Origin: Phaffia rhodozyma
Lineage: Eukaryota; Basidiomycota; Tremellomycetes; Cystofilobasidiales; Mrakiaceae
Assembly: GCA_014706385.1 (NCBI GenBank)
Contig: JACGZH010000001.1
Coordinates: 62,001 to 126,000, forward strand
DNA: 64,000 bases
Reading direction: 5' to 3'
The first letter of the stretch is position 1, and every line of letters starts with the position of its first letter. Below are positions 1-64,000 of the stretch, in pieces. Position numbers and translations under genes: made by a program. Under the pieces are notes generated by a model, which worked only from the letters and a program-made list of their open reading frames with translations, was not told the DNA's origin and searched no databases.

Positions 1-326
1 AGTAGATGATGATACTAGAATTTGACCTGAAACATAGCCACCGTCTTGCAGACAACATGATCAATGATATAAGGAAGAGAAGGCCACTATAAAAAGAAAG
101 CTCTGTAACAACGCCAGAAATGCCGGAGAATATCCACGGCAAGGTAAAACCTTCCGAGCCGTGAGGCTTCAAGTGACGTCACTCGGGACGTCGCTTAAGC
201 CGTTTTACCCTCAAGTCTTTTTCTCTCTCCGTAAAAGGTTTCAACTTGATCAGTCGAAAAGTCTTTTCTTTATTCAAACATCCATCTTAAGAGGAAAAAG
301 ATTCTACTTTGTACTAGCTCAAGGTC
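1..326. other. intergenic, upstream of the acid-phosphatase-like gene
   Basis: No gene seen. It ends at the first ATG of the secreted acid-phosphatase-like gene. Short open frames here do not resemble a protein and overlap the real first exon out of frame. Confidence 0.5.
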
Positions 327-2528
327 ATGTCGTCTTGTATCGTCCTGCTTGCCGTTCTATCATCATTCAGCTCTTTTGCGCTTGGAGGCCCTACTCCCAA
401 CCTTCGGGGACTACCAATTGCTCGTAGACCAGAAATTTCCACGTTCTTTCACAATACCCAGAACGCAAGTGATCCAGAGTTTTATCCTCTTCATCATCTG
501 GCTGGAATCGCTCCATATTTCATCGTACGCTATCTTTCACCGATACAGTCGCCGTTTCCATAGCGCAGAAGCTTATTCATTCTATTCACAGTCTCCAGGA
601 GTCGAGCTAAACCCCTCCCCTCCCGAGGGTTGCATGATTGAGAGTGCTTCGTATCTGTTCCGACACACCGATATGTGAGTCTTCGTTGAGCGAGTCATAT
701 AACATACCCAGCCTCTTCTGATGCCATGCTTCACTCGTTGTTCCTTCTCTGTCTTACAGTTATGCCAACGAGTGAGCTCGGTAGCTTGGAGTATCAGTTT
801 CTACAATGTATACTGAAGTTATCGCTCTCATCTTTCATACAGTTATGACTACGAATATTATCTCGAGCCTTTCCTATCGAAGCTTCTCAACTTCACGGCC
901 AGAGCAGACTTCGCCAATACATCTCTATCCCTCCTCTCCGATTACGTGCCTTTGCTAAACATTACAAATGCAACCTCCCAAGTTTCCGAGGTTACCCCCA
1001 TCGGTCTTGTGAGTATAGACATCACTGTTCAGACTTCCTTAGCGTATTCTGACCTTTGAATTCTACCTTCAAACAGAGCGACGCGGCTGATTTGGGCCGT
1101 ATGTTCTCGTCGTATATTCCCCACCTGGTTCCGACCGACAACTTGACCGCGTTCAAGGTTTGTTCATATATGTTCTTCAATCAAAGCGATAGAAACTATT
1201 GTTCTCACGCCATGATGTGTGCTCGGCTTAGGTCTGGACTGCCTCTGCCGATCGAGACGAAGACACGACTCGAGCTTTTATCTCTGGCTTCGTCAATGAC
1301 ACTTCCTTGATTGAGGTCGTGACTGTAGCCGAAGGCGAGCTACAGGCCGCACAAACTTTGACTCCTCATGTGAGTCCCATAGTTTCAGAGTGACCTCCTG
1401 TGAAATGCAACGATTGAGAAGAGTTATGCCCCTTTCGTTACCGGTAGGATTCCTGCGAGACTTATGATGCTACATCTGAAACGAACGAGTCGACCACTTG
1501 GTTGAACAAGTACGCCTCGCCGATTGTTCAACGACTGAACGCCGAGATACCTGCTTTCAATTTTACTGTTGACGACGTGTACGCGATGCAGCAGCTTTGC
1601 GGTAAGTCTTTGTTTGTCTTGCGTGTCTAAAAGGTTGTCTGACTCAACCTCTGCGCACGTATAGGTTATGATACCGTTATCGGAAACGATACCTCTCCGT
1701 TCTGCACCACCGATGCTTTCACCAATGAGGACTGGCTCGGATTTGAATACGCTAATGAGTGAGTGTTCATTTCTATATCGTTTGGTTTCCACCATGCAAG
1801 GTTATTTTATCGATAGCCCGCTGATCAGAATTGTCGTCTCAGCTTAAAGTACCATTATTCTTTGGGTTACGGTTATCCCGAGTCTCCTTCCCTAGGACTT
1901 CCTTGGGTACTAGCCTCTGTTGACCAGCTCCTCAACATCACGCTATCCTCACCTCTCGCTCCATCCAATACATCGACTACCAACACGACTATTGACATCG
2001 CCTCCCAGCAAAAGCTTTTCCTTTCGTTCACCCACAGAGAAGAGCCCGCCTTCCTGGCCACCGCGTTAGGTATCTTCAACAACTCTGTTGGTATTGCCGG
2101 AAATCTGACTATTGCTGGAGACATCAACAACACGATGAGCACCGAGTCGATTGATAGAGACCGAGCTTGGAAAACCTCGGAGATTCTGCCTTTTTTGGGT
2201 AACGTCGGGCTTGAGTTCCTGAGCTGTCCGTTGAATGGAACTTCTTACATCCGAGTGTGCGTGATCATATTTTCTTACGTTTTTGTTGAACCGGACTCAT
2301 TGTAGCTGATGGCCAAACTGTTGCATTGAATTCAGTCGAGTCAACCAGGCTCCGATTCCTATTCCTGATTGTCAGTCCGGTCCTGGATCGACTTGTCCTA
2401 CCGACGAGTTTATCACCTATATTCAAGGAAGGAAGGATCAGTATGGTGACTTTGTCAAAGCCTGTGCACTTGAGGACCAGAAGAATGCGACCTCTGCTTT
2501 GGGTATCTTCATTGGAGACGTAATCTAG
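327..2528 (+). CDS. secreted histidine acid phosphatase-like protein, active site degenerate
   Basis: Ten exons join in phase to a 510-residue protein: 327-524, 592-674, 760-771, 843-1008, 1077-1157, 1232-1369, 1448-1601, 1665-1758, 1843-2256, 2336-2528. Exon 3 is only 12 bp. The product starts with a hydrophobic signal peptide (MSSCIVLLAVLSSFSSFALG) and has many N-glycosylation sequons. The fold family is branch-2 histidine acid phosphatase (phytase-like): HLAGIAPYF, then PSPPEGCMI just before the active site. The catalytic RHGxRxP is replaced by RHTDIYAND, and the later HD motif reads THREEP, so the nucleophile His is kept but the phosphate-binding Arg and proton-donor Asp are not. It is probably a non-catalytic, wall or secreted protein. 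Its 3' end converges on the Atg27-like gene. Confidence 0.8.
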
Positions 2529-3061
2529 ATAGGGGAACCAAAGAGCTTTATGTGGTTTGCCCTTTAGAACAGATTCATTCCAACACATCATTTTCTGTAG
2601 CATACGTTCTGACCAAACTGAACTCGTTCCTGTCAGTGTATATCTGTTTAATTGTATGGTTTTATCTGTAACGCATCTTCAGAGCATCTCTAATCCATCA
2701 TAACTTCCAATCATTATACATATACCTACTGGATCGGATAGCTTGGGACATAAAAAATCAACTGATCAACATTTGTCTTTCTGAGAACATTGTATGCATA
2801 CGTCTTCCTTATCGAAGAACACCACGAGCAACTCTTTCGGGAACAGAGTGCCTCTATTTTGATTACGGAGGAAAAGATGCACTACAAGTTGACCAATCGA
2901 CCATCAGAAGCCTGGGAAGGGTTTGAGTTTATTACTGGAGTCCTCCACACCCTCGAATCACTAGACAAGGCAGGTGCGTCACTGTAGATACATTGTCAAA
3001 ATATGAATTAGTAAGCTGATCGTTCTGCGAGCCGTGAAAGCGATAGGGTATGTCGAGAAGA
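2529..3061. other. convergent intergenic region
   Basis: Lies between the 3' ends of the phosphatase-like gene (+) and the Atg27-like gene (-). It is A+T-rich and nothing coding could be supported. It presumably holds both 3' UTRs. Confidence 0.5.
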
Positions 3062-4342
3062 TTATGAAAGAAAATGAAAGTCGTAAACGAACCCATCGTC
3101 TTCTTCGTCGCTACTATCAAGCCCGAATCTACCCACGAGCCCCTCTTCTTCATCATCACCTCTTTCATGAGTGGCCAAGTTTCCGTAGTATCCCCCAACA
3201 CCATCCCCTCTATGACTCGATCTCCAAGAGCCCCAAAGACTTCGTCCAGACCCGGATCCCGAGCTCCCTTGTCTTTTAAATGGATTCGAGATTTTTGGAA
3301 GAGACGGAAGAGAAGGAAGCTGATCGAGACCGCGAAGTTGAAGAATAAATCGATTGTATAGGAAGGTGCCGAATAAGTACGCCAGGACGACGGTAATTGC
3401 GCTGAACAAAGAAAACATGTTTCATCAGTTGATTGTATTCTCAATCGATACAAAATATAATAGATCACCAATCGAGCAGGCAGAGGACTAACAGTACGAA
3501 AAAGACGGCGATCGCTCCGAAATCACCTAGTACTCCCGATGCGCCGGCCGAGCTTGAGCAAGCATGACTTGTCTTCCACTCGAAGACGTAGCTACATGAT
3601 TCTTCCTCCTTAGCTCCCACCGGAAGAGCACCTATCAAGACCGGTTTGTTTGATTGAGAGTTGGCTTGATCGGTAGCGGCGCAGACAAAATGGATCAATG
3701 TTGAGATCAATGTATCAGGTGCTGAAGGGCACGGAGCGCCTGAAGTTAGAGTCAATAGCGGCGTGGGTGGCAAGGTTGGTGCAAGAGTAAAATTTCGATT
3801 GAGCGCGCTATATGATGACAGTGTATGATGAGTAAACATGTTTCCCTCGAAGGAAGAGAACGTGAACTGAACACATGAGCAAACATCCTACACGAACCCA
3901 ATAGACCTATCACCTTGAGAAGTTCTGATGACGGCCATCGTGTTATCCGGATCGAAAACTCTCCATAACTCGGCAACTAACGGTCTACAAACGTTCAACA
4001 AAAAGTTTGTTCCGCTCGAGGTTGTCAAGTTGTAATCAAAACTGAGGCGTATGGAAAGAGAAAGCCACAGAAAATGGTGAGCTTTACGATCAGAGATGAT
4101 ACGTGTTTGATCTAATCGATGAGTTCAGGCCTACTTTTCGTTTGAGAGTGAGGATAGATCCCAAACCTGACCATCCTGTGTAATGGAGCACATCAGACCG
4201 AGTTATGTATTGTACAAACGAACGACAAACCCAAGTCAGAACACTTGATGATGAATGTTTGCTTATGGAGAATGATGGCACCATGAGTGAGAAGGAAATA
4301 AACTCGGAACCGTCCCGCAACCCTAACCACGTCTAACAACAT
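3062..4342 (-). CDS. Atg27-like type I membrane protein
   Basis: Inferred exons on the minus strand: 4342-4220 (least sure), 4175-4135, 4111-4103 (9 bp), 4041-3898, 3807-3469, 3401-3062. Phases agree throughout. The lumenal part has Cys residues typical of the Atg27/MRH fold (FLLNVCRPL, APCPSAP, FEWKTSHAC). A long hydrophobic transmembrane helix follows (around FFVLLVLCLLDCAITVV), then the conserved juxtamembrane GTFLYNRFILQLRGLDQLP. The cytosolic tail is Gly/Ser-rich and acidic (EEEGLVGRFGLDSSDEEDD). Family members act in vesicle traffic between Golgi, endosome and phagophore. The N-terminal exon and signal peptide are uncertain, and intron 1 would be only 44 bp. A related MRH-type Golgi receptor is the main alternative. 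Confidence 0.6.
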
Positions 4343-4421
4343 CACCTGTAGCAACATCTACTGCCAGCTAGCCAGTACGTCAAAGTCGACGACATCAAAA
4401 ACTATCTCCGCTGCAATTGAT

Positions 4422-5138
4422 ATGACGAAAGAACCTTCATACTCCCTCTGGCTGACGCCTTCGAAATCTCTTGCTTCTGATACCTTCCGAACTCTGATCA
4501 GCTCTCTTCCTGGCCCTCGGTTTCCGGCACATGCTACACTCCTCGGATCCGCACCACACGGAACATCCCTCGAAGATGTCATGAAGGGAGTCGAAGATGC
4601 GTTGGCAGAGTGGAGAAACTCAATCAAGGATAGGCACAAGAATGAACTGACAGTAAGGTTCAAGGATGTACGGAGAGGCGAAGAGTATTTTCGATGTGTG
4701 TTGGTTGCTTTGGAAGGTTCGTGTCAGCCTGAAGTGTTTGTTCAACGGATGTTCATCTAAACTGTGACTGTCATTCTTCATGGGGTGTCATACAATACAG
4801 AGCATCCTGATCTTATGCTTTTCCACGATCTAACGCTCAAGTTCCTGCCTTCACCATCCGAACGGCCGGTGTACTTTCCTCATATTTCGCTGTTGTACTC
4901 CGACATCTCTCTCGAAGACCGCCAGATCATTGTGGACGAGCTTTACCGATCCAAAAGAGTGCGCTCGATGCCTTGTGGAGGAATAGCTCTCGTCAGCTCA
5001 CCCAGCATCTTGGGAGATTCCGAAGCGGAACAGAGTGAGACACTGATAGAAACGGTCTCCTTCGACAGAGTGAGCATCTGTGTTACGAAGGGGATTGAGC
5101 CAGAAGCCTGGAAACCAGTGGGCGAAGTCTTGGTCTGA
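4422..5138 (+). CDS. 2H-family cyclic phosphodiesterase
   Basis: Two exons, 4422-4716 and 4801-5138, give 210 residues. Two HxT/Sx motifs of the 2H phosphoesterase fold are visible: HATLLG near residue 38 and HISLLYSD near residue 130. The size and spacing fit fungal cyclic nucleotide phosphodiesterases of the CPD1 type, which open ADP-ribose 1'',2''-cyclic phosphate left over from tRNA splicing. Exon 1 is cut after GAA-G and the acceptor is AATACAG, restoring frame as EHPDLMLFHDL. The start ATG lies about 80 bp from the 5' end of the divergent Atg27-like gene, so the two probably share a short promoter. Confidence 0.75.
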
Positions 5139-5360
5139 GCGTGTCTCTGTAGATACTTTCATACAAATGTCTTGATGTCCGGTCTATGATCCTACACCAG
5201 CGGATACGATGTGCGAATGCGATTGATGATAATGATGATGATGCGGACCACATTTGGCAGCTTGGCTTAGTCAGCAGAATTCTCAAATTCATATCATTCG
5301 AATCCGCATGGAAAACGTAGACAGTTCACCATCCTACACCTCTTCACTCAGAGCCACATC

Positions 5361-7424
<2,064 letters not shown>

Positions 7425-7784
7425 GCGGGTTTAGATGCGTTCAGACACCTCTCCTCCTCCTTTTCTCATCAAGTATATACGCTTGATGTTGTTATCAAAT
7501 CAAACATAATTTTTGACTTATCAATTGACGATCGAGAAGGCGGTCCATAACAGTCATGTATATTGCAACGAATAAAAAAGATGATGAACATCAGACTTGA
7601 GGTGATGGAGATTTCGAGACTAACAATTGTCTAGCCCTCAAACGGACGTTGAGAGAGACCGGGTATGACTCTGACACAAAGTAAAGAGGAACCCTCGAGA
7701 AGAGAACAGACGAGCAGAGTATGTATATAGAGAGAACACAGGAAGAGACTAAAAAAAACTCTAAGAAACGATCGTTGTCTTGCT
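7425..7784. other. convergent intergenic region MetAP2/crtI
   Basis: 360 bp between two facing stop codons. No coding signal seen; expected to contain both polyadenylation regions. Confidence 0.5.
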
Positions 7785-10611
7785 TCAGAAAGCAAGAACA
7801 CCAACGGATCGAGCGATCACGGCCCCAATCAACAACACCAAAAGGTATACCCATCTCTCCAAATCCATGAACTTCAGCTGGACCTGAGAATCGATACCCG
7901 TTCCATTTGATTTGAGAGGTTTTCCATATGGTACGGAGAGTGACATATTGGGATCTGGAGCTGGGGATCGGTCAAAGGATTCGAGAACTTGGTTGGCAGT
8001 TAACTTGGCTCCAGCCAAGACGATGGGAACCCCAGTTCCGGGATGAGTCGAAGCCCCGACAAAGAACAACTTGTCATACTTGGGATGTCTGGTGCTCGGC
8101 CTGAAACCAAGAACTTGCATAAAGTTGTGAGCCAGTCCCAAGATGCTTCCGTCCTTGAGGTTAAATTCTTTCTCCCAAGAGGGAGCATCGTGAACCTTCT
8201 CTGCCACAATCATTTTTTCAAAGTCGGGAAGTCCAAGCTTGGCGGAAAGCGTTTGGATCACAAACTTCCTTGCCCGAGCAACAAGCTTGTTGTAATCTTG
8301 AGGGTTCGAAGCGTCGATATGGCCACACGGCTAAGGGGGGTTCGATATAGTATGTTTGAGAATCGAGACATCATGGCGGGCGAAAAACGAAAGTACAGAG
8401 AATAGCACATACCACAAGAATGACGATAGCATCTTTGCCTTCGGGAGCGGCAGAAGGATCGATTCGCGAGGGAACGTTCACGTAAAAGGAAGGATCGGCT
8501 GGGAGACCCAACTCCTCGAAGATTGTGTCGAATGATCCCTTGAAGTCCTCGGCCAAGAAGATATCTAGATAAAGTGTAAAAATAAACTTCAGCCTCTGCA
8601 CTTACGATTTTGAAAGAGGATTTCGCGGGATGGACTACGCACTGTGTCCGCCCAGACCGTCCACGATTCGGTCCATGCTCCAGTAGAAGCTCAAACTACT
8701 GCAACTTCCCTTGAGCTTCTTTCCACCAACTAAGTCAGCCCACCAACTTCTCTTGACTTCACCCAGTTGGCCAATCTTGTTTCTGGCATCGTCAGGAATC
8801 AAGTGCTCGGAGGCGTAAACGAGGTCAGCATTGACAATCACAACATCGGCGTGATGTTCCTCGCCGGATTCAAGTCGAACACCAGTCGCTCGGTCCTTGG
8901 CAGGAGAGAGAAGAACCTGGGAAACTGGAGCGTTGAAATTGAACTTGGCTGAGGGATTGTTGCGCTTGACGATCTGAAGAAGAGTATTAGGAACCCTATT
9001 GGAGAAAGCGTGCGTTGATACGATTTTCTGTCAGTAATTGTTAATTCTCTGAAGCGGAAAGAACCAAACATAAGGATCAGGATGAGCACGAACTGCCAAA
9101 AGCCTCCTCTCGGATACCAGATGCCCTCGGTCAATTCGGTGTATTGGAGCAAGGAATATGTTCCGGGCGCACTGTATGGGCTTTGACCCATGTACATCAC
9201 TGCAAACGAGAAGACTCTTCGTAATCTGTCGGTCTTGAAATATCGACAAACTCTTGTCCAGATAGACTGGTGATATTGACAACACACTATCGATAGTCAA
9301 AAAAAGGCCATGTGAAACGAATATGTTTGGCAGATGTCACTGACCTCGAAGGGGTGAAGAGCCAGGATTTGGCCAATGAACTGTAGCCGTAAGAATGCTG
9401 CGAAGCCAGGGAAGTTCTTCTGCAGGACGTGAACGACAGCAAGCTCGTAATGTCTGTGGGCCTATAGACCGTAATGCGATGGAGTCAGAACCACCACTTG
9501 GTCATGAGTGAGATGACAAACATTCACGAACTTCTTGGATAAACGACAAGAACCGATCAAATCCATCTTTGCCTTCAAAACGCTCGACTTCCCGCTTGAG
9601 CAACGCCATGTCGGTTGAAAGAGTGAAAGTCTCTTCCTGAACGGTGAAAATGGTTGTAGGATGTCAGTGGTCTTGGAAAGAGGAATGATATCGAGCCTAC
9701 GAGGGTACATACATCGTGGAAGTGGCAAACATAGTTGGGTTCACCTTATATTTGTTTTGAAAGAAAAGGAAATGAGAGGAGGATGAGCAACCAAGACGAT
9801 TCTGAAGATACAAGCTCTAGACATACACTTGATGAGATCGACCCAATCTTCCATCTTCTCTCCCAAATCTTCGAATGTCTGCTTGAAGAGATCTGGCAAG
9901 AGCAGCAAACTGGGCCCCTGGAAGGCCAAGCATTAAAGTTGAGGTCAGTCTTTTGATATTGTGTTGAGAGACAGCGCAAGAGAGTATTCTAACCTGATCG
10001 AATCGCTGTTAAATCGGAGGGTCGAGACGGAGAGAGAGAGAAAAGGCCGCTGGGTTAGTATTGGAGAAATGAACGATGCTCTTGCCTGATGATCGGAGGA
10101 ACTGACATAACCATCTCGCTCGATTAAAGAGCATCGACCTCCGGAGTAGTCGTTCTAAGGTTGACAAGCGGGTATTAGCGATGTGGACGAATGATGAGAG
10201 GGAAAAGAAAGAGGTGGGACACAATAAGAATAGCGGGTCGATCAGTTTTGTACGATCTCGATTCCATATTTGACCGATGTGAGGTACATTTCATGAGTGA
10301 GCGAGGAAGCATACCTTCTCGAACACCGTGACCTGGAAACCTTCTTTAGCAAGACGAGCGGCAGTGGCGATTCCACCGATACCACATCCTAACAAGTAGG
10401 AACGGAAAGAGTAACGAGTAAGCAAAAGCAACAAGTGATCAAGAGAATGTTAGCTGATACGGATTAAACTAGGAGAACCATTCGGAAACAAGGTTTGAAT
10501 CAAATGGAAAACCCATCAATCAAGTGATGGGTATATGCTTCAAAAGGTGATGGCCTGACACTCACCCACGATGATAGCTGTGGGTTTATCCTGATCTTGT
10601 TCTTTTCCCAT
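7785..10611 (-). CDS. crtI: phytoene desaturase (carotenoid synthesis)
   Basis: Twelve exons on the minus strand: 10611-10566, 10388-10315, 10154-10107, 10005-9994 (12 bp), 9917-9827, 9744-9713, 9636-9532, 9461-9345, 9266-9094, 8995-8643, 8564-8413, 8330-7785. They sum to 1,749 bp, or 582 residues, and I recognise the product as X. dendrorhous CrtI. The N-terminus carries the FAD-binding dinucleotide motif (IIVGCGIGGIATA). The C-terminal part has the CrtI signature around FVGASTHPGTGVPIVLAGAK, and a hydrophobic anchor follows near the end (VYLLVLLIGAVIA). The enzyme desaturates phytoene to lycopene and can continue to dehydrolycopene; lycopene feeds beta-carotene and astaxanthin. The gene converges with MetAP2 and its promoter lies against the 3' end of histone H3. 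Confidence 0.98.
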
Positions 10612-11020
10612 CGAGTATAGATACTAGAGTTATGTGTCAAGTTAGATTCGGCGAGGGTGGAAGAGGTGGAAGAGAAGTGCAAACAAGAACGAAGAACGAG
10701 AAGTTTGATCGCCGAACAAAAATCAAGGTGTTCGGCCATCTCGCCCAATTTTGGCCGATCGACGATGTTGATACGATCTATGCCCAGTCATTCATCTCGA
10801 TCGGCCGTCTGATCTTATCGTCGCTTATATCAGCAATGTCACGTGCTGTACGCTCACGTGTCTTTTGTGTAACTTGCTGTTATCTTGTCGGCAATCATTT
10901 TAATGTGATGTTTCAGAGAATGGATGGATAAATTGATTATATAACGATATTGGTACAGGGTTGTACAACTGGCAACTGATCCAGGAAACACTACTACTTC
11001 TCCTCTCTACGGACAGACGC
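10612..11020 (-). promoter_or_regulatory. crtI promoter with paired CACGTG boxes
   Basis: About 410 bp between the crtI start and the H3 stop. Two perfect CACGTG palindromes (E-boxes) lie at 10840-10845 and 10855-10860, 15 bp apart and roughly 230-245 bp upstream of the crtI ATG. Such boxes are bound by bHLH factors, including the SREBP class. Function here is inferred. Confidence 0.5.
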
Positions 11021-12655
<1,635 letters not shown>

Positions 12656-13135
12656 AATCTGTCTCTTGACAATCCCGTATCATTTCTTTCTTTTCAAAGG
12701 GGTTTTTACCTTCCTCTTTTTTTTCTGCCTTTTTTTCTTTTTCTTTTTGACCGGCACGTCGAGGGCTTGTATGTAATTCCTAGACTGTACTTTTATCAAT
12801 GATCCTGCTGCCTTTTGAAACTTGGATTTTAAGAAATGACGATTGAGAAACTGAAGAAAATGATCAAAAATATACACGAACCGCTGTAATCACATCTGAC
12901 GACATCTGGCGGCTGCGATTTCAACGAAAAGCGATCCGGATGACTTTCCTTTTTTCACTCGTAGACTATCATCCAGCTCTTCAACGTTCCGTGGCTCTCA
13001 TCTGCTTGAGTCATGATCACTGCCAGTCACATCGCTTGCCTTCCTTCCTCCATCCTTCACACTAGTGCTATCGCGTCTCTTGTCCTAATCTGATCCCGCT
13101 GTCGACACGAATCAATTTTTCTCCAGGACTAAACA
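12656..13135. other. intergenic region downstream of H4
   Basis: The H4 3' region has long T-rich tracts near 12690-12750, and the rest leads to the next ATG. No gene was found. Confidence 0.5.
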
Positions 13136-14527
13136 ATGCGGACCGATTCACCCTCTTTGCCAAAGCCTAACAAAGCGCTCGCTGCCGCGTTTCTTGCTCA
13201 TCAAGTCGAAGAGCTTCAACAACAGATACAAGATATAAACGTGGGTTCTAATTATTCTAGTCCGCCAAGTTTCCAGGATCGCCACAGTGGCTCGAGAACA
13301 AGGGGCTCTGATAGAGCAGGCCTTCTCCTCATTCCTGGAGGTACCAGGGGAGGGAGAGGAAGTCGTCATGGAAGTGATTCAACCAGACCGTCAGGTAGAC
13401 AAGAAGACGGTGTGCCTGGGAAAACGACTCGCATAATAGATACATCATACACCAAGTCACCACAGCTTCCTCCTTCTCCCAGTATCCTCCTTCGAAATCC
13501 CAAAGGCGTATCGGCATCTACCTCGGTTTCTATTCCAGGCTCGAGCGTTTCTCCTCAGATTCGAGGTTTCCCCTTGCCTGCGGTCACAGCTTCATCCACA
13601 ATGTCCATGCCTCCTGGTAATGGGCCAGTTGTGGTTGATGGGAGTGCGCTTATTTGGGCTTTGCCCAGTGTAAAGAGAATTTTGGCTCGCAGAGAAAGAG
13701 AAATCATCATTCCTGCTGAGGGTAAGCCCATGCCATTTGCTTAATATGGTGTTCCCCAATATCTCTGTCTCCCTATCTGACTTGTGACACTGGTTTATTA
13801 TCTTTCTTTCTTTCCTTATCATTCATGATGGCCCATCTGTTATCAAACTCTAGTCCTTCATACACTCGACCTTCTCAAAAAAGGTTCCTCTGCCCTCCCC
13901 CAAGCCGTTCGTATCGCCACTCGATTCGTAGAAACTCATCTATCCATCTCCAACTCCATAAATCCGTCGCATCAATCATTTCGTGGGCTTCGGGTCGCTC
14001 GTCCTTCTGAGCGAACCGATGTGCCAGATATCGCTTGCTCGGATGATACTCCGCCCATGGACAATTGGCTTCGGTCTATCATAGGCACTGTTCTTTACTT
14101 GGCTCAACCTCCGGCTTCTTCATCAATTGCATCATCATCATCAATACCATCGTCGTCATCTTCAAAACCTATTCTGCTCATTTCATCTCCTCTTGCGGGC
14201 GAATCACTAGGCACGGACGAAGACGGAGGATTCGAATCGGACAAGTATGATCATACAGTCCGTGCATCGGGTGAAGATGTGGGGCCGGCTGCGGAAAAAT
14301 ACGGGGTCGAGACATTTTGGATTGCACCTTCTCTTATCAGTAGATCTGGGTTCGGTGGTGGCAACGGTAGAGGTGGAGGAGGAAGAGGAGGCTGTGGGTT
14401 TGATGGTGGGGGCGAAGGTAGAGGTAGAGGCAGAGGCGGAGGAAGAGCAAGGGGCAGAGATCACAGAAGTCGAAACGAAGCACTTCAGGAGCCTCCCAAG
14501 ATCGTCCTCCTCAAACGGCCAGCCTAA
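13136..14527 (+). CDS. PIN-domain protein with RGG tail
   Basis: Two exons, 13136-13721 and 13854-14527, give 419 residues. The N-terminus has a short helix (VEELQQQIQDI) followed by a low-complexity Ser/Gly/Arg region. From about residue 167 a PIN-like nuclease domain is visible: VVVDGSALIWALPSVKRIL, IIIPAEVLHTLDLLKKG and RIATRFVE, with acidic residues at the expected places. The C-terminus (about residues 350-410) is Gly/Arg-rich with RGRGRG repeats, typical of RNA-binding tails. Similar PIN proteins act in RNA decay or surveillance (SMG6/EST1 relatives), but I cannot assign the exact orthologue. The acceptor at 13853 restores the reading frame across the PIN motif. Confidence 0.65.
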
Positions 14528-15608
14528 GGAGCACTGCCTGACAAAAAAAAATTCTACTCGTCTCGAACTCTTTCATCCTGTAGAGGAAAAGAGTCATTCT
14601 ACTCACTTGACCTCATTGGAGTCAGGGAAAACAGAATAAGAGTTGTGTCCTCATCGCCAACTATTCTTTTCAATTTCAGATCCTGTACTTTCGTACTGTA
14701 TCAGACGCTTCAGCAGCAGTCAAGCCACGTTCCATCCGCCGTTATTCTATTCAGAATCAGGGCGGTCTGTTGTGTCTATTGTCATGATTCTCAGTAAAGC
14801 TTGGTCATAACGCGACAGTACGGAAGTCAAACACAAAGACCGAATGAGAGATACAATTTCAATCAATTTCAGTGTATCGTTTCTTAGGTGATAAAGAACA
14901 CAGCATATGTTTGCATCCATCTATGATCGAATATTCGTTCAATGAATATATATACCTCATTGCACAGAACCGAGTGGTATGTCAGAAGACGAACTGTTTC
15001 TGACTGCACGTACTTTCTCGAAAACGTGGCAGACAAAGGAAAAAACAGCAAAAGTTTTATACTCAAAGTAGAGTGGAAAGAAATTCTAGAAGTCTCAGCA
15101 TTTGGTGCGCACTCCGTGACATCGTTAGTAAAAGGCGAATGATGTATAACGTAAGAGGTGGGCATCGCTGGACGAAAATGATGGTTTGAGGCCTGAACCA
15201 GTACATGCAAGTTTCGATACCGTTTGATTATGTAAGACCCTTTTGCAAACACTTTGTATAATCTCTACATTCACGAGATTGTTCCCCATAGTGACGCTCG
15301 ATAAAGGAAATAACATAACACGAAATAGAGAGCATTAGGTGCAAACACGACTGACGGTGAGGACTAAGATGTAAGATTGGCTCAACCTTGACCGTTCACC
15401 CTAGTTCGTCGGGATCAAAGCAAAATGTCCGAAAAGATATGGATACAATTAGCCGCGGCTATAGAAAGTCGACCAAGATGCGGGGTGATCAAACATCATC
15501 GTCACCGATACATCCATACCCTCAACCATGATCACATTGACTAGTTTGAATAACTCGGTCGAGTCGCTTCTACTTACAGAAACGACAACAACAGTCAGCA
15601 GCACAAAG
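14528..15608. other. gene-poor intergenic region
   Basis: About 1.1 kb, A+T-rich in its middle part. Open frames on both strands here have no recognisable family signal and do not join into a sensible multi-exon model. I see no RNA gene. Confidence 0.5.
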
Positions 15609-18190
15609 ATGAGCGGTCAAACACCTTCACGGTCGAGAACAGGTTGGTCAATCAAACGAATATCAGAATGGCTTTGTTCAAATATTACACATGTGGTTGA
15701 CGGTTGATTCGTATTATATAGGCTGCGACACTTGCAAATGAGTCTCAACTCCATTCGCGCTTTGAATCAAGTGAAGGTTTTGACAATTTAAATGATTCTG
15801 CTAATTTTATCATCATCACAGTGCGCAAAAAGAAATGTGATGAACAGTGGGATAGAGCCGGAATCTGCACACGATGTCGGGTCGGCAAATACACATGCGT
15901 GAAAGAATCAACCAGGCCATCACGTAGCCGTCGTGAGCTGGATAGGCCAGCGACTCCAAACCTACTAGACGAATCGTCTCTACGCCCTGTTTCATCGCAA
16001 CAACTCTCGGATCAAAATCCGCCTGAGCAACCAACGGCCGGCTCATCAAAGCTCCCTTCGACGCTCGAATCTTCAACTGTCTATCCTCTTTCGTCACTAC
16101 CGTCACTTCAATCCTCTTCATACGACCAGGGAAATCACAATAATTCCTTCTCTGTCTCTTCGCTGCAATCTGATTCATTATCCAACTATCCTTTGATTGA
16201 TTTCTCCCCACTGCCGTCTTTCCTGTTCCCAACTGGCTTCGAGTCTGACCTCTCGCTCCCCGAACTGCTTGGTACAATCGACGCCAGTTCGTCAAGGATG
16301 GAAGCCTTGCCATCTTTGCTACTTTCTCCAAGAAGTGAGGCGGAGATACAGCAGATATACCAGAATGAGAGATATCCTAATCCAAATACAACGTCAACGA
16401 CGGGATCGAAGGAACCCTCCAATCCATCGGATAGCGGAGAACAAAAGGACCGACAATTCTACTCTATGGATGTTTTCTCTTCTGTTAATGCTGCGCCCTT
16501 TATATCGAGGCACGCTGCATCCCCTCAACAAATCAGATCCGATGTTGCTGGGTTCTCCGCTGTTCAACCCGAGCACTCAGGCCAGGATGACTTATCAACA
16601 CATTCTTCCGAGGACAGACTGGGTGCGAGTACATTGATAGAGATGAGAGAGTTCGCCAATGAGTGGTGGACTTTTTATAACTCGCTTAATGAATCTTACT
16701 TTAGTTCAATTCCTATACCGGCGAGAACTATCGTCAAGAAGTACATGTTTGACTCGATGCTGACTGCACACAGCGACGTGAATCGCGGCGCAATTTGTAT
16801 GTGTTATGCTTTCTTTCATCTTATCGACTCACAACATGTATCTAAACTCCATGCGCACTGTATCTGTGGGCACTCTCTAGCGGCATGGTGTTCATCACAT
16901 TATTCGATGTTGCTTGCAAAGGAGCGCAACCCTGCGTAAGCTATCCTCTGTACTGAAGCTCTTTGATACACATCGTTGCTTCCCTAAGCTTCTCGTCCTT
17001 TTTGTTCTTCAGGTGGGAAGAATGGCATGACAAGGCCGGACGATATTATCAGCAAACTGTCCTTCTACTTGAAGACAAAGCGTATGGTCTCAAGAACCGA
17101 CTAGGTGCCGTCCTTGATCTTCGACTTGCTCAGGTAGCTACAGCAGTTCTTCCTGCCGTACTCAATGCTTGTGATACTTGTGTTGATAATTATCATCCTT
17201 TCTCTTCTCACTGATCTCAGATTGATCGACATGGTACCACTCCAGCCTATTTTCTCTTGCTGACAGCGCAAGAGTTCCTTCGCGAACTTCTGGGCCCGGA
17301 TCATCTTGAATTCGACTTTGGGAAAACAGCAACAGTCGAATCTCTCGCCTTTCGAGCGTATATATATTCGGACGTGTTTAGAACAGTAGCATTGAGCAAG
17401 CGCCGCACTTTTTTTCGAGTATTCAATGACACATCACCGACTACGTATGCAGAAGATGGTACAGACAAACTGACGACCGTTAATGAGCGCACGTTATCGG
17501 TACACCTTGGCCTACCAGCCGAATTATTGTGCTGCTTCGCCGAGATCAGTAATGCTGTCGTTGACGAGTCCGAGGCCCGCAACGCAGATCCAGAGCGAAT
17601 ACAGTCGAAGGTGAATGCGATCAAAACTCGCATCGAAGCCTTCGAGTCGGATGCAGTTCTGGCTAGGAACACAGCTGGACCTGGCAACAGTGCCGAGGTT
17701 ATATCAGATTTAGCGACGCAGGAAACGTGGCGTCATGTGAGTCACAACTTTGATGTATGTTCGTCTATGTATTCGAAAGATTGTCTTTGCTGATATCAGC
17801 TGCATACTCGACTAGGCGGCCTTGATCTATCTCTTTTCATCCCTGGCACAACTTGGCTCGCTTGCTCTACCCCTCCGTCAATCGCTTTCTCAGATTCTTC
17901 TCCTTTCAAGCTCACTGTCTCAACCGTCTACTCGTCATCCTGCGTCAAATATTTTCCGCTCTTCGTCGCGGAACGCAATCTGGTTTCTTGCTAGCACAAT
18001 CGCTGTCACCGAAACCGATCGTGAGGCATGTCGACAAGGCCTACTCGAAGGAGAAAGAAGTGAGCTGGACAGAGAGCAACTCAGAGCGGTCGAGAGGCTG
18101 TGGAGAGAGGTTGATGAAAAAGGGGTCGCGCCGGCTTGTTGGAGGGAGTTCCTAGAGGAACAACAAATGAAGGTCGGGTTTTTCATTTGA
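15609..18190 (+). CDS. Zn2Cys6 transcription factor with a predicted AT-AC intron
   Basis: Seven exons give 697 residues: 15609-15642, 15722-15737 (16 bp), 15820-16796, 16881-16935, 17013-17133, 17221-17736, 17816-18190. The N-terminal zinc cluster reads GCDTCKVRKKKC, then ICTRC and YTC, with the C-x2-C-x6-C...C-x2-C-x6-C spacing of Gal4-type factors. That spacing needs the intron 15738-15819 to run from ATGAGT to CAC, i.e. AT-AC rather than GT-AG. A Ser/Pro-rich linker follows, then an alpha-helical fungal-specific regulatory region (GTTPAYFLLLTAQEFL, RREVDEKG-like end, WREFLEEQQMKVGFF). Regulatory targets are unknown. The neighbouring SDR gene and second Zn2Cys6 gene suggest an accessory metabolic region. 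Confidence 0.75.
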
Positions 18191-19162
18191 TTCAGGTGAT
18201 AGCTGAATGCAAGTGCCCCGACCTACTCTGTCTGTTGTTTTATTGTCACCCTTTTCTTTGCTCACACACACAACTTTGTTATAGAGTGATACTGTCATAC
18301 ATATAGTCAGAAAAACATAGCACCATAGCTCTCTGTATTTGAGATACCTAGAAACCTATCAGTCGATTTCTAAAACATTGTCGAGACCGCATTCACTCTG
18401 TTTCTTCTGTCAATTTTGTATCTGTACTCGTAGTCCTCGTGAATGATTATATCAATTACGTTCCCAGCCTTTTGAAAGTTCACAAACATTGATCGAAATG
18501 AAAAGTGAACCAAATCACATGTATCAGAATAACTAATTTGAATTTGCGCGACCGAGGTCACATATCTCTGGGGCGTTGTATCATTGCTCATAGATAAGAA
18601 GTATGACAATACAAATGTCTGGAAACGTAGTGAACCAGCTCATAGGATCTTAGCGGCGTTAGTGGAAAGCCATACGTTTCATAGCACAGTCATTTAAGAA
18701 GCAAGACAACATTCACGAACGGATAGAGCGTTGCGTGAAGAGCAGGATTGAAGGCAGCTCTTCATCTCATTTTACATCGCGAAGAACGACCACAAATATT
18801 CATCGCTGTGTTCCAAAATGACGTCCGATATCTGACTAGCAAGAGGTCACGCGAACGGAAGGCTCAACAGGAAAGATAATAGGGAAGAAACTCAATTAAC
18901 ATGATCAAGTGAGCTCTGAAGTTGATGAAGAGCAATACGAAGGAAAAAGATATATATTTTCAAAAGTTTCGGCTCTCGAGCGCTTCCGTTCTTCTATGGA
19001 CAGCGTTCATTGGATGTTCATCCTTTTACATGTCGACGACGTTCGAGACAATAGCAATACATTCGATGTTATAAGTCACTGAATTCGATCGACGTCCGAA
19101 TGTGGTTTACCACGGGGTAATAAGAGGATATATCCATCGCAATCCATCCTCTATATCTCATC

Positions 19163-19356
19163 CTATATGAACAAATGATCAGAAGTAGAAGTATAATTAG
19201 AGATACAATCGGCGCGTCCGAGATGATACTGAGTGATCGTTCTATTCTTCTCGGAATTGAAGACTACAGAGGATATATTCGTACTAGAACACTCGTTGGA
19301 AGTTCCATCGACATGAGGTAAAGTAACCCAATCAAGGGGACTAGCCATACGTCCAT
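19163..19356 (-). pseudogene. possible remnant exon related to the membrane protein at 33-36 kb
   Basis: Reading from 19356 downwards after an AG acceptor, the frame gives HGRMASPLDWVTLPHVDG. In the gene at 32916-36096 the exon starting at 34480 gives HGHAAGPYDWITLPRVNA, also straight after an AG acceptor at the same codon phase. About ten of sixteen core residues match and the splice position is the same. After this the two sequences diverge and this copy ends at a stop. No further exons could be matched, so it may be a decayed duplicate, or a second diverged gene I cannot resolve. Confidence 0.3.
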
Positions 19357-20252
19357 CTACCAACAAAGATATCAACATCGTTGATGAGACATCGGCGAAG
19401 TATCTCAATGTCGAAGCATCGGTCACATCTTTCCTCTACACAAGACAATGTGGAGGTAATGTATCACAGGGGTTTACATAAGCAGATCCACATAAGATCC
19501 TTGGTATCAAATCATTCTGGACCTATATACCAGCGTTTCCATTCTCGCTAGACGTATATTTCCGAGCGGCACCTTCTGCAAATTAAGAAGATGAATCATC
19601 CATAGAAATGATTATGATTTGAGCGATGTCAAGTCCTGACCTATCCAACAGATTGACGTCAGGCTATACATCTAAAAGTGTCAGGCATAGAGGCGGGGGG
19701 AGATCCTGCCATGGCCAGAGCTGTTCTCTTGCGCTTTATTGCTAACACAAGAGGATCGAGCTTTTTCAAACGCAACTGATGAGTTTTATGATGTGAAAGA
19801 TTATCCCATTACTTCAGCTTCTTTGCGTTTCATCAGCTCTTGAGGTGATGCCTCCTCCCTCGTAGAGACTTTCTCTGATCAATCCGATTTGTCGTTGACC
19901 TTTATAAACAACGCTGTGAAGGCCAACTGTGATAGCTTTTCAGATCACAGACAAGAACGAGAACAAACAAAGAGATAGAGAAAAAAAGTTGAAGTACTTC
20001 CGCTAGATATGATCGGTTTCATTGGGCCGCGTGCAGCTCATAAACGACCGTTGCTGACCTGTACAACAACAACTGCTGACTGATATCACGCGATCTTTAT
20101 CCACCTCTTCTGTTCAAAAACAATCCAATATCAATTCTTGTAGTACATAGCAACCGATCATGTGAATTGGTTCCAGTTCACACCCCATAGCCTTGTTAAC
20201 ACTTACCACTTCCCCTCAGGTAAGCATTTCCGGGTCGGGCGCAACTCATATC

Positions 20253-20294
20253 CGGCTTCGGCTTCGGCTTCGGCTTCGGATTCGGATTCGGATT
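20253..20294 (+). repeat. hexanucleotide tandem repeat (CGGCTT)4(CGGATT)3
   Basis: Seven perfect 6-bp units: four CGGCTT, then three CGGATT. It lies about 200 bp upstream of the SDR gene start. It could be length-polymorphic; no function is evident. Confidence 0.9.
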
Positions 20295-20500
20295 CTATTA
20301 CAAAGGCTAAGAAATACTCAGCGGATCCCCCGAGATTGTCCAAGAGATCGACGGATATACATTCAAGGATACTTCGTATATAAGGAAGCTCTATCCAAGT
20401 TGTAGATGACGGCTCAGTTACACATCTCAACAACACTCTCACCCATATCAACCTACTCATCTTGACCTACACCTCTCAACCAAATTTTTTCGCAACAAAT

Positions 20501-21382
20501 ATGAAGGTCTTTATCACTGGCGCTTCTGGTCGACTTGGCTCTAGAATTATCCCCCATCTCATCTCTCGTGGTCACACTGTTGCCGGCCTCGTCCGATCCA
20601 CCGAAAAAGCTAAGAAGATTGAGGCACTGGGTGCGACCGCATTGATTGGGACGACTGCCGACCAGGGACTTCTCAGAAAGGGCGCGAACGAGAATGACGC
20701 CGTGATTCACTGCGCAATGGACCACAAGGACGCTGATTTGGGCAGTCAGATGAAAGGAGAGCGCGAGGCTCTCGACTTCTTCGCCGACGTACTCGAAGGA
20801 TCTGGCAAGGTATTGATTTCGGCGAATGGTACAGTCGCTGTGCAGCCTGGATCAGACGAGCATTCCCAGAGTGCGCCTATCGGACCAAGAGCTGAGACAG
20901 AGAAGGCTGTCTTGGCGTACAAGGATCGAGGAATTTGATCCATCGTCGTCCGATTGGCAATGAATACCCACAGCCCGGACGAGATTCACATGTTTCACAC
21001 CTTCCTCCTCGGCATGGGCAGAAACGCAGGGTTCATTCCATATGTCGAGGGGCTCAACTGGTCGGCTTGCAACGCGGACGACGCCGCTCTTCTCTTTGTG
21101 CTCGCTCTTGAAACGGCCGAGCCCGGAACTATTGTCCATGCCGTTCAAGAATTCCCCCAACTGAAGGCCATTGCTCAGGTGCTTGGCGAGAAGACTAAGA
21201 TGGACACCAAGGCCATCACCAAAGAGCAGGCCAAGGACTTTGGCTTCTTCGGCATCCTCTTGCAGGCTCATCAAGACTTTAGTACTAGCTGGACTAAGAA
21301 AACATTCGGCTGGCAGCCTAAGGGTCAGCTCCTGCTCGACGAGATGAAGCACGCTGATGCTTCCTTCTTCAAGGCTGTATGA
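20501..21382 (+). pseudogene. NAD(P)-binding SDR/epimerase-like gene with in-frame TGA
   Basis: A single intronless frame of 294 codons, interrupted once by TGA at 20936-20938. The start is an atypical short-chain dehydrogenase: beta-alpha-beta motif KVFITGASGRLGSRIIPHL (GxxGxxG), then NDAVIHCAM. The second half (SIVVRLAMNTHSPDE onward to WTKKTFGWQPKG) continues in the same frame with good SDR character. The TGA stands where related proteins have Arg (DRG-x-R-S-VVRL), so a single C-to-T change of CGA would explain it. Downstream codons show no other damage, so the lesion is recent, a strain allele, an assembly error, or is read through. The substrate is unknown. Confidence 0.7.
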
Positions 21383-21959
21383 AGGAGTTTGGCTGACACT
21401 TTTATATATGATTGGTGTATACTTGTTGTGATATCGATGATCTCAAATATAACAAAACCTTCGAAAGGCACCAGAATACCTTGTCTGATATTCTTTTGAT
21501 TTTTATCAATGTGCGCAAAAATTACCACGTCAAGTGGGAATGAACAGCACATGAATAGGATCAGACACAAAGTCTGTGACTGAAAACAAAATATAAAGGC
21601 CGGATGGAAACAATCATTTCGAGGAAGAGACAAAACATTACTGGCAATACGATGACGACCTATGGCATTCATCAGTTTGACTAGGTCATATATGAAAGAG
21701 ACGCCTTCTCTAATCGCTTTGGTAGCGTTTGATTGCCTCGATAGCAGAGTTCTGACAGGTATCACTTCAGTTTGAACAGGATTTACGTCAGGCGACATGA
21801 TCAAACTCAAACCAAGAAGTTTTGATGTCTAGCATGCTTACCCAACGGTGTACACTTCCCCCATTCGCTGCATTGCGAGAACAATGACTGCATCGCATTC
21901 AACAAAAACAAAAAAAAGTGAGCGGTGCGGTGTCTTGCTTCAAAGTGAAGTTTACAACT
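21383..21959. other. intergenic region between convergent genes
   Basis: A+T-rich. The minus-strand open frame at 21325-21810 mostly overlaps the antisense of the SDR gene end and shows no family signal. The exact 3' end of the following minus-strand transcription factor gene is not fixed. Confidence 0.4.
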
Positions 21960-24900
21960 CTACGTACGCTCAGTGTCAATCGATACTGTCAATGCTTCTG
22001 TTACCGCGAAAATGCAATCAGAAGTGAAGGAAACATCAGCAAGAATGTTGTCGAGTGTATGAGATACCTGATTCTGTAAGAAAAGAGAGCTAGCTTAAGC
22101 AGACAGAGAAATATTGACAGACCTTCCTCATTTCCAAGCATCCTAAGACGTCTCACTTCCTCAAGCAAAATATGAGCTGCGTTTCGCCAAGAGACCTACA
22201 AAGTTATCGATAAAACCATATCATCCGGGCATCAGTTCATTCCATCATCTTAGATATCTTAAAAGAGGAGAGAGCTTTCTAGAATTTTGGAAAAAAACGA
22301 ACTAGCATAACGAAGCTGCAACGCCTGAAGTTCACATCTGAGATGACACGGATGAGCTTTACCATAGATCGAGCAGACGACACGGCTTTCGCGCGTGCAC
22401 TCGTATCAAACACCGCTCGTTGTCGATATACCAAAGCGAATGCACTGAGTGAAGACGTTTACAGAAGACATGAGTATGTCTCTATTCGACATGATTGACC
22501 AATCACAATGTACGATTTAAATACCTAAGGATTTCACAATGTAACAATACAACTTCAGAGTCGACACCCCAAGTGTCTCCCCATGAATCCCACGAGGATT
22601 TCATACCCAGACTGTCTCTCATCATAGGATCCAGAGTCCAGGGGGCATTCCCCCCCGAACTTTCTTCGCAGGGTCTGCCTGGTCAGATGGAAGTGACCGT
22701 ACGAATTTTAAAAGCGCGTCTTGCAACCGCAAAATCTCAGATGGTACAGGTTCAGTTATTGGGCCAGCAGAGCTGTCAGATTCGGTCGACAGATCCTCAG
22801 ACAACACCTCTTCCTGCGAAGAAGGACTGAATGAATCTGTTCGGTTCGACATTTGAGAAAGGTATTTATTACGAGTCGAAGGATGTATGAATTCATCCAA
22901 GAGTCGAGCTGCTTCGTTTAACAACAGGTTTCCGATAAACTGACATGATGCACTCCTAGTGTTTCAGCCCAATAGATCAGTCAGCAGATGCAAACTAGAA
23001 GGATGAGATGTGCAAAAATCGAAAAACATACAGGTCTCCAACGAGGGTGTGTTGGGAGTCATCAAACAAACCATACACCGCCGTTATAGGTCGACTGTTG
23101 ACAACCTCAATCTGAAGGAAACAAAGTGCATGGTCAATACGGAGCAGTGTCATATCCTGTCCATCATACGTGATCGACCTACGTGTTCATACTGTTCCAG
23201 CGGCAATGGGAAGGGTGTCTCAATCTCTGACCAGTGCATTGACTTCAAAAAGCAATTGATTTAATTAGATTTTTGATGTATCTCAGTCTTGGTCACAGGA
23301 TATTACCAAGAACTTACAGGGGTCCATCCAGCAGCCGTTGAATGACACCTCTCTAGACCCTGAATATATGTAAGATGACAAAGACAGCCCAGAAATAGTT
23401 TACGACGAATTGGTAATCTCTGGAATGATTCAACCATGCGCCTGGATGTGAAGAGTTGACTCACCCAAGCTTGCCAGAAAGCCCATATATACTCTCCGCA
23501 TTCGATTCCGTCCTTTGGGGGCCGAACCTGACGTTTGACTCTGGCCAGCATTGCTCTGAATGGATTAGGAGGGCCCAAACTGTGATTCTGGAATGAACTA
23601 GGACAGAATGGAAAACTAATGCTTTGAAGGCGAGCGAGAGCGCAAAGCCGCATTGCGATCTGTACAAGATAAAACATACATCTCGTCAACAATGGAGTAG
23701 GATTGAAAGGACGAGGCCATGTCAAATCATAGACACATCGAGAACGCAATGGAGATAGTCTTACTCCTCCTAGGACCCAAGCCGATCGGAATCTCGCTTT
23801 CGAATCTTGGTTCAAGTCCGAGATCGAATATCAGTATCAGATAACATGACCCGTGATTATGTGATTTCATCAGATATGCTTATAGAGAAAGAGCTAACAT
23901 GCTACAGTGCCCAGAACTGTCGCGGCACGGATCAGGTCAATCATCCGCTCGTCCTGATCATCGATTCCATCCTCAAGATGTTTCCTAGCTGTGTGATAAA
24001 ACAAACTTTGCGAAGCCTGAACAGATTCGTCTGGATAGAGCTGACTGGCAGAAATATACTATCTCCGTCAAACATACGAAATCAACATTGTGCTTTGAGT
24101 GAGTAAAACGATGTTGATGAACGAGAACCTCTTGAACCTTCGAAAATAGGGGAGTCATGGTATATGAGAGAACGGACCATAGCGAACAAGAAAGCAGGAT
24201 GTGGTCGTTCGTTCTTGACTGGATCTTTGAGCTTACTGATGAATCAGTAAATTGAGGTAAAACCACAATATTGTTCCAGAACTTGTTTTGTTAGCTCAGT
24301 CACTGATTAGAAGAACGGATTTTCTCATTGAATCCTTTCATAACGAGACATACCTCCAAAATCGTTCAACATGAATCATAACTCCCGATGTTTTCATCTG
24401 CTTAAAGAAAGCCCCAAGAAGAAGATCTCTAATTCTTATCGGAACATCCCCATGCTCTTGAATATATGTCTTCAAAGTAGCTGTACGATCTTCAGTCGAA
24501 GAAGTCACGAGTGGTACTGAGGGTGACTCTTGAGCCAATGATGAGGGCGAGTATTCATTCGGTTGCCCAATTGAAATCAGGAAAGGTTCTGATAAGGATT
24601 GATTCGAGTCGAGCTGCAAAGAAGAAAAGAAACCGAGCTGCATTGGAGCAAGGTCTCCCAGAGCCGCCGTTGACTTCGATACATTCTCTTGATCTAGTGA
24701 AGAAAAGTCGAACTCCCATGGCTCGAGTTCGCGCCTGATTGTATCTGTTTGATCGAGGAACTGGGTGGGGACATGCATGGGACTTGAGTTCGTCTCGGCA
24801 GAGGAGTTCGATGAAACGGTCGATTGAGTCACGCTATTGATTTGCATGGATGGTGGACCAACTGTGATATTATCAGCACTGGAGCTAGTGTTCCATAGCT

Positions 24901-25849
24901 CCTGGAACGCTTGGGTGAACGTCGCCTGCTGGTGCCGCCTAGAAAGTCGGCTGGGATGAGAGACCCTCGAAGGAGTGCTGGGCTTGGGATATTCAAGGAC
25001 AGGGTAGGGATATATGGCAGAGGACATCTTCCTCTGATCCGTGCTAGATAGAGAGAAACCAGCGGACTCATTGGATTCTGATAGGGATAAAATAGATTCT
25101 AGTCGAGCTGAATGACACAGTACAGGCGATATCTAAATCAAAACCTCAGCCACTCAGTACAGATAGTTCAGGAAAAACTAACAAATCTTATCCTCTAATA
25201 TTCTTCCTTCTCGACTCCTGCTGAGATGCGATATCATACATGCATATTTGGGAGCTCTGTGAGGTTCAATAACATTAGTGGTGTGTTGGCTGATGTTCAT
25301 GCTTTTATCAAAGCTATTTTTGAGAGTGATCTATAGATTCAAGCAAGGATTGCACGGCTCACTTTCTTGCACGTTCCACATATAGGCCTCTCACCCGTAC
25401 TGCACAAGAGATGTCAAGTCTGAACTGAAAGCATTGAAATGATGAGGAACAGGGCAAAACTCATACCATTTCTGATATGTAATTCCCACCGACGAAGGAA
25501 AGACAACACTGTCCCAGGTTATGCAACGTTGTAATGGTGTAGCGGGTCTGTTCAAAAATGAAGTCAACTTGCCATTTTCCTCTTTCTGTGAAAAGCAAGC
25601 CGGACAAAACATACTTGACATGTCAGATGGCTGATCAGGTATATTGTTTGAATTGTGATTCTTGAGAAAAGATATGAGTACCAACCTGCATGTTGAGCAG
25701 CTGTTTGTATTATCAGCATAAACCCAAAGATTGCCAATCATCACAGTGTTCAAATGAGAATGGCAACAAGACATAATTGAAACCATGCACGACACTCACG
25801 CCAAGCCACGTTTCAAATACTTGGGACCAGTAGTGGGCTCGGACATCAT
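21960..25849 (-). CDS. Zn2Cys6 transcription factor with zinc cluster split over six exons
   Basis: The first exons read 25849-25800, 25700-25686 (15 bp), 25585-25573 (13 bp), 25471-25467 (5 bp), 25399-25363, 25256-25240 (17 bp), then a long exon 25043-24354. Joined, they give ACSTCRKRKMKCTGERPICGT-CKKSSQIC, an exact Gal4-type C-x2-C-x6-C-x6-C-x2-C-x6-C cluster. The intron after 25573 begins GCAAGT and ends CAG (GC-AG class). The long exon encodes a Ser/Pro/Gln-rich linker. Further exons down to about 22 kb carry the fungal-specific regulatory domain: KLKDPVKNERPHPAFLFAM, QVRPPKDGIECGEYIWAFW, GLERCHSTAAGW and IETPFPLPLEQY. The last exons and stop near 21960 are approximate. Its 5' side faces the permease gene. 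Confidence 0.65.
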
Positions 25850-26429
25850 AGAGCAATGAGATCGACAGTCGTTTTGGCTATGTTATAGATGGTAGTATGT
25901 AGATGTAAATGCAGGTTAGGATTAGTAAGTCGGTAGTCGGTCCGGGGTGAATAGCGCATGATGGGAAACAAACTTCAAAAACGTGGGCAAAGATTGCGCA
26001 GCAAGTAACCGGCCGGATCCGATATCTTATCGAAGATCGAGCATTGGCTCCATTCTTGATTACGCCGGCTTAGGAAGAGGATTGATTCGGCTAAATCACG
26101 TTCAAAGATTCTTGGTTTCAACACATGGTACAGTCGCCTCCTATCTCACGTAAACTTGTGCATCCTAGATAGAGGGTAGAGGAAAACTGATTTAGATGAT
26201 GTTATGACACATAGCAAAAGTTATTCGTTGCTGACTCCTTGAACAAAGTCCTTGTTGTATATCACCCAGCCCCTGAAGAAGCAAACATTCCGCTTGGCAG
26301 CTTTCTTGATCCTTCTGCTTCGTGCTTCCGCAAACAACATATAGAAAATCTAATAGTTTTGCATAAAGCATTCTATATCACTAAAATATCACCACAATAT
26401 CACCAAAATTTGATCATTCAAGCCGGTCA
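25850..26429. other. transcription factor upstream region / permease 3' region
   Basis: 580 bp between the start of the minus-strand transcription factor and the stop of the minus-strand permease. No gene seen. Confidence 0.5.
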
Positions 26430-29026
26430 TCAAGCAGCAGTGGTGATGGCATCATCTTTATCACTTGCACCCACATAGGACTCATCTCGCTCGTCTCTAT
26501 AAATGGTGGTCCCACCTCCTAGCTCGGTTTGGTACTTGACCTCATTTGGTGTCAACAGATAGTATTTCCGACCCGTAGCGAACCAAGCCACTTGTACTAG
26601 ACTGACCAAACCAACAAAAACGACTGACGAGTAGTCTACCATCAGCAGACAGGGTTAAGAAAGAGAAGATTAATTCAACACGTCAGCTTCGAGACTAAGT
26701 ATGTTGCGAAAATATGACGTACTCATCTATTTGGCTTGCACAGGTAAACCATACGGAAAGACAAAAAAGATGCTTTGACATGCCATGTAGATCACGGTGA
26801 GGATATTAATTGACCACCCGACTCGGCCAAGACGGAACGGTCCTGACGTATGGTACTTTCGTCCGGAAATGAGAAGTGCGACGATACAGATACCTAGGGT
26901 TGTAACGATTCAGCTATCGAGATCATGATCACGGCGGTGGGAATCCACTCGTACCATAACATAGCCAGTTTAACAGTAAAACACAGTTGAGGAAAGAGTA
27001 GAGCGCTGCAGGACGAAAAAGGACATAGTCAGCTGCCCATCCATGCGAGTGCTGCGAGAAATAATGTTGATCAGGTCTCTTCACCGTAGGTTGAACCCAA
27101 GATAGTGCATGCCAAAGCTGCGCTGAGCCCTGAAGTTACCATCATTACACGTATGGGAACGTTCCAGCGAGGTGAAATGAGAGCGAAGCTGCATCAAAAA
27201 GATCGTCGGTCGAAATATTGTGCATCAGTCAATATGATCAAGTTTCGTTCAAATGAGGTGCAGCATACTATGTCTGTGTGAATAGGCCACCATCACGGGC
27301 TACGGTGAAGGCCGTTCGACTGGTGGAAAGAACCATGCCTGTTAAGTAAGAGGTGGATATGAGCATGTTAGTAGATTTCGACCAGCAAGAAAATCGACGT
27401 ACCGATCATGGCCAAGAAAGTGATGATAATGATCATTAGAGACATGCATACTGTCCCCGAAAACGACTGAGTGGCGTTATATACAAGTTGGATGTATGGT
27501 ACTCCGGTTGCGGTGCCCAGGATAGAGTCCATATCGACCACCGCGAAAAGAAGCGAGATGAGCAACACGAATGAACTACGATATTCAGAAAGGGCAAAAG
27601 TGATAAGTCGTCAAGTTTCCTTGAATCGATACAATAAAAGGTTCAAAGTGCTAACCTGAGGAATCCAATTACAACGGTTAACCACATGGCTGCTCAGATG
27701 GTAAGAGAAGCAAGTTCCGAAGTAAGAATCGATGGTGTATGAACTAACGTAAGTGCCACTTACTTCTCGGCACATCTCTCTCCGGATGCTCGCATTCCTC
27801 TGCGATATGCACAACTGCATCCGTACCTACAGCAGGCACAACATATGTCGGAATTCAATGATAGAAAAATCATGAGCGAGTTGTACCGATGAATAACTGA
27901 CTGCTCACCTCCAAACGCTGTTGAAACACCCGAAAGGCCAATCATGAAGGCCACAAAATCTCCTCCATTCATTGAGTCGTAACCGGTCAAATTGATGGAC
28001 TCAGTGAAAACAAACTTGGGAGTCTTAAGCGCATGGTTGAGGTGACGTGCACACACGATAGGTACAATTAGGTATGCTAAGAATGAGAAGAAGAAGAAAT
28101 ATAGCGAGACTATATCGATGATAGGCATGATAGCCATACAGAATATGTTGAACAGGGTAGCGGCCAAAATGGCCGCTTCGGCGATGAGGAACACTGTCAA
28201 ATAAGCATCACCAGGTTAGCATGAGATTGTAAAAGAGAATGTCAACAAACAATCGAACCTTTCCATTGCGTGATGACAAATGACGGGTCGTTCAACACCA
28301 CTAAGGTAAGAATCTGTTGACCTATCAGCACCCCGAAGCCCGCAAGAATGACACAGTACCCGATATAATTGAGATGACCGGTGCAATAAGACTGTGTGAA
28401 GAAAGAAAGAATCAATCACTGGAAGTACAAACCCAAATATCTCTCAACAGCCAAGTTTGCTTACGATAAAGCGACGATGCTTCGGCGAAGAAAAGTTATA
28501 TGCCCACTCCATTGGTCCTCGGGAAGAAGGGTACGCGGATGCCATTTCTCCCAAACTGAGTGCGATGAGCATAGCTCCTGCAGCAGCATAGATCAAACCC
28601 CAAACCATCAACACAGGACCTCCGCTGGTGACACATGTTGAAAGCTTCGTGAGAATCGTCGCGTATCTGTATAAGAGCTTCAGTCAGTATCGACCATGAA
28701 TGATTGGTGAACGTCTAGATGCGAAATATAAATACACGCATGTGACCTGGAAGCGGGACGGGTCACGAGAGATGCATATAGTAGGCACAGTATCAATATT
28801 AAAATCTTGAGGCTATAGTCAGATTCTGCTCACAATACAAGCGAGTCCACGAAGACCTGCAGTACCCTACAGATATCATGGCTCATGTTCAGTGAAACGT
28901 AAACCGGGTGAAGCAGAAGGCGGTACAACTGACGAAGTTCCTGCGTTCTAGCTCTCCTCCAGCGTCGCTAACAACCTCGACGGCTCTGACTGCGTATACT
29001 CCTGTTTTATTCTTGGGATCATCCAT
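26430..29026 (-). CDS. APC-superfamily amino acid/amine permease
   Basis: A gene with many introns, start ATG at 29026-29024 and stop at 26430. The cytosolic N-terminus is MDDPKNKTGVYAVRAVEVV, followed by about twelve hydrophobic segments. Recognisable family pieces in order: SGGPVLMVWGLIYAAAGAML, LGEMASAYPSSRGPMEWAY, a conserved Gly-rich segment FMIGLSGVSTAFGG, GTDAVVHIAEECEHPERDVP, LSTSRTAFTVARDGGLF and GRKYHTSGPFRLGRVGW. GTDA..H..EE..... P.. and the SRT-FA-RDG element are typical of fungal GABA, choline and polyamine transporters. Substrate specificity cannot be read from sequence. It is transcribed divergently from the copper amine oxidase, which points to an amine or amine-derived compound. 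Exact exon borders in the 5' part are not fixed. Confidence 0.8.
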
Positions 29027-29375
29027 CTTTCACGGAATGGGTACGGTATGAAGTTTTGAGACAGAAGGTATATGTTTGGGAGTAGGAGAAAAAATCGTCG
29101 GAAAATGGAATTTGATAGAGCGTTATATGTCTGACATATCTTGACGAATGGCCCGGCTCTTTGATGATAAGAACTTTGAGGGGAAAGATGTTTGTGTAAG
29201 CTACGAAAGTCAATGATTGGATTCTTATCGTATAGATTTTGTGGATGGAACACGGAGAGCATGACACTTTCGTCTAGTTCTGAAGATTTCACCTTCACCA
29301 GCTGCTTCATCGTTATTTTGCTTCCCGCTCACCGGTCAATATGAACGAGTAAATCGATATCTTATCTCTAATTTC

Positions 29376-29438
29376 AGGCGCGAGTTGCGCGCCTATCGCG
29401 CCTGATGTGGCTTTCGTATTCATCGCGCCTGTCGCGCC
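29376..29438. promoter_or_regulatory. CGCGCCT repeat cluster in divergent permease/amine oxidase promoter
   Basis: CGCGCC occurs at 29388-29393, 29397-29402, 29424-29429 and 29433-29438, each followed by T. An inverted copy AGGCGCG is at 29376-29382. The first two copies form an inverted repeat with 7-bp arms around AGTTG. It is a candidate operator shared by both genes. Confidence 0.6.
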
Positions 29439-29590
29439 TGCCGGTTTATGATTAGTTCATTTAGATGATCGCCCGCTTGATTGCCCGCTTACTAGCGTCA
29501 GAAATTGGAAGTGATAGATAAAAAAACAACTTAACCAGGCGAGATTCCGTTCATCATTCTCCTCACTCAACCCATCACTTGCAAAGAAAC

Positions 29591-32500
29591 ATGTCCCCGA
29601 TAGTCTTGGATACTCTTGCCAAGGCTCTGCCTAGCACAGACTCATCTGCAGCTTCCCAGCTTCATCCTCTCGCTTCGCTCACTTCAGAAGAACTAGTCAA
29701 GGTCACCGATATTGTCAAAGCCTATAACCCGACTAAATCATGCTCGTTCCGAAGGGTATACCTAAAGGAACCGCCTAAAGCTCAGGTTTTACCTTACTTG
29801 GTTGCCTTCAACGCTGGAAATCCATTGCCGTCGCCTCCTCCTCGACGAGCGCAAGCGCTCCTCTACTTTCAAGGCGAGTTGCCCTTCATCGAGACGTTAG
29901 TGGACATCGGCGCTGGTAAAGTTATTGGACAAAGAGTTCTCGAGGGTATGGTAAGTAGTGCTTTCGTCTTATCACAGGAGAAGGTCCATAGTGTGTAATC
30001 CTTTGAGCCTGACGCTGTCAACGATTGTCTTGGTGGCTTCTTTAGCACGGTGGTGGTGATGATGAGGAAATGTTCAAAGTTGCGGCGTGAGTACCAGTGA
30101 TGTCAACATAACTATCCTTACACCGTTGCACAAAACTAATCCTCATCTATCCTCTGCGACCCAAAGTGGCGCTCTTGCGAGTCCAATGGTACAGGCTGAA
30201 TTGAAGAGGTTGCAAATTCCAGAGGGATGCGAGGTAGTCGCGGAGCCATGGCCTTGTAAGTTCTTACCTGTTGCGATCATTACTCTCTGTTGCTGATTCT
30301 TTCGTAATTCATCATTCTGATCATAGATGGAACTGATGATGAACCTCAGAGTCTTCGACTATTCGAAGTAAAATACTCTTGTCTAGCTTTGCCTTTGTCA
30401 GCACCATAAGCTAAACACTTTCATTGCAATTCATTACAGGTTTGGATGTTCCTCAATTCGAAAGAAACAAAACACCATCCTTCTGCCAACTTCTATGGCC
30501 ACCCTCTCGACTTTGGTAAGTCGTTTTTCTGCGACAATCTAGACCATTTACTTATCTATACTTGACTATTTGTTTATCTTGACAACGTGCAATCAGCTGC
30601 TGTTGTTGATGGCCGAGATTTTTCAGTAATCCGGATCGATCGTATGCCCACCACGGCAGAATTTTCTGCTTCGACCGATCCAACCAAGACATACGAGGTG
30701 CGCTTCATCAATATTTGTAGTGCTTGATCTGAAGGGTTTTTCATTCAATCTTGTCCAAACTTTACAGCATCATGCCGATTCTGAATATGCCCCTGAGTTG
30801 CTTCCTGGTGGTCTTCGTCAAGATTTAAAGCCGATTCATATCACTCAGCCCCAAGGAGTTAGCTTCACGATCGAGGGTGAGCGAGTTAGATGGCAGAAGT
30901 GGGATTTCACTCTCAACTTTGACTTGCGTGAGGGCATGATTCTCAGGGATGTGAAGTATGATGGCCGACCTATCTTCTATCGAGTCAGTACTAGTGAGAT
31001 GACAGTGCCTTATGGAGATCCGAGGTCGCCTGGTAAGTTTCGATCTGATCTGCTGATAAGGTTAAGACCGTTTGCTCACATCTCAACACACGACCAACAG
31101 TCCACCGAAAGAGTGCCTACGACTTTGGTGAGGCCGGAGCTGGACAAATGGCAAACAACTTACAACTTGGTTGTGATTGCCTTGGTGTCATCCACTGTGA
31201 GTTTCAACATTGTAGAAAGAGTTGAGTCAGCTTATACCATACTGATCAACAAACGATTCACGGTCACAGATATCGATGGGCTTGCAGTCAAGCCCGATGG
31301 CTCTCCCCTTGTGTTGCCTAACACTATATGCGTACACGAGCAAGACGGAGGTAAATTTAGTTCAATTTCTAAAACTTCTTACATATCTCTTTCTGCAGTC
31401 ACTAATGGGCTTCCTGATATCTAGGTATTGGTTGGAAGCATACCAACGTACGAACTGGTCGGGCTGACGTAGCTCGATCCCGTGAGCTCGTTCTCCAGCT
31501 GATTCTGACTGTAGGAAACTACGAATATGCGTTGTACTGGATCTTCGACACGGCTGGAGTGCTTCATTGGGAAATTCGTGCAACTGGAATCATGTCTGTG
31601 ACCCCGATTGAAGCAGGAGTCGACGCAGCTAACACGATCAAATACGGTAGTGTTGTCGCACCAGGTGTTTTTGCACCGGGTAAGCCTTCCTAGTACTACA
31701 CCAAACAGCACATATAGAGATCTCAGCTGATTCCGGTTGTGTACATATCTCAGATCATCAACACATCTTCAATCTCCGAATCGATCCCGCCATCGATGGT
31801 TACGAATCTTCTACAGTCGTGTACGACGAGACCCACCCAATGGAGCGCAATGAGAAGAATCCTCACGGCGTTGGGTTCGAGACGCGCCAGACCAAGGTCA
31901 ACAGAGAGGGAGCATTTAACCTCGATTGGCAAACAAACCGAGTCGTGAAGATGATTAATCCTTCAAAGCTCAACAGGCACAGTGGCAAGCCAGTCGGTTA
32001 TAAGATTGTCGCACCGCCAACTCAGTTGGGGCTGGCTCACGAGACCAGTATGCATAACCAGCGAGGAGAGTTTGTCAACAATCATATCCATTACACCAAG
32101 CATGACGAGGAAGAATTATTTGCTGCTGGAGAGTAAGTCAATTTCGTTGGATCAAATTCCGATAACACGTTGTTTAGTGTAGGTACCAAAACACTTAAAA
32201 CTTGATCCTTCTGCTTGTCCTTACTTTCTCAACAGACACCCATGGCAATCTGTGGGAGGTCAAGGAGGATGCAGAACCTGGGCAGCTCGTCAGCGCGAAG
32301 TCAAGACTGGCGAGGGAGTCGTTTGGTTCACCCTTGGATTCACCCATGCAACCAAGCCTGAAGACTGGCCCGTCATGCCTGTCGAGACCTTCCGTATGCA
32401 TTTCAAGGTGCGCTGTCTCTTATCCAAGTCATCTATCGAGACTCAGTTGCATTCACAGTTATCTGATAATGTGATTCTTTTACCCTTCGTAGCCTGTTCA

Positions 32501-32615
32501 CTTTTTTGAGCAGAACCCCGCGCTGGATGTTGCGCCGTCGACGCAACAATTCAACCAGAGCACGAAGGCAGACGTCTCGGGAGAAAAGAAGAAGTATTGT
32601 TCGACCGACAATTGA
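29591..32615 (+). CDS. copper-containing primary-amine oxidase
   Basis: A multi-exon gene from ATG 29591 to TGA 32613-32615; exon 1 is 29591-29950. The product has the N2/N3 domains and the catalytic domain of topaquinone enzymes. The cofactor motif is LTVGNYEYAL (T-x-x-N-Y-E, Tyr becoming TPQ). The catalytic base lies in SAYDFGEAGAG. Copper ligands are HQH in DHQHIFNLRID and a His near RMHFKPVHFF. The C-terminal hallmark EDWPVMPVETF is present. It oxidises primary amines to aldehydes with release of ammonia and hydrogen peroxide. The protein ends KKKYCSTDN, so no SKL-type peroxisomal signal is seen. It shares a promoter with the divergent permease, suggesting uptake and oxidation of the same compound as nitrogen source. 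Confidence 0.9.
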
Positions 32616-32915
32616 CACCTTGGGATATTATTCAGAAGTTCGTTGAGCTCTTTATCTTCTCCGTTAGATTACATCTTTCCTTTCTAATGCTCGATATAAA
32701 TGAGTCAAATATAGCAATATCCCAACATGCTGAAACACGATGTTAGAATTTTCTGTCCTTCTGTTAGACTCAGAAGAATCTTCCGGCAGGCACTATATAT
32801 TTCGGCGTTCTTACTGCATTCGCTTTCACTTATTACTTCTTCTGATATTTCCTTTGCGAAGTCCTTGTTTGGAGCATAACGACATAAACAATCTTTGGAT
32901 CTCGTCTTCGAGTAA
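32616..32915. other. convergent intergenic region
   Basis: 300 bp between the amine oxidase stop and the stop of the membrane protein. Nothing coding seen. Confidence 0.5.
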
Positions 32916-35900
32916 CTACTCATCCTCCTCCTCATTTTGATTCACGACGGGGTAATTCAAAGCCTGCCAAAGCAGAGTCCCTTTGATGAGGAATGCGACC
33001 ACGACCCCAGTATGAACAGGGTCCGACGTGTTATATTTACCAAACATCGAGTGCAACACTGTAGGCGCCCATATCACTGTTTCAGCCAATGTCCATATTA
33101 GTTATATGTGAGAGATACGTCTTTGGTTTCAACCGAATATGTGATATTCAAGAGACTGAGAGAAGGAGAGAAAGAAACGTACATATTCCTGATACAAATT
33201 CAGCCCACGCGAGAGACGGATACGATCCACCAAAACAGCCTAATCTCTTATTCAGTAAGATCTGACTCGTGGTAGCCATCAGGTCCACTGCATGCGAAAA
33301 TGATTCGGCATATATTGACTCTGAGAGTTTTTGGAGGAGCTTTCCGATGTATGATCAAGGAAGAGAGGGAGTGGAGGTCGAAAACCGAGTGTATCGATGG
33401 GTAGAAGTGATTAGTTCTGGGAGCTTGTGGACGTGGGCCATGCATATGGTCAGAACGACGACAAACTGATGGCCGTAAAGCACAAGACTCTGCAGTTAGC
33501 TTCTACTTCTTCGTCGATCCAATTTCTGTCTACAAGGAAAGCCGAGAAGTAAACTGACCAGACCCCGTTGAAACCATGTAAATTGAGAGTCGACCCTCTT
33601 ACTCCTTCTCTCTGAATGAGTCGGTTTGTTCCTCTTCACTCCCACTGGTAATAAAGCGTTCCAACCGCCCCATTGGATCTCGAAGCCCCACCAGAGACAA
33701 GCCCATAGCCAGATTGCTGACAGAGAGGACACCATTTCTATAGTATGTACTCCCTTCGAGATTAATGGTTCTGAACTGAACTTGTATGCTACTCGAACCA
33801 TCGGGAGGAATAAAAGCAGAAGATTCGACGGGATGCTGATACCTGCACTTGAGTTTCGAGTGTATACGAACATGACCTGAAGAATGATAAGACCAGGAAA
33901 TTGAATCAAGTGTCCTACGAGTCGGAATATCGCCCGAAGGATAGGTCGACGAGAGGATCCATTATGGTGACCCAGAATCGAGTCTGAAGTTTGACCATCA
34001 ACATGTGATACAAAATGAAACGCGCGTTAGAAAACAAGATCAGAAGACAAAAAAAGAGTATTCAGGTAAACCCCAAATCATATGCATGCCAACACAGTGG
34101 TTGAAGACACATACGCCAGATTTCTCGACTTTCTAAGGCTTTCTCTTCATTGTATGCGAAATTCATCGGATGCTCGTCCGGTTTGCTTTTCGGATCCTTG
34201 ATGAACCAATTTGCTTTCCCTACAGCGAAAACCTTCAGATTCGACTGAAGTTCGAATGTTATATGCCACGGGACAAAGAAATGTTCTGTCCAAGATGACA
34301 GAATTTAGTCGCGACAAATACAAAGGTGGAACGGACGCTCAGCTCGAGATGATGATAGTCACTCTATGTTCCATCTATTGTATGAGATGAATGAGATAGA
34401 ATCCCTACCAGGTTGATCGCTCGATGATGCATTAACACGAGGCAGAGTGATCCAGTCATACGGGCCAGCCGCGTGTCCATCTTTCAATCATGACATCAGC
34501 AACGATGAAGAACGAACGAGGTCAAGAAGTCAGAACCAATGTCCATCAAAATTGATGCTTCAAAAAGAGAAAGTAAGAAAAATTATTTGATCTGATTTTA
34601 CATACGTAAAGACAAACTGGGTCCATAGAATGCCAAATCACGCTCAATCTCGATATCAGATTGGCTTCTCTCTTTAGGTGTGTCTACCAGAGAGGCGTTT
34701 TGAACAAAATGAGACGGGATGACCAGCGATGTGAAAATCTCTTTGTAGGATACCTGGTCCTCGCTGATTCAGCTGGTCTTGATCAATATTGCTCAAGATA
34801 TCTGTCATCCCACTATTGAACTCCTAGAAGAAGAAAAAAGAATAAGAGGAAATCAGGATGATTGGCGTTTGAATTTACAGAATCTTCGATTTGAGAACAA
34901 GATCGAACGAACGACGCTATCCCTGTAAAGCAAATACTCTTCCAAATCATAAACGGGAGTTTGCTTCGCCATCGAGATCCAAGTGCTTGTCTTGATCTTT
35001 ACACTCGCATTCCTTCGGACATGAAGCAGCTTCCTCTCATCCACTTCGTTCGGTACTGGAAAGATACTATTCGTCGTCTCATTTGTCTTGTTTGTGGAGG
35101 AGTCTAAACGGCTCCAGCTAGTCCATCTGTTTTGTACAGGCCATAGGGCGAACTCTTTGACGGCGGCGGTGTCGTAAAACGCATCAAGCGATGCAGAGAT
35201 GTTTCTCCAACGAGACGTGTCATCGCTGTCTATAGTATTCAGTTGGGGGTCGACAGGACGGACAAGCTTTTCAAGAGGATATTTTGTCCATGAGGTGTAT
35301 GCAGGGTCTGGACGAATAGCGTCTGTCAAGTTGAACGCCGTCAAGGTGGGTGGGTGAGGGAGAGAAAAGACAGGATCCGGGTCGGATGGAACGACAACAA
35401 AGGTGTTGACGATCTGAGGAAAGTACGTGTGAGGTTGATACATTCGTGATCCAAAGTTTTGTGAGCAAGACAAGCGTCAACAGAGTCGGATATCAACACT
35501 TAGGGACAAAAAATACGAGAACTAATCTTCATAAGAAGGTCCAAAGAATAACCACGTACATAACATCGTAAGAGATAGGCAGCTCGACGGTCTTGTGAAA
35601 GATCTTGGTTGTGGAATTGATATCCATGTTCGAGTAGATCACTTTACTGAAAATTGACTCCCATTCTCCAAACATCTCTTTTTCACTGGGAAGCTCAGGC
35701 TTTGAATCGTTTCCTGTCGACTCTAAAACCGTGAGCGGGTTTCCAAATCTGATATATACGTTGGCCACAACATCGAATTGAGGCACACGTTCTCCATAAT
35801 ATCTTGATCACCGAAACTGTGTCGTCGGTTGTGAAAGCAAACTGATGAGGTTCCCGGATGTACTCATACAAGTCACTTGCGACAGTGTAGATAATAAAGA

Positions 35901-36096
35901 TAATTCCTGCAAAGGTCAACAAGATGACAAAAGCAGCAAATACTACACATAACTGACGGCACGATACGGTAGACCTCTTCCGTCGGGCTCGGAGGGACCG
36001 TTGATCCGCTTCGAGGGCATTGGTAAGATTAGAAGGAAAGGAACGATTGGTAGTGGCAAGAAGAGAGTCTTTATCGGATCGATGCAAGGGATCCAT
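32916..36096 (-). CDS. unrecognised multi-pass membrane protein with large lumenal domain
   Basis: Start ATG 36096, exon 1 to 35864, exon 2 from 35802 (joining SDLYE to YYGERVPQFDVVANVYIRFG), stop TAG 32918-32916. It begins with about 50 hydrophilic residues rich in Arg, then a strong helix (CVVFAAFVILLTFAGIIFII), then a long predicted non-cytosolic domain with many sequons (NLT, NIS, NKT, NET, NAS). The C-terminal third has several hydrophobic stretches (LIQFPGLIILQ, SAIWLWACLWWG, VVVLTICMAHVH, VVVAFLIKGTLLWQ) and ends acidic, NQNEEEDE. I do not recognise the family. The layout suggests a receptor-like or channel-like protein. A short related segment lies at 19163-19356. Some internal exon borders are unresolved. 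Confidence 0.55.
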
Positions 36097-36843
36097 CGTT
36101 CGAATGATGCAAGATCACCGGTCAGTATACAGTCGTTAGATATGTAGAGAAAGGTGTGGACGAGTGAATTGTACAGAGATCGATGGTCAGCATCACTCCC
36201 AAAAGAGAAAAACTTCTGAGCCATCTCGAGTCGGCCATCTACCAAGCCAGAAGAAGAAGTCGGAAGGAGGTTGACCGTCCGTTCTACCATCCGGACGCTC
36301 AAATCACAAGGACCGGGTCTTCAAGGTTTTGCCAATCCCATCAGATATGAATGGTGTATTGTCAATAATCGTCGTCCGTGACTTTGGCCCCACAGACGAA
36401 CACATGTGTCTATGGAATTGAGCAAGCGCTGCTTCATCTGGAGTGAGAGGAGAACGACCTTCAAGTTCCGTCGTCAAGATCATATTTCATATCGATGGCA
36501 CATGTGGACGTCTGAAACGGTCTAACCCATTTCTTTCTGGTTTAAAGTTTTGTTGATCATATATTCGTCGTGCGGATATGTCTCTTGTCTAGCTGTTCAT
36601 GACTTTCAATCTAAAAGACTCGATCTTACTTGATATCGAGAATTATTCAATGGTTATCTTGCACTTGTATCTGATAGAGAATTGAACGAAAGCCGGGACA
36701 GGTTGTATGAACGGTAGTAACATAGATCGCGTTCTTGAGAATAAAGAGAGCTGCTCGGCTAATCTTGCAATCATAAGTAATCATTACCTCATCGATGAGT
36801 CGTACAAAGTGTTCTTCACACACGCAAACATATGCTTTCTCCC
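36097..36843. other. intergenic region upstream of membrane protein
   Basis: About 750 bp between the start of the membrane protein gene and the stop of DPH1. The minus-strand open frame 35943-36302 is a shadow of exon 1 and carries no family signal. Confidence 0.5.
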
Positions 36844-39352
36844 TCAAGCCACCCCCGAAACAACGGCTGGCTTTGCTCCAGTGGCGCTTCGTTTAGGTCG
36901 ACCTAAGCCATGACGAGGAGTCCATGGTCCCAACGAGTCGTCCTAGGAAAAGGTTCCGATATTTTCGATAGTCAGCCACAGCTCATGCTTCGAGGGTTCT
37001 TCTTGTCAATCAATATTGGGTTGGTATAGGAACTCACAGCCCAAAAGTCCATCGGGTAGCCTTCGCCTCGGTCAGTCATTCCTCCTTCCCATCCAGCCGT
37101 CCTCTCCCCAGCAGAGACCTTGACTTTGCCTAGAGCCAGACTAGCCTCGTACGGAGTTAAGACTGGCCGCCCGAAAGCTGCACCCCAATCTATCGAAAGT
37201 CTCGGACATGATGTTTGCACAAAAATTGAGATCGACGGCGGGAATAATGACACCTTGGCAGGTGAGAGCTCAGAGATCAGCAATGGTAGAGGAGGTTCTG
37301 TCCGATCTGTCTTTGTCTCGGCCAATGACGACGTGATTGACTGGCGAGTGACCGTTGAACGAGACAAAAAGTATCATTAGTAGCCAAATCATACGCATAT
37401 ATAGAGAACAGAAGATACTCACGTCGATCACGCTTACACTACCCTGTCGGCCCAACGTACCCAACACGACCGCCCAGCTACCTTGGCCCTTTCCTTTCTC
37501 CGTTGTATCAACCACCAAACTCTTCCGAGCTACGTTTACAGCTTGGGACCGACTCTCTCGCATAGATTCGTGATCATACAGCTCTCGAGTGAACTTTTTG
37601 CTATATGGATCATATCGGAATGCTGGTACAGTCGGGTTCGCAATCATTATGGACTCGAGATGGAACCGACCATCTCCAACATAGCTTTGGAAGAGTGAAT
37701 TTAGACCGATTGTGAATCAACGAGAAAATCTTGAAAGGATTAATACAGCGCAACTTACAGCAATGCATCGACGTCGCTCGCTAACTTTGGCGCAGTGCAA
37801 CCCAAAATCTCTCCCGGCGAGAGCGGTCTGGCCTGGGGGACAACAATCTCATACTTTCCTCTCCAAAGTCCCTTCTCTTCTTCATCTTTCTCATTCTCTT
37901 TCTCCAGCACCGCCAGAGCCTGAGCATCTCCTTCGACGGTAGGCTCACTCCTGGTTGGCTGTGATGAAAGTGGAGGTAGGGATTCTTCCAGTTGATTACG
38001 TAGAACCTGAACGGAAGCTACGAACTGGATTGTCGACACCAAGGCCAACTTTGTTGGTAGTTCCTCATCATCACCATCTTTCTCGTTTGTTTTGTTTTTC
38101 TTCTCTTCTTCGGTAGTTGGGTTTGGGAAATCCTCCACAGGTTCCGGCTCAACTCCAACCATGATACGCTTCCTTCCCTCTCCGGCTGCCGCGACTTTTT
38201 CAGCCGCTTCTGCTCGTAGTTGTTCATTGACTTCTTGGTTGACTGCATGTCCTGCAGCTCGTCGATCGACATGCAAAACCGCCTGGCCAAAGGCGTTTTT
38301 GGAAGACGGGAAGGCCGTTCGTACAGTTGACACCAAGTGATGCGCATCGATTGAGATTTCAACGAAAACGTAGAGCGTCTTGAGTGTAGTTTGCGTGGTA
38401 GGAACTGTCGGGTTGATGATTTCGCGCAGAACAAATCAGTGTCAGCTTGAACGTGACAAATCGAAGCATACGGAAGTTACAAGAAGCTTACTTAAACATG
38501 AGTGACCATAGTGAACAATCATATCAGCACCCAAAGATCGGGCAGTGAAATCGTCGATACAACATGCGCCTATGTATTACGTTGCGGTCACTTTGTTTAG
38601 GCTCACGTTTGATGTTGAATAGTGAAATGAAAGGTATGAAAAGTGGAGGCATACCGTATGTGACATCCTATAGAGATATTGAATGATGAAACAATTCGAG
38701 ACACCTGTCAGTCACATTCAGTTCCGAAATGAAAAGACGTTGTTCCATACTCCACTTACAGCCAGAAGAATAGGATGTGCTGACGTGAACCTTTGAAAGT
38801 ACAAAAGGGTCGATTGAATGTCAGCTTTGAAACGTCAAGCGGTTCCAAGGTCACGTCCCAGTCGATTACCTTTCCAGAATATCTCCGATCAGACATCCGT
38901 AAATCATCAAGCCCTCAGGCATCTGCAGCGCAACGGCTTGCACGTTGTCTCTTCTCATTTGATGTATCGTTTTGTGGATCTGATCAAGTTAATATGTCGT
39001 TTGTCAGTGGTTATCTTGACTGATTCTCTCATAAAACGTACTTATCCCTTAAAATAGACACATACCTCGAAGTTATAATTGGATGGAAGCGCCCCGATGG
39101 CTCGGTTGATTTCTGGATCATTCAAGATCTCATCGGGGATCTGGTTGAGAGGTACTCTCGCCTTGGACGGCCCACCTGCTCGAGTTCTGGACGAGGTTGA
39201 GCTCGTCCCAACGAACCGTTTTTTGGGTTTTGATGCCGAGGACGTAGGTGTTCTGATATGTCGAAACGCTTGAACGATGAGCTCTCAAGCACAGCTACCA
39301 TACAGGATCAATCAAAACTCTCTCACTTTACGGAAGAAACTGGTTCGGACAT
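36844..39352 (-). CDS. diphthamide synthesis subunit 1
   Basis: Minus strand, ATG 39352, first exon 39352-39327, stop TGA 36846-36844. Family blocks in order: [125 protein letters not shown] and [22 protein letters not shown], then GYPMDFWA and a short tail. Cysteines in TYGACC, ILGCT and TSCPRL match the [4Fe-4S] ligands of this radical-SAM-like enzyme. With DPH2 it transfers the aminocarboxypropyl group of SAM to a histidine of eEF2, the first step of diphthamide. An acidic insert ([17 protein letters not shown]) sits before the third block. It is divergent from RCL1 with 201 bp between starts. Confidence 0.93.
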
Positions 39353-39553
39353 GATTGGTGAAGAAACGGATGGTGGTTGAGAAAGCAAGAATCCTGGTTG
39401 GGCAGGATGAACAAAATGTTTGAGTTCCCGGTTACTAACCGATGACCGCCAAAAATTCCAAAAACATTTTCGAGTGTTTAGCTGAAGCAAGACCTGTTGG
39501 ATACCATCCAAACAACCAACCGTCCTCATCATCGTCGCTCATTCGTTCTCGCC
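39353..39553. promoter_or_regulatory. shared DPH1/RCL1 promoter
   Basis: 201 bp between two divergent start codons. It contains an A-rich CCAAAAATTCC stretch near 39450 (RRPE-like) and CTCATC at 39525-39530 (PAC-like). In yeasts these two motifs mark ribosome-biogenesis genes. The match is weak in length. Confidence 0.35.
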
Positions 39554-40922
39554 ATGGCACAGCCTAGTTCAAACATTCTCCGGTTTACCGGGCATCTCTA
39601 TATTAGGCAACGTCTTGTTCTCAGTTTGCTGTCTGGAAGGACCGTTCGGATAGGAGGTATCCGAAGCGACGATGTGAACCCAGGTCTCCGAGGTTCGTGT
39701 GTTTCTAGCCCTTTTCTTTCTCAGAGCTTTGGAATTCACTCTCTGGATGGTTGTCTGTATTTCTTTTTTCTCAAAACGTCTCTTCAGATCATGAAATTTC
39801 GCTTCTCCGACTTCTCTCCAAGATCACCAATGGTTCCATCATCGATATCTCTACTACCGGTACCTCCCTTCTATTTACCCCTGGTGTTCTTCTCGGCGGA
39901 CACCACACCCACGATTGCCCTCTCTCCGTTTCTGTTGGTTATTTCCTTGAGCCGTTATCCCAGCTTGCTTTCTGGGGAAAGAAGGACCTCTCTTTAACTC
40001 TCAGAGGTATCACCTCTGGCCGAAAAGACTTGGGTGTTGATCTGATCAGAACCTACCTTCTCCCAACGATGCAACTCTTTGGAGAACTCGAAGGACTTGA
40101 ACTCAAGATCGTCAAGCGAGGAGCTGAGCCGCTCGGTGGTGGAGAAATTCTGTTCCGTTGTCCATCCATCAGATCTGTCAAGACGTTGAACTTTGTGGAC
40201 CCAGGTCGAGTCAAGAGAATCCGAGGTGTGGCTCATTCGGTCCGAGTGTCGCCTCAGTTCTCAAATCGATTAGTCGAGTCTTCCAGAAGTTTGCTCAATC
40301 CCCTCATCCCAGATATATACATCTACACTGATCCCTACAAGTCTGCAGAATCAGGATTGTCTCCCGGCTATGGACTCTCTCTTCTTTCAGAATCAACGAC
40401 GGGAGCAATGCATTGTGCTGAGGTTGGTTACGAGAAGGGTTCGTTGGAGACTCCGGAAGACGTAGGACGAGCCACGGCGGCGCTCTTGTTAAGTGAGATC
40501 AGTGGAGGTGGATGTGTGGGAACATACGGTCAAGGTTTCGTCTTACTCGCTATGGTATTGGGAAGTGAAGATGTGGGAAGAGTTAGGCTGGGCAAACTAA
40601 GTGCCAATTCGTGAGTATCTCTGACGATTTTCTTTCTTAACACAACGCATCGGATGACAGTTACTGATCGTCGAGCTTTTCATATTTTATCTCGGCTTGA
40701 CACCAACGAAGCATACAACTTATGCGCGACATTCGGACATTCTTTTCTACTACTTTCAAAATTACTCCTGTCAAACCCACAGTCGCCTCAAAATCTTCTG
40801 CAGAATCCGATCAGGATGAGGATGACGACGAGTCGACGGCAGTATCTGCGCCCAAAAAGGAAGAATTCATCTTGAGTTGTCTCGGCGTCGGCTTTTCCAA
40901 CGTCAACAAGAGCGTTGTGTAA
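39554..40922 (+). CDS. RNA 3'-terminal phosphate cyclase-like protein, 18S rRNA processing
   Basis: Three exons, 39554-39692, 39788-40610, 40712-40922, give 390 residues. Family blocks: LRFTGHLYIRQRLVLSLLSG, DHEISLLRLLSKITNGS, ISTTGTSLLFTPGVL, GYFLEPLSQLAFWGKKDL, RGAEPLGGGEILFRCP, GYGLSLLSESTTGAMHCAE and GGCVGTYGQGFVLLAMVLG. This is the RCL1 group rather than the catalytic RtcA cyclase: the RtcA-type C-terminal His motif is not seen. With Bms1, Rcl1 acts in the small-subunit processome in the nucleolus at cleavage A2 of pre-rRNA. The C-terminus has an acidic patch (ESDQDEDDDES) before a conserved end FILSCLGVGFSNVNK. Confidence 0.93.
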
Positions 40923-41164
40923 AGCATTAGAAGAATATTCAATATATGGTCTTTCCTCTGACCGTCACTTGTTGTGGAGCCAATCACTAGAGTTAAACAT
41001 CATTCGTTATAAAGGGTATCGCACAATGAATACATACAGACCGGAGTCACGAAGAGTGGTAGGGAAGAATTGTTTTGATAAGATTATATCACCGATAAGA
41101 ACAAAAGGAAAGATACAGATTGAAGGACAGCGCAGAAGTGATCGTAAGGTATGAAGATCATAGC
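40923..41164. other. convergent intergenic region RCL1/CTF4
   Basis: 242 bp between facing stop codons. No gene. Confidence 0.5.
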
Positions 41165-44100
41165 CTAAGCAACAGTCTTCATCCGGAACGCAGCTAGTTT
41201 AGACACCCCGTCATTCTTCACAGGTTCTAAGTTCTCTTTCTGCAGAGCGAAGTATGTTCGTGTAGGAGAAAACATAAGCATGTGTCAGATGAATTGTTAA
41301 AAGAAAGGAAAAGTACCTAGACGCGGCCAGATCAAAGAATATTACTTACAGCGGCCTCTTCAACGTCGTCCTCGTCCCCCAAATCTATCATCATCGGCTC
41401 CTCGTCATCGTTCTCCATTAGAGAATCGACTTGAGTTTCTTCTAAATCAAGTCCTTCGTTTCTCTGCGTCTCTGTTCCATCTTCGAACGACTCCTCTACG
41501 TCCGTCTCAAAACTTTGCCTTTGAGCGCGTCCCATCCCATCCGCCTTTTTATTGGAAACCGATTGCGGATCCAATTCTTCGTCATCTGATTCAACCGTTC
41601 TCAAGCTATCGTTCTTCTCAAGAGGCTTTCGTCCAGACTTTTTCTTGACAGGCTCTTGACCAGGAGGTAGACCGAATAGGGTAGTCTGCTTTGAACCTTT
41701 AACCGCTGTCGTTCCGGCAGTAGGTTTTTTGCCTCTATCTTTAGATTTGGAATCTTCAACCGATCTGGCATCGTCGATGCGATCAAAGAACGAGGTGCTT
41801 TTGCCCACAGTCACCGGCTTTCCAATATTCGACCGAGCAAAAGGATTGGAGGCAGCGGAGTTGGCATCTTTCTTGGCAAATGGGTTCTTCGGTGCCATCT
41901 TCAGAGGCGGCGCCATATCGCCTTCCCCATTTCCCCGCTTCCTGCGCTCTGGAGGAGCCGGGAAATCGTCGATCACCGTATCTCCCGTTCTCTTCCTCTT
42001 CAAGCCGTCCTCCAACTCTTCTTCGTCACCATGGCCTCGTTCATGGGATTCTGAGCCAACGTCTACCGATGATTCTGGAATGAATGACTCTTCTCTAGAT
42101 CCTTCATCTACCGCGTACGAGTCCACTGTCAGTCTCGATGAAGAGATTGAAACAGGCGTTGGGTCAGGTGTAGCAGCAAACGTCCGTTTGCCGCCTACAG
42201 GCCTCGGCGCAAAAGCCGGCACGGATTTGGTCGATGGTTTCGTCGTCTTGGGATGAACGGCGTTAGAAGTAACGTAATCAAATTCTGATCCAGGTTGGAC
42301 ATATTGACCCCCTCCATTGCCCCATCTACCGCCTTTACCAGCCCTTCGCTCCAGCTGATCACGCTCGTAAAGTTCGTCCTCCTTCAAGGATCGAAGTTCC
42401 GTAATTTTTTCCCGGAGACCCGGAAGGTGGTAGAATGCGGCGATCTGCACGGCAGAGTCGATTGATTTAGTAGAGTTGAGTAGACGAGCGGCGTCGAGTG
42501 CACGAGCAAGTTTGTCGGCTTTGCAGGCAGTTTGGATAAGTTGTAATAGAGATTTATCCTGGGCGATCTCAAGTCGGAAGACCTCGTCGGCAAAGTATGT
42601 CGACTGGCTTGCAATTTGAGCATCGCGGTAGAAGAGAGCTTCCATACGCTGTCGGACCACACTAGAATCAAAAAGAATGTGGCAGGTTAGACAACATTTT
42701 GTTGACTCCCAAATGACATTACTATCATCTTGCTTACCACTCTTCTAACTGGCCATGCTGATTTTCTCTGTTGAGGAGAGGGATGTTCATATCAAGATCC
42801 GAGATGAGAGGCCGAGGAAAGTAAGGTGAAGTTACTCGACCCTATGCGTAAGAACAAACTGCTTAGCTCTTGGAGAGTTCTGTTGATGGTATTGAGGGGT
42901 GGAAGATTAATCAAGTATGATCACAAACCTTGAGAATGACGGCCATAAACTTTCCATCTTGAACCCCCACAGCCCAGTAACTCTCATCCTTGCCCTCTTT
43001 TCGAGCCAATAAATTAGTGTCTAGAGCGGGCACCCATCGAGCTTGGTGAGGGCGGCGGAATCGATCAAGGACAGAGATGATACCCCGAGAATCATATATG
43101 AGGGGATTCTAAAGATAAAAGAACAAAGTTTCAGATTCGCCAAACAGGATTTAAAAAATTAGAAGGAATATTTATGGATCGACGTACTCCGACATCAGAG
43201 AATCCAATCCACTTCAGAGTAGTAGACTTAGGAAGAGGCAATCGACCTTCTTGGATTATATCGAAAGACTCAAGGTTTACTAAGGTAAACCGCAGGTTTT
43301 GGCAGCCTGATGATTATAATGCTCATTAGCAATATATTATGGTCAGAGTGCAGATCGACAAAGATGAACATACCATCAAGACTCGTTCCACCTTCTCGGT
43401 GAACAACCAGAAGTTCCTGTTGCCCGGCCGTCATCGAGACAACTTCCTCCCCCAGCATCCAAATATACCGTTGAACTCCACTACCAGAGAAAAATCGAAG
43501 ATAGCCCTTAGATGTGGCCGCAACGACCATGCCCGTTGTATCATCTTGCCTAGATGATTTGACATCACTGGATGAGCGGCCACCGACAGCAACAGCGACT
43601 ACGCGCTCTGATTTCGGAAGGTCATGAGTCCATTCAGAGGATGTTGATGACCATGTATCGAACAGTCTATAATGAAGTGTAGAAATCGGGTTGACAGAAT
43701 CCGGTGTGGAGGCGAATACTGCGCCCTTCTCGCCTGCAGTCAAGAACTCAGTTTCTGTTAATCAATACTCGGGAGCGCGTATAGCAGGAGAACGAAGAAA
43801 AGAACTCGAGACTAACCCAGAGCGGCCAGATCGTACTTGATGTGATCCTGGAAATGAAACCCTCTTCGACGGCTCGTGTCGTGAAACTCTACATTAACCA
43901 CATTATGGGTCTCTTGATCGGTGATATCAATGGCGCCAACCATATTGAAAGCTACAATCACCAAGACCATGTATATGATTAGCTCTGACCTTTGATAGGA
44001 AATCGAAACGAACTGCAAGCACAAACCTAAGTATCGCTTCTTGCCGCGTGAGGCAGTTGAACCAGGTTGGAACGCAGGTTGAGATTTAGCCACGCTGACT

Positions 44101-46044
44101 ATTGGACGAAATCAGTCAAAGCGATCAGCAAACACGAAGATTGCCATCATCTAGAAGAAAAAGAAATACAAATACACCTGCTCACCGATTTCCTTCTCTC
44201 TGATTCTGCCATTGGATTTTTCATCACGGGCCCAACCCGTGTATCCGCCTTCGAATTCATCCCCGTCGGCAAGGAATGCTCTATCATCGTCGTCCATCTC
44301 ATCTTCTAACTCTTCGCCATCCTCATCTCCTAAAGCGGTATCATCTCCGTCATCCTCTTCCTCCCTTGCTCGGGATTTCTTCTTGATTGTAGCTTTTCTG
44401 TCATCGGCGTTGATCTTTCTGGGCGGTTTGTTTACATCCTCGTTATTGATCGTATCGTCATCATCGTCGTCGTCGCCAAATAGAGGTGATCTCGCTCGGC
44501 GACTTGCTTCAGTTGAAGGTGCTATCTCGCAAGGATGAAGGAAAGTAGACGGAATCGGATCGTTCCATCTGCCAAAGGTGCCGGATGCGTCAGCGTATAT
44601 AAGGATGTTGGACGTGGGAGAAAATTGGAGTGACGTGATAGCCGAGGAGGAAGACTTTGACGGTACGTATCTAAAACGATAATATAGAGGGATTAGAGTC
44701 AAAAACAGTCAGCGCTCAAACCATGCTTGAGAAAAATCACGGAGAGAATAGAAACGCACGAGGCGATGACTTTCTTAGTCGAAACCTCCCAGATCAGGAT
44801 CTTTCCGTCAACTCCAGACGAGCCCAGGTATCTTCCGTTTGGTGAGAAACAAAGTTCGGTTACCGACGAGTTATGACCCCCATTTTCAAACAGACCCATC
44901 TTCGACCAAGAATCTCTTTGAATTTGTAATATTTCTATGAATTGAAACATCCTGTCAGTCGTCGGTACTGATTTTCCATATAATCAGGTACAAGCTCCAG
45001 AAAGAATTTACGAACCATGCGACTTCGTAGGTACAACAAACCATTTCCCACTAGGATGCCACACGGATGTAGTTGATTTGATATCTTCTGGCTCTGTTAC
45101 CTCGAACATGCCCTCCAAACTTTTCAATAATGTCGGCGGGTTCCACGTGTTTCCAGTAGCATCGTCGTTTGTGTCATCATCAAATTCGTCATCATCGGTT
45201 GACGTGTTTGGCTTGAGCACGCAGAGAGAGGTGTTCCAGATCGACAATTTGCCATCACAGCCTGAAGAAAGAAGAATTGTTCCATCTGGAGACCATGTGA
45301 GAGACCGAGGCGGCTTTGTGTGAGAGTGCGCTGACGGAAGGACGAGAGGTGTTCTGAGGGAAGTCATAGAGACCGGGAGGATCTTGATGTGAAGATCGCT
45401 GTCGAATAGCCCAAAGGTTGAGTAGATTCAGTAAGTTTGATTCCAGTTGACATGTTTGAATGATATGGTTAACTTACTCGGAAGCACATGCTACTCGCAT
45501 ACCGCTTGGGTCAAACACGGCACATCGAATTGCCATTCCCGAAGCACGGGTCAGCAAGCCAGCAAACGTGATTTGTCCTGAAGGGTCCCCGTTGATGGGC
45601 AAGCTGAAGAGCCGCAACGACGAGTCTGAACAAGCCGTTATAAGGTGGGTTTTCTGCCGAAGGATTAAACACCCCATCAGAGAATGACGTTAGGACTATG
45701 CTATATATATATAAGAAAGGGGAGGCAAGGAAAAGAAACGTACCGAGCAATGTAGCCAGTTAACTTCGTCTGAATGTTCTTCCAAAAGTCTAGGCTCGAC
45801 ATCAGCTCCAGCAGCTGTTTCGAAGATCCGAACGATTGTGTCTTTTCCAGCGGTGAATATGAGTCTGTAGTGTATAACATAGAGGTCGAAATAGAGGTGG
45901 TCAGCCCGGGACACGTTGTGTTTGCATTATGTTCATGACGACAAACACCTACTGCCCGTTTGTTGAAAACGCGGCCCTAGTGAGACCTGGTGTGTGGGCT
46001 GGTAGAGACACGATCTGATCGGACATGGCCTCTTGAGGTGCCAT
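41165..46044 (-). CDS. replisome adaptor, CTF4/Mcl1/AND-1 family
   Basis: Minus strand, ATG 46044, first exon ending near 45950 and last exon ending [11 protein letters not shown] at 41165. The N-terminal half has WD40 repeats: [71 protein letters not shown], and [21 protein letters not shown] long acidic linker follows ([24 protein letters not shown]). The central part carries the second propeller, and the C-terminal part has the family helices ([24 protein letters not shown]) followed by a basic, Ser-rich tail. Ctf4 trimers link the CMG helicase to DNA polymerase alpha-primase and support cohesion. Four ACGCGT boxes lie 127-176 bp upstream of the start. Confidence 0.9.
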
Positions 46045-46167
46045 ATTTTGATATATTTTATGAGCAAGTGTTCAGATTGACGAACCACAAGAAAGATAAA
46101 GAAACGATGAGCTCAGTGAGTATGGTGATGGCCGTTCAAACGAAAATGGTCGAAGGAGGAAACATTA

Positions 46168-46222
46168 ACGACGCGTGTAGTCAAGACGCGTTGCTTCGAT
46201 GAACTGACGCGTTGACGCGTCG
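46168..46222. promoter_or_regulatory. MCB cluster upstream of CTF4
   Basis: Perfect ACGCGT hexamers at 46171, 46186, 46207 and 46215, four in 50 bp, 127-176 bp upstream of the CTF4-like ATG. This is the same motif as in the H3/H4 promoter, consistent with G1/S control by MBF. Confidence 0.75.
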
Positions 46223-46357
46223 GTTCATGTGGAAACTCATTTAACGGTAACATTCCATAAACATATATCGATACACAAGCAATTATACATTCCAGGAAAT
46301 CAAGAAATAGTAAGGTGATACATATAGAAGACTTAAGATAAATAGTGGTGATATCAA

Positions 46358-48981
46358 CTAGAATTTTATGACGTTTGCAAGCGCACCTGCCCAGACTGTC
46401 CAAACCCACACAAAGAGCATGCTGAATCGGACAGTGCTAACTAGAACCTCTTTGCGTGAACGATCCCTCCACCTTTGGAGGATGGAATTAGTCCATGAGC
46501 AGTTGATGTCGATAACTTCCTCATCCTCGGTCGCCTTTTCATGGACAACCTCTGTGAGCCCTTCTGAAGAGAAGATTGGGCCTGATGATGGATCGTGCGC
46601 CCAAGAAGGGATAGGAGCGCTCGGTTGAATCAGAGATGTTGTTGAAGAGATAGGTCTTTGAGAGGCAATTTGAGATTCTGTAAAGAAATCACCGTGGAGA
46701 CCATAGGGAACTTAAATGTCCAAAAACCAGAAATGAGAAGTGTTAACGTTGTTCTTCAAGAATGAGGATTGACTGTGAGAAGACTTCTGGATTACCTCGA
46801 GCAGGAAGATGGATTTTGCAAACAACGGCCGTGGAATCAGATGTGCCTACCATACCCAAGCCGATCTGAGCGGCATCAATGACCCACACTTGAATTTTCC
46901 AAGACGAGAGAGGACTGTTAGTGTCGGTAATTAGACTTGCTTGAAGAAACAGTCAAGAAGGTGGGAACTTACGCTCACTCCTTGCTCTCACTTTGCACTC
47001 TCCGGTTTCATCGAGTCCTACTGCCTCGTCGAATACATAGCATACTAGCCAGCCCTCGTCCTCTGTACCTTTCCCCATCTCATGCTCCCCGTCCGCTTTC
47101 CATCCACTCTTAGGGACAAATCCAACTTCCTGGCCATGTGTACCCTCCGGAAACTTGAATACTCTGATCGGTCCAGGTTGTTCGCCTCTGTTTCTCGCCT
47201 CTAGCAACTCGCCTACACTCCGCTTGTCTACTGGTGTATTCCTTAGAAGACCATGCTCTTTCGAGAGGGTCATTCCTTTCTGAACAAGCGACCTGACATC
47301 GATTTTCAGAATGCAATCGATCTTCGCTCCAGATCCAAGACAAGCATCAAAGCCTCCAGTGGAAAGCGAACAGCCATAGATCCAACGGGTGGACTGCATT
47401 CCAAGCGCGGGCGGAAAGGCGGGAAACTCAAACGGTGTGGACAGCAACGGGAATCGATCCAGGATTTTATTTTCGGAACCTGAGGAGGACATATCAAACC
47501 GATAGTAGGTCAACAGGCAAATGTCTTCTTCTTCAGGTGTCACTGTCGGTGGAGGTAGGGGTGCGGTAACATTCCCAGCCAGGGATACGAGCTTGGCTGA
47601 TCGAAATCGGCAAGCCAACAAGTTGAACGACCCCGCACAGTCTGAGTCAGTCGTAGAATCCCACGCATTTGCTGTGTCTTTCGGATTGAAAAATCAAGGC
47701 AATCAGAATCTCTAGATCTTGTAACGTTGTAATGAATGTAAATAAGGAGAAGAGAACGAACGAAAGATACAGCACGCTTCCTTATCTTCGAACCACTTGA
47801 CACCATCCTCGCCTTCTGCGCCAGTATACATTCTAGAGAAGATCCCAAATCGACTAGGCTGATCCTGGTAGAATTTGATCATGGATTCTGCCTGAAGAAG
47901 GTTCCAGGGAGAAAGTGAGAGAGGAAGATCCATAATCAATGATCGAGAGAGTGAGCAGGCAAAATCGTGCATCTATGTAGGGTCGAAACACATGATATGT
48001 CAATCTTACTTGACACACAGTCATGAATCTTGGAAAGAATACCACACAAAGGAGCCGATACTTACCATCCTTGGCGCTGATACGCCTGGGATCGGGATGG
48101 AGATTCTCTTAGCTTGTCCATCTTTACCGATAACCGAGTGATGAACATAAGGCGGATAGAACCCAGAGCTGTAAAGCACAAGATCGCCTGTCTGTGGATC
48201 TGTCCTCGGATGTGCCGTCACCCACTCGTGGAATTTTTTACCAATCCAGCCACTTCGACCACCGAGGCCACTGGTAGTCTTACCTCTATCCTCGACCAAT
48301 CCCTCAAAGCACCACCACCCAACACTTTCCAACCCTGGTAACCGCACCTCCCATCCGGATCCCGATTCACATAATGCTATCGCTCGTCCGTCATGGAAGA
48401 TAACGTTTGTGTTTGCTGCAGAGAGTTTCGCCACTCTGAGAACGATACACATGAAAATCGAGCGAATAAGCGCAAGGATGGTAGTTAAGAATGTTCGGAC
48501 GTTTTCCATAAAGTTTGGTACATGAGCCCTAGGAAGAAGTAGTCTGGAGATCGAAGGCAAGAGCGGTTTGGCGATAGGAAGCGAACGGTTCGCCTGGTGT
48601 ATATCAGTCAACATCCACCGATTGACGAATTTAGGTATTGCTTTCCCAGTTTGGATTGGATCCCGATCGAAGTGAACGCCGGCGAGCATGCCGTCACCGT
48701 CAAACCAGTGATACGTCGGATGTGGGTCTTTTGCAGAAAGTAAGGGGTTCGATCCGTTTCGGACGTACTGACCGCCATGAAACTCATGAGGGATTACACC
48801 AGTGTATTCACATGGTGTGAGGGGATGTTCCACCGAAACAGGTCGCTAAAACGTTTTTCCAAAGAGAGGACAGAGTAAGCAACCATGGATCGGGTTGAAC
48901 AGAATCAATAAGAACGCAAACCACCCGCGAACTCACAAAGTTACCAGACAGATAAGGATGTTTCTTGTTAGTTTGAGACAT
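46358..48981 (-). CDS. carotenoid cleavage oxygenase (CCD/RPE65 family)
   Basis: Minus strand, ATG 48981; exons include 48981-48937, 48845-48066, 47973 to about 47765, then three more to the stop at 46360-46358, about 740 residues. The four Fe(II)-binding His of the seven-bladed propeller are all visible: VTAHPRTDP, MHDFACSLSRS (before IMDLPL), IFHTANAWD and VPYGLHGDFF. The N-terminus has the family block GGQYVRNGSNPLL...YHWFDGDGM. A C-terminal hydrophobic segment (LFVWVWTVWAGALANV) suggests membrane attachment, not general in the family. These enzymes cleave carotenoid double bonds with O2 to apocarotenoids such as retinal. Substrate is unknown; beta-carotene or other carotenoids made with CrtI (7.8-10.6 kb) are candidates. 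Confidence 0.88.
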
Positions 48982-49680
48982 TATCGCAATCGATCAGGTC
49001 TTCAAATATAACGTTCAGCGAGTCAGCAGAAGGAAAGAAGCTACAATGTAAGGAACAAAGGGAGCGCGGCAACAGGTCTCTTTCCTCACTAAAACTTACT
49101 TGACAAACTTGAGTTGAGGGTTTTGGACGAAGGGGGTTGATTCTACGCAACCCAATTTGCCGTGCGTTCTCAGATCTACCGAAGGTTTATGTGTGGGTTG
49201 ATGTATGGATGGTTAGGTGGTCGAAATCGATCCATATCTAGTTAAATATAGTTGATATTGAAGAAGTAGTCGTCGTCGTCGTCGTCGTTTTCGATGAGTG
49301 ACGTCAGCCGAATCAGATTATTTTTAAGCCATCCATCCGAACAGTTACGAATTATCATACATTCTATTACTGCGATTGAGCCCCGTTCAAGTAGCCGGTT
49401 CGTTACACATACGCTCTTGGGATCAGAGCAAAAGACATTGATCATGAACATTGTACAACGAAGATGAAGGATTGAAAGAAAAGACAAGCGTGATGAAACA
49501 TTATGGAACAAAGAAGAAAGTTCGGATGAACGGCAAGAGAATACACAATAGTAACAATAAGAGATCTGAGAAGACATAAAACTGCAGGGCTGCAGACCAG
49601 CTTTTTTACCAAGCAGTCAAAAACCAATGCACATACGAAGAGTGAATTTTATTAATTAAGAGTAAAACACTATCCAAAGA
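48982..49680. other. upstream region of carotenoid oxygenase
   Basis: About 700 bp. A short GTC trinucleotide run lies near 49267-49285. Minus-strand frames at 49242-49627 are hydrophobic or Ser-rich by composition but have no family signal. No gene called. Confidence 0.45.
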
Positions 49681-50584
49681 TTATTCGTCAATGCCGTAGG
49701 CAAAGTAGCTCTCGGTGGAGTTGACAGATGCGAGAGTAAGCGGGGCGTCCGCGTCAAAGGTTTTGGGCGAAAGATATCCTTTCTTGTAAGTCGTAACCGA
49801 ACCGGCCGGACCCACGAATGAAAGAACAGGATGAGCAGAATCCGAAGTATCAAGAGCCCAGTATTGCCTATAATGATCACAAGACGCGGGTCAGTCGAAG
49901 GAAAGGAAATAAGAATATTCGGATAGATGACTACACACCAGAACTGAGAACTGTCGTCACTCTCCGAACACTTGTCAAGGTATGGAGTGACACCCGTGTA
50001 GGGATCTGTGATGGAAGAAAGTCCGAGCAAGCACAGCATTCGGTGAGTCAGAGCACAGGACATAATCTCGGCTAACACGGGACGATCGGAGACTGACAGG
50101 GGGCAGACAGGCACAACTTCATCTTTTTTCCTTGAACATCTAGCACAGTCCAAGTTACGTGTCCAAAGATTAATGAGTCAGAAGTTCTGTAGATGAGAGG
50201 AAGACAAAGAGGAAAGGAAAGAAAAGAAAAGCATTAGTCAATCTGATTCGTTATCATGCCTCTCGGCAGGATCTGACACGGGAAGGATGGAATATGAACG
50301 AACGCCTTGATGGCTCGGCCTTTGCACTCTTCGAATCCAAACACACCAGTATCGACGACTTGTGCTGCGTCAGGTTGGCCTTGCCAAGTCAGATTGGAAT
50401 TCCAATCGACATCAAGCTTGACAGCCTGAGTACCGACGGTCTGGGAGCGGACAAAGAGATTAGGAGTCTCGGACAGGTCTATAGCTTTGCAGGACAAAGT
50501 GGGAACAATCCTGGCGGAAAGGATGGGAGATGCAGCAGCGAGAAGGGCACTTGAAAGGATAGCAAAAGGAATGGAATAGAGCAT
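49681..50584 (-). CDS. small secreted protein, lectin-like
   Basis: Minus strand, ATG 50584, stop TAA 49683-49681. Exon 1 encodes a signal peptide (MLYSIPFAILSSALLAAAS), then a Cys- and sequon-containing segment (CKAIDLSE, NSNLTWQG, FEECKGRAIKAF). Later exons encode KMKLCLSAP, a Cys-containing PYLDKCSESDDSSQFWQYW, and FVGPAGSVTTYKKGYLSP. The CL...C-D/S-D-SQ-W pattern resembles ricin-B or CBM13-like carbohydrate-binding modules in secreted basidiomycete proteins, but repeats are too few to be sure. The middle exon border (donor near 50098, acceptor near 50009) was chosen because it joins the two Cys-containing pieces in frame. Role unknown. Confidence 0.6.
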
Positions 50585-50945
50585 GATTGAGCTGAGAGTC
50601 TAGATGAGATGCAGATGAAATAGGTGGGTTTGTGACGATGTAGAATGTAGATGGGGTGGCAAAAGAAGAAGAAGGAAACGGGACGGAGACAAGGAAAAGC
50701 GATTTTAGATGAATTGCTAGAAGAAAGGAAGACTGTTGTCTCAAGGGGCGGGTTTCTCCTCTGTCGCCTCGGGTCTCGGGATTGCTTAGTCACCCACCCC
50801 GCACGGGGGAAGGTGACCGAGTTTAAAATCCGCTCATCAACTTCAAAACTTATTTGTTCGTCCATTCTATATGGTGATCGGCTTCATCCTGCGTTAAAAT
50901 GCTTTCGTACATATTGTGTGGTTTTGTAACGATACAGAAAGAGTC
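50585..50945. other. intergenic region
   Basis: Between the secreted protein start and the possible end of the P-loop kinase gene. No gene seen; frames overlapping the first exon of the secreted protein are shadows. Confidence 0.4.
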
Positions 50946-52043
50946 TCAACGCCCATTTCTGCCAGCCCAGGGTGAACTTCCCCATAGGCTAGGCGGTGGG
51001 TCCGATGACCATCCCGTTCGCTCATCAGCGCGCCTACTATGATTTACACCGTGTTCTCTCACTCCACTATCGTTGCCTGATCCGTCATGCCTTTGCCTGT
51101 TTCCTCCGAAAGGAGCTATTCCATTTCCGACGAGTCCGTTCTGCTCGACCGAGAAAAGGACTTGATCTAATGTACCAGCTTCGGGAGACTTTGTCAATCG
51201 ATAGACTCGATGAAAACCTTCGTTGACCGTTGGCGGTCGAAGGTCTTTAGAGAACCGATTGAGAACCTATTTCGCGAGACGAGCGCATACATGTGAGTTC
51301 TCAGCTTGAAAGAATTGCAAAGTAAGAACAGAGACGAACCATGATAGCTCTCTCGGGCTCAAGTGTCGGATGGTTTGTTCTGGTCAAAAGCCGCGTTCGA
51401 CAGACATCTTTTGGAATATCCACTGTATCGATCAAAGCCTTTGGTTCAGTTCGGTTGTTATCGACTCCTGAAAGTATCAGGAAACATATGACGACATATC
51501 AGACTTACAAAACAAGGCCCATTTTTTAACGTGCGGAAAGTTGGAGGATATATTCAGAAACTTTGATCGTTGGCTTTGTGCAGTAAAATATGACGATCAA
51601 AACAAGATAAGAAGCTGATCTGAAGACATTAGCTCAACGCAAAGAGACACGTACGATGAGTCGAAATTCGTCCGATCCACAACCACGTTCTTTCCCTATT
51701 GAAGAATCAACCAAAGTCTCTTCAATTAGCCTTGAGCAAGATGACATTGACAGAATGAGAAGTGATCTTCACATTCTGAAGAGCCTGATAGACTTTTTGC
51801 TCAACCAGATGCCTGTTCCCTTGCATTTCATCCTGATTACAACGCACATAGCCATGCTCGGTCTCCAACTCGTTCGCTACTGTAGACTGTATAAGTGTTT
51901 CATAACACAAAGATGACGTCAAACCTAGTGTTGACTGTCAGCTATCGGGATATTCCAAACGGAAGAGGAGATAACAACGTCCGTCATACCTTCCCAGAAC
52001 CGACCACTCCGACAAGAATAAGCAGTATTTGGTCCGAGGTCAT
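50946..52043 (-). CDS. P-loop polynucleotide-kinase-like protein
   Basis: Minus strand, ATG 52043. Joined exons read: LLILVGVVGSGK-STVANELE (Walker A, GxxGSGKS), YVRCNQDEMQGNRH, then GKNVVVDRTNFDSSQRSKFL, FPHVKKWALFLDIPKDVCRTR, TNHPTLEPERAIMVLNRFSKD and PPTVNEGFHRVYRL. This succession (GSGKST, VNQDE, VIDRTNFD, LDxPKxVC, HPTL, EGF) matches the P-loop kinases of the PNKP/tRNA-ligase-like group that phosphorylate 5' nucleic acid ends. No phosphatase or zinc-finger domain is seen. The stop may be at 50946 or slightly earlier if a final intron exists, since the last 60 residues are low complexity. Confidence 0.7.
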
Positions 52044-52674
52044 TTTAAAATAAAATGTTTCAATCAAGATGGAAGAAGCAGTCAAACTGGTTTGATTGAA
52101 GGAAGCCTAAGTTGACTGGAGTGCTAAAGAGAAGGTGGCGTTCTGGGGTTAGTCACTTTCATGTACTCTGAAACAGATTGTGAACTTCTTTAGGTAAATC
52201 ACCTTAGTGAACGTTCTCGTCAAACTCCTAACAAAACGACGATTGGGACGATGCGTAATGATACTTTGAAAATTACAATGTATGCTCATCTGAAATGCAG
52301 ATTTTAGTAAGAAAGGAAGAGAGGCTATCACAGAGGCGCGAAAAACAACTCCGGGTCACACTGTGTACGTTTACAGTGGGACAGCGAATAGGGATATCAA
52401 GCCCTGAAAAGCAACTTTTTGAGGAGAGCCAGACAGCAACAATACAGCGCCAAATGTATCGTTTGAAGTTGAGATTTCCGGTGTCAGAAGCAAGAGCAGA
52501 TGAAAAGCTCGAGATGAACATGGATATCATAAATCACAGAGAGACATAATTCCTTCAGCGATAAAGATCCTTGGAATGCATCAAGAAAAGAAAATATGAG
52601 TTTGATGGCAACGGCAATGTATGAGTAAACGATCTATCAAGTTGGACTCCCGAGTGATTCATGACATAGCTTCA

Positions 52675-53013
52675 CTAAAAGTAGGGATTGGGACCAAGTG
52701 TATCGACTTCAACCTCGATGTAAGTAATCTGTAACTCTGAATCCTTAACAATATTATCGTAGTAAGAAGCGATAAACTGGCTGGTGTACATGGGGAGAGC
52801 TACAGACAACAGTGGCGAAATCATCTGTCCGTCGTGTGCAGAGCTCAATATGTACAAAGACTCAAGAATGGCGAAGACATAAAAAAGACGAATGTAATGT
52901 GTCTGGATATAACTAGAAGAACCGCAGACGAGGAGCTTGTGTCGGTGTTAGCCTGAGCGCAAGCAAACCCTGGAAGTATACACGAAACAATTCTCAGCAT
53001 ACTAAACTTTGCG
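52675..53013 (-). CDS. hypothetical small protein, low support
   Basis: A possible two-exon gene. The upstream part, from an ATG near 53013, reads MLRIVSCILPGFACAQANTD, which looks like a short signal peptide. The downstream exon ends with SPLLSVALPMYTSQFIASYY and ELQITYIEVEVDTLG-PNPYF before a stop at 52675. No conserved domain was recognised and the joining intron is not fixed. Confidence 0.2.
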
Positions 53014-53502
53014 ATGACAATGTCGTCCGTGCACAAGATGGACGGAATATCCTCAAAATAAATGGCAAAATGGATCGTTGTGGTGTTGTGTATGTTTGTA
53101 GATGTAATTCATATCTAGAGAAGAGGCTGATGGGGTTTTGTTTCTTTTTTTGAGTAGCAAGATGAGAGAGAAGTTCGAGCGAGATATCTAACCTCAGCCT
53201 ATGAATCGATTAGCCTACTAACAATAACTATGGTGATAGCGGTGAGAACACGGCCAACAAGAATGATCACCATGTTCAAAGGTCTTCAGGTCAGACGACT
53301 TAAATGTTCAGCTTGACCAATTGAGCACTGGAATGATAATTATATGTCTCTTTCTACTCGATTTAATAATACAAGCAGCAAAGAACTGTAGTATACCATC
53401 ATAGAGAAGCATTAGCAACAGCAGCGAGGATGTTGCTGGCTCCTTTCCGTATCATTACCGTTGTAGATGTCACTCATACCCTGCTCGTCCTGTATGTGAT
53501 TT

Positions 53503-53516
53503 AACCCTAACCCTAG
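53503..53516 (+). repeat. telomere-like AACCCTAACCCTAG motif
   Basis: Two CCCTAA units, about 125 bp upstream of the complex I subunit start. It could be a Tbf1/telobox-type promoter element or a chance match. Confidence 0.4.
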
Positions 53517-53639
53517 ACCAAACATAGCCAGTGGTTACACACGTGAGTGTTACAGCTTCTCCCGTCGCATCTTCCATAGCTCTTCTTCTGTTTGAACCAT
53601 CATCATCTTTGAATACTCTCATCTCTCTTTTCTTCCATC

Positions 53640-54146
53640 ATGTCGTTCGTGTACAGACCTATCGTGAGTCTGTATATATAACATGTGTTTGTTAATTCAA
53701 TGGTGAAGGTTATGTTTACATGTCAATTTCGCTTTATCAGCAAAAAGCCTTTCATGAATATCCGGTCTACTCATGGTGTTGTGCCATCTTTCTAGTCGGT
53801 TCGTCTTCCTCTTTCGTTTCTATGCACTCACGAACACAAGCCATCAAGTTGCATGATTGAATAACCGTCAATTTATCCAAACGAATATAGGTCCTACATA
53901 CTACTTTGGCAACCGTACTTATAAGAGAGTGAACAACATTCCGAGGATCGAAGATATCCCTTATGCTTATCCTGGTTAGTGGGCCCCCACAGACATCTCT
54001 CATCTTGTTCCATTCAGCCTGGCAGCCGATTCGGATTCTTGACTGAAACTGTCTTCGTTCTCATATATGCCTGCCTAAACGATCAATACAACATTTCAGA
54101 TTTGAAGAGAGCACGGGTCCCAGTTCCTTCAAAATACGATGATTAA
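53640..54146 (+). CDS. NADH:ubiquinone oxidoreductase 9.5-kDa-type subunit
   Basis: Four short exons, 53640-53663, 53741-53798, 53891-53974 and 54100-54146, give 70 residues in consistent phase. The protein starts MSFVYRPIQKAFHEYPVYSW, has one hydrophobic segment (WCCAIFLVGPT), then PRIEDIPYAYPDLKRARVPVP and ends SKYDD. The HE-P...GP...IP--YP-P...YDD arrangement matches the small single-helix complex I subunit of fungi (NI9M type). It would sit in the mitochondrial inner membrane; these subunits lack a cleaved presequence. Similarity is from memory of the family, so the assignment is moderate. Confidence 0.6.
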
Positions 54147-54667
54147 TCCGTCGCCCATTTTCGCTCCCCTTCCGATCTTTCTTATACCTGTCGTTGTATC
54201 TCATGAGGTTGTTGTAATCAGTAGAGATGTTTGAGCTTTCTGGAATCAATTCTAGATTCTGAGCCGAAGTTCTGATCACATCTTCGTTCGAGTCGTTCAA
54301 ATCCAAAGGAAGGCTTTCGACCGCGTTCCTTTGTCTTGCTATCTCGCCTCATTCATTACCTCGGTTCTTATCGACATCTACTACCGGGTCACATTCTCCT
54401 CCCTGCATTGTCATCTTCATCTTTTCATCTTCTCATCCTCCAGTCTTCCAAAATCACGTCCTCACGGGTATCTACGGATGGAAACATATATAAATCAAAG
54501 GCAATCCTCAGGGGAATAAAGGTGATCAAAGAGATGGTGTATACGTCCGTCTGTACGCTGCCCAAGAGAGAACAGCAACAATTCGGAGAGAAGAATAATA
54601 CCTCATTTGAAAAAAAAGCCAGTAAAAGCATCCGTCTTCAACTCTAGCGTCGGAGTCCACCAGTCAA
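54147..54667. other. convergent intergenic region
   Basis: About 520 bp between the complex I subunit stop and the HOOK stop. Open frames here have no family support. Confidence 0.5.
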
Positions 54668-57600
54668 CTAGTTGTGAAACCCAATCATACCAAACAGTAA
54701 GTTCCTCTTTGCTTCAATCGTTCTAAATTCAGCAGGTGCCTTGAAAAGAAAGAAAGTGCGAAAACATACCTGCATTCGCTGCTGAGCTAGCCAGCTCGTG
54801 CCTTGCGGCGTGTTGCCTCGACCTTCCACGGATGAAGCGACACCGACTCCCCGGGCATGATCCTTCGAAATCTTTAAGCCAATCTCTTGATAGGCCGACA
54901 ACAATACTTGGAACTGATGAGCGTAGCTCTGCGAAATCTCCTTGATATTGGCCTGATGCATACAACATACCACAAACAGATCAATCACTAAGTTTTTTTT
55001 CTTCAAATCGAGACGAAGAAAAGCGCTCTGTATCTCCTTGCACGAATACGTACAGTCTTCTTTTGGACTTCCTTCTGAAGTGTCGAAATCTGAGTTTCGT
55101 AACTCTGTCGAGCCTCGGCGAATTGCTCTCCTACCCCTGTTGTCATCTTTTCCTTCTGATCTTTGATCACGGTATCTTGCTCGCGCATGAACTTTGGTGA
55201 AACCAATCCATGACAATGAAGATTTAATCCGGTGAATACTTTAATTGACAAGAGTTCGTGCACAAACAAAAGAGACATCAAACGAACCTTCTTTGCATTC
55301 TGGACATGATCTGTCAAAGATTTGACTTGTTCTAACGCCCGCGCTAACTCTATCGAAAGCGAGAGCTTTTCCTCGCTTAGGTCCAACAAACGCGTCTTGA
55401 CGTCGTCTGGGATATCCCGCCCCGCCAGCGTAACACGAAGATCTCTGCATGAAAGTTATTGAGGGGAGATATTGAGTTGTGTTTTGAGTATAATATGAAA
55501 GCAAAGGACGGAGTCTTACCCAACTGTGCGCTCACGCTCTATCATCTTCTCCCGATGGCCAATTCCATCACTCTGCAGATTGATCTTCTCTAACAGTAGT
55601 CTATCGAAATTCCAAAAACAAACATAGATCAGTGGCTATAAGTCTAACTCATCAGATAACAAAAACACAAACCCATTGATTTGATCCACTTGCATATGGT
55701 TCTTCTCTTTTGCTTCCACTAACTTCTGCTTCAGAGTCATAAGGTCAGACTCTAGCTGGACTTTATCTTCATTGACCGACTCTCGAAGCATATGAAGAAT
55801 GTCGATCTGATCCTTATTAACAAGTGTCACTATGACAAAGAAATAAATATGTCAGTACAATGTCGATTGGCCGAGATTAGACTAAATGAAAGATTCACGA
55901 TCAGATTTAGCGACCGTAAGCTCTTGATTCGCTTTGTTGTATTTGGTCTATAGTACAAACACTATCGTTCAGTACGGGTCATGTATTGCACCCAATTTAA
56001 CATGGCCGAGACCATTTTGTTAACTCTCACCTCTAATTCTGCAAGAACTTCCTTTGTCGAGTCTAACTCCCCAATTACCTGATTCAACTTCAGTCTCAGA
56101 GCCGAAGCAGCTTCCGGCCTGGAAACCATTGCATGTTACGACGAGTAAGGACATGCCGACCAGGCTCACACATGAATGACTATTTAATCGAATTTTGTTC
56201 AAACTTACCCATCTCCCAAGCTCTTGCCATTTCGGATTCCCTCAAGATCGGCTTGAAGCGTCAAATTGGCCTTATGTGATGCCAGATAATCCTGCTCGTA
56301 TCGATCCTTCATCTTTCTGGCATCGTCCAAGAGATTTTCCAACACGGCTACCTTCGAGCTCTCTATACTGTCTGTTCGGGAATTCTCAAGCTCTCGTTGC
56401 AGGCGACGAACTTGAAGTTTGAGACTGAACACCGTTTTTGAGTCCAAACTCTCTGGATGTCAACAGGCCACTCCGAAGTTGAAGATTAGGACAAGACGAG
56501 AATCTGAAGAAGCTTACTCAGTTTTCGTGGTACCCTGCATTGTCTCATTCAGCTCGTCTATCATCGACACATCTCCTGCCCCGTCTTCGTCCTCATCAGA
56601 TTCAGATCGACGTCGAGACCTTCCATCAGCACTGTTGAGCTCTAGCTCCCTGATGCGTTCGTGGTTGAGTTCGAGTTCATCCCGACTAGATGTCAAGTCT
56701 TGCTCTGCCTTCTGCAAGCGGGCCCGTGCTTGTTCGAGTTCGAAGGAAAGCTCTGTGGTAATCAACACAAACGGTCAGGGACCGAGTTTTAAGGCGGTGA
56801 CCAAGCCAAAAGCCAAGCGCACCTGAATTTTCCTTTAGTCGAGCCTTTTCTCGATCTTCACATCGAGCGATTTGAATTGTATAACTCTCGTTCAAGCCTG
56901 ATGTTCTAGATGATGAGTCAGTGATCACTTCGACTTTGTGTTTTGAATGTACATGAACCTCATACGTTTAAGTGGTGCTGCCTGTTCCAAATTGACGAGT
57001 TGGCCATACAATCAGATCTGTGCGCATGATTCATGAAAAGAGACTATTCATGAACTAACCTTCCGGATATCTTCTTCTAACGCTGCGTTTTTGTCTACTA
57101 GCGAAGCGTTCTCTTCTTCTAACGCCTATTGGACGATTGTAATGGATAGACCATCAGAGTCAGTTGGGTGTATCAGGGAAAAGGAGAGAGAGAAAGGAAG
57201 AATGATCGAAATATGCGCACTTTGAGCTGGCGTCTCCGCCCGGCCGACTCTTCCAACTTTTGATTGAGCTTCTTGTTAGCGTTCTCACTCTTCTGTAGCC
57301 TATTGGCTGCATGCTTGTACCTGATCAGACAAGAACGATGATAACCGATCAGCGAGATAGTCACGGATGGGCGACTCGATGTACCAGGACCTCACTCATC
57401 GAGCTGATCTTTCAACTTGACATTCTCTGTTGACGCGTGATTCAATTCCTCGACCTGTTTAAATAGAGAATGATGTATTTCAGCATGGATAATGCATCAC
57501 TGTGGGACCGAACTAATGATAAGTCTCAAAGCTTACCCGTCTCGTTAAGCTCTCGATGACTTGTGTCTGTTTATCGAGTGCTAGTTCCGCATCGCTCAGA

Positions 57601-58883
57601 TTATCCTCACTTCTACGTCTAGATACTCGGATGATATATCGAATTCAGAAGAAGACGTTAGGTCCGCAACTTAACGTCTCCCCCCACCCTCCTCCCCCCC
57701 TCCCCCCCCCCCCCCAAAAAAGGGGGAGAAGGAAGAAGACAGAGACATCAAGGATAGAAAGGAGAACAAAGACATACAATTCGTCTTTCAACCTATCGAT
57801 CTCCGACCTCATATTCGAATCCTCCCGATTACTATCAGCGGCCATTGAACCTTCCTTCCCATTCTTTTTGAGCACATCGGCCAATTGTTCCTTCAACGTG
57901 TTATGCTCCTCCTTCAATGTGTTATAAGAGCTTTCAAGAGACAGCTTTTCGAGAGCCAACCGGGCCCGTTCAGATTCGTGTGGTGATTCTTCGGCTTCGT
58001 TTGAAGCGCTCGGTAGAGATGAAGACAACGTAGGCGTTTCTGATGGATTAGCCCGATCGAGAAGCTTCGAATAGAGACGCCATTGTATATAAACGAGGAA
58101 TAAGTCAACACGAAAGACACCAAGAGAAACTGTCACAGATAGGCAAAGAAAGCTTACCGGTTTGATGGACAACATGATGGACTGTTGATCGGCTTGCTCT
58201 AAAGTTGTTATCTTTGAAATAATCACCTCGTTCCCCGGAGTAGCTTGAACGCTTAGACAGACCGGAACGAAGCATCATAGTTGGGTTCAAAAGTAAGCAA
58301 GATGGCACGTACAAAAACGGAGAAAACTCAGGGTCATGTACGAACCTGATGCCTACTACAATCCTACAAAAGGCCAGGATTTCCTTCTCGTCCCCTTTAG
58401 ACATAGCCTGTAAATTCGGAGCCGGGTACTGATTTGGAGGCTGGCCCAAACTTTTCTCAGCAAATATATTGAGAGCCCGATGAAGTCTTTTCAGACTATT
58501 GTATTGGGTCACCCAGTCGTTCGCCGAGCTATCCCTTGGTGAAGACCGAGGGGCGATCTTCACCGACTGCTCAGAGAAGCTTTCGGGAGCTCTATAGATG
58601 ACCATTCAAGCAAGGCGTTGAACATACCATAGGAAGAAGGGACACGTCAGCTTCAAACTCCACAAGTAAAAGGCTACAGGTCGTGGTCTGAATCAAGGAT
58701 CAAGCCTCACAGGATTGTTAGAAAGTCTCCAAACGGTTTCGCATCCTTCAGGTCCAAGATCTGTCGGATGGGTGGTTGAATCTGAGAGCTAAACGCTCGG
58801 AAGAGTGATACATAAGCTTTGGCCTCGCTTTTCGATGAGTCTATCCGAGACTGCCTGGAACGAGCTGCAGATAGACTGGACAT
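54668..58883 (-). CDS. HOOK-family dynein adaptor
   Basis: Minus strand, ATG 58883, stop TAG 54670-54668, many introns. The N-terminal about 200 residues resemble the Hook domain: FRAFSSQIQPPIRQILDLKD, DWVTQYNSLKRLHRALNIFA, KEILAFCRIVVG and TLEQADQQSIMLSIKP. The rest is a long coiled coil (ARLALEKLSLESSYNTLKEE, YKHAANRLQKSENANKKLNQ, FELEQARARLQKAEQDL) with an acidic break (SESDEDEDGAGD). The C-terminus has the conserved end RTIEAKRNLLFGMIGFHN after QGTSWLAQQRMQ. In filamentous fungi HookA links early endosomes to dynein; a similar cargo-adaptor role is inferred. The intron around 57650-57770 contains a long C/G tract. Confidence 0.85.
57680..57727 (-). repeat. G-rich tract (C14/C7/C6) in HOOK intron
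   Basis: On the minus (transcribed sense) strand this reads as a run of about fourteen G followed by G7, GG, GGG and G6 separated by single A or T, with GGGGG on the opposite side of an A run. It satisfies the G-quadruplex pattern. It lies inside an intron of the HOOK gene. Confidence 0.8.
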
Positions 58884-59386
58884 GGCGGGAGCGATGACAA
58901 AAAGGCTGCAGAAGCCGGGTGCACCTTGTGGTGATGATGGTAAATGAACGCGAATAGGAAAACACGATCTTATCAATATTCATTCCGCGGCGGTGATCGA
59001 CATATCCTTCTAGCAGATATCTCTGAGATTACCAACTGCTTCTCTCATCTTCCTTTCATCAAGCTTAGGAAGGCGGGCACGGATGATCTAAACATAAGAA
59101 TCGACATTGAATGAACAGTCGAAAGAGCATAGTGTGATATATAGATGCCCGAGGCTCATCAAACGGATAGTTGAGAAACATTGACATGCGCGGAGAGAGA
59201 AAGCAGAGCAAATAGCACAAAAGGAGTAAGGAAAAAGAAAGAGATCAGAGAATAAAAAAATACGGTTTATTCATGTACATCACTAGTCAAGCAAATACGA
59301 AATAGGATGAGGAAGAGGAAGCGTCAGCAAAGCAAATCGAAGTAACTCTACAATAGAAGCACTCACGGTTTCATCACCATGGTTTC
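58884..59386. other. intergenic region upstream of HOOK gene
   Basis: About 500 bp between the HOOK start and the stop of the 1,495-residue protein. A+T-rich, no gene. Confidence 0.5.
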
Positions 59387-62300
59387 TCATCTTGATCCCC
59401 TGTTCCACAACCGGCCGATTAATGAGCTTGGTGAGGCCCACCCGTCTGCTCCCTCGTTTATGTCTCGAGTTGATGAAACCCCTGCGCGATCTAAAAGCGA
59501 CCGTCGTTGAGGGGGCGCTGGTTCGGTTGACATCAGACGGACAAGCAGAGGGTTGACTCTGGGCGAGGACGTGGGCGTTTCGTCATTAACAAAAGAAGTC
59601 ACTGCTAAAGTGTTCACTCGAGGCGGTGTGGAACTAGTCGAGGTGTTTGGCAGAGGCGCAATGAACGTAGTGTTCGAAGATCTTGCAGGTAAAGCAAGAT
59701 CCGTCACCGCGATATTTGAACTCAGTCTCTTTTCACCTAAGTTGTTGTTGTTATTGTTCTTGTTGTAGATCTGGTTGACTTGGTCGCTCTTGGTTTTGTT
59801 GCTGTTGTTAATGGAGTTGTTGCCAACAAGATTGTCGTTGCCGATTCGGTACTTGTTGCTAGCCTTGGGTCCGGATTTCTTCTTCTTCCTATTCTTCTTC
59901 TTCCCGGGAGGGGGGGAAGAAGATAATTCGGGCAGAAAGTTCGCGATAGGCTCACCAGTGGCGGAGTAAAGGGAATCGATCAACAGGCCTTCCGAGGAAG
60001 ATCGGCTGGAAGGTCGAACAGGAGAAGGCAAAGCTGGTGGTACGAAGGAGTTTGTTGGCACTACGTCTGGCTGATATACCTCTTCATCCTCATTCCGATC
60101 GTTGAAAACAGGAGGATGAACGGGCCATGCGTCGGTTTCGTCCAACAAAAACTCAACCTCATCTACTTCAGGTTGATAATCCGAAGGCGGCGGGCAATCT
60201 CTCACGGGTGAGATCCGAGGTATAGGAGGAACGTCGATTGTAGAGTCACCCGAAAGCTCGCGCTGCTGCGAGAGTGAGTTCGGCAGCGAGGCGGTGTCAA
60301 CCGGATCGACGCGCGCAAGGTCGAGATCCCCTTGCTCGGCTTTTTCTTCTGATGGTCGTGGTCGGGATGGGGCCGCTAAAGCTTCGTTTGACTCCCGAGA
60401 CGTGCTTTCCACCGGCCTGATGGCAATAGGCAATTCGGGAAGCTCTTTCGTCCCCATTGCAGGTGGACAGAACGTTGCGTTCGCTACGGAAAGCCGGGGA
60501 CAAGGTTTGTCAGTTTGATGCAAACTGACCTTTCGCCCGATGGAATCAGGATCGGTTGGATAGCTGGCCGATGATGACGACGCTGCCTGTTGCGTTTGGT
60601 TCTTCTTTCTCCTCAGCTCAATCGCTTCGGATCGTTCTCGCGCTTCCTCTCGCTCTCGCCTCAGCTGTCGGTGCTGCCGCTGTTCTGCTGCCCATTCTTG
60701 CGCTCTTTGCTCTCGCTTCTCTATTGCCGCCACCCGTGCTCGTTCTCGTTCAATCTCCCGCCGCCTACCAAACTCCCAATCCCGGCCTACCTCTTTTGCT
60801 CTCGATCGCTCGTCGAATTCTAAAGACCTATCAAGATTCTCATTTCGGAACGACGATGGGATCTGAGACGATCTAGAATCAGAACTGGTTTGGGATGTCG
60901 CCGTTCTGACGCCCATGTCAACGCGTGAGCTGTCATCGCGCACGCGGCTGCGTGGTGGGGATACCATGCGCGTTTCAACTCGGTTAATCGGGTCGACTCG
61001 ATTAACCAGAGACCAACGCGGGGGGGATCGCCTTGTGTATGTCACAGGAGAACGTGATCGCCGCGTCGAAGTCCAAGCGGAATCGCGAAGGGGAGATAGA
61101 TCTCTTCTCATCCTCGACGGTGGTGGTGGTGGTGGCGGCGATGGCGATGGTGAGTATGATGGTGATCGTCGATAAACCCGAGATCTCGGCTCGTACCGAT
61201 CGTACATAGGTGATCTTGATCGGTCTCTTCCTCTGTCTATTGTGGATTCACGACGCCTATGAGGAGGAGAGTCAGGTAGCCAACCTCGACGATATTCGCG
61301 TCTTCGCGGCGGAGATGGAGACGGGTAGTAATCATGGTAGGGCCGCATCTCTCTGCGAGGAGGCGGAGGGGAAGGGACAGAAGGAGGAGGAGGGACAGAA
61401 GGAGGGGGAAGAGGAGATCGTTCTCGATAATCAGACCTCGAGTGCTGAGAAGGATCTGCATGAGCTGCGTGAAGAGAGCTTGGAGCTGAAACCGCCGCCG
61501 ACGACGACGACGTGGCAAAGAGTGGAGATGGGGGGATGGTAGCAGCATTTGAAGTGATTGCACGAGACTTTTCAGTGGGCTTGTCCAAAGGTCTACTGGA
61601 CGATTCATCGGAACGTGATTGTGAGGCAGAAGGTGGAAAAGAAAGAGCTGATTTCGATCTGTTGGCTTCGGCCAGCTTTTTCTCCCCGGCCAGTCTTTCT
61701 TGAAGCGTCTTTCTGTTCTTAACTTCGGGTTGAGAATGTCCTTCTGTCTTCAACAGTGATTTCACGTCCGGTTTGATGCTCGGCTCCAGCTTGGGCTTCA
61801 ATTCAGGCTTCGAATCGGGCTTGAATTCAGACTTGAAGTCAAGCTTGAAGTCAGGCTTCAGATCAGGCTTTAGCTCTTTCACATTGGGCTTTTTCTGCGA
61901 CGCGCCGATGGGTACATCGACAGCCATAGGACGGCCCTCGGTTGTTGCAGAGTCATCAGGACTACGAGAATCCAAATCGGATGGAAGGACAACCTGGGAT
62001 GATTCGTTTGGCTTGGTTCCTGAAACAGCCTGTGGATTGGTTGGAACAGCAGAATGTTTAGGTTCAGTTCTCATGTTCACACGATACTCATTCGACTGTC
62101 GATCTTTGACATGAGCCGTTCCAGCGCTCACTCCCTTTACAACAGCATCAGCAGACTTCGCGTTCGGGATATGGGGCGGTTTGTTCGACGCAGCGATTTG
62201 TGTTGGTTCCGACAGGATGGGAAGAGTCCTCTCTCGGCGAGCCGGATCGGTCATCTGAACCAGAGATACTTGTGCAGAAGGTTGTTGCGTGTCCTTTGCC

Positions 62301-63874
62301 GACGGTTGCGCGAGCGTCACGGGCGGTTGTTGAACAGAGCGAGATGGATGTGATGAGCCAGGTACGGATGAGTGAGAGAGTAAAACGGATGCGCTCGGTA
62401 AGGGCGGCTCTTTCGACTGGGAGCTCTTTCGTGATGCTGTCGACTTGGTCTGGTCCGGCGCTGAGCTGGGTCCAGGGGGATTAACGTGACCAGGAAAAGT
62501 ATGCTGGGGGATTGGGTCGACGGGATATGAAGGGTAGACAGATTGGCAAGAGGGAAGAGAGGATTGGAAGGAGGGGTGGCCAAACTGCTGTTGAGAGACA
62601 GGAGTGAAGTTGGGATCTAGCATGTACGGTGGAGCAAAGTATTGAGGAACAGGTGCACTATAAGGATGAGTGTTATAATAGTCATACGACGCGATCGATC
62701 CCGAATGGTTGCCGATAGCCTGGTTGGCTGGAGAAAAGCCTAGGTACGGGTAACTATCGAACGGAGTAGTAGGGAATGCAGGAAGATAGGACGTCATATC
62801 AGAATTGGGAAAGACAGACATATCGACGGGATGAGTGGGAGCGGGCATAGGTGGTGAGGGATGAGGAGACTTGGAATGCCTGCTGGAGGAAGGCGCATGA
62901 GAGGTTGGCGAGAGGGGGACGGCTTTAGCTGTAGTCTTGGGCTTAGGTTTGGGCTTGGGTTTGGGCTGAGGATTGGGTCGATTGGCATTGGATTTTGAGG
63001 ATGCGGTCGCTTGAGGAAGCGGAAGAGGCGCTGGTTGGGAGACCGGTGGTGCCGATTGGATAGGCGGTGCGATAGGAGGGGGGGCGGTAGAGGTAGGGAC
63101 AACAACAGCGGCAGCGGTAGGGGCAGGTACAGAGCCAGGTGCAGGTGCAGGGCCAGAGGCAAAGGCAGGTATCTGTTGAGAAGATGGCGCGACAGAAGCC
63201 TGGTTGGCCAGTTGCCTGGCCCGTACGGCTCGTCTGGGGTCTGTTGGCCGTGAATTAGGCGACAAGGGCCTCTGAGGAGGCTTCTTAGTTGTTGGCGCGG
63301 ATGAAACGGTTGAGACAACTGGAGTGGGTCTCAGAGCGACAGGTGCCGGGACAGGGACGGGGACGGGGACGATGGGCAAGGTTGCAGAAGGCTCGATCCG
63401 TGAGAGCAGGCTCACAGGCCTTGTCCGAGGTGCCGTATCTGTAAAAGAGTTTACGATTGAAGGATTGCCTGTTGCTGATACAGCCGAGGCGTCAGGCCTG
63501 GTCGAATTGAGTCTGGATACGGCTGATGCACCGATACGACGTTGGAAAGAAGGAAGAGGCGGAGGCGGACCGTTAGACCGGGTGGCCTGTCGACCTGGGA
63601 GACGAGGGTTGGTTGCTGGTAAGGAAGCGTCGGACGATGAACCAGACGCTGTCCGAGATGAAGCAGGAGCACTAGGAGGGTTAGTGACGACTGATGCAGA
63701 GACCGGAGCAGCAGCAGCAGGAGCAGCAGTAGCAGTAGCAGTCTGGTCCCTAAAAGGTTCTACAGGCTGCTTCTTCTGGGGTGGCGGAGGTTCAGACAGA
63801 AAGATGATCTCATCATCTTCAGGCTCAATCTTGACGATCCCAGAGACACCATGCTTCGAGATGGCCGAGGACAT
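59387..63874 (-). CDS. very long low-complexity protein, function unknown
   Basis: A single uninterrupted frame of 1,495 residues from ATG 63874 to stop 59387, the only large intronless gene here. It is rich in Pro, Ser, Arg and Ala. Visible segments: an N-terminal GIVKIEPEDDEIIFLSEP; a PKPKPKPKPKPK run near 62950; a tandem (S/P)-E/D-x-KPD/F-K series at about 61755-61880; an Arg/Ser/Pro-rich block resembling SR proteins (RSRSPMYDR, SPSPPPPPPP) near 61000-61200; an Arg/Glu-rich predicted coiled coil (REIERERARVAAIEKREQRA) near 60700; and an Asn run near 59750. No catalytic domain was found. Most of it is probably disordered; the SR block suggests a link to RNA. Upstream sequence up to 64000 is its leader. 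Confidence 0.6.
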   Translation of the reverse strand: MSSAISKHGVSGIVKIEPEDDEIIFLSEPPPPQKKQPVEPFRDQTATATAAPAAAAPVSASVVTNPPSAPASSRTASGSSSDASLPATNPRLPGRQATRSNGPPPPLPSFQRRIGASAVSRLNSTRPDASAVSATGNPSIVNSFTDTAPRTRPVSLLSRIEPSATLPIVPVPVPVPAPVALRPTPVVSTVSSAPTTKKPPQRPLSPNSRPTDPRRAVRARQLANQASVAPSSQQIPAFASGPAPAPGSVPAPTAAAVVVPTSTAPPPIAPPIQSAPPVSQPAPLPLPQATASSKSNANRPNPQPKPKPKPKPKTTAKAVPLSPTSHAPSSSRHSKSPHPSPPMPAPTHPVDMSVFPNSDMTSYLPAFPTTPFDSYPYLGFSPANQAIGNHSGSIASYDYYNTHPYSAPVPQYFAPPYMLDPNFTPVSQQQFGHPSFQSSLPSCQSVYPSYPVDPIPQHTFPGHVNPPGPSSAPDQTKSTASRKSSQSKEPPLPSASVLLSHSSVPGSSHPSRSVQQPPVTLAQPSAKDTQQPSAQVSLVQMTDPARRERTLPILSEPTQIAASNKPPHIPNAKSADAVVKGVSAGTAHVKDRQSNEYRVNMRTEPKHSAVPTNPQAVSGTKPNESSQVVLPSDLDSRSPDDSATTEGRPMAVDVPIGASQKKPNVKELKPDLKPDFKLDFKSEFKPDSKPELKPKLEPSIKPDVKSLLKTEGHSQPEVKNRKTLQERLAGEKKLAEANRSKSALSFPPSASQSRSDESSSRPLDKPTEKSRAITSNAATIPPSPLFATSSSSAAVSAPSSLHAAHADPSQHSRSDYRERSPLPPPSVPPPPSVPSPPPPRREMRPYHDYYPSPSPPRRREYRRGWLPDSPPHRRRESTIDRGRDRSRSPMYDRYEPRSRVYRRSPSYSPSPSPPPPPPPSRMRRDLSPLRDSAWTSTRRSRSPVTYTRRSPPRWSLVNRVDPINRVETRMVSPPRSRVRDDSSRVDMGVRTATSQTSSDSRSSQIPSSFRNENLDRSLEFDERSRAKEVGRDWEFGRRREIERERARVAAIEKREQRAQEWAAEQRQHRQLRREREEARERSEAIELRRKKNQTQQAASSSSASYPTDPDSIGRKVSLHQTDKPCPRLSVANATFCPPAMGTKELPELPIAIRPVESTSRESNEALAAPSRPRPSEEKAEQGDLDLARVDPVDTASLPNSLSQQRELSGDSTIDVPPIPRISPVRDCPPPSDYQPEVDEVEFLLDETDAWPVHPPVFNDRNEDEEVYQPDVVPTNSFVPPALPSPVRPSSRSSSEGLLIDSLYSATGEPIANFLPELSSSPPPGKKKNRKKKKSGPKASNKYRIGNDNLVGNNSINNSNKTKSDQVNQIYNKNNNNNNLGEKRLSSNIAVTDLALPARSSNTTFIAPLPNTSTSSTPPRVNTLAVTSFVNDETPTSSPRVNPLLVRLMSTEPAPPQRRSLLDRAGVSSTRDINEGADGWASPSSLIGRLWNRGSR

Positions 63875-64000
63875 TGCTTCCAAGACAAAAAGACAAGCCA
63901 GGGAGATCTGTCTTCAACTGTTTGTTCCGCTGACGAGAGGAGACTAGAACGACCTGACCTGTTGGGACAAACAAGAGATGATCAGAACGGGTGCTACAAC
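63875..64000 (-). other. 5' leader of the low-complexity gene
   Basis: The 126 bases to the window edge lie upstream of ATG 63874. An in-frame TTG upstream extends the open frame by three codons but the ATG is preferred. Confidence 0.4.

What the first reader, a model, noticed from the sequence alone, without database searches (positions are those of the whole stretch)
25240..25849. Zinc cluster assembled from six exons, including a 5-nt exon and a GC-AG intron
Exons of 50, 15, 13, 5, 37 and 17 nt give an exact Gal4-type cluster when joined, with the third Cys codon itself split across two exons. The intron after 25573 starts GCAAGT, the classic GC-donor. The precise Cys spacing makes chance unlikely. 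Skipping the 5-nt exon would shift frame and destroy the DNA-binding domain, so its inclusion could act as an on/off switch.
Basis: partly seen in the sequence, partly recalled or inferred. Interest (0 to 1): 0.75.

Follow-up and report, generated by a model that had tools for sequence, protein, structure and literature searches.

The report
Zinc-cluster gene split by tiny exons
In the red yeast Phaffia a family of six gene-switch proteins appears to have its DNA-grasping part pieced together from very small exons, one only five letters long, so the public gene models checked miss it; the copy found here is the oddest member and may be damaged.

Summary
On the minus strand, exons of 50, 15, 13, 5, 37 and 17 nt join into a Gal4-type Zn2Cys6 cluster (PF00172, 40.1 bits), the only such splice path in a scored scan of both strands of the window. 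The genome is Phaffia rhodozyma or very close: a public protein of that species matches the gene body without mismatch. Five paralogs, 40-46% identical in the body, have the same 15/13/5/37-nt exons. The 5-nt exon is AAATG in five genes and AGATG (Arg for Lys) in the sixth, so it is old and coding. None of five public models passes the PF00172 cut-off.

The GC donor is peculiar to this copy. The 17-nt sixth exon is not conserved: paralogs read on into a coil segment, which here is out of frame, the exon being one base longer. A second frame break lies near 22650, beside a lost intron. This copy is either decaying or uses a coil-skipping bypass, the only frame-keeping route found.

An on/off switch has a precedent (Trichoderma Xlr2) but no evidence here; constitutive inclusion is simpler.

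The parts
25800..25849 (-). Exon 1, 50 nt: start codon to ...KRGLA; donor GTGAGT
   Evidence: 50 nt in 4 of 5 paralogs, 53 in one
25686..25700 (-). Exon 2, 15 nt: Cys1 and Cys2; donor GTTGGT
   Evidence: 15 nt in 5 of 5 paralogs
25573..25585 (-). Exon 3, 13 nt: basic residues KRKM; followed by the GC donor
   Evidence: 13 nt in 5 of 5 paralogs
25472..25572 (-). Intron 3, 101 nt, GC-AG (GCAAGT...TATCAG)
   Evidence: the donor is GT in 5 of 5 paralogs; one GC donor (GCAAGT) among 95 other family introns
25467..25471 (-). Exon 4, 5 nt (AAATG): Lys and the first two bases of Cys3
   Evidence: AAATG in 4 and AGATG in 1 of 5 paralogs
25363..25399 (-). Exon 5, 37 nt: last base of Cys3, loop, Cys4 and Cys5
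   Evidence: 37 nt in 5 of 5 paralogs
25240..25256 (-).
   Evidence: boundary not conserved, but the only frame-keeping link from cluster to body found
25183..25256 (-). Exon 6 as homologous to the paralogs (through LEDKI, to the donor gttagt); one base longer than theirs, so the cluster frame meets a stop
25044..25239 (-). Possible bypass intron, 196 nt (gtatga...tctag), skipping the coil
24354..25043 (-). Large linker exon as it would start after the bypass; the acceptor homologous to the paralogs' gives a start at 25107
21710..24235 (-). Body: 14 further exons (fungal transcription factor domain), identical in protein to P0001
   Evidence: cost 28 = 14 introns at 2 each, so no mismatch; PF04082 27.5 bits on P0001
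22641..22659 (-). Site of a lost intron and of a second frame break
   Evidence: intron present in the 4 paralogs mapped there, and implied for L066 by a gap between tblastn matches

Best explanation
A family of six paralogous Gal4-type transcription-factor genes in Phaffia rhodozyma encodes its DNA-binding domain in exons of about 50, 15, 13, 5 and 37 nt and a sixth that runs on into a coil segment. The spliceosome must join them exactly, 5-nt exon included, to make the cluster. Shown: the exons, their conserved lengths and phases, and the conserved coding content. Inferred: that all are normally included, and that the proteins bind DNA as zinc clusters with a following coiled coil. The window gene is the divergent member: cluster intact, donor GC instead of GT, linker out of frame, a second frame break downstream. 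It is probably a decaying copy or one that skips its coil by a bypass splice.
For: Same 15/13/5/37 exon lengths in six of six genes. Joined N-termini of all six pass PF00172 (37.1-45.3 bits). Threshold-based enumeration with no lengths given recovers them in four of five paralogs and in the window gene; a motif scan recovers five of six family loci. The Lys-to-Arg change in the 5-nt exon of L066 keeps a basic residue. Body exon lengths are largely shared by the five mapped genes. Window exon 6 is 73 nt to the end of the LEDKI codon against 72 in five of five. Second frame break.
Against: No transcript was seen. L063 was missed by both searches; its fifth donor (GTAATG) scores 0.0, below the floor. 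In L064 a different path scored above the conserved one, 32.8 to 31.5. The motif is strict: it found 3 of the 8 loci L001-L008 that carry a PF00172 match. The window gene's body, with P0001's bridging intron, is otherwise open and identical in a second record, unlike an old pseudogene; its end branch is the longest (0.96) but P0005 is close (0.84), and both differ at 28 of 143 sites invariant in the others.
Confidence: 0.82

Rival explanations
1. Micro-exon switch: inclusion of the 5-nt (or 13-nt) exon is regulated, giving a DNA-binding form and a form without it, as in Trichoderma Xlr2.
For: Published precedent in a GAL4-like domain (PMC11121469; abstract and sections 2.4 and 3.5 read). The exon-3 donor here is GC, at the 11th percentile of family donors. 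Paired skips 3+4 and 4+5 stay open in five of five intact paralogs, and four skip forms of the window gene reach the coil in frame.
Against: No expression data. Skipping exon 4 alone gives no open form in any of the six genes. Frame after paired skips follows from exon arithmetic. The GC donor is in one of six genes.
Confidence: 0.12
2. The window gene is a dead or dying paralog; its cluster is a relic. (Concerns this copy only; not exclusive with the best explanation.)
For: Two frame breaks and a GC donor in one gene, none at the same sites in the paralogs compared. Full inclusion gives a stop after CMYDIASQQESRRKNIRG. The public model of the same gene bridges the second break with an intron whose donor is at the 6th percentile.
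Against: All six Cys codons and the splice dinucleotides of the five cluster introns are present; the rest of the body is open. A bypass path exists.
Confidence: 0.45
3. The window gene makes a working coil-less factor by splicing the reader's 17-nt exon 6 to 25043. (Concerns this copy only.)
For: The only frame-keeping path found from Cys6 to body and the only full-cluster path to the body. Its summed score, 11.2, lies within the range of the canonical paths of four paralogs (8.5-13.2).
Against: Boundary not conserved. A path that skips the LEDKI segment also occurs in one of four paralogs tested (L063, score 5.7; L064 could not be tested), so such paths can arise by chance. It needs a second bypass near 22650. 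At 196 nt it is longer than any of 95 family introns (67-161 nt).
Confidence: 0.3
4. Chance assembly: the pieces do not belong together.
For: Very short exons give many possible joins; 14 paths with any GT, GCAAGT or AG, and 1 of 40 shuffles also had a path.
Against: Six paralogs with the same lengths; no other path in the scored scan of both strands of 64 kb.
Confidence: 0.01

Closest known systems
Xlr2 micro-exon switch, Trichoderma virens (PMC11121469)
   Same: [quoted passage not shown] conserved across the genus
   Different: One 20-nt exon carrying two Cys, with glucose-dependent inclusion shown by RNA-seq; here several exons down to 5 nt, no expression data, and another fungal phylum (recalled)
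CeGAL reassessment of 'MHD-only' fungal factors (PMC10141177, passages)
   Same: Factors that seem to lack a DNA-binding domain because its exons were missed; one Rhizopus case with a short exon coding two amino acids
   Different: A survey by automatic re-prediction; whether it covered Phaffia I did not see; here a family-wide five-intron architecture
Gal4 / Lac9 zinc cluster (PDB 1d66, 1cld)
   Same: Six Cys, basic loop, following helix; best match to a solved structure, E 2.3e-8 for the L066 cluster and coil
   Different: Gal4 has no such exon structure (recalled); the window copy has its coil out of frame
Intron-rich genes of Phaffia and Cystofilobasidiales (PMC5103461, passages)
   Same: 7.5 introns per gene, mean intron 111 nt
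   Different: Mean exon 199 nt; a 5-nt exon is extreme, and the word 'microexon' occurs 0 times in that paper

Membership tests
Gal4-type Zn2Cys6 factor | Six Cys in C-X2-C-X6-C-X5-12-C-X2-C-X6-8-C (spacing recalled) | tested here: met
   PF00172 40.1 bits, cut-off 21
Gal4-type Zn2Cys6 factor | Fungal transcription factor domain in the body (PF04082; common in the family, not in every member, recalled) | tested here: met
   P0001 27.5 bits, cut-off 23; P0004 (24.9) and P0005 (34) pass too, P0002 (17.9) and P0003 (20.6) fall below
Gal4-type Zn2Cys6 factor | Zinc and DNA binding | not testable with these tools
   needs protein
Phaffia six-gene family of this report | Exons of 15, 13, 5 and 37 nt inside the cluster | tested here: met
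   six of six
Phaffia six-gene family of this report | Coil segment in frame with the cluster | tested here: not met
   out of frame in the window gene, in frame in 5 of 5 paralogs; membership then rests on exon structure and body similarity
Micro-exon switch of the Xlr2 kind | Micro-exon inside the DNA-binding domain | tested here: met
Micro-exon switch of the Xlr2 kind | Condition-dependent inclusion | not testable with these tools
   no transcripts available; not filed as a member
GC-AG intron | GC donor in an otherwise strong donor context, AG acceptor | tested here: met
   GCAAGT...CAG; the paralogs have GT at the same exon end
GC-AG intron | Spliced in RNA | not testable with these tools
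   no transcripts available

The most novel reading that the evidence does not exclude
The six genes form one family-wide splicing gate: a factor that helps micro-exons be recognised decides, for all six at once, whether they carry a DNA-binding domain; and the window copy has moved on to yield separate products, a 62-residue cluster-only peptide on full inclusion and a cluster-less body protein when the GC-donor exon is skipped.
Probability: 0.07. Interest if true: 0.85.

Novelty: new variant of a known kind. Interest (0 to 1): 0.5.

Why it matters
It shows a transcription-factor family whose DNA-binding domains escape standard annotation because of micro-exons: none of the six loci is among the matches of exon-by-exon genome scans with PF00172 and PF04082 (E 0.001, best candidates only), and none of five public models passes PF00172.

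Tried and rejected
Rejected: a 19-nt intron (gtatga...ctcag) to explain the frame after Cys6; 95 family introns run from 67 to 161 nt. Rejected: other single introns of 60 nt or more after Cys6 in the window gene; only the coil-skipping one keeps frame above the score floors. Rejected: chance assembly. Considered and left open, untested: programmed frameshifting; sequencing error at the second break, which lies among runs of G and C.

Led nowhere: a family-profile search for homologs beyond Phaffia returned only P0005 and P0001, with candidates capped; the first search, also capped, gave one distant hit outside Phaffia, from Panus. The genome collections open to me are, by their descriptions, prokaryotic, viral or plasmid, so intron positions could not be compared with other fungi. 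Ribosomal-RNA, amine-oxidase and permease searches of the own genome did not complete. The first mapping of P0001 to the locus failed; the body alone mapped. Papers on alternative splicing in Phaffia and on GC-AG introns were seen as listings only. In two Cryptococcus papers 'microexon' occurs once each, as a read-mapper setting (passages).

Full report
What is there. The window lies in a 19.77-Mb genome of 15 contigs. The gene runs on the minus strand from 25849 to about 21710. A public Phaffia rhodozyma protein, P0001, is the same gene: its body maps to the window over 15 exons at a cost of 28, which is 14 introns at 2 each and no mismatch. Its contig length differs from ours (2,575,514 against 2,610,000), so it probably comes from another assembly. 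The species is inferred from this match.

Chance. With any GT, GCAAGT and AG allowed, 14 paths give the six-Cys pattern; 1 of 40 shuffles has any. With stricter signals there is one path and 0 of 150 shuffles has any. The stricter signals were set after seeing the real sites. A scan scored by weight matrices from 95 family introns (none of them this gene's five cluster introns, but 25 from the paralogs' N-termini and 14 from this gene's body) finds one path in both strands of the window, this one.

Paralogs. Searches with P0002-P0005 show six loci: C1:84-88 kb (this gene), C9:1337 kb, C2:2331 kb, C1:1468 kb, C12:46 kb and C2:2250 kb. None of the six is among the 19 PF00172 or the 17 PF04082 matches of the genome scans (E 0.001, only the best candidates scored). 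All six have exons of 50 (53 in one), 15, 13, 5 and 37 nt. I proposed these exons by eye from three-frame prints (of which a part was cut from view), and found most by pattern (exon 2 of L064 and exon 6 of L065 were not matched and were typed in). Threshold enumeration with no lengths given found the same lengths in four of five paralogs; in L064 a variant path ranked above it, in L066 a second start also fitted, L063 gave none. The motif scan over 22 loci, both strands, found four-intron clusters in five of six family loci, a one-intron cluster (L008) and two contiguous ones (L001, L003), nothing else; it missed the other five loci with PF00172 matches, so it is strict. L063 has a fifth donor, GTAATG, that scores 0.0. 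The 5-nt exon is AAATG in five genes and AGATG in L066; the chance of any Lys/Arg-Cys 5-nt exon in the stretch between exons 3 and 5 is 0.0006-0.005 per gene by mononucleotide shuffles.

Annotation. The joined N-termini of all six genes pass PF00172 (37.1-45.3 bits). Of five public models none passes: P0002 and P0004 reach about 17 bits, the other three show no match at E 0.01.

What is special in this copy. The donor after exon 3 is GC here and GT in five paralogs. Among 95 other family introns one has a GC donor, also GCAAGT. In five paralogs exon 6 runs on through C-x-[YF]-[DE] to LEDKI-like residues, 72 nt; here it is 73 nt, and full inclusion stops after CMYDIASQQESRRKNIRG. The coil itself, LEDKISRLES, is kept in the other frame and is used in P0001. 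Four skip forms of this gene reach the coil in frame, all without exon 3 and all without a full cluster. Without the Cys requirement one search lists 30 open paths, several scoring above the cluster path (25.7 at best, against 20.7), so splice scores alone do not single it out. Near 22650 the intron that four mapped paralogs carry between KV and [LR]GG is absent, exactly at the junction, and the frame breaks within the next 20 bases. P0001 bridges it with an intron whose donor is at the 6th percentile. Since P0001 needs that bridge, the second break probably exists in both assemblies; for the first, P0001 covers only the later part of the stretch.

Rates. The window body has the longest end branch (0.96; P0005 0.84; no starred branch in the tree) and differs at 28 of 143 sites invariant in the others, as does P0005 (P0001 stands for the window gene, and L066 is pieced). 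This does not single it out as a pseudogene.

Mechanism. In the intact genes I take all micro-exons to be constitutive: lengths, phases and residues are kept in genes 40-55% identical. Skipping exon 4 alone gives no open form, so a switch would act by decay of the message or by paired skipping, which stays open in five of five.

Context. CeGAL (PMC10141177, passages) reports that over 90% of about 17,000 fungal factors lacking a DNA-binding domain result from annotation errors, and shows one with a short exon for two amino acids. [quoted passage not shown]). A search for papers holding both 'Phaffia rhodozyma' and 'microexon' in the held library gave none; the older name Xanthophyllomyces was not searched together with that word, nor was anything outside that library.

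Neighbours. An amino-acid permease gene (PF13520, pieced protein) and a copper amine oxidase (PF01179) lie next to the gene, which suggests, no more, a role in amine or amino-acid use.

Noticed in passing
26450-29040 (-) and 29522-31421 (+): Amino-acid permease gene (PF13520, pieced protein) and copper amine oxidase exons (PF02727, PF01179) beside the factor gene; possible amine-use neighbourhood. Whether paralogs have the same neighbours could not be checked (searches not answered).
   Followed up: partly
22641-22659: Exact loss of one intron in this gene, present in the four mapped paralogs, with a frame break beside it.
   Followed up: yes
L065, body intron after the seventh mapped exon: A second GC-AG intron of the family, also GCAAGT.
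   Followed up: no
L066 (G000:C2:2248400-2254500): Sixth paralog with no public protein among the hits; its 5-nt exon has an unusual AAAAAG acceptor and codes Arg instead of Lys.
   Followed up: partly
20384-20935 (+): NmrA-like / NAD-binding exon.
   Followed up: no
41335-42744 (-): Ctf4 C-terminal domain exon, a DNA polymerase alpha-binding protein.
   Followed up: no
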